This document shows, one piece after another, positions 1-64,000 of a DNA stretch of 64,000 bases (positions are counted from its first letter, which is position 1; every line of letters begins with the position of its first letter). This DNA is from Cucumis sativus (Eukaryota > Streptophyta > Magnoliopsida > Cucurbitales > Cucurbitaceae): NCBI RefSeq assembly GCF_000004075.3, contig NC_026658.2, forward strand, positions 24,354,075 through 24,418,074, given 5' to 3'. The translations under genes were made by a program, and so were the position numbers. A model generated the notes under the pieces. The model was not told the DNA's origin. It was given only the letters and a program-made list of their open reading frames with translations, and did no database searches.

Positions 1-678
1 GGTTGTTTCAGTTTATAGTTATATCCTAATGGGTATAAGGTATAAAATGAAGTCGCCCTGTATTTTCTCTTGGAACATTATATTAAACTAATGAAACCAT
101 TTAAGTTGTCGTTTTTGCTGGCATAACAGATGCTTAATTTATTGGCTTGACAAAACATTTTGGCGGACATGGAGGAATAGTTCATTGTACAGTCAACAAA
201 ACTCTTATAATGGTGAGACCCTCTTACATTACCAGAAAATGGTTCACAGCTGGTTGGGGAAAAACATTTAATTTTTGTGGTTGTATTTATGAATGTACTG
301 GACCCACTAAGAGGAAGAAGGAAAAAGAAAAAGAAAAAGAAAAGAACACCATGACAACTAGTAACTTTGTAAACAATATGATGTTAAATCAGTCTCAAAT
401 TTGGGGTTTCAAGTGAAATATCTCTGAATTAAATTGAATTGAATTGGCGATGATTTGGAATCCAATCCTATTGGATGGGAAAGTTACTCAGTTTCATTCT
501 ATATTCTCGATGGCTACAGAATTTCATTTGTAGATAAGATAAAAATATTTTGCATCTTTTTTCTGAATCTGTGATTGAAGTTGGAAAAGTTACAAATACT
601 AATCAAGATGATTAATCTGATATACATTTTGAAGATGGTGTTCTAATTTCGCGAAGAGTGTTTTAGTCTCATTGTTTG

Positions 679-719
<41 letters not shown>

Positions 720-1179
720 AATCATGGCTTCCAAATGCTTACAAATATTCAACTGTTCAATATTTACTGTATTTTTCTTTTGTGGTTCTTATTTTGGATG
801 TACAGAATGTGTCATTATTCTCTCATGGGTCAATGTTCCCATAGCCCCATTGTACAAACTACAAAGATGGGATATTTTTGTAAGCTTCAGTTAGATCAGA
901 TAGAGACTATTACAAATACAAAGTTATTTCCAGTGAAACAAGAAGGTGATCATGGTTCACGAGCCAACCAACTGCATCCAAGGGATTTGAAGATAAAAGA
1001 AGAAATGACATTCCTTTACTATCAAACCAAACCAATGCCGAGTGCTCTATTCCTGGTCAAACATGGCATGGCAGATAAGTGCTGCAACAATCATTTACGT
1101 CCGTTGGTTCTTACATTATTATGTATAAATGTTAGATGAGAGAATTATATTTTCGTCCTTCGAGAAAAACATCATCATA
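1..1179. other. No gene recognised; left edge
   Basis: Open frames at 147-416 and 672-1139 are short, the second begins inside a CT microsatellite, and neither resembles a known family. The stretch could be the 3' flank of a gene lying left of the window. Nothing else supportable is seen apart from the CT run. Confidence 0.4.
684..717. repeat. (CT)n microsatellite
   Basis: About 17 uninterrupted CT units are read directly. It makes the Leu-Ser run in the overlapping open frame, which is one reason that frame is not taken as a gene. Confidence 0.95.
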
Positions 1180-1376
1180 GGTTGGTCTAGTGTCAAAAAG
1201 AAAGTAGATAGTCTCAATAACTAACTAAAAGGTCACGAGTTCATTCCATGATGACCACTTATCTATAAATTAATTTTCTACGAGCTTCATGTATGTCAAA
1301 ATGTTGTAAGGTTAGATAGGTTATTCCGTAAGACTAGTTGATGTGCATGAGATGATTTGGATAATCTAAAAAAAAA
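1180..1376 (+). mobile_element. Au-like SINE remnant
   Basis: A tRNA-derived SINE in plus orientation. The left end reads GTTGGTCTAGTG (box A region). A box B-like GGTCACGAGTTCATTCC follows at about 1230. The body has the Au-family blocks ATTAATTTTCTACGAG, AAATGTTGTAAGGTTAG and GTAAGACTAGTTG, and it ends in GGATAATCT plus an A-rich tail. Identification is by remembered resemblance to the plant Au SINE consensus. The copy is diverged, and no clear target-site duplication was seen. Confidence 0.7.
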
Positions 1377-3514
1377 TATATAACAAAAAACGAAAGAATA
1401 TAACAAAATATATTTTTAACCTCTAAATTTAGGAGTTTAAATTTGAGCCACACAGCTTATTTGTTGCATTAAAAGGGGAAAAAAAGGGAGAACAGCTTAG
1501 GTTTTTTTTATTCTTGAAGGGCTAAAAGTCTAATTTTTTAATTCAACATATAGGAGGGTAAATAATTTGAATAGCAGAAGAGAGGTGGAAGGTTCAACAC
1601 TTTCAAATCTCCAATTAAAGCACATATAATACTGAAAATTAATAGCAATAATAGTAATTAAACATTCTTTTACCCAAATATATAGTTTGGTGGAGGGTTT
1701 CATTGTTCTCTGATTATTCAAATTATGCTGTATGCTTAAATTCGACTGATTTTAAGAAAGGAGAAGACTTTTAGATTTTGTTTCAAATAATGTAAATTTT
1801 TAAAAATAACATTATTGTTTTCCATCGTAACTAAAAATTCAATTTAAATAAAGATAAATTCAATTTTTAAGTTTAAGCAGATAATTATATTAAATAAAGA
1901 TAAAAGTATTCTAAAATATACAGTATAATTTTATACTATTACAAAATAATAATAGTTCGTCTAAATTATAAAACTAAGTGAAAATGTATCAAACGGTGTA
2001 ACAGTGAAATATATAATAAAATATAGTAAATTTTTAGATTTGATGATCAAAATTTATTGATGTCCATAATGGATGGATTCAACTTTTTTTATATATATTT
2101 TAATTCATTTTGCTATATTTAAAAATGTATCTAAATTGTTTATCCAAAAATAACATTTTACTGGTAAACTCAACTAGTTTTAAATTGAGAGTTGTTTAAA
2201 TTATAATTCATCCCAAATCTTCAACCAAATAAGCCTTTTAAACTCTCTGTCTCACTCGATCTTCCTCTCTTGACAGGAAGCTTCTCTTATTTAACACACA
2301 GCCTATCTTTGCCAGCCCCTCCCATTTTTTTAGCTTTGATACAACCTTATATCTTACAATTGACGTTTCATATATTTATTTAAATAATCATTAGATTCAC
2401 ACCAATTAATTTTGAAATAATTTCTCTCAACTTCCGTAGTTTTCAAGTTTCCTCTGAATCATTAAATTTATTATCACTTTATGGTCAATTCAAGCCTTAA
2501 TCAAATACTATAATACGTTTGTGTAAATATGAAGCGTACGTGAAGAGACATGATTTAACATCTTAACTGGGCAGTAGCAGAGTTGGGTGGGGGTGAAGCC
2601 AAAAATTTGTTTTTATCTACAAGAAGTGATTGATTTTCGCACCATTTTAGCCCACAACAGGCAGCAGTACCACACCCACACCCACACACATTAATATTAT
2701 TGTAGCTCTCAAAATAATTTCTCCACCTCCCCAACACGCAACCCTAACGTCTTCCATTCACCCTCATTATATCATATCTTTCTTCTTCCATCTCATTAGT
2801 ACCCCACTGTAGATCGTACCATAGAATACTTTAATTGGGCACAGAGGAAAATTACATGTTGTGGCCTAAAATAAGAGGTAAAATTTGGTACTTTTTGTTT
2901 TTGTTTTCCTAAAACCAATGAAATCCTGCTTATATTGGTAAACTTACTGCTTTATTCTTAATATCTACTATGAGTATATAACATATACTATAGAATATCA
3001 AGCATTGAACATGATGGGTTGTGTATCATATTTGAGTAGTTTTCTCCATTGCAAGTATCAATGACTTTTAGATAAATTCATAACGAATGATTTTTAGATA
3101 AATTCATACGGTGTTGATGCAAGTATAACTTGATTATTTGCTCGACCTTCTGAGTTCTGCTTCAATGGTCCTTGGCTTATGGACCCTACTTGTTCACTGT
3201 TTCGGTCAATTTCTTTAATGTTTATTTTTTGTCAACAATGGCTATCAATTATGGTCTTTTTAGCTACTTTTGTTTAGTATTTGTAATGGAAACTCATAAT
3301 TAAGCATGCTTGATTCTGAGATAATGGTGCTTCTGCATGCTATTGTTATTGATCTTTTCCTCAATGTCCGCCATTTCTTACGCATTCTTTAACCTTTTTT
3401 TCCCTTACATGAAGGAATAGGGAATTTGAAAGTAATTTGAGTTTTGTCTTCTTGTTTAAGTTTTTTTTTCCTTTGTGGGTGTTGATTGAGTGAGCAGATT
3501 GAGAGGAGTTGGCA
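1377..3514. other. Remorin upstream region
   Basis: AT-rich non-coding DNA preceding the remorin start codon. It holds no supportable gene. A short direct repeat built on TTTAGATAAATTCATA occurs twice at about 3065-3110. The last few hundred bases are probably promoter and 5' leader, but I could not fix a TATA box. Confidence 0.5.
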
Positions 3515-6500
3515 ATGGCAATGGTGGAGGCTGGATTTTCCGTAGGATCGCGCATTAGAACGCGTGATTCTAGTCCTGAGTCTGTTGTTTTCACTCTCGA
3601 GTCGAATTATAGCGTTTTCTCTTCTACTTCTGCTAGTGTTGAACGCTGCTCTTTCGCCTCTGATGCTCACGATTATGACTGTCGAAACTCTGAAATTTCC
3701 CTGGTAATTTGTTTACTTCCATTTGAAGTAAATTGCTTAGTTGGTTCGTTTGCGTTCTTCTTTCGCGGTAATGGAATGTGTAGGTTTTAATAGCTTGCAT
3801 GATAGGAACGATTCTTTGACCAGAGATGAGATCGTCTCATTCTGCATTTTGTTAAGATATCGATAATATGAAGGAACATTGAGGATTTTTGTTCGAGCTA
3901 TAAGATTTTGCATGCATAGTTGGAGTTTGAGCAATTATTAAGTACAATATACTGAATCTTTTTATTAAACTGCAGCACCTGGAAGGGAATATTGAGGAAT
4001 GTAAAGAAGAAAACAATGGTTCAGATTCTGATCCGAAGGCAATCGATTCCTCTGTGGGAAGGGAGCTCAATCGTCTACCTGGAAAAAGAGAGAAAATGAA
4101 AGGTATAGAGTTGGTTTTTAGGCTTAAAAATCAAATGTGCAAAAAGAAAAAAAAAGAAAGGTAAGATTAGAAAGGAAAGTGTTGGAGAGATTGACAGAAA
4201 CGGAAAAAGTTCTTTGAGAGTTTTCACGTTGAGTCATCTCAATCTTTTTTCTCACGTTCTCCTTCAATGTTGGGCAGTTGAAAAGGAAAACAGCTATATT
4301 GATGCGATGGATGGATGCCAACCATTAAATATGGCTAGAAACTCCTTTTCTCTCGCTCTTAAAGGTAATTTGTAATCTCGGCTAAATGATAATTGATAAT
4401 TGATGCTCTGTCTTGATACTTGGGGAAAAATCCAACTGTCTTTACAGAATGTCGCGATCGAAGGACTAGATCCGAAGCTTTATTGAATAAAGTAGACAGA
4501 CAAAGAGCTGCTTCATTGGATTTGAATACTGTCACTGTCTCATCTCCTCATTTGGCAATCATGAGAAAGAGCTCTTTCTCTCCTATAATGTCTGATACTA
4601 GTATGCTACAAAGTCCTGCTGTGACGAGTTGTAGGCCTGCCAATGCTGAAATCCAAAAAGGCTGGAGCTCAGAAAGAGTTCCGTTACATAAAAATTATAG
4701 CTCAAAACAAGCGACTACCGCATTCTTGCCTTTCAGTAATGGGAGAACATTGCCATCAAAGTGGGAGGATGCAGAACGGTGGATCGTCAGTCCTGTTTTC
4801 AGAGATGGTGTAGTCAGATCTGCTGTCCCTCCACCTCAGAGGCGGCCTAAGTCAAAAAGTGGCCCTCTTGGGTTTCCTGGTATTGCGTACAATTCATTGT
4901 ATTCACCAGGAATGCAGATGCTTGAAAGCTCAAAGGAGGCGAATTTCGTGTCATCACCTTTTACACCAGGAATTGTTGCCGCAGATGGGTTGGGAGTTCA
5001 TTCAAGTGGTCATGAAGCAGACAAACCTGTACAGAATCAGCCTTGCATAGCACGTTCAGTTAGTGTGCATGGTTGTTCTCAAACGAGGAGTGAGTCTTCA
5101 TTGACTACATCAGTTGGTATGAGTTTAGTTTTCTTTGGATGACACCTTCATCATGTTATGACTGAATTAATCATCAGTTTGATTGAAATATAAATAGTTT
5201 GTCCTTTTTTCCTGGAGCACGTGAAAAGTGAATTTGATCGTGGATATTGAAAAAAGAAAACTGAACCATAATGATTTCGATAATTTTCTTATCATTCAAA
5301 ATTGTCCATTCTAATCTACTAAACATTTAAATGTAGCTCAAAACTCTAGCGGAGTAAAAAACTCAACCACAAATATATCTTGTGGTGTTTCAAGAAGGGA
5401 TATGGCTACCCAAATGAGCCCAGATGATGACTTTAAATCATCTTTGGATAGACCACCTATCTCTATCGCCACTTCTTCTGTCCAACCCATTGGGAAACTT
5501 AAGAGCCTGTCTTGCTCGAAATCAGAAGTCAGGGATGTTGAGGTTGATGGACGTGTTACCTTGACTAGGTGGTCTAAGAAACACAAATCTCGGATTCCAT
5601 GCAAGGGCCAAGTTCATGATAAAGATGCTGAGCCTGTGATCTGTGCTTGGGATGTTTCAGACACAACAAGGAGCATCTCAAAGTACGTAAATTCATCTAC
5701 ATAATCACATTTATATAAGATGGTATTATGCTCCACAAAATAATAATGAAGAATTTTGAAGTGCTTTTTAACTATTGAAGAAAGAAATTATTGCCTACAA
5801 GGGAGACAACTTTTTTTTGCATACCATGAAGGTTGGGACCGGGGTGTTTGATAGATATTCACACTGCCATTATATTAAATTTATGGCAAGAATTCTATGA
5901 ATTAGTGAGTTATCTTGCAGAACATAATATAAGATTATTATTGATTGTTGCATCCTTCACTTTTTTACCAGAGTCATGAGAGAGGAGGCAAAGATTACAG
6001 CGTGGGAGAATCTTCAGAAGGCAAAAGCTGAGGCTGCTATTAGGAAGTTAGAGGTAGTCTTCAACTCGACCTATGACATTGTGGTGTGTGTGTGTGTGTA
6101 CAGATATGTATGTACGTATGTTTTCAAATATCGCTTGCAATTTATAGAATATACTGTTTTCTTTATCCTCACAAAAGGCTTTTTTTTTTATTTCATGCAA
6201 TTTTTCTCTATATTCATGAGGTCTATTGTTTTAGTAACACTAAACGTTGAGACTTTTCTTTTTAAATTTATTGCTTCATTCCTTTATAAGTTGTAGTCCA
6301 CATTGTTGCTTGGTTATACCGTGCTGTGCTGATCATTTTTATAGTTTGCCATGCTTAGTCCTTTTGTACCTCATGGAACTACGTAAATGCAGTCTAAGGT
6401 TCTCATAACTGAAGGTGATAGGGACATTAAAATTCAGTTACTTATTTCAAAATATATTTCAGATGAAGCTGGAGAAGAAGAGGTCATCATCCATGGATAA

Positions 6501-6669
6501 GATCATAAAAAAGTTGAAATCTGCTCAGAAGAAAGCTCAAGAAATGAGGAAATTCGTGCTAGCTAATCAGATGAGCCAAGTTGATGTATCTTCTCAAGGG
6601 CTGGTATCTTCTGGCAGAAGCCCTCAGAGGACTTCATTAAGTGGTTGCTTCACTTGCCACGCTTTCTGA
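3515..6669 (+). CDS. Remorin-family protein (long N-terminal region type)
   Basis: Seven exons, frame closing throughout: 3515-3703, 3976-4102, 4278-4364, 4448-5116, 5337-5682, 5972-6053, 6463-6669; 568 residues. Remorins are plant-specific proteins of the plasma-membrane inner face that organise nanodomains. The C-terminal Remorin_C coiled coil spans roughly residues 455-545 (AWENLQKAKAEAAIRKLE, then a Lys-rich helix). Upstream are motifs known from the long-N-terminus remorin group: PSKWEDAERWI near residue 236 and RRDMATQMSP early in exon 5. The protein ends SGCFTCHAF, a Cys-containing anchor. An in-frame TTG precedes the ATG at 3515; a second ATG at 3521 is an alternative start. The gene converges on lipase copy 1. 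Family assignment is firm; the exact orthologue is not. Confidence 0.93.
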
Positions 6670-7382
6670 GGCTGGATCAAGGAAATTACTTCATATGTCA
6701 GGTAACCGTAACCTTTCTGCTAAAAGTAAGTCTTTATTCATTCTTCCTCCCTGCAATATCATCTCTCCAAACCAACCAAAAGAAGGAAAAGAAAGAGAAA
6801 AGGAAAAGGACAATCTCAATATCCTTCCAAAGGGGTTTTGAGAAAATCTCTAGTGGCAGATCTTCTTGAATGAAATCTGGTGACCGACAAGCATTGCCAA
6901 TGGCCGACCAAGTCAAAAGTTGGTTGATGTTAAAAGCATGAAATTTTTATTAGGGATGTAGGGTATATGATACATAAGAATGTCTCTTGATTGTAGCTAG
7001 CTAGGAGTGATGAATTTCCATCTTATGACCTATTTCTAATCCATTCATATTTTTAGCTTGAGTTTCACTCTTCTCCTCTTTGTATGTTTCGGAATTTACC
7101 ACAGTTGAAAGACTTGAAAATGTTATTTGAAAGTTTAGTAAATGAAATGAAATAAATGTAAAAGTTTAGGGATGAAAATAGAATTTCAATGTCAATGGAA
7201 ATGAAAATTGAACTGTATTTCAACTCTCGGGTAATTAACAGATGCTAAGCATCAAAATTGATAAAACTATTTTGCAATTGCAAATCATATATGACATTGA
7301 TATCATTCGCTATACCATTACACTAACATGAAGGTAAAAAGAAGAAGAAAAATTAATTTTAATCTTCTTCTTGCTGTATTTT
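6670..7382. other. Convergent intergenic stretch
   Basis: Lies between the remorin stop and the stop of the minus-strand lipase copy 1, so it should carry both 3' untranslated regions. Short open frames here are not conserved-looking. No repeat family was recognised. Confidence 0.6.
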
Positions 7383-10080
7383 TTAGTAGTCCGGTTCTAT
7401 ACAGTCGTCTCCATCTTCAAGAATTTCCTCAGGTACGCTTAATTTTCCTAAGCGAGTGGAATTAACATAGTCCGTAGGAATGTGAGCGGTGAGTCCTGGC
7501 ATAAGCAGTCCAATAAACCTTACCCCTTTCATTGCCAAACTCTCGTAGTAATCATAACCCTTCACAAATGGGATTAGAAAACTCCTTACAAGCTCCAACC
7601 ATGCATTTACGTACTTAGGTATTAGCCATAGCAATGAGAAATAGTTCTTGTTTGGCTGTTCCTTCACAATCTGTACCCAAAAAGAAGAAAGAAACATTCA
7701 AATATTATTCCTCATCAAGTCATTTCCTGACAAGTTAGAAAAGAGGGTTATTTAATTTTGTTCTTACTCTGCCTCTGTAAAGGCTGTCAAAATAGATGCA
7801 TCTTCCGAAGTGTTTGTATTTGAAAAGAATGCCATCAGCAGGAAGTCTAGGCACCAAATCACTAAAGTACACGTATCTGTAATACTCGAAGTTGTATTTT
7901 TTGATGATGCTTACCATAAACTCTGCAAAATGTCGGTCACCGACTCTTGGTTGCCCATAGCTGTAGATAGCCTTTATCTTCTCTAGCACCAATGACTCGT
8001 CGTGAAGGGCAAGTATCGCGACGAAGAGGACAGCAAGAGCTGCACCTAAGCTGTGGCCGGTGAAGATGAACCTTGCATTGGCATTGGTTTTGGCAATGTC
8101 GATGAGTTTTTGACGGAGGGTGTAGTAGGCAAATTGGGGGGCACCGGTGGTTGTTGGAGTGAGTTCTTTAGGCCAACCTTTGCGCTTCTGTAGGCCGAGG
8201 GCTTTCATGAAGCCACTATGAATACGACCAACACCATGAATTTCGTACCAAGAGAAGTCTAAATTGACTTGCCAATCGTATGCGTCGAGTGGGGTAGTCC
8301 CTCTGAAAGCCACCACTGTTGTGTTTGGATCTGAGACTGTGGTTTGAAACAGAAATGCTTGAGTGGATGCTCGGCTTTGGAAGTCTGAACATTTCCAAAT
8401 CAGCTTCAATTAGATAATCCTCAGGATGTAGTTTTCTTTTAACCCATTTATCCAAAATCTTACATGATACGACTTCAAATCACTTTCTATCTTAACTACG
8501 CCAACCTAAGCAGAACCTCCTAGCAAGATATTTATAGTTTTCTTTCTTGTTCTTCACAATATTTGGAGTGAATCAATTCAAACCTCATATCTCGAGACTA
8601 ACTATCTTAGACTAATCAAGCAAATTCATATTACAAACACAAATCGTCCTATTTTTCCATGAACTCGGTAACATGTGAGAAATCCAACCTTTCCTAGTGG
8701 TCAAATATATATGTTTTAGTCAATATCATGAACTCTACTTTTGACTTTTTAGCATAGTAATTATTGGAATTGTGGTCACATGAATTCGACAGTTATTAGC
8801 ACCATAAGTCCATATAGTCTTACCATTCCAGAAATTGTAGTAACCGAGTAACTTCATCTGCAAGAAAAAGAAAAAAAAACATAATCTCTTCATATTGATC
8901 AATCTATATTCATATAACATTCAGAATATAACCCTTTTCAAATAACTAGTTTGGACATATGATTAAGAAAAACGCTATAAACATAAGTTTGCTTCCCCCT
9001 TCGTTTAACAATCTTTTACATTTTGTTTTCTTTAAATGAAAGTAATGCATTAACGACATATTTATAGAGGTAGAGATAGATATTCTAACTATTAATCTTA
9101 AGATAATTAACAATGTTTCTATGACCCCTTAATTAATTGATGATTTCTACTAACTGATGGATAGACAAGTAACGGTTTTTACCTTCCAACGGTCGTTGAC
9201 GACAGATTGGACAAATGGAAGGGATTCATAAGAGAGTTTGGAAGCCATAACAGTTAGGACACTATAGTATCTGAAAGTGTCGTCAGGATTTATGGAATTG
9301 TCCAAATCTCTTCTCCAATCTGTAAATCCCACAACTGATGTGTAATCTGGCGAACTTTTTTTAGGCTGCACCAAAGTCTCTCCTATGCACAAAATACTCA
9401 AACCTCTCATTTTCATCCAAATGTAAATAATTAACTAAAAACATTTTAGTTTCTATAAATTATTATATGTAAGAGGATAGCGTTTATAAGCTTAACTTTT
9501 TAAAAATTATAATACAAAAACAAAGATTCCGTTTGCTATTCACTTCATTTTTTGTTTTCAATTTTTGAAAATTACACTTGTATGTAAACCTTCACTTTTC
9601 TTAAAAATTGTGTTTGAGCTATAAACTTGATTTTGAGAGTACTTTCAAAGGTTGGATAAAGAAAAAGGAAAAAGGAAAAAACATTGTCAAATGATACATC
9701 TCTTAGGGACTTAAAGAAAGCACAATAAACCATATGAGAATAAGGTGATTATAAGAAATAATACCTCTGATGAATTTGAAGAAAAGCTGAAGAATGGTAC
9801 CATTGAAGGAGATGAAGTTGAGGAGTTTTTGGAGAAAGGCATCCAAGTTAGCGAGTGGAATAGCAATAGCGAGAATGAGTATCTGTAATGACAGGGAGAC
9901 GAAGATTATTAGACGATCAGCAAAGCTTCTGTAAGAGTCTTCTTTACCATCAGGACAATCCATCAACTTCCTCTTCTTGAACCCAAAAGGAAGTATGAAC
10001 AGAATCAGATCAAACACATTTGCATTATGTGGCTTCAATATCACATAATTTTTACTAAACTCATGTTCTTTCCAAACCAT
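7383..10080 (-). CDS. Class-3 lipase, OBL1-like, copy 1
   Basis: Five exons on the minus strand: 10080-9765, 9382-9183, 8857-8824 (34 nt), 8384-7768, 7670-7383; 484 residues. The family hydrolyses triacylglycerol, and characterised OBL1 proteins sit on lipid droplets. An N-terminal hydrophobic stretch (LIIFVSLSLQILILAIAI) is the likely membrane or droplet anchor. The alpha/beta-hydrolase core has TVVAFRGTTP, the nucleophile elbow GHSLG with Ser about 295, Asp about 359 in SDLVPRLP, and the probable His about 452 in TAHIPTDYVN. The base after the elbow is unusual: GHSLGAA, where the sister copies have GHSLGGA. The tail ends CIEPDY. The start ATG is the only one in register with copy 2. Substrate is inferred from family only. 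Confidence 0.93.
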
Positions 10081-10182
10081 TTTTTCTTTGTTTTCTTCCT
10101 TAGTTTTTTTTATAGTTCGCTCTAAAACATCACCTCAAAACACTTTGACTCATGCGTGTAGGAAAAAATATGGTTGCTCAAG

Positions 10183-10194
10183 TTTTATATATAG
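10183..10194 (-). promoter_or_regulatory. TATA box of lipase copy 1
   Basis: CTATATATAAAA on the minus strand, about 100 bases upstream of the ATG. It would give a 5' leader of roughly 70-75 bases. Position and sequence fit a plant TATA element; the transcription start itself is inferred. Confidence 0.55.
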
Positions 10195-10300
10195 TGGCAA
10201 TCCAATGTTGTACATATAATACAATGTCAAATATCTAATTAAACAATATCGTAAAATAGTGTGGTTTAGTACGTATCGGTCTGAAAGGTCAAGCCAAAAT

Positions 10301-10398
10301 AAGTTTGGATCAATGGTATTGAAATAATTGCTGTTATTAGACGTTGGAGGTTTAATTCCTCACTCAATAATTGTTGTACTTGTACTAAAAAAACATAA
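10301..10398 (+). mobile_element. tRNA-derived SINE-like remnant
   Basis: GGATCAATGGTATTG resembles a box A region and GGAGGTTTAATTCC a box B region. They are followed by CAATAATTGTTGTACTTG and an A-rich end. Family name not assigned; judged from internal promoter spacing and the A tail. Confidence 0.5.
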
Positions 10399-11544
10399 AA
10401 TGTCAAAAAGTTGTTTCCTTTAAAATCTCTACCACAGTATTAACCATTAATGTGAACAAAGATTTATGGATCTTTTTTCAAAAAGAAAAAGAAAGTAATT
10501 AAAAGGAGAAAAAAAAGTAGTCTCTCATATTACAAAACAGTATGATGGGGTGAATAAAAATGCACATAAATATTTAAAGTGTCAATAAGCAAAACCTACG
10601 CACATAAATATTATTCTTAATTTGTTGGTCAACCATAAATTTTATGCTATTTTTGGTTTTCCACCAACTTTAATATATACTAATTTAACCTCATTACTTT
10701 TTCATTAAAACAACAGATCTTTTAGTTAATTAAAAAGATCAATCAAAAGAAATTGACTCAGCTTTTGATATGATCCCAATAGGTAAATTAAAGTTGTCAA
10801 ATCTTTTTTAAATATGCATCCATCAATTGCCTCAACTAGAACTTAGCCAATAAATTAGACAAACTAAAATTAACCTTCTCTTAATCTTGATATTAAAGTT
10901 ACCACATTCAAATATATCTTGATATATATAAAATGTGGGTGCGTTCTACGTCAAAACCATAGAAAAAGGACATTATATTTTTGAATGAATACATATTGTT
11001 GTTCACTAGGCTTGGCCTTGGACTTTCTTCTAACTTCCTACTTGGGATTTGAATGCTAAATTTGTTATAATACTTTTCCTTCAATGGGAGAGACAGAGGG
11101 AGGAATTGATAGAGGTTGGTCGGTCTTGAATTAAGAAAACGACTCATCTAATTTTGTGAGTATAATGGCCAATATGATTTTACATGATATGATATGTTGA
11201 CTTTGTTTAATCTACAAACACTTTGTACAACATCCGCTGTGGAATTATGTTTAAGTTCGACGCAGCTTTGATTGTGTAAAGGATTAATGGAAATTTTAAA
11301 ATTTTCCTTGAGTTGTTTTTAAATATACCAAAATGAAACAAAATAGTTACATTTCTATTAGGAGAATTTGGATCGATGGAATTGGGATGAGAATAACATT
11401 ACTCATCAATTCATAATTGATGATGCTTGAGAATAATAAGTTCGAAAATAAAATTGAATGTATGGAAATAAATAAATAATAAATAATTGAGAGTCAAACT
11501 CTAGCCTCCAGCCAGATGCCCTGAGATGAAAGCAAGGATTTAAA

Positions 11545-11635
11545 ATTAAAAATTTGGTTTGAGGAAAGGGATCACAAACCTATCTCTTGGATTGAATTAT
11601 AAACGAGGTGTCAGTTGAGCTAAGCTCATGTTGAC
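11545..11635 (-). mobile_element. tRNA-derived SINE-like remnant
   Basis: On the minus strand the sequence reads CATGAGCTTAGCTCAACTGA (box A-like TAGCTCAACTG). It is followed about 45 bases later by GAGATAGGTTTGTGATCCC (box B-like, degenerate). This arrangement is typical of a plant SINE head. The 3' limit is unclear. Confidence 0.5.
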
Positions 11636-12701
11636 AATTTATTTAAGGTCTATCTTTAAAAATTTCTATATTTATAGATATTTCTAGTAATTTAATTTTT
11701 TTATTTACCATCATTTTCTTTTTCTATTTCTCCTTCAAACTCACAATTTCATCACGTAATATAGAGAGAAAAAAAATTCCATACTCTCTTTGTATATAAT
11801 TTAAAAATTAGCACTTAAATTTGTATGTTACTTGACATGGTATAATTGTCCAATTAAGTGGAATGTGTAAAGATAGATACTCCCCAAAGCACACCTAAAT
11901 ATTTTTCTAGCCAAATTTAGATCTATTACTTGAAGTCTATCTACCATCTTACAAAGTTTACTACATTTAATTTTCTTTTAAAATATTATTATACATTTAA
12001 TTATACTTCATAAAAGTGTTATCCAATTCAATTATCTAAAGAAAAGTTTTTAAAACTAGTAGATTTTACAAAATATTTACAATCTATAGCAAATTCTAAT
12101 ACTTATAATCATTGATATGTTATAGTGATAGAAGACCATCAGTGACAATTTAAAATTTTGCTATAATTTATAAATATTTTAATTTATTTTACTATTTTAA
12201 AAAATGACCCTATCCAAATTTAATAATATAAACCATGGCCATAAATTTGATTAATAATACGCAAGAGAGCTAGCTTTTGAGCCAAATATTTAGATAACAA
12301 TTAATTATAACTAATTTTATTAGCTATAAATTATCACAACACGTTTTAAACTACATTTTTTCAGTTGTTTGCTTAAATAAAAAGAAAAAAAATGTAAAAT
12401 GAAACTACTTATAAAATATAACAAAATTTTCAAATGGTAGTAAAGAGTTTAATAAATTTTGCTATATATTTTATAGATAGTTTCAATATTTTGCTATTTT
12501 TGAAAATACACCTTAAATTTTTATTGAATTTTTAAATTTGCTTATGGATCACTAATATTATCTCTCCACACTTAAATCATCTAGAAAAAGGTATTGAAAA
12601 TGAGCTACACGTTACATAGTTGTGAGCTACACGTTACATAAAGTACAACTAAGGTAATTAACTTAGTCGTTCAACAATAAATGGCAAGTACTTGAACATT
12701 T

Positions 12702-14090
12702 TTAGTAGTCGTCTTCAATTTCGTATCGAAGAATGGGATCTTCGACCTCGTCGGGTACATTTAACTTACCCAAACGAGTGACATTAACATAGTTCAAAGG
12801 AAAATGAGCAGTAAGTCCTGGAATCACGAGTCCAACCAATCTTGCACCCTTCATTAACAAACTCTCGTAGTAATCAAAACCCTTCACAAATGGGATTATG
12901 AAACTCCTAATTAGCTCCCACCATGCACTTAAATATTTGGGTATCACCCATAGCAACGAGAAGTAGTTCTTGTTTGGTTGCTCTTTCACAATCTGCACCC
13001 AACCAACAATATATATATATATTTTTTAAAAAGTGTATGCTGCTATAAATTTTCGAGAAAGAAAAGATATGTAAATCGTATCTATCAATGCCTTAGGTGG
13101 CGATGAGCATTATAGAGTAATTTATTGAGTGATAAAAAGGAAAAAAGAAAAGGTGGTGTTAATTTGTTCTCTTACCCTTCCTTTGTAAAGGCTGTTGAAG
13201 TAGACACATCTACCGAAGTGTTTATATTTGAAAAGGACGGCATCAGAAGGAACTCTGGGCACCAAGTCATAAGAGTAAACATATCTATGATACTTGAACC
13301 CATATTTTTGGATACAATTAAGCATGAACTTTGCAAATTGTTGGTCACCAACTCTTGGTTGCCCATATGTGTAAACGCTATCCAATTTCTCCAAAATGGT
13401 TGACTCATCATGTAGGCACAACACAGTGACAAATAATGTGGCCAAAGCTCCACCTAAACTGTGGCCAGTGAATATGAACCTTGCCTTCTCGTTGGCTTTG
13501 GCAATGTCTCTTAGTTGTTTCCTGAGGGTGTAATATGCGAACTCATGTGTTTGAGTTTTGGGAAGCTCCTTTGGCCATCCTGTTGCCTTCTGAAGCCCTA
13601 GGGCTTTCATGAACCCACTGTGGATCAGGCCGACATCCTCGATTTCGTACCTGTAAATATTAGATTCAGAAAACACGTTTTGGGTTTAATAGAAATGATT
13701 ATAAGAGGTATTAGTTACTCATCCAAAGATGGTGAGCTCCAAACAAGCTAAAACCACTAATCAAATTCACTTTGGTGAATCATACTAATCTTAAAACATA
13801 ATTCTTTTAAAGAAGAAAACTAAACTTTGAGATTAAATAATGATTAAGGCCGTAATTAAATTAAAAGAAATGAAAGAATGTAATGTAAGCGTACCAAGAG
13901 AAATCAAAATCCACTTGCCAATCGTATGCGTCAAGTGGGGAGGTGCCTCTAAATGCAACAATTGTTACATTCGGATCTATGGCCGTGTTCTTAAACATAA
14001 ACGCCTGAGTCGTAGTTCTACCTTGAAAATCTGAACAACAACAATTTCATACATAAAAGTTCAATATTATTATTTACTATATTCTATATA

Positions 14091-14152
<62 letters not shown>

Positions 14153-15887
14153 CCTTCTTACTTTTATTAAACAGATTTATTTTTCTTATTAAAACTATGT
14201 TCAATTAATTAAATTATTTCAACCATTTGACTTCAAAATTATAATTGATGCAAGCCTTATCTAGGTTGAGTTATTTTCAATTTCACATTTTCTTTATATT
14301 TATAGTTTGAAGAATAAAATCCTCTAGCTAAAAATCAAAATCAAAATTAAAAACGACAAAGAAGATTTTCAAAATGTAAAACTGAATAACAAAATTTAAT
14401 TCTTCTTATTAATCAGACAGTTACTCCATTTTCAAAAATGAAAGAAAAAAAAGAAAAAAAAAGATGTCCAAGATGAGAGGAGAAACTTAAGGTCAGCCTA
14501 AGTTTGGTTAAAGACAAATAAGCTTGTGAAGGTTACGTTATTTGTCCAATAAAGTTAAAAATTATGCCTTCCTGTCACTGTTCTTACACCATACAATGAT
14601 ATAAACCTCACGGCTCTTTCACTGTTTTTATTCTATGGTCACTTCATTAATATTCCTCCACTAAACCAACATGTACTTAATTAATAGAGTATTAATAAAC
14701 TTGAACTGGTCAGCTTTAAGACCCAATCAATTAATTCTAACTAATTCAAAGTTGATTAACTAATCTAATTATGACCTTTGATGCAGAGCTCAAAAACTCT
14801 TACCATTCCAAAAGTTGAAGTAACCCAGCAACTTCATCTGCAAGAGGGAGGGAAAAAAAGACAAGAAAAACAATCATTTACCACACCCTTCTAATATTGA
14901 TTTATAATCAAATTTTAGTTTACATCTCTAATATGAATTTTTTTTTGTATATTTTAATCCAACTTTCAAAATTTAATTATTTCTATTATATATTGTTAAT
15001 TTCTTCTACCAATCTTTACATTTGTTGTTTGGTAGAGTCAAACTTTATTTCTAGATGTGTATAATTACTACTATGACTGGATCGTCATAGTATGACTAAT
15101 AATTTTTCAGATGGAGAGATGCAAGTGATTATTCAAATTCAAATAGTTATTAAGACATAACGATTATATTGTAAAGGAGTTAAGTAATTAATTATGAAAT
15201 TTTGGTGAAGGATTGGCTCGAATTTTCGATCTAGTATGTCTGTTCCTATTTAAAGGAATATAAGTTTTACCTTCCAACGATCATTTACAACGGATTGGAC
15301 AAATGGTTTGGATTCATAAGAGATTTTGGTAGCCATTGCAGTTAAAGCACTGTAATATCTGAAACTCTGTTCAGGTTTTATTGACGAATCCAAATCTCTT
15401 CTCCAATCTGCAAATCCCACCACCGATGTGTACTCAGCCGAATCTTCATTAACCTTCACAAAACCCTTTCCTATACAAAATAATTAATTATTACATCACA
15501 AACAAAACAAAAAAAAGAAACCCTTGTTAGTTAATATTTAAAATGTAATCATAATAATTAATAATATATACCTCTGAGAATTTTGGAGAGAATCCCCAAG
15601 AAGCCGCCGTTGAAAGAAATAAAGTTGAAGAGTTTAAGAAGAAATGCGTCTAATTTTGCAAGAGGAGTGGCAATGAGGGATAGGATGAACTGAAGCAACA
15701 TGGAGACGACAATTAGCCATCGGTCTGTGAAGTTTGTGAAATAATCTTCTTTGCCATATGGACAATCAATGAATTTTTTCTTTCTTAATCCAAATGGAAG
15801 TAAGAACAGAAACAAATCCAATAAATTAGCATTTTCTGGCTTCAATATCACATAATTTTTACTAAATTCATTTTCAATCAAAACCAT
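12702..15887 (-). CDS. Class-3 lipase, OBL1-like, copy 2
   Basis: Six exons on the minus strand: 15887-15572, 15470-15271, 14837-14804 (34 nt), 14030-13895, 13650-13176, 12992-12702; 483 residues. It has the same domain order as copy 1: N-terminal hydrophobic anchor, FRGT strand, FTGHSLGGA elbow, YDLVPRVP acid loop and TAHFPLNYVN with the probable His; the tail ends EIEDDY. The catalytic exon is split by an extra 244-base intron (13651-13894) inside the Trp codon of DFSWYE, which copies 1, 3 and 4 lack. The start at 15887 (MVLIENEF) aligns with copy 1; an upstream in-frame ATG at 15923 would add 12 residues with no counterpart. It is closest to copy 1 by eye. Confidence 0.93.
13651..13894 (-). 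other. Extra intron, lipase copy 2 only
   Basis: The donor reads TTG|GTACGC and the acceptor CAG|GTACGA, so the intron start and the following exon share GTACG. Removing it restores TCT TGG TAC GAA, the same uninterrupted codons seen in copy 1. The other copies are continuous here, so the intron is a copy-specific difference. Confidence 0.9.
14097..14149. repeat. (AT)n microsatellite in copy 2 intron
   Basis: About 26 uninterrupted AT units in the intron between the 34-nt exon and the first half of the catalytic exon. Confidence 0.95.
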
Positions 15888-16008
15888 TTTCTTTTTTCCT
15901 TCTTTCTTATTAATATCTCTCAAATTTTGGAAGAAGAGGAAGAAGATGATGATGATGATGATAGAAAGAGTAATATGCTGTGAGTAAGTTTGTACCCTAA
16001 AGCTTCAG

Positions 16009-16016
16009 TTTATATA
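16009..16016 (-). promoter_or_regulatory. TATA box of lipase copy 2
   Basis: TATATAAA on the minus strand, about 120 bases upstream of the chosen ATG. It supports a leader of about 90 bases that includes the short run of CAT repeats near 15940-15960. Confidence 0.55.
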
Positions 16017-19000
16017 ACATTGGAAAGGTGAGGGTAAATGACAATTTTAGCCTTGACTGAGAATAATGGTTTGGGGTTGTTTTGTATTCCTTAAACCCAC
16101 ATTTTCTTTATAAGTTTTATATATTGAGGTGTAAAAAATGAAGCCGAACCTTCTTGTTTGACCCTGAGTTTACCAATTAGTATTTTATTACCCCTCGTGC
16201 TTAACTAGTTGATTAAACTTAGATTGTTAGTTTGGATTATTTAAATTTCTTTTCTCAAACGATATATATAAATAAAGCTAGAGATAAAATTGAAAGTTCA
16301 GAATAAAAATAATACCCTCAATCGAATTTAAGGATAATTATTGGATTTGATAGAGTTAAATTTTCTGTGGGATCTGAATTATATTATAATTAAAGGATAT
16401 ATATATATATATAATAATTTGACTTCTTAATAAGCTCATTTGAAATTTCAAATTATTTATTAAATATCTTTAGACCTTGTGGATAAACATTACTTTTATA
16501 TTATATTAATGAATATCCTTTTAGATTATCACAACACTTGAGTTAACTTTTTTTTCTTGTACAAGCAATTAGGTTTTTTTTCCATAAAATTATATAATAT
16601 TGAAAACAGGGGTTATAATTATTCAACATATAACTAAAAAAGTTTGCCCCTTAACTAGAATTACTCGAATTTATTGGATTAGGAACGCTATTAAATTATT
16701 AACCTTTATTTATATTTTGATCTATGACTTGCCCTCATAAATATTAATAGGGCATGCATTAAAGTCAAAAGAGCTTGGGTACAAGCAATATTTATACAAG
16801 TTTGGCATATGAATGGAGTGGTCTAAAGGAAAAATTACTAGTTACTAATTTTCTTATCAACCATATGACTAATATATTAATAGAAATTATATATCATATA
16901 AATCCCAGTTAGTTAATTTATTTTTTTACAAAAAAATTTGAAGTTTTGTATGTATGATAGCTACCTTTTTTTGTCTTGCTCTTTCCTTTTAAATCTAAAA
17001 TAAATTTGAAAAAAATAGTTGTCAATAGATAAGTTATTCTTTGTTTACATTCAATGGTCGTATTCTTTTTCTAAAAAACTTGTATATTTTTAAAACATTC
17101 TTAAAAAAATATCAATTGACATTTCAAATATTATATGACATATAGTTATATTATAAATTCTGTGTATAACCTTAGAATATATATACACACACATGTATAT
17201 ACACATGCATATACACACACATATATATAGCTTTTCTATGCCTTTTGGCTCTTATCCTTTCTTCTTGGACTCAACTCATTGTGTGTGTAACGTGTTTTTG
17301 AATTTTGTGAATTAACGGTGAAGTTATTGTGCTAAATTTGACACCTATTTTAATAATGAAAATGAGTTTGACCCATTAAAAATATATATTTAATGGCTAA
17401 TATGATTGTTGAGCACTTAATTAAATCTACGCATATATATATATATAAAAAGTTTAGTTTAATAATAATTAACAAATCTTCTCTGGATTAAAATTTTAAT
17501 CTCTTTCTTTCCTTTTGTAGAGAAAAAATTTAATCTCTTTCCTTTTGTAGTTGGTGTTGGTGTAGTAATTAAAAAATTAAATTATCTTAAGATAAGCAAA
17601 AGTGAGTATAAATCAATCAATGTTCAAGTATATATGCATGTACTATCAATTTTGAAGTTTGATCCACTATTCTACCCATTCTTCGTAATGACAAAATATA
17701 TTTTTATTTTAAGACCCTTTCATCTTTTTTGTTTAGTTTAAGGTCACACATTCCTTCTCAAAATCACATCATTTTTTTTTTTAATTTTCTAGACAAGAAA
17801 AGAAGAAAATGCGTTTACTTAATTATTATTTTTTACTTTATACTTATATTCTTACACAACTTATCGTTTCAAAAGTTAATGGGACTTAATACATATTGAA
17901 GTTAAAATACAAATTTTTATATAAGTTATAAATTATTTGTAATGTGGTTGATAAAATAACTTTTATATCAGGGTTTTTCATTAAGAATTGTAATGGGGTA
18001 ATTAAAAAAGAAAACTGATATCCATTACGATGTTTTTCCTCAATAGCTTTTCAAATATAGCTTTCATATTTACTAATATAACACTCTAATTTCTGGGTTT
18101 CAGACTACACCCAAACTCTGTTAATGAGAAAGGGACTAAAATAGTATTGAATTTTTGAATGAATTTTGTATCTTTGTAATAAATAAGGCAGCACGCAAGT
18201 CACGGTTTAATTATTTTAATTACAACAACCATGCATCATTACAAATACAAATAATGACTTTGAAGCTTTCAAATATATGTTATACAATATTGAGTTGTAT
18301 TATTGTAAGTTTCACGAGTACTTAATTAAAGTTTATTCCTTATTTTTTTAAAGGAACACAAGGGGTCTATAACACCCCAAAACCCATTTATTGATCAAGG
18401 AAGTTACAGATAAAGGACTAGAGTGCAGCCCCATAGATCTAGAATCCAGTGCAAATTTAGTCAATGAAAGCACTTAAATTTAGAGAGGTTGTGCTTTGAC
18501 TATAGTTTTTGAAACAAGGGTGTGTATGCTTGACCACATTCCTGTTAGGATGCATATGTTTTCCCAAGTACCTAACAAGCTTAATCCTTTGTTATTGAAA
18601 ATCAAATTGTTTCTGTCCAACCAAATTACCCAAATGATTATTGCAACTGCCATGTTGAAACCGATGATGCTTTTTGTATTGTTGTATATGAGGTTACAGA
18701 GGGTAAGAGATAGAGATTTTAATATTTGTATCTTGCAATGCCAAACCAATTACCTCATTAGCTTTCTTCCATAGTGTTTGCGCTTTTGAACGGTGAATGA
18801 AGATGTGGTTCAGACATTTCAACCACATCTTCGTTTGCTAATTAGCGTGAGATATACCAATTTAGGATTAAAACAAGAAGTTGAAATCTTTTCTGAATAG
18901 TATCATCGTGTTCAGACGCTCATGAATAATGAAGGTCCACAACAAAATTTGATTGTTTTTGGGATAATTAAACCTTATTCTAATTTTCTTGTTTTTGTTT

Positions 19001-20270
19001 TTTTTTTTTTTTGTTGGAAGTAAACTTATTCTAAAATTAAAAAAATTCAAGAATAGGATTTTTGGTTTATAAAATTGGAGTACTTAATTACTTCCTTTTG
19101 AAAACGCACGATGTAGTACCTAAATTTTGAAAAAAGGGATTAAAGGATATTTTAATTACTAAGATGACGTGGCAATAATTGAATGAGTAGACTTGGATTG
19201 GATTAAATAATGATTCTTCTTTTTCTACTTTGCATCTTCTAGAGATATTTTCTATCTTTTTTTCCCTACCACGTAATTATTTAAACCATCCTACAATGTA
19301 GTGAAAATAAGCCAAGGAAAAATAATGATCATTTCCAAAATTATGATCCATGCTTTTAATTAATTCCTTGATGGCCATCCATGAAAATTCTAATTTTTTC
19401 AAAAACTTTTAAATTCCAAACCAATTGGGTGGGTGAGATTTATTAAAATGCCAAACCTAAAAGTTTAGATAAAATACTTTTTTTTTTTTTTTTTGTATTT
19501 ACATTGGAATTAGTCAATTTTTGTGTTGAAAAAAATTGTCAATAATGGTCACTAAGTCCAAGTCCTCCAACTCATGGACTTGGACGCCCATGTGATCTAA
19601 TTTGGCACCCTATTTCCAAGAAGCTTATGAAGTAATTATGTATATGAAAATTGAAACCATTGAGTTTAGTTTTGAATTATTGAGATTAATAATAAACAAT
19701 GAAAGAATGACTGTTTAAAAAAATGACATATATGAAAAAGTTTTATTTATACCTTAAATTCAGTTTTAAAATAAAATAAAATTAAAGAAAATTGTTATCG
19801 ATAAAAAAATATTTTTAAATATAATAAAATGTCATAGTTTATTATTGACATATACATATGGATGTCTATTAAAGTCTATTAGTGTATATTAAATTGAAAT
19901 TTATAGACGTTATTGAAAATTTAAATGATGGTATAAAAACTAAACTCAAAATTTAATTTGTTTAAACTTTTAAGTAGTTATTTTTTACACCCAATAATAA
20001 AGTAAATGCAAATTAAACTTATCAAATGCCGCGTAACAGTTTCACAACGAGTTAAGCCAAGTCGTCCTCAAGCACAATAACATTGATTTGGAATTAAAAA
20101 ATAATCTAAAGATCATCATCGAATATCATACTTTTAACAAAATTTAAAAATAAAGTAAGAACAACAAACTAAACAAACAAACACGTCCTTACAACAAAAA
20201 TTAATCAAGAAAGAAAAAGAAGAGTAAAGTAGTTTGAGAAAATAAAATCGAAACAGACACAATTAATTTT
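16017..20270. other. Spacer between lipase copies 2 and 3
   Basis: About 4.3 kb without a supportable host gene. It contains AT-rich simple sequence, a LINE 3'-end fragment (listed separately) and, at about 19790-19940, a diverged copy of the dispersed AT-rich repeat. The short open frames here are low complexity. Confidence 0.6.
18343..18860 (-). mobile_element. LINE fragment, 3' end (zf-RVT region)
   Basis: Minus-strand translation in more than one frame gives CLNHIFIHRSKAQTLWKKAN near 18770-18850. Frame 18749-18480 then gives IIWVIWLDRNNLIFNNKG, the terminal block after the reverse transcriptase in plant non-LTR elements. An A-rich tail on the minus strand lies at about 18343-18350. The fragment is 5'-truncated and frame-broken. 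Confidence 0.75.
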
Positions 20271-23200
20271 CTAGTAGTCAGCTTCAATGTAGTGAGCAAA
20301 CTTCAAGAGTTCGTGGTGGTCAGGTGGCAAATGTATATTACCCCAACGAGTCAGGTTGACATAATTTGAACATACATGAGCTGATATTCCCGGAATAACC
20401 AACCCAACTGTCCTTTCCATTATTGTAAAAAAACCCTCGAAGTACTTTCTACCCTTCACAATTGGGGTTATTATTAAACTTCTAATGAACTCCCAATCTG
20501 CACTCAAGTATTTGGGTATAACCCATATTAGTGAAAAGTAGTTTGTGTTTGGCTGCTCCTTCAAAAACTGCATACAAATATAACACCAAAAAAAAGAAGA
20601 AGAAAAAAAGAACTTATTCACTCTTTAATTATGGAAAATAAAAGAAATTAAATTCAAAGATATACCATCACACTATATAATATAATGTAGATTTCAGTGT
20701 AGCAATGATATAGATTATTGTCACATCCAACAACTTTTGTTATATGAACCAAAATATATATTTAATTAATTTACACAGCAATTCTCTTATATTTTATATT
20801 AAATTTGTTATATGAACCAAAATATATATTTAATTAATTTACACAACAATTCTCTTATATTTTATATTAAATTTGTCTCCATCCGTATAGTCCAAAGCTT
20901 TTGCATCAATTAGCGATTTAAGTCTTGAGATGATATATCAAAGCATTATGGTCTAAGATCACCTCTCTTTAGAGACCACGTTCTATGATACAATTTTAAA
21001 CAAGGAATTGATTCAAAAGCTTAAGTGTTGATGGAGAAAGAGACAAATATATTATTGAACAAATGTGTTGTTAATACCACGAAAAAATCGAATAAATGAT
21101 CAAATAGGTAGAGAGTCACCTTGCCATTGTAGAAGACGTCAAAGTAGACGCATCCACCAAAGTGTCTGTAGCTGAAATTAGCAAGAGAATGGAAAGGAAT
21201 TCTAGGAACCAAATCAAAAGAGTAAACATATCTATAATATTTAATGTCATGAGTTTTGAAAGTGTCGACCATAAACTGAGCAAAACTTTGATTCCCAACT
21301 CTAGGCTGACCAAAGGTATAAACAGCTTGAATCTTGTCAAGAAGGATTGTTTCATTGTGGTAGGCTAACAAAGTGACAAAAAGGGTAGCAAGGGCACCAC
21401 CCAAACTATGGCCAGTGATGATGAATTTTGCATTGTCATTGGATTTAGCAATTTCTCTTAGGTTTTGGCGAAGGAAGTAATATGCAAATTCATGTTTGGG
21501 ATCGGTGAGTTCTTTGGGCCAACCACCGGACTTTTGATAGCCAAGGGCTTGCATGAACCCGGAGTGGATGCCGACCTTGCCTTCTAATAGGAACCAAGAA
21601 AAGTCCAGATCAACCATCCAATCGTTAATGTCAAGTACGGATGTCCCTCTGAATGCAATCACTGTTACGTTTGGATCTTTGTGTGTGTTCTCAAACATAA
21701 TTGCATGAGTCGTAGCTTTGTTTTGAAAGTCTGCAAAATATGTAGTTTTTAAAAAACATTCTTTTCTTTTCCCGAATTTAGATAAGAATTCAACAAATAT
21801 AAATGCTTACTTGACCAAAAAAAATTAAAAAGCTTATTTTTCCAAAAGAAAACACAATATTAGTAAGTACGTGCACTAGAACATCTCCACTAGGTAGACA
21901 TTTATAACACTATCATCATTTCCTTTTATATAATAAAAGAATGTAAAAAGGTTGCTATCACTCAATTTTCAAAAACTAAAAGTACATATACCAAACAAGA
22001 TCTTAATTTAAAATATATATATTGAAATAAGAAGATAAAATGTTGATTCATGGTCAACTCTAAAAAATAGTTTTTTTATAAAAAAAATATGATGTAGGTC
22101 AACAGGTGCACCCGAACATCTCCACTAGGTGGACATCTCCATAGCATCATCATCATTACCCCTTCATTAATAGAAGCAACGAAAATAAAATCAATGGCTA
22201 GAGAAAAACCCAAGAAAACCCCATAATCCGTAGAATTGAACAAAAATGTTGATATTAAGATTGGCTGTATAGTTTGAGAACAAAGGGGAGGATCTGCTTG
22301 CTCAAAGATGGACAAGAGCTTTAATATCTTTCCAAACCCTAAAATCTAAAAAATAGTAAATTAAACAAGGTGCACCTAAGTTTTAATATTATTATGATTG
22401 ATAATATAAATACATTTTTTTTATAATACAACTAAAAAAGTAGACCAAGCTAAGTCTTTATTTATTCAAAATTATATAGAAGTCAACAGTCTTTATTTAG
22501 TTAGAAAAGTAGAAGTTCATTTCAGAGTCTTTATTTATTTGAAAAAGAGAATTCCAAAGTCCTTATTTGTATTTAATTTGATAATTAGAAGTTCAAAAAA
22601 AAAAAAAATCTTACCGTTCCAGAAATTGCGACAATCAATTAATTTCATCTGCATTTGAAAACCAAAAAATAACATCATGGATTGGATTTGTATCAAGTTT
22701 GAGAGAAGATTTGAATATTGCATTCAGTGTTCTTGTAAAATATTACAAATGAGATGAGATTAAATAGAAAAACTACAAGACAACATAAAATGAACAATAC
22801 ATACGAAATTCTAAATACATATCTGCACGTATTTATCAAAAATAGCTATAAAATAATTTTTGTTCTCTGAAAAACTAATAACAAATAACCAATTACCCAA
22901 AGTTTATAAATATTGCAAAGTTTACTTGCATATGAATATTATTCACTAATGAAACAGAAAGAGAAGAAGAAAACTCATCAGTTTATATATTCCAATCAGA
23001 ATTTAACATTAGGGTTGGCTGTTTTTCTTTAAAATTACTTAACTTCTATTTCATAATCCCTTTGTACTAGTTTTTGTTTTTAAAATTTAGCTAAAAACTC
23101 AATTATTATATTTAAGGAATTAGATGCCAATCAAGATAAAGCTAAAACTAAAATAGATTAGCAAACGAGACCTTAATTTTGTTTGGTAATCGATCAATTA

Positions 23201-23903
23201 AAATGTTTACCTACAATTATTTGAACAAAACCAACTTACTATAATTGGGTTAATTCAGGATAAACATATAAATTCTGTAACTTTTTCTTAAACTAAAACA
23301 AAATTTTTAACTTATAAATAACTCAACCGAACACTTAAAACAACTACTTAAAAGTTAAAATTAAAATTAATTTTGGAGTACCTGCCAGCAGTCATTTACT
23401 ACGAACTCAACGATGGAGGCGGACCGTGAATAATCTTGATATGCCAATTTGGAAGCCATAATGGTTAAGGCACTATAATATTTGAAATCACGGTCATGTG
23501 AATTCATGTCTGCATTGTCGTCGGGAACCAGCAATTCCCAGTCACTACATCTTACTCTGGGCTGCACATCCGTGAAATTAATAATCCGAGATGGCGCAAC
23601 CCAAAATTCTGCTGCCAGCACATACTTGTAGCAAAACTTTTGAATAATTGACCAAAATGCAACTAAGATTGTGAAAAGAGAAGCGATGGCAGAAAGGAAT
23701 TTCTGGGTCAAAATTGAAACAGAAATGGTCCATCGAGCTTTGAAATTGGTGTAAAGCTCAATTTGGTCGTCTGGACATTCCATCAACTTTTTTATCTTTC
23801 TGGAACCCGAAGGAAGTAAGAACTCCAATACATCTCTTACTTTTGCCTTATCTGGCTTTAATGTCAGACCATTTTCATTCAATTGTATCTCGTTAGAACC
23901 CAT
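20271..23903 (-). CDS. Class-3 lipase, OBL1-like, copy 3
   Basis: Four exons on the minus strand: 23903-23382, 22648-22615 (34 nt), 21730-21120, 20567-20271; 487 residues. The first exon joins what are two exons in copies 1, 2 and 4; coding runs straight through the former intron 1 site. Core motifs: VIAFRGTS, ITGHSLGGA elbow, SFDLVPRIP, probable His in SAHVCSNYVN, tail YIEADY. The N-terminal half is diverged from copies 1-2 and nearer copy 4 (MGSN start, CSDWE / CEDWR). An upstream ATG at 23936 would add 11 residues; MGSNE is preferred from the position of the following TLKP motif. Function is inferred from family; a droplet- or membrane-linked lipase is likely. Confidence 0.92.
20736..20876. 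repeat. 68-bp tandem duplication in copy 3 intron
   Basis: Two nearly identical 68-base units start TTTGTTATATGAACC; they differ by one base (CAGCAATTC versus CAACAATTC). They lie in the last intron of copy 3 and look recent. Confidence 0.9.
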
Positions 23904-23972
23904 CCAATTTCCCTTTTCAAAATTTTCTTTTATCATCCCCCACAATGAACAAAATAAGAACAAGGTTTAGGA

Positions 23973-23983
23973 GGATATATATG
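23973..23983 (-). promoter_or_regulatory. Possible TATA box of lipase copy 3
   Basis: CATATATATCC on the minus strand, about 75 bases upstream of the preferred ATG. It is a weaker match than those of copies 1, 2 and 4, and the transcription start is inferred. Confidence 0.4.
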
Positions 23984-24734
23984 CTATATGTTACGTCCTG
24001 ATTAAACAGTCAACACGGACACCAACTTGGTTGATTTATATTTTAAAAAGATATATATATATATACACACACACAACTGGTTGATTTATATTTTAAAAGA
24101 TTTATATATATATATATAAATTAGCCCGTCAACTCCTTCGGATATAAGTATACATTTGCTTGTGTGCTTTGTTTATTATTCTATATTAGAAAAATGTAAT
24201 GATTGGAATATCCTGAATTCGGTGTATGGCATTATTTTAAATGATCATACATAAAGTTTTTTGCTATAAATATTTTATGTGTGATAGAAATCCTAAACCC
24301 TAAAGTTAATTAATTGCTTACCCACTATGTATGTGTTAGTTAATTATAATAATTTAGGTATAGAGGTTTGTTGAAGATTTGTGTGATCCAAAGCCTAAAC
24401 CCATTTATGAGATGTGTGGAGCTACAAGAATCATATAGAGTTGATCGGTCTTGAACCCATATTCAGAAAAAGAAAATTATTGATAGGATCTCCTTGCATG
24501 TGGAGCAGTTTGTAGGGAGTAGCTGCAAAGGGTTTTTCTCAAGCAGAAGGGAGGTTTTGGTAAAGTCATGTGCGGTAAGCCCCTTCTGATGCTACATTCT
24601 GGAAGATCAACACTAAGTCTTCTTGGAGTGACCTTGAGAAAGCGGAGGGAATTAGCTTGATGGTTCATGAATCCTCTAAGTCTCCATTCTAGCCGTTGTT
24701 GTGTAACATCAATATAAAAATTTAAAAAGGGGTC

Positions 24735-24890
24735 ATTACCTTCAGTCCATTATGGACAATATGGATTGAAAAGAATAATAGGATTTTCAAAGACGGGGAG
24801 CATACTGCTTTTGAAATTTGGATGACATTCAAGTGATACATAAGTTTCTGGACTAGCAGATCCAAACTTTGTATGAGTTATACTACTAGT
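24735..24890 (+). mobile_element. LINE fragment (zf-RVT end)
   Basis: A plus-strand frame starting near 24752 reads LWTIWIEKNNRIFKDG and then reaches a stop after EIWMTFK; the frame continues past it. This is the block that follows the reverse transcriptase in plant LINEs. It lies opposite in orientation to the reverse transcriptase fragment at 25.7-26.1 kb, so the two are separate insertions or rearranged. Confidence 0.65.
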
Positions 24891-24921
24891 TAGTTCTATT
24901 GCTTTAAACATCAACGCTTTT

Positions 24922-25062
24922 ATTTGAATACAATCCTAATTTAGAAGTGTTCTTCCTTGTCGGAGATCATTTGAATACAATCCTAATTTAGAAGTGTTCT
25001 TCTTTGTAGGCAATCATTTGAATACAATCCTAATTTAGAAGTGTTCTTCTTTGTAGGCAATC
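24922..25062. repeat. 3 x 47-bp tandem repeat
   Basis: Three head-to-tail units (24922-24968, 24969-25015, 25016-25062), each starting ATTTGAATACAATCC. Units 2 and 3 are identical; unit 1 differs at four bases near its end. Confidence 0.95.
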
Positions 25063-25404
25063 ATGCTATTTACACCATATCTTTCTTCTGAGTTCAGGGC
25101 TTGGAAGAAATGCTAGAAATTTTGATAAAACAACAGATTCAGACCACACACAAGCCAAAAAAAACGGCTCATCTAATATCGGCAATAACTCCTACGATTC
25201 GAAATTTATTCAAAATGAAGAAAAAGAAAGGCAAAGAAGTTATGGCTGTTAATGAATGATATCCAACATATATATCTCAAAGGCAGCCTCAAACCACTTT
25301 ATAAAAAAGAAAGTCTCTTTTAATTCACCACGTATAAATCTCCTCACAGCTCAAGGTATATCTCCAACAGAAACATCGGCATTAAAAGCCTAGTCTCCGA
25401 ACAA

Positions 25405-25650
25405 AAATAACAACACAAGAAATTTATTATTTAGTGACAAAATTTCAGTGATGCAAGTAATTTTTATCGATAAAAGTTCGTATACAATAACGCAAAAAAA
25501 TATGTCATAAAAAATTATTATTAGTGACACATTTTTAATTCGTGTCACTAAAAAAATTAGTAACACACAACAATAATTTCCCTAAAAAATTAAATAGTTT
25601 TAGCAACAAAGTTTGTCTTTTTTTTCACTAAAGAATCTCCACGTCCATTT
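25405..25650. mobile_element. CACTA-like terminal region / MITE
   Basis: It begins with ACACAAGAAATTTATTATTTAG, close to the CACTACAAGAAA-type end of plant CACTA transposons. It continues with spaced AGTGAC motifs, including a perfect 8-bp stem AGTGACAC (25523-25530) / GTGTCACT (25542-25549). No transposase is present, so a non-autonomous or decayed end is likely. Confidence 0.5.
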
Positions 25651-25689
25651 ACAAAGCTATGCAACATTTGTGTCCTTTATACAACTAAT

Positions 25690-26085
25690 TCCAAGGCCTC
25701 CTTTGTCTTTAGGGGAAGTAACAATCAGACAACTGATGAGATGAATATTGTTCTGATGTTTGGAATTATTCTAAAGAAAATTTCTTCAAATGTTTTGGAT
25801 GTGCTTGCAAACCGAGGAAGGGGCTTTGAAAACTGATAGTTGGTAAGTTGGAAGACTAACCAGAATAGAATCAATCTGATTTTGCCCCGCTTTGATAGAT
25901 AAGAATATTTCCTGTTGTTAACTTTTTTTGTGTATGTTTTTTGAGAAATATTTATCCAGAAGTTATTTCATAGAGACTTGCCACCAAGAGGAATACCCAA
26001 ATAGTTTATAGAAAAATATTGAGTAGGAATCCCCCATTTTCCAGCCATCCTTTCCAATCTATTTGTGTCAACATTTTCTGGGGAT
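25690..26085 (-). mobile_element. LINE reverse transcriptase fragment
   Basis: Minus-strand translation gives LERMAGKWGIPTQYFSINY, then LGIPLGGKSL and a stop. Further frame-shifted pieces match the segment downstream of the YLGxPLGG block (KYSYLSKRGKIRLI, LPTYQFSKPLP). This is the C-terminal part of a plant LINE reverse transcriptase, broken by a stop and shifts. Confidence 0.8.
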
Positions 26086-27593
26086 TAAATAACATTATTG
26101 ATATTTAATCATTTTAAATTGCATAGTTTTACTAACACAAAATTATATCAAACAGTATACAACCATATTAATGTATATTTATATCAAATTGTATAAATTT
26201 TTAAATTTTGAACTTTCTGTGCTTTATAGAGTTTTAATCTATATTTTTAAAAATAACAAATATTTATATCAAGTTTTTATAAACTTCTTTTTTTTTTTTC
26301 TTTTGGAAATTAGGGATAAATGTGCTTAGTTTTGGAGTTCAACTAGGGTGGTAAGAATGTTGATTTAATTGCGATATTTCAGTGCATTCCTCATCCCTGT
26401 AACTCGTTCACAGAAAATTACTAGAAAATTGATTCTGAGAAACATATGTTTGTTGTGATTTTAATTTGAGATGGAAAATTATGTGAATACTACATAGTTG
26501 AACTTGTTTTCATAACAATAAATAAATAACCAATACAGTTTTAAACGTGTCCATAATTTTATGGAGAAAACTACACAAATAATAAAGAGCTAGCATAATT
26601 GTGTTAGCAACTTATTGGTCATATTTATTATTGTTTCAAAAATGTTAAAGATGGTGGGTAAACAATGAATGATTCTCTTTTTTTTTCCTACCCATATCCT
26701 TTATTTATTTAAGGTATTTTTTATGATGATTTTAAATAATACAAAAAAAAAATTACAAATATCACAAAATAATATCTTAGACATTTTTATTAGTTATAGA
26801 GGTGAAATTTTACTATAAATTTAAATATTTTTCTTTAGTAGTTTCATGTTTTAGGACAAATTTTCTTATTTCTCTTGTATGGAAGTTAAAAAATTATGTT
26901 CATAACTCATAAGAGCTGTGTCAGCTGTAATGGGATTAAAATTAAGAAACAATAAGAAATATTATTATTATATATCAGAAAGAGTATTAACGCAATTGCG
27001 TAGCACAAAGGCCACCATCTAATTAAAAGCTAAGCATCCGCCTATTTTACTCTTCAAAATTAATTTCACAACCCAATTATATTCCATTGTTCCATATTAA
27101 AAAGGTAATTTAAGACTTCAATAATTTCCCTCAAACTTTTTTTTCTTTTTTTCTTTTTGTAATTAAAAAAGATTAAAAATTATCTTTCTAAATTAGAATA
27201 TTTTTGTGATAGATTGTTCTAATAATCCGAATAATCTAAACTATCAAACTCAAATCTTAAACATTGGGTTGGATTAACTTTTATTTTAAATTAGATTTTC
27301 TTAAGTTTCTTATAAATATTTAATTCTCACTAAGTATGAACGGTAAATGTAAAAGGAAAAATCACACCTACCAACAATCAATGGAAGAAGAGTACCGATA
27401 TAGTTGTAGAAAATATGGAATAAGACGAGAAAAATGCGACCATTTACACCATGTGTGTAAAATGAATGAGACAAAATTTAAATTTGTATCTAAAACTATA
27501 TTGATCATAAATTTGCATTCAACAATTATTAATGCGTTCATATTTGATATTGAAATTTACACTATTTATGAGTTAGCTACACAAATATACCAG

Positions 27594-27691
27594 TTTTGGT
27601 GGTTGAACTTTGAGATATCCACATTTTTATAAAATGTGTCCATTCAAACACCACCATTTTGGTGGTTGAACTTTGAGATATCCACATTTTT
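27594..27691. repeat. 35-bp direct repeat pair
   Basis: An identical 35-base sequence beginning TTTTGGTGGTTGAACTTTGA occurs at 27594-27628 and 27657-27691, with 28 bases between. Origin unknown. Confidence 0.9.
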
Positions 27692-28605
27692 CATTGGCGT
27701 GAGGATGTGAAATAATGACTTTTTAGTTTGAAAAGTGTCTTACCCATGAACGTTTTGTTCTACATAAATTCGACCCCTACATAATACAAAAAATAAAAAA
27801 TAAATGTAAAAGCAGATGGATACACAAATATATGAGGTTTTCATATTATTAGAGAGAGTTCTATTAACCGTGCTACTAAAATTCAAGGATTTGTATATTA
27901 CACTTCTCAAGATCTTACGTTCATAAATTATAAATAACTATAAATAATTAAATATGTTGGTTTCAACCTCGTGTATAGTAGTGTCATATAACCAATTCAA
28001 AAAATTATTTTAATTTAGTTTGAAAAAAAATGAGTAATTTTTTTTAAAAAAAAAGATATGGTTGGATCAGTATACTATAACTTGTATTTAAAAAGAAAAC
28101 TTTGAAGGATTTGAGGCGTAAGATATAGTTGTTAATTATATGAAATTTGACCTTTGCGAATATAAGGCGTGGGAAAGAGAATATTTATTATCGTTTACGT
28201 ACATTTAATAGTTTTAAAGGAAATAGCCAAAAAAAATTATAGAGAGACCAACAAAATTTAAGACTCATAGGGGAGTAGATATAAAAGGAGTTGTTATCAA
28301 AGGACGAACAATAATTGTAACTAAATTTGAGAGAGCAAAGATGAAGCCTTTTTGTGTTAATTTAAGAAAACCGTCAAAAATAACAAATTTGATTAAATAT
28401 TTATTATTTTAAAAAATTTTAGATTATATCAATAATAAACATTATCAGACACTCATATATTTCTATCATTGACATTCATAAACACGAATGATAGAAGTTT
28501 ATTAATTTCTACCATTAATAGTATCTTGTTATATTTTAAAATGTCTCTCCGATAATTTAATTCCTTGAGTTGAAAAAATGATCTAACCATTATTTTAGGT
28601 TTTTT

Positions 28606-29638
28606 TTTGGATAATGGGGTAAGTTTTTAAAAATTTGGGAAAATAGGTGAGTTTTAGGGTCTTTTTTTCTTTTCTCTTCTTTTTTTTTTTGTTATTTTTA
28701 TTGAATGTCATGCAAATGGATGTTTTCGGTTTTTGGTAATAATAATAATAATAATAATATTTTATTTTATTTTAATATTATTATAGTTATTCGTAATTCA
28801 TGAAAAATGTTATAATTGTTTAGTTTATTTATAATTTTTTTTTAAAGTAAAGTAGTCTTTTAAAAAATACAAAAAAAGTAAACAAAATGATTTAAAAAAC
28901 GAAAAAAAAGGCTAATTTATTGTTTAAATTTGGCTATTATTTACTAAACGACCATTTAGAAAAATAGAAAACTATTTTTTTCAACAAGCGTTTAGATTTG
29001 GCTATTTTTGCGATATATCTAATCATTTAAATTTGGATAGTTAAATATAAACGATCATTTTCAATATTTTTTTATATATTTATTGTTTAAATTTTGTTGT
29101 CTAAATCTAAGCCTATTTTTGTACTCGATTTAGATTTGTCAGAATGATTTTTTCTTGATATTTTATATTTGATCTACAATCTTAAATAACCAAATAACAA
29201 TTTGATTTTTTTTAAGAAAAAAAATAGTGGAAGAGGACATGAAAAACAATGTAAAGGAATGGACAAATCTAAAATATTAAAAAAGATGACCAACTTCATC
29301 GTCTTTTTTATTTTGTTGAGTGAGCCGTAAATATTTTATCCATTTGTTTTATTTATATGAAAACGAACCTAAAAATAACGTTAATAACCTAAAAATGAAC
29401 CAAATGATCCATTAATAATATTTTCATTCATGTAGCATTGCAAATTAACAAAAATAACGTTACAAAGAGATATGTTTCATTTTTTAAATGGTTATGTTTA
29501 CTTTTTTTATATATTTCTTTTAAAAGACTCCTTCCTTTTATAGACTTCAAAATAAAATATTTTATAAATAAATTAAACAATTATAATGTTTTTCATGAAT
29601 TATGAACAATTATAATAATAGTAAAATAAAATAAAATA

Positions 29639-29672
<34 letters not shown>

Positions 29673-29889
29673 AAAAAAAAAGTAAAATCATCAATTTGTA
29701 CGACATTCAATAAAAATAAAAAATAACAAAAGAAAAAAAAAGAAAGAGGAAAAGGTAGGAGAGAAAGATGAAACTCAATAAAGATAAAAAATAAAAATAA
29801 AAATAAAAAAACATTCACTTAAATATTTTAAAACTCACCCCATTTTTCCAATTTTTTTTAAAACTTACCTCCATTATCCAAAAAAAACC
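28606..29889. mobile_element. 1.3-kb element with long terminal inverted repeats
   Basis: The left arm (about 28606-28925) and right arm (about 29470-29889) are inverted copies. Outer ends: GGATAATGGGGTAAG versus, reversed, GGATAATGGAGGTAAG. Inner matches include TTTTTATTGAATGTC, the AAT run, TAATTCATGAAAAA and AGTCTTTTAAAA. The right arm carries about 100 extra bases. The interior is non-coding with TAAATATAAACGATC-type motifs. The structure fits a non-autonomous Mutator-like or foldback element; no target-site duplication could be fixed. Confidence 0.8.
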
Positions 29890-30869
29890 CTTCTTCCTCT
29901 GCCATTTAATGTTGGTCCATACATTAACAACACTATTATTCAACTACATTTTTAATATTTTAAAAATAATATCTTGATGTGTTTGAATTTTGAATTTAGT
30001 TTTTATTTAGTTTGAGATTTTGTTCAAGTTTTGAAGTTTTATTTCAATTAATCCCTTAACATTATTATTTACAAGCTTAATCTATAAACTTTAATATGAT
30101 AAAAGTATACAATATATATATAAACTTTAATATTATATTCTAATTATTCTTGAACTTCCAATTTTTTGTTTCATGATATAAATTCTTAATTTATAAATAT
30201 AATTTTTTTTTTTAAACTTTCAATTTCTGTCTCAATTTATTAAAAACACATTTAAAGAGTAGCACAATACATTTTCGATTTGTATCTTAATACGTTTATT
30301 TAATCTTTTCATCTTCTGAGGATGTTTGGATGCTATTAGGATACTAGAGAAAATTCAATATATTTAAGATGTCTGAACGCACCTCTTAATATTTTTGTTG
30401 GTGAATATTGCTTTAAAAAATCCATTATATAATCTTTTCTTCTTAAAGAAAAGAACAAAGCGTTGTTAAACAAATTAAAAGTCGAAGGTCTTATTACTTC
30501 AAAATCAAACATACACAAGTAGAAGCAAACTTTATTTTGAAGCACTCACATAGGTTGTAGTGGTATAAACCAAGTTTTCATAAACTTAGGGTTTACGCAA
30601 GTTTCTATAGACCCAAATTTCTACCACACCCACGTTTCTAAAATGGAAACATTTCGTAATTTCTGACTTCAACAAACCCTATAACTCACTAAAACTAACT
30701 ATGAGAGCAAACCACTCCCAAATACCCACATTAACAAACAACACACACATATCTTACTTCCATAATATAAAGGACACACATTACAAATACATTATACATT
30801 TGTTACTGTTGATCATCATCTCCATGTTGTAGCTAGTAGAACGACAACTTTTGCTAATGTCTTAAAATT

Positions 30870-33800
30870 TTAGGGTTTGATGTGTGAGGGTAGTTGTATT
30901 TTTCCATAACGAGTCAAGTTAATATAGTTCTGAGAAGAGTGAGCTGATACTCCAGGAACAACCAACCCAATCAGTCTAAGCATTAAAGTGTTGAAACCCT
31001 CGAAGTATTTAGGACCTTTGAAAAGTGGGATTACTAAACTTCTTAAAAGCTCCCACCACGCAGTCAAGTACTGGAAAGGTGTCAACCATGACTCACAGAA
31101 GTAGTTCGGGTTTGGTTGAGCCTCCAAAAACTGCATCCACTCAAAAATCATCGATTAATATAGTTAAAATTTGTTAAATTATCGGTCTAACTGAAAAACT
31201 ATGTAAGTAATCATCTGTTACTAAATTTAATTATATCCACACTTGATAACTCTAATTATCTTACTTTTGAATATGGACATATTTAAAATTAAATGAATAT
31301 TTTAAGACTTTATTTCTTTTTTTCTAAGATGAAAATTATCATTAAACTGCTTGCAGTCAATTTTAACTTAAGCTTTTGAAATTCATGTTTAGGATCTCAA
31401 ACAAACAAAAAAAATATTCAATTGCTTTAAAACTAGAAAAGCCAAAATTTATAATATATATATATATATTATTCGACTTAAGAATCTTGAGAAAAAGAAA
31501 CGACTTAAGGTAATACGTTGAGGATTCACATCGAAAAGATGAGAATATATATACTTCATAATCTGAAAAAAAATACACAAGCTTCTAATTAAATTCTATC
31601 ATCGTTGATTTTAAACTTAATATTTATTATTAGTAGTATTATTAAGAAATATATGTTTTCAAATATGACATATTGAACCAAAATATAAATATAACAAAAT
31701 TTCACTGTTATCAAGGATAGATTGGGATGAATTTTGATATATTTGTAAATACATTAAAGAGTTTTGTCATTTAAAACAAATTTACTTATTATTGTTATTT
31801 GGTGTTGAATATAGATGTTGAATATAGAGAAGAAATTAGAACTGTTTGGACTTTATAAGTATTAGGTTACCTTTCCTTTGTAGCATGAGTTGTAGTAGAC
31901 GCATCCACCGAAGTGTTTGTACCAAAAATTTTTGCAATCAAAAGGAACTCTAGGAACGATGTCAAAGGAGTAAACATATCTGTAATAATCGAAACCATAT
32001 TTTTTAGTTAGATTATTCATGAATTTAGCAAAATTTCGGTCACCGGATCTAGGTTGGCCAAAGGTGTAAATCGCCTGCAGCCTCTTTAGCAACGCAGATT
32101 CTTCATGGAAGGCGAGAATGGTAACGAAGAGAATGGCGAGGGCACCACCGAGGCTGTGGCCAGTGATGATGAACCTTGCCTTATCATTGTCTTTGACAAA
32201 GTCTCTAAGGACTTGGCGAAGGGTGTAGTAAGCAAATTCATGATTGTCAGGGCGAGGAGGGAGCTCCTTTGGCCAATCAGTGTTTTGTTGAAGGCCGAGG
32301 GCTTGCATGAAACCGTCGTGGATGTTGCCAATGCCTTTGATATTGTACCATGACACATTCAAATTTTCTGACCAATCTCCTAATGCTGAAGTGCCCTTGA
32401 ATGCCACTACCATTACATTTGGATCTTTTGCTCGAAATGCAAATGCTCGCGTTCTTATCTTATCTTGAAAGTCTGATCGTTTTTAAATTTAAAAACAAAA
32501 GACAAAAGATCATTAGTAATTTCTAGGGTTTTGAACACAATAACTAAGGCTTAAGGGTTAAGGCTTCCTTTCCTAACCATTTCTTTTTACTTTTGTTTTT
32601 AAAATTAATTAAGCTAATTTTTTCTCTCTATTTTATAATGTTTTGTGACTTTTTTTTAAATATTATAGTAGAATTCTTACCCAAATTTCAAAAATAAAGT
32701 TAATAAAATCAACTGTTGCTTAATTTTCTATAACAAATGGTTAACTAGACGAGATCTAAGTTTAAACGATAGGGTAATTGTTTGAAAGTAATTATAATAC
32801 AACTAAATGATGGAAAATTTTGAATCGAGAACTTCTTGTCGAGTTAAATTTATGTTAACAAAATTGTTTAAAATATTTACAAAATATAGTAAATATTACT
32901 ATCTTTTTTTAATAAACTGCTTATAGTAAAATATTTATAAACCAGTTATAGTCTATAATTAATATCTATCCCTCGTAAACAATAATATTTTATAATACTA
33001 GTAAATATTTTAGTTCATTTTGTAATATTTGAAAAGTATTTTATTTCTCAAATTTACGTGCAAAGAAGAAGGAAAAACAAACTAAAAGTAGTAATTTTCA
33101 TTTATGTTTTATTTATGAATAGGAAATAATATTGGTAGAGAGAAAATGAGACTTTTGGTTTTTACTTTTGGGGAAAAGAATATGTAAGTTAAATGTGAAT
33201 GATTGAAATGTTGGAGTAAATAATAGAAATGGGGATTTGATGTGTGGAGGAGTGTAGACCAAGTAGGAGATTAAATTTAAGGCCAATTTAATCTGCTTTG
33301 GTTGTAGTTGAGTTTATGCTATGAAATATTGTATTTTTTAATGTATTTTTCTTTGTTAATATAATTTATTCAAATTTTAAAATTGAAACTCAAAATCTAG
33401 ATTAGACTAAAACCAGTGAAAAAAAAATACATTTTTTTAGTTTTCATTGTTTAGATCACATAATTTGAAAACATAGTTAGAACTGTCAACCAAATATATT
33501 TATTCACTAAACTCATGCATTTGAAAACATAAAATAGATTATGAGTTTCATACCCAAATAGATCCCTCAGTTATATGGATGTAATGTAATTAATATTTTC
33601 AATTGACAAAAATTAAATGCATGCAACTTGGAGATGCATTACAGTCCACTCAAATAATGTCTTATAATAATAATTGTTATTATTTTTTAAAAAAAATTAC
33701 AAAGAGAGAATATATGTTGTACCTAATTATTAATTACTCCCTTTAAACAAAACCAACTTTTAATCAAAGGTGTTGTAGTTTAGAAGTTGGGTATTACCAT

Positions 33801-33990
33801 TCCAAAAGTCATAGCATTTATCCATTTCCATCTGCATCCAAAAAGAAGAACATTATCAGTCGTCACTTTAATAATTTTTACTAAAAAAACATTTTATTTT
33901 CTCTGCCGATCACTCATTTTAGTACTCTTCTTGTCCAAATATGAGAGTTGCAATGAGATCTATTGGTATATAAAATTAATTAAAGAGGAG

Positions 33991-34035
<45 letters not shown>

Positions 34036-35299
34036 GTAAATATTTTTGTTGATTTTGAAAATAGTCCATTATTTTACCTTCCAGCAGTTATCAACGACGG
34101 TCTCAATGACGGGAGTAGATTCGTAAGCCAAAGTGGAAGCCATCATGGTCAGGGCACCATAATATCTGAATCCATTATCGTCTCCCAATTTTGAGTTACT
34201 ATTCTTCCCAACTTCTATTCTCCAGTCTTCACATTTCACTTTCGCCCCGTAAGTTTCTTGGGGTACCCCAAAAATCTTTTCTGCATATCCATACCCAATA
34301 GTTAATTAACATTATCAATTAACCAACAATCTTTTTTTACTTATTTTTATTTTTGCCATCCACGTACGATGAAGTATTACCAACCATAACAGTCCTCAAA
34401 TTCAAAAATGATAAACTTTTGGGTTTCTAAATTCTGAAATTTGTGTCCATTTTATTTTAAACAGCTGCTCGAAGTGTTGGATGAGTTCTTAAAATTTTCA
34501 TTGCGTGTCTATAATAGGTCCTTTGGACTTCTAATATTTTGAGTTCCATGTATCTCCCAAACAATCTTATTGCTTCCTCTTTGTGATGTCTATGGCTAGA
34601 TGAAACAATAATAACTAACCTTCCCAAAACATTAAAAATCCATTTTTGACATTTGTGGGATGTGAGATCGTTTCTTTGACGGCCCTTTTGATGAACAATA
34701 TCCTTTGATTTTTTGTGATTATGATGCATCTTCTATCGCTTCAAATTGAAAGCTTTTTTTTTTAGTCTTTTGCCTTTTATTTTTGTCATCAAACTGTCCT
34801 CTATATTCATATATTACTTATATTTGAATTTACGTCTAAACAAAACCCTAATTATTTTTAATTATTTCTTGTGTCTATTAGATGTGGATATCATGATGGA
34901 AAAAAAAAAGTGAAGAATAAAAGAATTAAAAATTCATAGAAAAATTTGTAACTTTAATTAAGAATAAAATAAACACAAACCTTAATTTGTTAATGGGTTA
35001 TTGCATGGGATGGGATATTCATAAAATAACATACCTCGCATGGTTTTAAAGGTTTGGAACAGTTTGGTTATGGCGATAAGGAGTTTCACCAGAAGAATGG
35101 AGGAAACAATAATCCATCGATCTCCAAAGCTTTGGTAAGAACGTTCTTTACCTGCAGGACATTTCACCAGTTTTCTGATGTCTACATAACTGAAAGAAAG
35201 TGTAAACAAAAACAGGTCCAATAGAGTTGCACTCTCAGGTTTCAGTGTCAAATAATCAACATTATTTGAACCCATTCTTTCTTCTCTGTTAAATACCAT
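30870..35299 (-). CDS. Class-3 lipase, OBL1-like, copy 4
   Basis: Five exons on the minus strand: 35299-35035, 34280-34078, 33831-33798 (34 nt), 32472-31871, 31130-30870; 454 residues, frame closing throughout. The N-terminal hydrophobic segment (WIIVSSILLVKLLIAI) is shorter than in the sisters. Core motifs: VVAFKGTS (Lys where the others have Arg), ITGHSLGGA elbow, SFDIVPRVP, probable His in SAHSSQNYIN. The protein stops at PSHIKP, without the acidic -DY tail of copies 1-3. The ATG at 35275 (MGSNN, as in copy 3) is an alternative start. It is the first gene in the direction of transcription and the most separated from its neighbour. It is probably functional, but it is the most altered copy. 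Confidence 0.9.
33994..34032. repeat. (AT)n microsatellite in copy 4 intron
   Basis: About 19 AT units lie less than 50 bases downstream (in the gene's direction) of exon 2, in the intron before the 34-nt exon. Confidence 0.95.
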
Positions 35300-35389
35300 A
35301 ATGAAAAACTGGGGGAAGAATTAAACAATAACCGAACTGATCGGATTTAGAGAACTTTTCTTATGAAACAAAAATGCTTTGGTGCTTCG

Positions 35390-35397
35390 TTTTTATA
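35390..35397 (-). promoter_or_regulatory. TATA box of lipase copy 4
   Basis: TATAAAAA on the minus strand, about 90 bases upstream of the first ATG. It fits a leader of about 60 bases. Confidence 0.55.
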
Positions 35398-37469
35398 GAC
35401 AAAATCCGAAGCCCTAGCTTTGGTAATTTTTGTTAATTACTTGGAAATTTCACCCTTTTGAGATGGTAGTCAATTTTATAGAAAGCATAAACATGTGGAG
35501 ATGCATTTTGGAAGAGAGTTTAATTTTTGTGGCCGTGGGGCTATTGATAGAGATGTGTCTTCTATCTGCCCACACCTACCTTTAATAAATTGTTTTTCTA
35601 AAGTCCAACTTAATAGAGTTTAGCACTCTACTTAGTTTTCTAGGTCTTTTTTAATTTAAGTTTATTTTCATAGACTATTTTTAAATATACGATACAATGT
35701 ATTAAAATAAAAATAATTATAAAAAAATATCATCCTTTATTTGTAATAGACTATTATATCATATAACAAACCAATATAAAATAAGTAAAATTTAAATATA
35801 AATAAAAATCAAGACATAATACTTAATTATCCAACAAAATAATTTAATAATTCAAACTCTTTATAGCAAATGAAGACCGTACCATTTCATTTTATACTTT
35901 CTTCAAAATATGAAAATTAAGTAAAACACATTTTTTTAATATATTCATCTTACTATATTTAAAAAATTTCGACCTGGTTAAATGTATCTTTAAAAAATAT
36001 ATTTATTAAATATTAAATATGTTTGAGACGAAAAAAGTTTAATAAAAACAAGTTTGAATTATGATGTAGAAAATTTTTAAAGATACTAAAACGGAGAGAT
36101 ATAGAAGTGTGAAACTTTAGATAAAAATACAACTATTATGTCGGTTGTATTTAAATAAAGAGTCTACAATGTTTTTGGAGCAAGTGTCGGTGCTACATTA
36201 TGATTTATTTCATTCTGGTACAATAATAGAAACTTTATGAACATAAAATTAAGATCAACCGTTCTTTTAGAAAAATCTCTAACACAATTTGAAGTAATCA
36301 ATCATTTAAGAGGTGTTTAATTTTATCCTTTCTTTATATATATATATTCTGGTGATCGATAAGAAATTAAATGATGTTGTTTTCCTTTAAAAGATGTTAT
36401 TTTCTCGTGGTCAGTGCAATGGGCTCATTAATGTTTTTGCATTGAAAGAGGACAATGGTGTGATCAATGTATTTCTTTCGAAAAGGGGAACCCACATGTA
36501 ATGATAGAATGTAAATCCAGTTGATAATGGAAAGAAGAATAGATGAATGACATATAATATAATACATCATCTTACAAAAGTCTCATCAATCTTGTTCGTG
36601 TAATGTGACACCAACAACATTGCATAATTCCACGCCATCTCCCACATTCCCAACATGTGTTTTCGTTTTAGAACGTGCCATTTAAAGAAAATATTTACTA
36701 CAAAAAATCTAACCTCTATTTTGAATTGGTTTTCTTTCTTTTTTTTTTTTTTTATTTAATCTCAATTTAATAATCGTACAACTTTTCAAACATTGAGTTT
36801 GTTATAATAATTTGTACAGCTTGAAGTGTGTTTCTTTAAACAATGAAGTGAAAAAATAAAGTATTGATCAAAAATAGTAAATAATATTATTGCAAACGCG
36901 GGAGTGAGTGCGTGAGTTTTGAAATGATATTTACAATACTATACATAATTGTATAATATATATTGGTTATACACATCACTCATGTATTTGGTATCGTAGG
37001 TATGGAGTATACTATAATAATCCTTTCTACCATTTTTTAGTTGGTGTTGGAACAATCTCTAGGTTTCTTTGTTCTCTATACATAAATGCCCCCACCATCC
37101 ATTTGAATCATGAGTATTAAATATATAAAAAGAACACCTCCACAAATAGCAAAAAGAAATTATGATAATATGACTCATGTCGTTATATTTTTTAAATTAC
37201 AAAAATAATAAATTTAAAAGTCAATAATCATCTTATAGCCTCTAATATCCGTCTGATAACAATGTGATAGTCGATAATTCTTTGATAGCCTTTAATATCC
37301 GTCTGATAATCGTATGATATCACTAAGTACTTATCATATATTTTTCATATTTTCAATATACAAAAAAATATGTGTTATGGACTGATGCAATTTTTCTATA
37401 TAAAATTCAAATGTATTAATATATAAAATTAAATAATATATATATATATATATGAAATTTTTTTTAAAA

Positions 37470-38420
37470 GAGTAGATTTTACAAATTATTCACAACCTAG
37501 AGTAAATTTTATTATCGATAGTCATTGATATGCTACAGTGATATAATTCAAAAAATTTGTTTTAGCATATAAATATTTTAATTTATTTTGTTATTTTTAA
37601 AAATGTTGTAATATGTATATAAATAAATTTAATCAATTAGAGTTGGAGTTTTTCAAAAGAAAAATATAAACTATAAAAAAACCATAAAAAATAGATTTTA
37701 TTAGTGTAAATATTTTATGGAAAGTTATATTTTTGACCATTTTCTTATTAAAATTTTGGGAGAATGGTGGGAAGTGCATATTTTAAAGTTAAAAGGGTTG
37801 GTAACGCCTTCGGCCCATTCTCCAGCGGCCCATTATTTTTCTTTAAAATGCCATTCCCCTTATCATTACTATTTTAGGACAATTATAACAAACACCGATT
37901 CCACTAATAATAATAATTATTATTATGTATATAATAATTGAGATAATCGTAAATTTAGCAATCAGATTCAAAATAATTAAGTATATAGTTACATTTAAAA
38001 AATTTGTAAATATAGCAAAATTTATCAAATTCTATTAATGATATAAGTCTATCGCTGATAGATCATGTTATAAATATTGATTTATCGCTGATAAACCATA
38101 CGAAGTCTATCAGCGATACAAGTCTATCAGTGATAGTTTTGCTATATTTGCAATTTTTTTAAAATTTGGTTGTATCGTTAATTATTATTGTTGAAATGGT
38201 TATCGATTACAATTTTTCATAATAATATTTTTATAAAAATTTGAAAATGCTCTTAAATCTATAGATGGTAGATTTCTATGATATATTTGTAATATAACAA
38301 TATATTTGTAATATGATCTATCATGTCATAGACTTTCATGATTTATCATTTATAGAACAACATATTTGTAACATGCATGGTCTATCGGTGATAAAGCATT
38401 TATTGTTGATAGACTTTGAC
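37470..38420. repeat. GATAG-palindrome dispersed repeats
   Basis: Several units of CTATCAGTGATAG or CTATCGCTGATAG, a near-perfect palindrome, alternate with TTGCTATATTTGCAATTTTTT. Related AT-rich copies lie at about 12040-12200, 19790-19940, 28390-28550, 32870-33040 and 59520-59640. This looks like a genome-wide repeat family; its class is unknown. Confidence 0.75.
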
Positions 38421-38452
38421 AGCTTTTGTTATATTTGCAATTTTTTTAAAAG

Positions 38453-38456
<4 letters not shown>

Positions 38457-38519
<63 letters not shown>
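38457..38519. repeat. (AT)n microsatellite
   Basis: About 31 AT units, the longest simple run in the window, directly beside the GATAG repeat cluster. Confidence 0.95.
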
Positions 38520-38523
<4 letters not shown>

Positions 38524-40628
38524 TTTTGAATCTAGTGGTTATATTTGTAAGGACAAGTTGCATAAATGACATTAATTCAAATAAAAAGTATAGACAAATT
38601 AATTGTATATATAACACAAAAAATGGTAAAATATTAAAAAAAAAACTCACTATTTCAAAGGATTCTTTCCGATTTTTCAAAATTGAAAACTATCTATTAT
38701 AGCAACCATCACCAACAATTGTCACATGCCATTCATAGTTTTCATCAATGACATTTTTCAGTGATAACTTCTATTAATAATAGTCAATAAACGACAAACT
38801 TAATATTTTTAAAAATATTTACTAATAAATCGGTTAAACCTTGATATTTTTACAAATATCTTATTTTTGTGCTATTGCCTATCATTTTCCTTTATTAATT
38901 TTAAACCATTGATTAGAATTTTGTAGTGGTTAGTTAGGTTGTAGGTTAATTGCATTATATATACAATAACTTCACTCATTTACTCATATAGACTGTATAG
39001 TTATTCGGTTACTATAGAACGAGAGAGAATTCTGTTGATTTATTAGAAAAACTCTCTTCCATCTCTTCTGTTCTTTTGTTCTTTTATTTCGAAAATATTG
39101 TATTGATATCATTAGCAGCATTATTGAAAAAGAAAATTGTTGAGAAAGAATAAGGAACCAAAGCAATTTGTTTGAAAGTTAGGGTGAATAACAAAACTAA
39201 TGAAAGTATGTAGAAAATATATAAGATTCTATGAGAAACTAAATATAAAAAAACTATCTTTAATATAATTAACAGAAAAATCAAACCATAAAGGATTCTT
39301 TTTTACTCAAACCTACATACTTCTTGATATATATATAGCTGCTCTATATACAATAATGGGTTAAGTTGAATTGTACCATTTGCAATTGTGGTTTGCATTC
39401 TTTTTTCGATGTTTTATTTTGAATGTGCCTCTTCCACCTTTGGAACACTTGGATATATAAATTTCCTTACAATTTGAACTTGATGATCGCCCACTATCAC
39501 TTATCTCTAGGGATATGTAGAAATGATGAAATACCTAAATATTTGTGTACGTGTAGACTTCACATAGTTTGAGATTTTATTATATTTTGGATGAATTAAA
39601 ATGTGGCTAAAAAGTGCAAGAGAGACTTTCATTTCTTTATCTTTATTTTTTTTTATTTTTTTATATGTAGATTTGAATTTATCTTTTCATTTGTAATCTC
39701 TTTTCTCTCCAAACATATATAGAGAGAGAGAGAGTTAAAGAGATGATTTAATTCCACTCTTTAATAAAATATGATTGTCATAGTCAAATTTTGAATTATA
39801 TATTAATTTAAATAATGATACGATATATGAATATGAATAGTAAAATATTAATTTGATTCTCTTTAAGAAACATTAACGTAAAGATATATAACTTAGCATG
39901 ATTACATAATTTTGATGCAATAAAATCACAGTGGAGATAGTAAAACCCTATACCCTCTCCGGCCTCCATTTCATTCTCTTTCACTGAATTAATTTGTTAG
40001 AAGGGTGTGAGTATTCACGGTGGCCGATGATGGGATGTGGCGGAGGGAATGTATTTGATTAACAAAAACGACGTCACCGCGCCGTCGCCATATCGGTAAA
40101 AGAGATGTCAGATTTTCACGTGATTTTTCCTCTTTTGCTCCACCGCCTGTGCGTCCTGATATACTCACCCCACCGTCACTCCCTTTCATTTAATTGCATC
40201 CTCTCTCTCTTTCTTTCTCTCTCTCTCTCTCTCAAGCTTATAATAAAATTCCCAACACGACCCACCATTGTTTTCTTTTTTTAGATCTTTCTTCGATAAG
40301 ACATCAAACACAATACTTATTATTCTGCCTATTTGGTTGCTGGGGGTTTGCTTTTTGCCGAAGATATTTTCTTTCTTTAACATAAAAGAAAACAACCAGT
40401 GCGTGCTACAAACAAATGGAAGAAACTTGAAACTGAAGCAAACATAAACCCAAATCCATGCAATTTTATTCAGTTACCAAATTGAGTACACTCTTCACAG
40501 TTAGCAAATATAACGGAGAGAGATAATAGAGGGTTTTCATTTTTATCTGATTCACAACCCTTAAATTTTCCTATATAAAATATAATGATAATTAAAGGTT
40601 TGCACCAATATTATGTTCTCCAAATTGG

Positions 40629-41345
40629 TCAAGGTTGGGATTGATGATGATTAGGGATGTAACTTCCCGTTGACATTTCCAAAGGGAACCCAACGCTACT
40701 GGGTGCACCAACACCGGTGATTGGGCGGTTCCCAGCGGAAACGGCGGCTCTTTCAAGAGACTGAACTTGGGTTTTTAAGAATTTAACATAATGAATAGCT
40801 TCATCCAACATAGAAGCAGTGTCCATTTTAGTACCTCCAGGGACTAATCTTTGAAGTATTCTAATTCTCTCGCTAATTCTTTCTCTCCTATGTCGAGCCG
40901 CTACACTTTGTGGGTCAGTTGAAATCTTCACGTTTCTTCTTTTTGGTGGCTTCACCGCTTCTGGGTCTATGTGAATTGGTTGCATCACTGCTATTCTGAA
41001 TATCATCTCCCTCATAGCCGCTACCGACCTCTGTTTCTGCAAACTCTCTGTTTCACAACTACCGGAGTTTCGCCACCGTGAACTGGAGGTTCCTGGGAAT
41101 GGAACAGTAGATTGTTGGGGGAAATTATAAGGTGGGTTGTTGCTGTTGTTGTTACTGTTGTTGTTGATGAATAATGGAGGCGATGAAGAGGAATCCAAAT
41201 GGCAATGTGGGTGATCGGTGGTAGTTGAGCTGAAATCAGAGGATGGCGGTGAGAAATCATTGTAAAATTCAGGGATTTTTTCCATTTGTTGCATCATCAT
41301 CATAATCTCCATCTGATCTTCCGATTTTAAATCATCATTTTCCAT
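40629..41345 (-). CDS. HEC: HECATE-type bHLH transcription factor
   Basis: Single exon, 238 residues. The N-terminal [14 protein letters not shown] matches the start of Arabidopsis HEC proteins. It is followed by Ser/Asn-rich sequence, the conserved block [20 protein letters not shown] (109-128), KPPKRRNV and the bHLH (about 144-194). The basic region ([17 protein letters not shown]) lacks the usual His and Glu of E-box binders, as in the HEC/INDEHISCENT subfamily. HEC factors act in the nucleus in gynoecium, transmitting tract and stem-cell control. A longer frame starts at 41501, but the extra residues translate a GA repeat and lie at the predicted transcription start, so 41345 is chosen. 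Most like HEC1/HEC2; which paralogue is not settled. Confidence 0.93.
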
Positions 41346-41460
41346 AGGATTAAAGAAAAAAGAATCTCCGACCTGATCCAATCTAATCCCGATCCGATCC
41401 TCAGTTATATTTGGTGTACAAAATTCACAAAATTGGAGATGGTGAAGAGAGAAACAGAAA

Positions 41461-41482
41461 GAGAGAGAGAGAGAGAGAGAGA
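41461..41482. repeat. (GA)n run in HEC 5' leader
   Basis: An 11-unit GA run (CT on the gene's strand) lies between the predicted transcription start and the chosen ATG. CT-rich leaders are common in plant genes. Confidence 0.9.
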
Positions 41483-41513
41483 AGGAAGAACACGCTATCA
41501 TTTGATGGTCATT

Positions 41514-41524
41514 CCATATATAAC
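41514..41524 (-). promoter_or_regulatory. TATA box of the HEC gene
   Basis: GTTATATATGG on the minus strand. A start about 30 bases downstream (near 41490) would leave the ATG at 41501 outside the mRNA and make the ATG at 41345 the first usable one. Confidence 0.6.
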
Positions 41525-44500
41525 AAATGGGTTGAACAGTACATCACTATTTTTTTTTATTAATTTCCAAAGAGGGAAAAGAAAAAAAAAAGAGAAGAAG
41601 AAAAGAAATTTCCTTTTTTAGGCATCAGCTTTTTTCTTATTTATTTATTCGAAAACAAAGTCTCTATCAAATGGCATTCATGGAAACGATAAATAGTGAT
41701 TTATTGCAAGGAGAAATGAGAAGATGATCATCTGAAACGACAATGGTGATATGATCAAAGTGATCGTAGCCGTTGAAAGGAGAGGGGAGGGAACAGGATA
41801 AGGAGGAAGAGGGTGAGATTGATGCCTAAGCAGAAACTCCCAATGCTTTGGATTAAAATATTGTTACAAACATCTTATCTTTTTGCCTATACACAATGAG
41901 ATATCAAAATTCCTTTTTCTTTTTTTTTTTCCTATCAGAAATATATTATTGCACCACATCAATCCAAGGCTGTTGATATGGTGTTATGTCAGATGAAAAT
42001 GCCCCACTAAATTAACGGTTCTGATCTCTCCACCGATTCTACCAAAATGCCTCTCTTTTTTCATTTCTTTTTTCCTTTTCCTTTTTAATAAGTAAATGTT
42101 AACAATAATAATAATTTGTACACAATTAATTGGATTTAACCTTTCAATTTTATCTCTTGGTACAGAAAAATCTTTCTAAGCTTATCAGTATAATTGATAT
42201 GAAGTTTCGTATAAAATAAGTTTGACTCCTTCATTGATTGGCATTACACAATTTTACTAAAATTGTTTAGTTTTTAACTAAAAATTGCAATCATGTCATT
42301 TTTCTCTAAGATTTTATCAATTTCATGTCATATTTATGTTTTACAATCGTCCTCGAATGTGGATTGAGAAATTATTAGAGAGTTAAGATTACTAATTACA
42401 TACATAAAATAGAATCGGACTTCAATAAAATTAGAAGGTTAAAATGATTTTTTTTCCATTTAATTTTTTTTTAAAAGTATAAAAAGGTAAGAATTTTATT
42501 GGAAAAAATCATGCAAAAGAAAAAGTGAAGCAAAGAGTCTTGTTGGAGCTCCACTGCAGTTCAATTCTAATAATGATCACGAAATGGTTAGATAAAAATG
42601 AAACTACTAAACATCAAATATGGTCAAGAAAATAACATAAGACTCCAATCATATCAATCAAGAACTCAAAATAAAATAATTGTGCAAAGAGTCACTCCAA
42701 TCTATGTTACAACATTATTATTCTAACCTCCCTCTTAACAATCTCAAGAGTTTCACTCAGCACACATAGGAGAAATATTGAATAATGAAAAATTGTAGCA
42801 TCACTAACTCTTGTGTAAACAAATAGTGCAAACTTGATTTGCAAGAAATTAATTAGTTCTATTTTTAAGTTTTATTAGCTGTTAATTTAGAGTAGTAATC
42901 GTTTGTTTATAAAAATATATGTATTGGTTCCACTCTATAATGAATATCAACAACACTTGATCGATCATCCGTGCAATATTACTCTCTTATATATTATTGT
43001 TTGTTGTGTTTTTATTACATGCATAGCTAAGCTATTTAGAGCCATCAAGGTACGATATGAGTGTAGTTTATATTAATTATTTTTAAAAGGTTATCTAAGA
43101 GTGAAAAGAACATATTTGAATTTAGAACCCTATATATATATATATATATATATCTTGATGAACTGAAGAAAAATGGCCTTTCTTTTTTCTTAACTCCTCT
43201 CTTTCTATAGTGCATGCATAATTCTGTTTCTTGAGTCCTAAAATCTCGGTGCAGTCCAAACTTCCAAAAAAGAAAAGATGGCTTTTTTTTTTCTTTCTTT
43301 CTTTCTTTCTTTTCTTTTAGAAGAACCTAAGAGCCCCACCCCACATGATAGTTGTCAGAAATCTAACAGAGAAGGGAGCAAAGTTCAAAGTTTTTTTTTT
43401 TACACTTGACGGTGAGTATAATGAGCCGTTTGATTCTCCGGCGGTGAGCACGTGGCAACAATCAACAGCAGAGGAGGAGACCAAGTTGGAGAGAAGAACA
43501 GTGGGGATTTTGATCCAAATACGTCACCGTTTGAAATTAGGAAAGCCTAGGAAGGGAAGTTGGTGCAATAGGGGTGAATTTCTCTCACTGATAATGTTGG
43601 GATTGGGAACGCTGATCGAGGCATATCAGGATCAGGTTCTGAAGAAGCCTACCTGCTTAATGTGGAAGTATTATATTGCCAACGAACTCTCTTTTAATTT
43701 AAGGCAAAAAAAGAAAGAAAGAACAATAGTCAAAATTAAAAAACTTTCTAAAATTTCACTTGCAGATGCACAATACCTGAGCATCTAATAGCACTTGGTT
43801 GAATTGAATTTACTCTTTTTAAGTGTTGGGTCCTGACTTTTAATCTGCTACAATCATTAAACTCAATCAAAAGCTATACAGTATAATATATAATTATTCC
43901 TATGGCGCCAACAGTATGATTTGGTGCCAAGATCAAGGAAATCTCTCTGGATATGTGACAAACAAGGGGAGAGTAATAAATTATAATATCATATGTAAAG
44001 GGGTTTGGAGCACATACATAAAATGTGAATAAAGAGATATGTTCTGGTGCAGAAGATGTTCTTTTAGATAAAAAAGAATCCAATGGTAGAAAGAGAGAGG
44101 GTTTGTTATTGAGAGGTTTCTTTTTCTCTGCTTACACCACCTTATCTTTTTCTTCCCCACTCAGCATATATATTAATAGTTGTTTGTTAATATGATGATA
44201 TGATATGTTAAAATAATACAACACACAAACAGAAACAGACCCACAAATTTATAACAAACAGACACAGATTGGTAATGGTCCCTTTGAAATCTCAACTTCA
44301 ATTCACTTTTTCTTTTACATGATAATCGTATACCATCACCATTCAACTTTGGACTGCTTCTGTTATTTTTGCACGAATCATTCCATCAAACAGCATCTCT
44401 TTTTCCACTTGATTTGTTTTGGGTATCACAACTATTTTTCAATACCAGACGTTGGTTTCTTCCAGCTACAATTTTTCTCGACTCCTTTCTTTTTAGCTAG

Positions 44501-44815
44501 GCTAGGAAAATATTTGGCACTTCTTGGACCTTGCCAATCATGGAAAATAGATTGCACCAAAAATCATAATAAGTCTAGAACATACAAGAAGAATAAGGAA
44601 TTCCCCCATAACGAAAATAATCTTATAAATCAAGGAATTGTATTCACCATGTACAGATCTCTTATCCCAAAAATGGGATTTTGGAATTTAAATTAATCAA
44701 CGATGACTTATACTTCCTAACAATTCCATCGAATTTGTTTCAACACAATTATACAATTTCTAGGACTGGAGATAGATAAAACAAATAGAACACATAAGAG
44801 AAGTGAAAGCGACGC
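41525..44815. other. Spacer between HEC promoter and RID3-like gene
   Basis: About 3.3 kb. It holds AT runs (43134-43152) and TTTC repeats (43294-43318). A less AT-rich block at 43400-43660 lies within a 147-codon plus-strand frame (listed separately). Elsewhere nothing was recognised. The left part is HEC promoter; the right end is the 3' flank of the WD40 gene. Confidence 0.5.
43345..43788 (+). other. 147-codon open frame, unrecognised
   Basis: It starts with ATG and has no similarity that I recognise. The first third follows a poly-T run; residues about 35-120 are mixed in composition and not low-complexity, unlike most frames here. It contains a G-box CACGTG near 43449. It could be a small gene, an exon of a non-coding transcript or chance. 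I do not claim it as a gene. Confidence 0.2.
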
Positions 44816-47800
44816 TCAAGTGGAATTGCCTTCTATATTTTTAGTTTGATTGCCATCCAGAAGCTCATTAACACAAAATTGATGTAAATTGTCGTACATT
44901 TTTCTCCAGTGTTGTAACATTTGCTTGGATTTTCCATAATCATGCTTAAGTCTTTCCAACTCCATTCCGGTGGCAGCAGAACCCTGTTGCTGAAATACAG
45001 AAAACCGCATGTTAGAACATGTTTTAATTGTATAGAGGATTATGGGATATCAAAATATTGTGTGTCTATCCCAGAACAGCATAAGATACAAACTAATTAA
45101 GCCAGGAAAAAAAGAAAGGAATTTTAGGACCACAGGGAAGGGGGATAGAAAAAAAAGAAAGCACCTGAAGTTCTGTGATTTGATCATCCATAACGTGAGA
45201 ACTAAGGAAAGAAAACCCCGTAGATTCCTTGGGAGGACCTGATGGATCAATGATAACACCAGTGTATTCATCCTCGTCCTTAGAGTTTTCAAATTTCGCA
45301 AGGGCAGGAGGTAAGAGTGGTCGGTGCTTTCTCAAAGAACCTTGGGAAGTTGACTGTGATTTAGGGAGGGGCTGTTGTTGAACAAGAAGTATATTATTTA
45401 CAGGACCTGCGTACGGAGCATTATGTATTTTCATTAATATCATATAATAAAAATGCTGGTCATGAATTAAGCAAAAGATAAATTGCACTTGCTAGGTTAA
45501 CTTATATGCAGAAAATTAAATAAATGAATGTACATCTAAAAAAATTATATATAAATGATTTCACTTAAAATGCTCAAATAAAGTTCTTAAGAAAGAGATA
45601 AAAAAGAGTATAAAGCTTCAAAACATAATTTTTTAAAAAATTTGAATATAACATCCTCCAATCTCTAACAATTAGAATTACAAAGCAGAGGAAACAAAAT
45701 AATGAAAGAAGTACCTTAAGCCTCAGCTAAGGTTAAATTTGAAAATGAAAAACAACTTGGTATAGGTACTTATGCAAAAAATAATATTTATTTACAATGT
45801 CACACAGTCAGTAAATGAAAACAAAATACAATTTCACAGAAACTGAACTTATTGAAGTAATAATATTTAAATGGCTTATTACCTTTGGAATGTCTGAAAA
45901 CACGAATAACGTTATTGGTTCTTGTATCCCAAACTCGTATTGCTCCATCCTCAGATCCAGAGATCAACAAATTACCACTTGAGCAGTATGCCAAGGAAGT
46001 AACTGACTTGCTAGTAAGAATACAAAAGGACAATAAATTGGACAATATAGCAAATCCAAGAAGATAATATATCTTGCATTAAAAACCTATATTACATATA
46101 AAAAAACACGTCCAGTTTCTTTAAAGAAACCATAAAGAGAGTAGCTGTTTAGCAACCGAGACACAACAACGACTGACTTGGAAGTAGAATACTAATTCCT
46201 AGTTTTTAAGAAATCAAGACACCATTACAAATAATCCTAGTGCAAGTGCACCAAACTAAAAGCAACTTGAAATTCCTCAACATTTCATTGCATAATTATA
46301 TCATTAGACAATCTAATATATATTGCATGAAACAAAGAAAAGATGATTCTTGAAACCGGAAAGGAGAAACAAAATTAGAGGAAATTGAAAACTTAATCTT
46401 TAATGTTTAACTGATGATATATTAATGAAAGTTGAAAGAAGAATGGGTCCACGATGAAAGAAAATCAAAGAGATAAATACAGACCTTTGATTTGATATTG
46501 ACCCGAGTATATGCAATCCGTAGTCACTGCTGGATGGGCATTTAGCATTAAGCGCAGCAGTGTAGATCTTCCCATCTCTACCACCACCATAAAAGACATG
46601 TTCACCAGGATCCAAAGCAATGGCATCAATGATTGAAGGAAATATGATATTTCTTAACAACTTCCCCTTCGATAAGCTCCACACCTACAAAAGTCAAGTT
46701 AGCATACAACATATGACTCACCAAAGAAAATTTGATACGAGTGAAGTTAGGATAGGAAAGTAGTCATTACTCATTGTTGATAAATCATAAACAAACATGT
46801 TTCATATACAGTATACCCACATCACTATTAAAAATGTGAAAATCCTAGACCAGAATGCATACTGATATAAATCGTAATTGGATAATTATATCCACCTCTG
46901 TGCACTCTATCCTCCCATTCCATACATTGTCATTTTTGGTTACAGCCCAAACTTAGTCTAGATAATATGTTTTTACATGTTTCTAAAATCCTAGATGAGG
47001 ATGTAAGCAAACCTTAAACGTCAAGGTGTTGTAATTGCAAAAAAGGGCGATTTACCAAGTCAATGCAATTGGACTTCCAAAGTGGTTGTAAAACTAATTA
47101 ACTAACCAAACTACATGGCCACATCATCACAAAATTACATTATCAACGTAGAAGTGTTAAATTCAATAGAGTGCCAAACCTTACAAGTACGATCCACAGA
47201 GGAAGAGATTATAATAGCATTGAATCCTCCATAGCCAACAACAATGTCAGTAACAGGCAGATTATGCCCAGTGAAACTATGCTCATACAAATGTTTTGCT
47301 TCCCTTTGCCAACCATCATCAAAAACCCTGGAATCAACGTGTTTGTAATAAGAATTTTTACAATTCATATAAAAACCTACACACACAAACATAATGCCAA
47401 ATGATGAAATTTATACGTTATAAGAGACCAAACTCTAATGCAGCCATCTTCAGAACCAGAAACTAACAGGGAGTCATCTTCAGAGAATACAAGGCAAGTA
47501 ACTGCTCTATAATGAGCATGCCATTTTTTAAGCAGTCTACCACTCAAAACCTACAACAACGAGCAATTCATCTTATACTACAGCCAAGAATATGTGTCAA
47601 TTAATAGAACAAGAAGACGACAATTTTAGAGTTCAATGGCAGAGCATAAATTATAAAATCAAAATTTACCTCCCACAAGTATATATCTCCAGAGAAACCA
47701 CCACCAACAATATAAGTACCCTCATGGTTGGAAGCCAAGGCCATTATTGGTTCAGCCGGAAAACTCTTAACTTCAACTTGAGGCTGTAGAAAGAAAAATT

Positions 47801-48059
47801 AATCAAGCAGGGTATTGAGGAACAGAGGGCTGAAATTCGTTACAATAACGAGTACCTTAGACCAAGACCAGTAGAGAACGGAGCCAGCAGTGGCTGCAGG
47901 ATCGCGAAGCTGAGAGCATGCGAGAAACTTTCTACCTACACAAACAAGACCATGTGGTGGAGAAGCACAAGACTTGTAACGCAGTTGTTCTGAGCCGGTA
48001 TGGAGGTCCCAGCAACCAATCCCTGAATCAATAGACGAGGAAGCAACGAGTAGCACCAT
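44816..48059 (-). CDS. RID3: WD40 protein, RID3 / WDR18 / IPI3-like
   Basis: Eight exons on the minus strand: 48059-47856, 47783-47670, 47550-47417, 47327-47180, 46684-46485, 46010-45883, 45406-45165, 44989-44816; 447 residues, near the Arabidopsis RID3 length. WD repeats include DIYLWE, LLVSGSEDGCIRVWS, IISSSVDRTCKVWS and LLISGSEDGAIRVWD. GKLLRNIIFPSIIDAIALDP matches the RID3 family. The C-terminus is a predicted helix (MELERLKHDYGKSKQMLQHW). Arabidopsis RID3 is needed for adventitious root and meristem formation; yeast IPI3 and human WDR18 act in 60S ribosome maturation in the Rix1 complex. The reading frame is open upstream of 48059, but that is the first ATG. Confidence 0.92.
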
Positions 48060-48273
48060 TGTGAGTTGAGAGCTTGAGAGGAGGGTTTCAGTTTTCAATT
48101 TGGTTTGAATATTTTTATGGCGGTGCGATGGATGAAAAACAGCGCGGCAACCACAACGAAATTTAGCCCCGAAGGAGACGGCGGCGGGAAGGAGTTGAAT
48201 AGGGTGAGGGGAATTGCCGAACGAACCAACTTCAATACAATCCAATTTCGTCGAAGATAAATTAATAATAGAC

Positions 48274-48331
48274 TGGGCCGAGCCGAAGTTTTTCGACCAT
48301 GGACTAGGCCCATTTTTCACTTTTCGGCCCA
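48274..48331. promoter_or_regulatory. Three site II (TCP-type) elements, RID3 promoter
   Basis: TGGGCC at 48274-48279 and GGCCCA at 48307-48312 and 48326-48331, all 215-275 bases upstream of the ATG. Clustered site II elements are known in promoters of plant ribosomal-protein and growth genes, which suits a ribosome-maturation factor. Binding is inferred. Confidence 0.6.
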
Positions 48332-50792
48332 CATCGGGGCCGATATAAAAAATAAATTAATATTATTATGAAATTAGGTAAATTTTCATTTTTTTTTATA
48401 TATATTTCTCTTCCTGTCCAATTTTTCTTTTCTTTTCCTTTCTACTGTCTTTCTTCAATTCTTTTTTATATATTTTTTTTTTTAATCATGATGGATTATA
48501 AATCTTATACTAAATATAAAAAAAATTAAATAGTTGGATATTGGTATAGTTTAGATCAAATAAAACAATTTTCATGTAGAAAGGCTCTTTAAAAAAAATA
48601 TTTTAAAAATCGAGTAGTTAAATATAAACGAGGTAAATGTAAACGATATTGTCTCAACAATCTTGAACAAAAAAAACATTTAGATTACGTAAATATTGTA
48701 GCTAAATCTAAACGATCAGAACGAATTGATTTGGACAATTTTATGTATTTTTTAGTATGGACACGTAGACTCATTTTGTTTTCAAAATGGTTCGTATTTT
48801 GGCTCGTTATATTTTTTTAAAAAAAAAAACCCTACGAGTTATGACAGACAAGACAGTGTGTAATTTAGTTTTGATAGCTTTTTCACCCTAGGATGTAGAG
48901 TGGATCGCGAATAGAAAAATAAATGTTCACTGAAATAAATAAATAAATGATAAATGATTTTTTTCAAAAGGAAAAAAAACTAAGAATAACAAATATCAGT
49001 ATATGTTGATATGATAAACAGAAGTTGGGTGAGTTAATGTTAATCGAAACTTGAAATAGTTACATGTGAAGTATGAAAAGAAAATGAAAGGAGTTTAAGA
49101 AGTAAAGAGATTTAGAAGAATATGCGAGAATAGTAATACGGGATAGCAACCAAAAACCCTACAATACAATGAAGTCCTTTAAAGCATCTTTAATGGAGGT
49201 TTTCCCTTTTTTGTATTCTTCAAAAAACCCCATCTGTGCCTTGTTTAAGGCATCACGTGCGCATCCAAGTCACGTGCGATCCCCCCTTCTGAGAAAAGAC
49301 AACCCCCATACTCTTCTTTTTTTATATATATATATATTATATATTCATTGCTTTTTTATAATAATAATAATAATAATGTGTGTGTGTGAGAGAGAGAGAA
49401 AGAGAGAGAGAGAAAGAGGAAATCATTGCACCACAAACATATCCAAACCCTCTCTCCAATATTCCAAACTTTTAAACTACATTACTTTTTTTTTTCCTTC
49501 CTTTTGATCCTTCTTTTTAGATTTTTTTAAAAAAGAAACTCTGCGTTTCACCACAGCTGTATTCTTTTTTCCTTTTCAGAGTTGAATTTTTATGTCATGA
49601 AATTAAATGCCCTTATCCCTATGAAAAAATACACACACACATATATTTATGAAAAAGGAAAGAGCAATAGAGGCACAGACTTATAACACATTGCCCTGCC
49701 ATGGTCAAACTTTTCTATTTTATAAAATAAATTTTGAAAACTTTGTTTTGTTTTTTGTATTTTTGTATTTTTTTTTTACTAGTAATGGAGTTATCTGCAG
49801 AAAAAAAAAAAACCAAAAACAGAGAAAAGTGAAAGCATAAAAGAGAGTGGCATTTAGGCAAAGTTGGGTTGGTTTATCTCTACCAGTCAATCATCACTCT
49901 ATTTGGTCCGAACCAACAATTTCAAAACCCTAGGGTTTTTCAAATTCCATTCCTCTTATACTTTAAGTAGCAAAAACCTAAGGTTTCTTATGGCCCGGGT
50001 TTTCAAATAACAAAAATAAAAATTTTAATTTCTTTTTTTAAGTTTTGGAGGGAGTGTAAATAGAGAATATTAGCTATAGATTAGGATGAATGTTGGGGAA
50101 TCATTGTTAAATAAGCCTTTTTTCCATTGAAATGAGAGAAAGAGAAAGAGAAAGAGAGAGAGAGAGAGAGTTTTGAATCAAATGATATGATAGCTTTCTT
50201 TCTGATAAAAATCATATAAAATCAAATTTTGGGCCCTGACATATAATTTTGTTTATTTAAGTCTCATTATTAATTAAACTAGAGTTATTAAATATTTTCA
50301 ACACCAACAAAATAAACTGTCCTTTCCTTTTTCTTTTCTCCTTCGTGTCAGCACACACACATTACTCATTTAATACTTACTGTCTTTCTCATCAAAAAAA
50401 CAATAATAATAAATTTGCCCTTGTTTCTGTGTAGAACTGAAATGAAGAAGGAAGAAGAAGAAAAAAAAACTTTCCATTTAAGAACCCCTTTTTTTAGGTA
50501 CTCATTCTGTATCACACATTAATGCTACTGAAAATATTCCAGGTCAAACCAATTTCAAATGAAGAAAAAAAGAAAAAATTATGTTAATTTGAAATAGCTA
50601 GCGTCAATGAGGGTTATATACATATAGAAGATAACTTACAGTGCTATCACAAATTAAACGCACGCACACATTTTTCTAATTTCAATTATGATCATATGAA
50701 ATAATGCAGCAATGAAAAAAGGATCCGACTCCCCCTCTGGGATTTCTAACAAAAATTCCCTCCAAAAAAGAAAAAAAATATATCAGAACTAA
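48332..50792. other. Spacer between RID3-like and HSFB4 genes
   Basis: About 2.5 kb with no supportable gene. At about 48590-48730 there are TAAATATAAACGA / CTAAATCTAAACGATC motifs like those inside the inverted-repeat element at 29 kb. Two G-boxes lie at 49254 and 49271, followed by GA-rich runs at 49388-49420 and 50135-50170. Confidence 0.55.
49254..49276. promoter_or_regulatory. Paired G-boxes
   Basis: CACGTG at 49254-49259 and 49271-49276, each as TCACGTGCG, 17 bases apart. Paired G-box/ABRE cores are bound by bZIP and bHLH factors. They lie 1.2 kb from either coding gene, so the target is unclear. Confidence 0.5.
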
Positions 50793-51880
50793 TTAACAAG
50801 CAGAAGGAGGCATGAGATTAAGGCCTAAATCGTCTTTTTCCAAAACCAATCTAGCTTTGTTGTTGTTGTTGTTGCTATTAGAATTACCATACTCTGGATG
50901 TAACCGTTTCTTCGATTGAATCGCCACACCGAAAAGCTTCGTTTTTGTTTGTTGTTGTTGTTCTTCTTCTAGAATCGTCACGAAGCTTTTCGTTCCAACG
51001 GTATTATTCCGGATCTGACTCGATACTTGTTGATGATGATGATGATGATGATGGTAATGGTTGGGTTGTCGTACAACCGGAAACCCATCGGAGAGTAACG
51101 ACGTGGTGGTTGAGTATTGATATGAATTACTGGGAGCAACCGGCTTCACGTGGTTTTGAACGAAATAAATGATATCGTTGTAGAGTTTTTTAATATGGGC
51201 TAACTCCGACATCAGCATATTGTTACTCCGACGGAGTCGTTCATTGTCTTCCGACAGAGCGGTAACGGAGTTGTTATTATTATTGTTGGGCGACGGCGAG
51301 TCACACCAGTAATTGTTTTGGTCGTCGGAATCGGAAGGGGAAATACTAAGTCGAGCAGTGGGGAAATGGTAGAAACCGGGATTGAGTGGAGAATGAGGTT
51401 GATGGTGTTGGTTAACGGTAACTTGTGGTTGAGCTGTTTTCCGTCTATGGATCTCACATAATAAATGCTTCTCCCCTTTTCTAAAGAACTCGTTCGCAAA
51501 CTCCCATCTATCAGGTACAATTTTTCTAAAACCCTAAATAAAAAAGAGAAATTCAAGTTAAATAAATAAACGGGGATTGAAAGTTGTATAGAAAAAAAAT
51601 GATGATGATGGTGATGATGAAGAGAACATACATAAGTGTTGAGCTGGCGTACAAAGCTAGAGAAATTGTTGTGTTTGAAATAGTTAGGGAGGAGATCTCT
51701 AGCGAATTCAGGAGGACGCCAAACGACGAAGGTAGTGTCATCTTCACCCCATGAAACAATATGGTCAGTGGAAGGATCATCGACAAGTTGGTAAGTTTTG
51801 GTTAAAAAGGGAGCTGGGATTGCTTTGTGTGAGTCTAAAGAAAGTAAAACGCCATCACAAGTATCAAGCATTAGAGCCAT
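50793..51880 (-). CDS. HSFB4: Heat shock transcription factor, class B (HSFB4-like)
   Basis: Two exons on the minus strand, 51880-51632 and 51533-50793; 329 residues. The intron falls after FVRQLNTY, the position conserved in plant HSF DNA-binding domains. The domain runs about 22-115 ([15 protein letters not shown] ... [17 protein letters not shown]). A short HR-A/B coiled coil follows ([20 protein letters not shown], about 178-200), without the class-A insertion. The class-B repression tetrapeptide region KLFGV is at 282-286, next to a basic RL/KK nuclear signal. Asn-rich and His-rich runs (seven His at about 244-250) are unusual length polymorphism candidates. The N-terminus [10 protein letters not shown] is HSFB4-like. 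Arabidopsis HSFB4 (SCHIZORIZA) controls root ground-tissue asymmetric divisions. Confidence 0.95.
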
Positions 51881-51962
51881 TTGAGAAGATCAGATGAAGG
51901 GGCCGGGAGGGGGGGAAGGGGAAAGAGGAAAGGTATTGTGTAGTTTAGTGTGTGTTTTTTGA

Positions 51963-51969
51963 TTTTATA
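51963..51969 (-). promoter_or_regulatory. TATA box of HSFB4
   Basis: TATAAAA on the minus strand, about 85 bases upstream of the ATG. It predicts a short leader of about 55 bases that includes the G/C-rich run near 51900-51920. Confidence 0.55.
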
Positions 51970-52190
51970 TTAAGAGATTTTGGGAAGGTGGGTTTTTGTG
52001 GGAGAGTGAGAGAATATGTGTCTGTGAAATAAGAGGGTTTCAAGACAAACCCGTGACAATGTTTTTTTTTGTTTTTGAAATAAATATATAAGAAAAGAAA
52101 GAAATTTTAATAATAATTCTATACTGACATTCATCCCCTTTCCGCACCCACTTAAAAATCACCACAAGAGGTGATATATACTGCAGTGCC

Positions 52191-52253
52191 ATATCCTTGT
52201 TCACAATTCTTATATCCTTGTTCACAATTCTTATATCCTTGTTCACAATTCTT
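52191..52253. repeat. 3 x 21-bp repeat upstream of HSFB4
   Basis: Three perfect copies of ATATCCTTGTTCACAATTCTT-type sequence, head to tail, about 310-375 bases upstream of the ATG. Spaced TTC blocks are present, but not at the 5-base alternating spacing of a heat shock element. Confidence 0.95.
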
Positions 52254-53113
52254 ACACTGGTCAAACCTTCTCTTTTCTTCTTTTCTTTTTCTTCCTTTTC
52301 TCTCTAAACAAATATAATTACCTTAAGAACCACTTTTAATCTCAAATATCACTTACTCCTACATTTTGTAAGAAATCCTTGGGAATGTTGGTAATTAAAC
52401 ATGGAACCTCTTGTTCTCTACATGACTTTATTATTAATAAGACAGAAACACACAAACAATACAGTTTTGTAATTACGTAGGAGGTTTAGTTTAGGTAATG
52501 CAGGATAATAAATGCTGACAACTAAGCGAAATTAAGAGGGTGTCTTTTCCCGAAATAATAAGGAAGACAGGGGGCATTTAGGTAAATTAGGAAAATATGG
52601 AAAACTGGGGTAAGTGGTAAAAAGTGTAAGATGTTTTCCCGAGGAAGGAGAAGAGAAAAGAAGAGAAGAGAAGAGAAGAGATGTTTTGTTTTGTTTTGTA
52701 TGTTACCTTTTGTTGTTTAATATATAACAGCACCAAAGTGTGTTGAAATTCCAATCCTCATCATTTTCTACTATGCTACTAATAAATTAAGTTAAGGTTA
52801 CGATACAATTTTTGGTTCTCCTACCTTGAAACTACTCCAGTTTTAATCATTATATTTTTAGTAAATATTTTCATTTAATCTTCAAAATAATTATAATAAA
52901 AAAACAAGACTAAATCTAATATTTATTGAAAGTTATAAAATATTGAAAATAATCTAAAAGTATAGGGTGGGAAATTATATTTTAAGGTTAAATAAAAAAA
53001 ATTGTGATGGCAGAAGAGATATTATAAGGTAAAGTATACATCGAACTACGTGATGGGACTTAAAGCCTGTTTTCTTCTCTTTCTATTTTTTTTTTTTCTA
53101 TTTCTATATCTTT

Positions 53114-53157
53114 TTCTTCTTCTTCTTCTTCTTCTTCTTCTTCTTCTTCTTCTTCTT
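53114..53157. repeat. (CTT)n microsatellite
   Basis: About 14 CTT units in the far upstream region of HSFB4. Confidence 0.95.
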
Positions 53158-53495
53158 TCTTCTTAATATTCCAAACTTCAATACTCACTCACATCATTTT
53201 ATGCTCTTTTCTCTCTCTCTCTCTCACTTATAATATTTATCACACACTACATTACAATTTAAAACTTACTGCCTTCTTGTTTCTGCTCTTTATTACCCTT
53301 TCAGCCTCTCATTTTGGCTCCATTCAATATCTTCCCTTAGCTTATTTTCTTTTTATGACGTGTCCAGGTGATTGAATTATTGCCCTCAAAAGTTTCCATA
53401 AATTAAAAGAAAAAAGAAAAGTTTTATTTTTCTTTTTAATTTCTTTTGTATTTTTACAGCTTTCGTTTTCTTTGTAGTCACCCAAGAAATAAGAG

Positions 53496-53498
<3 letters not shown>

Positions 53499-53547
<49 letters not shown>

Positions 53548-53565
53548 TATCTCTATCTCTATCTA
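53499..53565. repeat. (CT)n / CTAT compound microsatellite
   Basis: About 17 CT units followed by imperfect CTATCT units. Confidence 0.95.
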
Positions 53566-56500
53566 CCTCTCCATTATAATTAACAATCATCTCTCTTTTT
53601 CTCTTTATACTTTGTGGTGTTTTTTCCATGTTTTTTTCTTCTTTCTTTTGGGGAAAAAAAGGAAATAAAGTTTTGAATTTTGTAGCGGATATGATGATGG
53701 ATATATTGAAATTCAAAAAGGATTGGGGGAATGTGTTGTTGTTGTTGTTATTATTATTATTATATATATGTATATATGTACAGCAAACACAACAAAATGG
53801 GGGAAATATTTCTTTTTTTACCTTTTGAATTATTTAGGGAGGAAGACGAGTCGCCTATATCTACTGATACAGGTGTCATGATTTCACCAATATTGTGTGG
53901 AAACTTTTCTGCAATGAGTGGATTTAAGACATATATGCATACATAGGTTGAGGTTGAGGTTGAGGAATCCCCATACCTAAAAAGTTTACTTTCTTTTCAA
54001 ATCTAACTATCAGTATCATAAACCAAATATATATTATATACATTAACCTTTTATTCAAATACGTAAATAGATCATCAGTAATGACAATAATTTAGAAGCA
54101 ATGGTCAAATGAAATTAATGAAACTTCAGAAAGTAAAATGATTGGGGCGACTTGATTTTGTTTGGTTCATAATATAAATTTGAAGGGATTCCTTGGATGA
54201 TAGATAAGTAGATATAAGAGAAGCTTAATTTTATGATAGATGTGATTTTTTATATGCAAATCTAGCATGATTGTGACCAATTATTAAAAGATTAATAAAA
54301 ACTGATTAACATTTTGAAATATTTGTAAAAAAAAGGTTGCATGTTGGAAAATTAAATAAAGTTACACTCATTCAGGTTATTTTTTTATATATGTGTGTGT
54401 GTAGGGTCCAAAGGCAAGCACTGTATAGATGGGCTAAGAAAAATGATGAGTAATTATTTGTAAATAGATATGCAGCTGATTATTTTGCATGATGCATTCA
54501 TCCCCACTTCCATTTCTCATTATTGGGAAAACCACAAACAAAAAACAGAATCATCAATCTCTTCCAAAACAATATCTCACTTTCTTTATATATATATATA
54601 TATATATATATATGTCTTAATACTTTCTATCAATTAATACTTGCACTTGCAGTGTGCTTTTCTTTGTTTCTGTTTCCAAAATGTGGTTGTGACCATATCA
54701 GCTTTAACTTTCAAAACCAAACTCACCTTAATTATTATGCATTATGGAGAGAATAGCCATGATGTAAATATTTGAGGAACTTGTGAACTGGATTATTATT
54801 AGTAGGATGGAAAATTTTAAGTGAGGGATGGATACCAAAATTAGGAATCGAAAGTGCACTCTAACTTCAGATTTTTTTAAAAGATTTGAATTGAATTAAA
54901 TATGTTGTTTTTTTTTTAATTGTGTGACATTCTCCATTAATTATTGTAAAAGCAGATGTATTTGGTTTAAATGCTCAAGAAAAAACATCGAACTTCATTA
55001 ATTATCACATCGTTTCATGTGCTTTCTTTTTTATTTTCTTTTTAACATCATTCTCATTCTTCTCTTGTATTGATGAGACCATATAAGATTTGTTTATTTA
55101 ATATTAAAACATAAATATGTAATTAACAATTATACACATAGTTTTATAGGTCCAAGGTTAAAAAGAAAATAATATCCGTAAACTAAATTTTAAAATGGAT
55201 TCTTTTAAATATATATAACAAAAACAACAAAATATTAACTTCATACACCAATTTTCAAAATAAAGAAGCTATAGACCCATAATAGAAAATACAAAAAATA
55301 TCTTGCAATTAATTGGCATAAAGTGTAGTGCATCTAATATAATTGATTTTTTTTTGTACTTAGATCGTTTATATTTGACAATCTAATATTTAGCCGACGA
55401 TATTAAACAACGAAATCGGTGTTTGAAAAGAATATATAAAAATTGCAAACAAAAGAAAAACATAAATAAATGTTTGAAAAAAATAACAAAAAAATTGCAA
55501 AAAGAGAAAAAAAAAAGATGAAAAAAAAAAGGAGAGAAAATTGTATGAGCAAGAATATGGAAAAGAAATTACAACTGAAAATATTTTTATAAAAATGATG
55601 AAGAGAAAAGGACGATGAAAAGAAAAAATTCGAAAATAAAAAGGATGATGAAAAAAATTAGAAAAAAAATTGTCAGTAGAAAAGAGAAGAAACAATGATA
55701 AGCCAGGGCAAATGTGAATTTTTTTTAAATGATTGTGGACTTTTATTTTATTATACGGACTATAAATATTAATTATAAAAAAATTCTTTAAAAATACCTA
55801 AATATTATTTTCTTATTTCTTGAATAATGTCTCACCACTTTTTTCTTTTCCTTTTATTTCTTTCAATTTGGGCATACCATTTGTTTATTTAGTTTAATGT
55901 TAAAAAGTTTTAATCACGCCGTTAAAGCACTCCTAAGGTTAGTACTACTTTTAGTTTCACTTCCTAAACGTCACATAATTAATGCTTTAAAATATTGATT
56001 CCATTCCATATTATTCCCCAAAAATTTTCAAAAGTATAATATTTTTAAAAATATTTACATTTTATAAAAATAAATTAGAAGTAATAAAATTTGTTTTCTT
56101 TTCAATTTTTCTATTTTGTTAAAAATATTCTGATATTTGTCTTATTTATGTTTAATTAAAAAATAGATCTTCCTAAAAAAAAAAAAATTAAGTTGAAGAT
56201 GAAAGATACATTTTGTATTATATCAATATTCCTATTCATTTGTTTATTATTCTAGAAACGGAAATATTATATTAATTAAAAAAAGAAAAAAAATTATCCA
56301 ATGTTTAGTTGAGTTAACATAGAGGTTATTTTGTAGTTATGATCATTCTACCATTTTGATGTCTGCCAAAGATTTTTTCTTGTATCTCCTCTTTCTATAT
56401 ATCTTTTTTAAAAAAGTGCAACACAGAATTTAACTTAGTACTATCATCACTTGAACATGTGTTTAACTGTTGAGTTTTGATGAGATATGGTGTATTAAAA

Positions 56501-57125
56501 TTGGTATGATTGTACCCGTGTTTCCTCTTATGTATCTATCTATCAATAAATTAACTCTTAAGGTTTCCCTAATTAAAAATAGAAATATCTAACGTTGGTT
56601 TATAAAGTTTATTTAATTTTGATTGCTACATATATTTTTTAATTTGTTGGGACAAAGAAGAAGGACAATATTGGGCAATAAAGTAAAGAAATGAAATATT
56701 AAATGAATTGATAGATTTTTGTGTTTTCTTCTGTCAAGTGAGATCTGTTAAGTGTTTTTATAACCTAATACTATTCTCTAGCATCCCCCCCTTCCCTTTC
56801 CCATATGCAACACCAATTAGATAGCATTAGGTAGATATTAAACAATACATAAAATTTCCACACACATACACACACCACGACCGTTTTATTTATTAAATCC
56901 CAATAATATAAATTTATTAAACAACCAAAAAAAGAAAAGTGGAGAAAGTGAAGGCAACTAAGAAGAGGGTAGCTATATATGTAGAGTGGTTTTATTTTGT
57001 GTACGTAGGTTTGTAAAAATACAGAAAGGGGAGGAAAAAAGAGGCAGAAAAAAGTGATTTTGTAGAGTTCAATTCCCAATAATCAATAAAAATAGGTATA
57101 TACTTTTGTTGCTCTATGGAAAGAG

Positions 57126-57195
57126 TGAGAAGAAGAAGAAGAGAAGAAGAGAAGAAGAGGGAAGAAGAAGAAGAAGAAGAAGAAAGAAGAAGGAA
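57126..57195. repeat. (AAG)n imperfect repeat
   Basis: An AAG/GAG-rich purine tract. It accounts for the Lys/Arg/Glu-rich open frame there, which is not taken as a gene. Confidence 0.9.
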
Positions 57196-60100
57196 AGGAG
57201 TTGTGTGTCACTGTGTTGTGTTATTCTAAGTGATCCAAAAATACATTATATTATAACACACTCTGGTTTGGTTTGGTTTGGTTTGGTTGGTAATAATAAT
57301 AATAATGTTTGAATTTTTTTATCCTAACTTCAGAACGTTATATATTTGTAATAATATTTAGGTTGCACTGTGTGTTCTGCAGCACACACTGATCTGTCTC
57401 TGGGGTTTGTGCACAGCGGCTGAGGAGGAAAAAACCAAGTCCTCTTCCTAACAACAATAATAATACTTAAAAAGCTGCTCAGAAACATAAATATTGTTTT
57501 GGTTTTTGTTGTTTTGTATAAGAGTATGGGGGTATGATCTCGTGAATATCTTGTCTTCTTGGTCTTTTTTACCTTTTATATATATATATACATGTGTATA
57601 TATTAACTAAGTCTTATCCCCACTACCCTTTATTTTTCCCTATTCATCTTAACTTGTCTCTTTTTGGGAATATTTGTTCTTTCAATTCCTCCCTTCTTCT
57701 TCAAAACTCTCTCTACTACTTCACTTTAAGTATTTTCATCTCTATTCTTTCAGTTCCATTACCCTTCCAATCTTTTCCACTCATATTTCAACCCTTCTAT
57801 TCAACTCCTTCCTTTTCTTTTCTTAACGGATATTTAATTAAATTTATCATTACCTACTAATTTAAACTTTTTAGTCAATTTACGATTTAAATTGGTATCA
57901 AAACAATTAGTTCACCGTGTGGTTAACCCCTACCTTATTGTTTTTAAAAATATTTCAAGTTTGCCCTCACGTAGAAAAGGAATTTGATTGATATATAATT
58001 AATTTTTTCTTTAACATACTTGCTTACGTTCTTTTATTAATGGATGATTTAATTAAGAAGGTTGTTATAGGCAACTTTATAGATTGCATTTCAAATGTTG
58101 AGAAAATATTAGAGAAAATTATAGGTATCGAATAATGAAATTAAACATGATTTGCTTTGAATAATAAGTCGAGGATCAACTAAATTATTGAATCGAATTT
58201 AATTCTAACTTGTTTGGAATTAAGAAAGATTCACATCTTTCTTTTTTTTTAATTCTAAGATAAAAGGATAACGTTATTATTTAATAAATACATACATTAT
58301 CGTAGTTTCATCATTTATTGTTAAGGCACGTGAAGGTAAGGTGATATTTTGTTGTCCATACTTTATGAATAGTAGTAATTGTTTAAATTATATTGATAAT
58401 AAAATCAAAATCAATGTGTTTCGATAACCTATATTTTGAAACATGTGCGTACAAGCTTGTTATTTAGAAATCATTTAGTTAAAGAATGAATATATGTATT
58501 TTGCTTATACTTACCTTTAATTTCTTTTACATGAAACCAAGAATAAAATAGTTGGAATGAGAAGTTATAAAAGTATTTCATGAAATCTTCCAACTTTATT
58601 TTCTTGGAAAATAATAGTCTATGATTCTCTCGATTTTGGATATAGTTTTTTTAATGTATGTTGTTATATTTATGTCAAATTTGAAAGTTTTTGTTTTCTT
58701 CACACATTGAAGTTTCTTTTCAAAAGAAATGAAAGAATGATACCCATTCAGAAAAATATGATACAACTTTTAAAATGGGGAAAAAGTACTTTTAGACAAC
58801 CAAAAGTACTTTTTGGAATTTTTGTGGTATTTGGTGTAACAATATGGTTCAAACATCAAAGTAATTAAAATATGCATTTTATGAGTGAAAATATCTAAGT
58901 AACGTTTCTAACACAAATTTTTAACTTAAAATTCATTATCTTATCAACTAATGGCGCGACGAAGCCTCTAATAGTTTATCAACAATAACATAATATTGTT
59001 AATTTTTTTATCTTAATAACATATTGAGTGGATAATAATGAGTAATATGAAATATTTTATAGTGAAACTATTATTATGAAAGTGAATAATATCGTATAAT
59101 CCTTAAAGATAAGTAAAGACTCGTTATCTTCCATAAAAATTTAGATAAGTAAAGACTCGTTATCTTCCATAAAAATTTTATATTATTAAAGATAATTGTT
59201 TTGAAAAAATTTGTTGATTAGCTATAACCTAAATATATATATACACATTGCAATTATTATATAAAGAGAGGGGAAAACTTTCCAAACCGACTCTAGAAAA
59301 TGTTATAGGATTCTTCTGTCGACAATGCAATAATGATCAAATCCCACAATTTTGTTCTTATTCACAATATCAATTATCAAATATAGTTTATTAAAGTGTA
59401 ATTTTCAAACTCTGTCGTTGGATCAATCTTTATAAATAGGAAGGAAAAGAGGGTTTAGAGGGAGTTTAGAAAAAGAAAAAAAAAGAGATGTATATTCGAA
59501 TATGAGAAAATGAAAGCGATTTAAAATTTATTGATTATAAATATTGATATATTTTTAAGGTGTCCATTATTGATATAGAATATAAAATTTTACCATATAT
59601 AGTAAATGTTTTAAACACTTTTGTTATTATTTACAAATTATACTTAAATTTAAATTGTTATAGGTCTCAAAATATAATTGGAGAAAGGAATAGAGAGTTT
59701 TAGAGGAAATGATAAAGTAGTAGAAGAAGAATAGTAAAGATTAGAGATGAAAAAGAGAAGAGAAAGGAAGGGGGGGGTGGGTCCAAGAATCAAGCGTGGA
59801 AGATGATCAAGATATCATATGATGGGTAAGTAAGAGAAAAGCAGTATGATTGTTGTTTGAATAATATTAGACAAAACCTCCTCCTCTCCTTCTTCAATAA
59901 CAATACATTTACCCCCTCCCTTGTCCCCACTTCCTCAACTATATATATATATAATCAATTTGTAAATTTGAAATTGTCAGCAACTGAGACAGATCCTACC
60001 GAGCCCACCACCCATGACTCCTCCAACCCCCAAAAAATAGTCTATGTATTGTGTGTATATATGTTTTAATAATAATGTTGACGAAGAGGCAAAGACCAAG

Positions 60101-63100
60101 AAGATTCTATTCTAAATTATAAAACGCAGTGAAAGTGAAACAACGCCCTCCTCACCCACCCACCACCACCACCACCACCACTCCCTACCTCTTTCTCACA
60201 TGAACCACCGCCGTTACATTATTTTAAAATGAAAGAAAAAAGAGGGTTAGCTTAGGACTCTACTTAATACTTATTAGTTATTATTACAAAAGTGTTTACA
60301 ATTTCTAGGAGAGACAGCCTATAGCACAGAGAGAATAAGGATAAAAAAAATTTATTATTATTTTTTTTAAAGGGCTTTCTTTTTTTTTAAAAAAAATATA
60401 TATGTAATTGGCATATTCATTTCATTCCACCACTCCCCCACTCCCCCACTCCTCTCTACCAATTACCAATTTATTACCAATTAATTTGTTTATTTTATTA
60501 CCCCAAAGAAAAGAATCTAATTACTCCCAACTATAAAAGACAACATCCTACAACAATATCTACAACCTTCTTTCTTCTCTCCCTTTTCTTTTTCTTATTT
60601 CCCCTATTTTGTCTCATCTTTTTATTATTATAATATATATTACTTCTTAATTGAATCTATACACATTCTTTCACACCACCTTTTTTTTCTTCTTTTTCTT
60701 TAACCTTCTTCTATACTTAACGATTTAATTCAAGGCTACTTCCGTCTTTTCCACTACCTCTCTCTCTCTCAATCTTGGCTTTTACCACACTTTTCATATA
60801 ATTCAAACCTTTTAATTACCTCACTTTCTTACCTATACTTTGTTATTAAATCTAACCATTAAATATAAACAAATACGCTAAAAGAGTAAACAAAAATGGC
60901 ACCCAAAATTTGTGTGATTCATAAATGGTGTGCTACCTAAGGATAAAGTAAAAAATATGCTATAATGACAACTAACTATCTTGCACGATTTTTCTTCCAG
61001 TTTTCTACCGTTTTTTCATGTACTTTTCGATCTCGAAGATCTATCATCACTCAATATGGACGATGAAGGGCTAAATGACTCTTTTCTAACTTAGGTTACT
61101 TAAATTCTCCCTTTATCTATTTGAATTTGTGAAGATTTAAGACTCATTCGATATTGTGTGATTTTTTTGTTTCAATTCTAAATGTTAATGATATTTTATT
61201 GTATATTGGACGCATGTGAACGTGTGACTTAAGCTTTGCACCAAATTCTTTGACTTGTGATATTTAGGTAAGAACTAGTTGTAATTCTAAATTAATAATG
61301 TGCATAGATTCCAACCAACTTAGAATTGAACCTATTAAATGTCAGTTAGGATGCATAAAAATTAGGCATGCTAAATGCGAAATTCAATATTGCATGCAAT
61401 TGGATTAGAACAACAATTAGAATCTTACGACAATTTAATTGGCAGTTTCAATCAAATTGGTCAGGTAAAGATCTCATCTAGCTATGATTGGATGAAAAAG
61501 TTCTGTAGATAAGAGAGAGATCACCACAACCCCAAGCTAGATTCTTTTAACGTAATATTTTTTCAAGCTTTACTTTCCCATTATTCTTGCAGTTTAATTA
61601 CATTTCTATAATAGAATATCTACTAAGAAAACTCAATTACCTCAAGTGATTGATTATTAATTTTTTTGAGAAACGATATGCTCCTTGATCGATCCAAACT
61701 TGCCACTAAGACTAATTCTTAGTGTGTAATTCGGTTAATTATTTGTCACGAGTTTTGGCGATGAAACCTATCCAATCCAGCTACGCTCACAACTAAATGA
61801 AGAGAATTTAACTTTACTATTAAAGAGAGACGTTAGATTATATAAATTACAAAGACTTGATGGACGATAGAGTTTTAAATCTTATGGCCAAAATCGCAAA
61901 TAACACATATATACACGAATATAATTAAAAACAATCCAATAAATTTAAATATGGTATTTTGAGAAAAATAATTAATGTATAATTAATAACGTTTAATCTA
62001 ATATTCTCTCTTTTACTATACTCTCATGGCTTGGTCGATTCGAGTACCGATCTTCTCGACGACGCTCAACAACAAAGCTGAAGGTAATACCATGATGCTC
62101 CTCTACTCAATCATGTACATCTTTCTCGTAAATAATCTCAAGCATTACATCGTTGTAAAGATGCAAACCTCAAGTTTTAGATGCGTTCTGTATTGAAAGA
62201 AATTAGCCGATTACTTATTCATACTCCTATGTACACATTGTGCAATTTCTTTTATAATTGGACCCAACCCCAAACATTTTTTTAAAAAACATTTATAGTC
62301 TTGATGTGGCAGTTAACAATCAACCAAAACAATATCCTTATTTATATATAGTACACAGCTGAGAATTATTTATTTTTCTTTTAAGGTTATGTGCAATCAA
62401 AGCATTCCAAATATGTCATCCAATTTCTTTTGTTGTTTGAAAAGAACATGGTACTTAAATATTTTTTCTTTTGACGTTCAATGAATTAAAGTAGTACACA
62501 AAATTATTACTACAATACCACACAAAAGTTTCTAGAGGACTTTTTTTTAGGTGGTCACACCCAACTTTAATACATGGAGTTCTTATGCGATATGATATGA
62601 TGCATTAATTTCGATAGTATCACATTCAAAAGTTTCTATATGTTTATCCAGCCGTTAACTATATATATCAAGTTATCATGCATACAGCAAAATACAAAGT
62701 AGCCACAAAACAACTTTGAAATATTTTGAAAACATATAGTGCCACAAAGCACAGAAAAATATAATGAATATCAAAACAGAAGTGAGTTTTGAGTAGGGTT
62801 ATGTTTTGTTCATAATGTCACCTAATTAATTACTATATACTTCCCTAAAAATATTTTGTTTTAAAATGCATTTAGAAATTAAATAGGGAATTAAGAGGAG
62901 GAAAAAAAGAAGAAGACTTAGACACATGATATGATGAAAGAAGGAGTAAGAGAGACATTCTGATAATAATTGATAGACAAGAAAAGATGTAAGCTTGACT
63001 TACTATATAGTGCAATATATATTATGTACCAAAACAAAATCTCCCAAAATTATTCTCCACTGTTTTATGGGATAAGACATCTCTATGTGTCCTAATTATC

Positions 63101-64000
63101 TGTATAACTTTTCTTTTTCTTTTTCCCTTTATTTCATTTCGTTTTGCAATGAGAAACAAATGCTTCGAGCAAATAATACTTAAACATTTCAGAAAAATAA
63201 ATCAAAATAAAGTTGGTATTATTTTTTCTCCCTTTATTCTTCAGGAATCTATCAAATGAAATTCCCATCAATTACGTGTAAAGTAATATGGTTGGTCTAA
63301 AAGGAGATGAACTAACATAACTTTATTTTTCCCCCTTGTGTGTGTATATACTGAGTGTGAATTCTTAAGTTTTCAACTTTTGGCCATGCTTCAAATCAAC
63401 TGAAAAATTCTCCCTGTCCATAACAAATTAAAGTAATTATAAATAATGTAATTTAAATTACAAATTTACTCCTTTTAAGTTTCACAATATAATTTATTTG
63501 GTTCCTAAACTTGTAAAATTAAAATTTTAGTCATTGATAAACGCTTTAAAAATATCAAAATTATGTTATGAGTCTACTAGCTAGATAGCTATTTGATAGG
63601 CATAGTGTTGAAAATATGATCATAATCTCACATTTGGTTAAATAAGGAAAAGATGATGCGTTTACAAGGAAATGACAACTATTTTCAATGGTATAAGGGT
63701 ATTTTGAGAAAAAACTAAGAAATAGTTATTCAAATATCTGAAGATCGAGTTGTTACTAACACATGAATTTCTATCGCAAATTCAATCGACAATAATCAGT
63801 GAGTAACCTTTTAAGTTGTTATAGAAATGAACCATACCTCTTCATTCATTGTGACACGACATAAGCTTTTGGGAAAAAATACATTGGCAAACCGGATGGA
63901 CTTTTGATAGGGATAATGCTAAATTTGTGTGCTCTCAAGCATATATCAATAGAAAAAACATAATCATTTTCAAGGTTGCGGTGAATCTTCTTTGGAAAAA

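Follow-up and report, generated by a model that had tools for sequence, protein, structure and literature searches.

The closest described counterparts of the intron reported here are the neointrons of Daphnia pulex, which are attributed to staggered double-strand breaks. Among 90 new introns in Daphnia, 33 repeats of bases from the exon ends, 4–12 bp in length, were recorded (PMC4202315). Novel introns in Drosophila have been described as having weaker splice sites (PMC2809761). In one of several introner layouts, the 5′ splice site comes from a duplicated target, the 3′ site is borne by the insert, and splicing is length-neutral (PMC9860276). In the potato RdRp gene, a tandem duplication produced a private plant intron whose donor derives from former exon sequence (PMC4974935). 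A survey of rice found that three of five gained introns matched nothing but themselves (PMC1779517).

The intron described here lies in a cucumber lipase gene. Like the Daphnia neointrons, it is a probable exon insertion private to one lineage and has a short repeat of exon-end bases at its opposite ends (4–12 bp there, 6 bp here); unlike them it is undated and comes from one genome, whereas the Daphnia introns are population variants of tens to hundreds of thousands of years (PMC4202315). It shares a weak donor, a premature stop on retention and the lack of a source sequence with the novel Drosophila introns, for which the listed repeats are at least 8 bp, whereas ours is a single plant case with a 6-bp repeat (PMC2809761). 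Its layout is that of the introners mentioned above, yet introners form multi-copy families (PMC9860276), and the searches made here returned one copy of this insert. The potato intron arose from duplicated local sequence, whereas no local source was found for the cucumber insert (PMC4974935). Among the titles in the literature listings none dealt with this intron or with intron gain in this lipase family, and titles alone are no proof of absence.

Results

The copy 2 gene and its private intron

The window analyzed is a stretch of 64,000 nucleotides of Cucumis sativus (contig NC_026658.2, positions 24,354,075 to 24,418,074). Its minus strand carries four tandem class 3 lipase genes, copies 1 to 4 (c1–c4). 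The family of copy 2 is presumably the one named oil-body lipase (OBL). A splice-aware model of copy 2 gives a frame intact over 483 amino acids and five GT-AG introns, four of them at positions shared with paralogues. The protein matches Pfam Lipase_3 with an E value of 9.4e-32 (profile 1–137 of 140), and the GHSLGG motif is encoded by exon 5. The features are as follows, with positions in the window; they come from the splice-aware model, the shared intron positions also from paralogue comparison.

12702..15887, minus strand: copy 2 (c2), class 3 lipase gene, 483 aa, six exons; start 15887, stop codon 12704–12702; also supported by Pfam Lipase_3
15471..15571, minus strand: intron 1, aa 106, phase 1, shared position
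14838..15270, minus strand: intron 2, aa 172, phase 0, shared position
14031..14803, minus strand: intron 3, aa 184, phase 1, shared position
13895..14030, minus strand: exon 4, ending ...DFDFS-TG
13890..13895, minus strand: donor-side GGTACG, the last exon base and first five intron bases (sequence and model)
13651..13894, minus strand: private intron 4, 244 bp, phase 2 in Trp229, GTACGC...TTTACAG (sequence and model)
13646..13651, minus strand: acceptor-side GGTACG, the last intron base and first five exon bases, equal to the ancestral Trp-Tyr-Glu coding sequence
13176..13650, minus strand: exon 5, beginning G-TAC-GAA (Y E) and containing GHSLGG
12993..13175, minus strand: intron 5, aa 387, phase 0, shared position

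A (TA)32 microsatellite at 14085–14149, within intron 3, is a possible marker for copy-2 alleles. No Rfam match at the gathering threshold was found in the copy 2 region (12600–16100).

The claim of the sequence-only reading that copy 2 alone is split by 244 bases holds to the base: the GT...AG intron on the minus strand runs from 13894 to 13651. It splits the Trp229 codon between TG and G. Because its length is no multiple of three and stop codons occur in all three frames, it cannot be coding; read without splicing, the frame reaches a stop as codon 12 if the Trp codon is codon 1. Its composition, 72.5% A+T with 43% T on the sense strand, falls within the range of the neighboring introns. 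Its GT-AG ends, and an excision that restores SWYEIE and the reading frame exactly, are those of a U2-type spliceosomal intron. The acceptor end reads TTTACAG/G. The donor, TTG/GTACGC, scores lowest of 27 family introns, with two others close (leave-one-out matrix, on the introns modeled before the k6b model was refitted), as expected of a splice site made from coding sequence.

The gene is under constraint on both sides of the intron. Ka/Ks between copies 1 and 2 is about 0.16 (0.182/1.171, with Ks taken from residue 108 on). Over copy-2 residues 112–440, the stretch also used for the tree below, c1 and c2 were compared with c3, k6c, m2 and m3, and their Ka values are less than 0.05 apart in both halves. 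In this stretch 8 residues before the private intron are unique to c1 and 9 to c2; after it the numbers are 17 and 10. Copy 2 is thus constrained like copy 1 and evolves no faster. Had the gene been broken at Trp229, its part beyond the break should have drifted, and the lack of such drift makes a case for splicing; the integrity of the frame and the constraint together suggest that the intron is spliced in vivo.

The intron is private to copy 2

The genome searched comprises 226.6 Mb in 88 contigs. A whole-genome protein search with a copy 1 exon returned 14 matches, representing nine distinct subfamily loci plus one duplicate contig (C18). The nine are c1–c4 in the window, k6a, k6b and k6c on C6, m2 on C2 and m3 on C3. 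The C3 lipase locus L017 (C3:26943269-26946568) recurs on the small contig C18 (L018, C18:40831-44130) with equal scores and identical exon translation, so that C18 looks like a duplicate contig in the assembly.

In splice-aware models the Trp229 intron is absent from all eight other distinct subfamily loci, and all eight Trp codons are whole. The other copies in the window show the site uninterrupted, reading DFSWYE, DFSWFL and NVSWYN in copies 1, 3 and 4, as had been noticed from the sequence alone.

7768..8384, minus strand: copy 1 (c1), the sister gene, unbroken exon across the site, TCT TGG TAC GAA (splice-aware model, codon comparison, tree)
21120..21730, minus strand: copy 3 (c3), unbroken exon across the site, TCT TGG TTC CTA (splice-aware model, codon comparison)
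31871..32472, minus strand: copy 4 (c4), unbroken exon across the site, TCA TGG TAC AAT (splice-aware model, codon comparison)

All nine loci have an intron at residue 172 (phase 0) and another at 184 (phase 1). The one at residue 387 (phase 0) occurs in eight, m3 having instead a doubtful intron at 389. The intron at residue 106 (phase 1) is found in four (c1, c2, k6b and k6c), the rest having none there or poor N-terminal models; the poor ones are those of c4, k6a, m2 and m3, and the c4 model ends at residue 429.

Several other features of the paralogue models were observed. Copy 3 (23382–23903 of the window) models without the aa-106 intron, with exons 1 and 2 fused, and may have lost it. 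The 5′ part of copy 4 (34078–35287) models badly, needing three poorly supported introns before residue 172, and may be decayed or rearranged. The C2 paralogue (L034, C2:14096500-14106400, 4688–7142) models with a private intron of its own, of about 2455 bp and phase 2, at the position of copy 2 residue 317; in the eight other loci the models show no break there. The C3 lipase (L035, 5139–5255) has an open stretch of 39 codons bounded by GT/AG near copy 2 residue 262, which is either an in-frame insertion or an optional intron.

A genome search with Lipase_3 gave 41 matches, of which 14, all counted outside the subfamily, span the site's part of the profile in one piece. Twelve of these 14 distant class 3 lipases were inspected in translation and read through, at the level of the translated stretch rather than of the exact codon. 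An ancestral intron near the site was considered for the distant lipases L023 and L024, which we take to be PLIP-like: their intron lies about 12 codons downstream of the matching Trp, whose codon is whole, and it is therefore at a different site. The viral and prokaryote collections, scanned once each, yielded no relative.

Gain or loss

In a maximum-likelihood tree c1 and c2 are sisters (support 91), c3 and c4 group together (85), and the other five loci stand apart at 100; the placement of m3 among these five is weak (40). On this tree one gain on the c2 branch accounts for the distribution of the intron. A gain in the c1+c2 ancestor followed by loss from c1 takes two events, one more than a gain in c2. 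If the ancestor of the subfamily already had the intron, three losses or more are required (in c1, in c3+c4 and in the other five), and intron gain is well supported for this reason. The copy-specific gain proposed earlier is thus upheld: none of the eight other subfamily loci interrupts the codon, c2 has c1 as its sister, and c3+c4 come next. Judging from the gene sequences and their tree, the intron was very probably gained within the c1+c2 lineage, and most likely after copy 2 split from copy 1. This is the most robust part of the analysis.

The repeat at the junctions

The 5-bp direct repeat GTACG noted earlier does begin both the intron and the next exon; with the preceding G, the string shared by the two junctions is 6 bp, GGTACG. 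The uninterrupted GGTACG target (TGG TAC GA) is present in five of the eight paralogues, namely c1, the three C6 genes and the C3 gene, and is missing at the site from copy 4 (TGG TAC AAT), copy 3 (TGG TTC CTA) and the C2 gene (TGG TAT GAG). As the paralogues read, the exon-side copy is the ancestral coding sequence, and the puzzle is why the donor reads GTACG.

The slide total of the private intron is 6, the only value of at least 6 among the 40 modeled introns; the next is 5, in k6a. For the repeat statistics 30 of the 40 were kept, the private one included, and 10 were dropped as doubtful or unshared: c4 aa 76, 115 and 128; k6c aa 106, although at a shared position; m2 aa 101, 114 and 317; and m3 aa 137, 262 and 389. 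The slide totals of the dropped introns are 0 to 3. When every donor was paired with every acceptor among the other 29 introns kept, self pairs included, a slide of at least 6 arose in 1 of 841 pairings, a figure that overstates the case because few of the paired exons begin with GT. None of these 29 donors reads GTACG, and C at donor position +4 occurs in three of them. With the exon start taken as GTACG, the product of position frequencies in the 29 introns gives ACG at donor positions +3 to +5 a probability of about 0.034. Since three of the six repeat bases (G, G and T) are forced by coding and splicing, the repeat is unusual, not decisive.

The published record also bears on this. A Drosophila control counted flanking repeats of 5 bp or longer at 26 of 100 introns that are conserved and at 19 of 77 that were gained (PMC3296678). 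Rogers and Bendich found repeats at the borders, or close to them, in all 213 introns that they examined, those of 6–30 bp being commoner than chance, and interpret them as insertion footprints (PMC11782384). As such repeats are found everywhere, a single one is weak evidence of a recent event.

Search for the source of the insert

The donor search suggested by the sequence-only reading yielded no second copy in the 88 contigs, at the sensitivity of the control described below. The whole intron matched only itself, as did each of two overlapping parts of it searched in the same genome with E up to 10. In the control, most of a copy 1 exon recovered the matching copy 2 and copy 4 exons at 70–72%, together with 51 bp of copy 2 at 90% and 99 bp of one C6 gene at 76%; copy 3, the other two C6 genes and the genes on C2 and C3 were not recovered. 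Weaker relatives would therefore escape the search. The search tool skips very common words.

The private intron has no terminal inverted repeats and no likeness beyond chance to the gene's own exons or to other family introns. Three candidates were rejected. A match to copy 2 intron 2 as the source (74.5% over 55 bp) was scored as high by 5 of 200 dinucleotide shuffles and by 2 of 29 other 3.5-kb pieces. An internal 13-bp direct repeat with one mismatch, taken as a break footprint, was equaled in 10 of 100 shuffles. A gene-conversion tract by the intron, suggested by the 51 bp at 90% between c1 and c2, was discarded as identity in a sliding profile is equal or higher elsewhere, for example at residues 1–33 and 409–433.

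Age

Ks between copies 1 and 2 is about 1.2 (1.17 from residue 108 on) and near saturation; within copy-2 residues 112–440 it is 0.98 before the private intron and 1.40 after it. All four introns that copies 1 and 2 have in common fail to align between the two genes at E 1e-3. The repeat gives no measure of time, because the Trp, Tyr and Glu codons hold one copy of it and the splice donor holds the other, and about one free base is left per side. The gain can be of any age since the old c1/c2 split, and the earlier description of it as recent is not supported.

Discussion

The reading that we prefer, with a probability of roughly 0.6, is that copy 2 gained a spliceosomal intron through an insertion that duplicated GGTACG, most likely during repair of a staggered break. 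About 238 bp of A+T-rich DNA would have been inserted in the copy 2 exon at ...TTGGTACGAA..., most likely after the split from copy 1. Most likely, a staggered double-strand break was repaired with fill-in, and GGTACG was thereby duplicated. The upstream duplicate of the exonic sequence would then have been co-opted as the 5′ splice site (G/GTACG), and the 3′ splice site (ACAG/G) would consist of the inserted DNA and the shared G. Splicing at these sites would restore the ancestral Trp-Tyr-Glu reading exactly and be length-neutral. In agreement with a staggered break, the ancestral target is repeated at both junctions, with moderate significance; what counts against the preferred reading is that neither a source sequence nor terminal inverted repeats were found. 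From these data we infer that insertion with duplication was the origin and that break repair is to be preferred over a transposon. The earlier proposal that the flanking duplication was left by insertion or break repair therefore survives as a plausible and preferred mechanism, with the weight placed on the repeat reduced, as it is partly forced and conserved introns are repeat-flanked at a similar rate (PMC3296678).

The strongest competitor, to which we give perhaps a quarter of the weight, is a gain in copy 2 without target duplication, where the 5–6 bp repeat is a coincidence between the donor and an exon start fixed by Trp-Tyr-Glu. The insert could then derive from an old reverse-spliced intron or from a duplicated segment that has eroded since. 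A donor must have GT at +1/+2, and the chance calculated above for ACG at the next three positions is small yet not negligible; repeat frequencies are also alike at conserved and gained Drosophila introns (PMC3296678), and a Ks of about 1.2 since the split could have wiped out any similarity to a source. Yet the C at donor +4, rare in the family, matches the ancestral exon, and the intron is unlike its own exons and other family introns beyond chance. Likewise, the resemblance to an adjacent exon expected of a tandem exon duplication was not found, although it could have eroded if the event is old. On balance, target duplication is somewhat more likely than not to have produced the repeat.

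A special form of the preferred insertion, which we consider doubtful, is that it is genuinely young, with its target duplication intact, and perhaps polymorphic or confined to the genus; coding sequence would then have become a 5′ splice site, and random filler a 3′ site, in a single step. Copy-2 orthologues that lack the intron and retain an intact TTGGTACGA site would mean a young gain and confirm the duplicated target.

It is improbable that the insert was a small transposable element, such as a solo LTR or a MITE, which made a 5–6 bp target duplication and later became an intron. An LTR begins with TG, which the insert does not; moreover, it has no terminal inverted repeats, and the similar copies expected of an element were not found, the insert being single-copy at the sensitivity of the search. 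In some introner families the duplicated target does provide the 5′ splice site and the element its own 3′ site, which is the layout in copy 2, yet the study describing them found no introners in land plants (PMC9860276). Two of five gained introns in rice matched transposons (PMC1779517).

Still less probable is an intron that predates the c1/c2 split and has disappeared from the other copies. Among rice duplicates losses outnumber gains (49 lost versus 5 gained; PMC1779517), the copy 3 model lacks the aa-106 intron, and two events suffice if the intron arose in the c1+c2 ancestor and c1 lost it again. Subfamily-wide ancestry, in contrast, costs at least three independent losses, and the distant class 3 lipases whose matches cover the site's part of the profile read through as well, at the level of translated sequence. 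Finally, that the insert is unspliced in a recent pseudogene or is an assembly artefact is very improbable, for although the donor is weak, the lowest of 27, GT-AG splicing gives the exact frame with 483 aa open, Ka/Ks to copy 1 is about 0.16, copy 2 shows no excess change before or after the intron, and the insert resembles the neighboring introns in composition.

Intron gains in plants have been found less often than losses (PMC1779517). A caution arises from this locus, in that a short repeat containing the splice donor is weak evidence and no clock. With eight intronless paralogues in one genome and a readable ancestral target, the gain is datable and its mechanism testable with a few cucurbit orthologues. 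The copy 2 intron adds one clean, ordinary case to a known class of intron gain.
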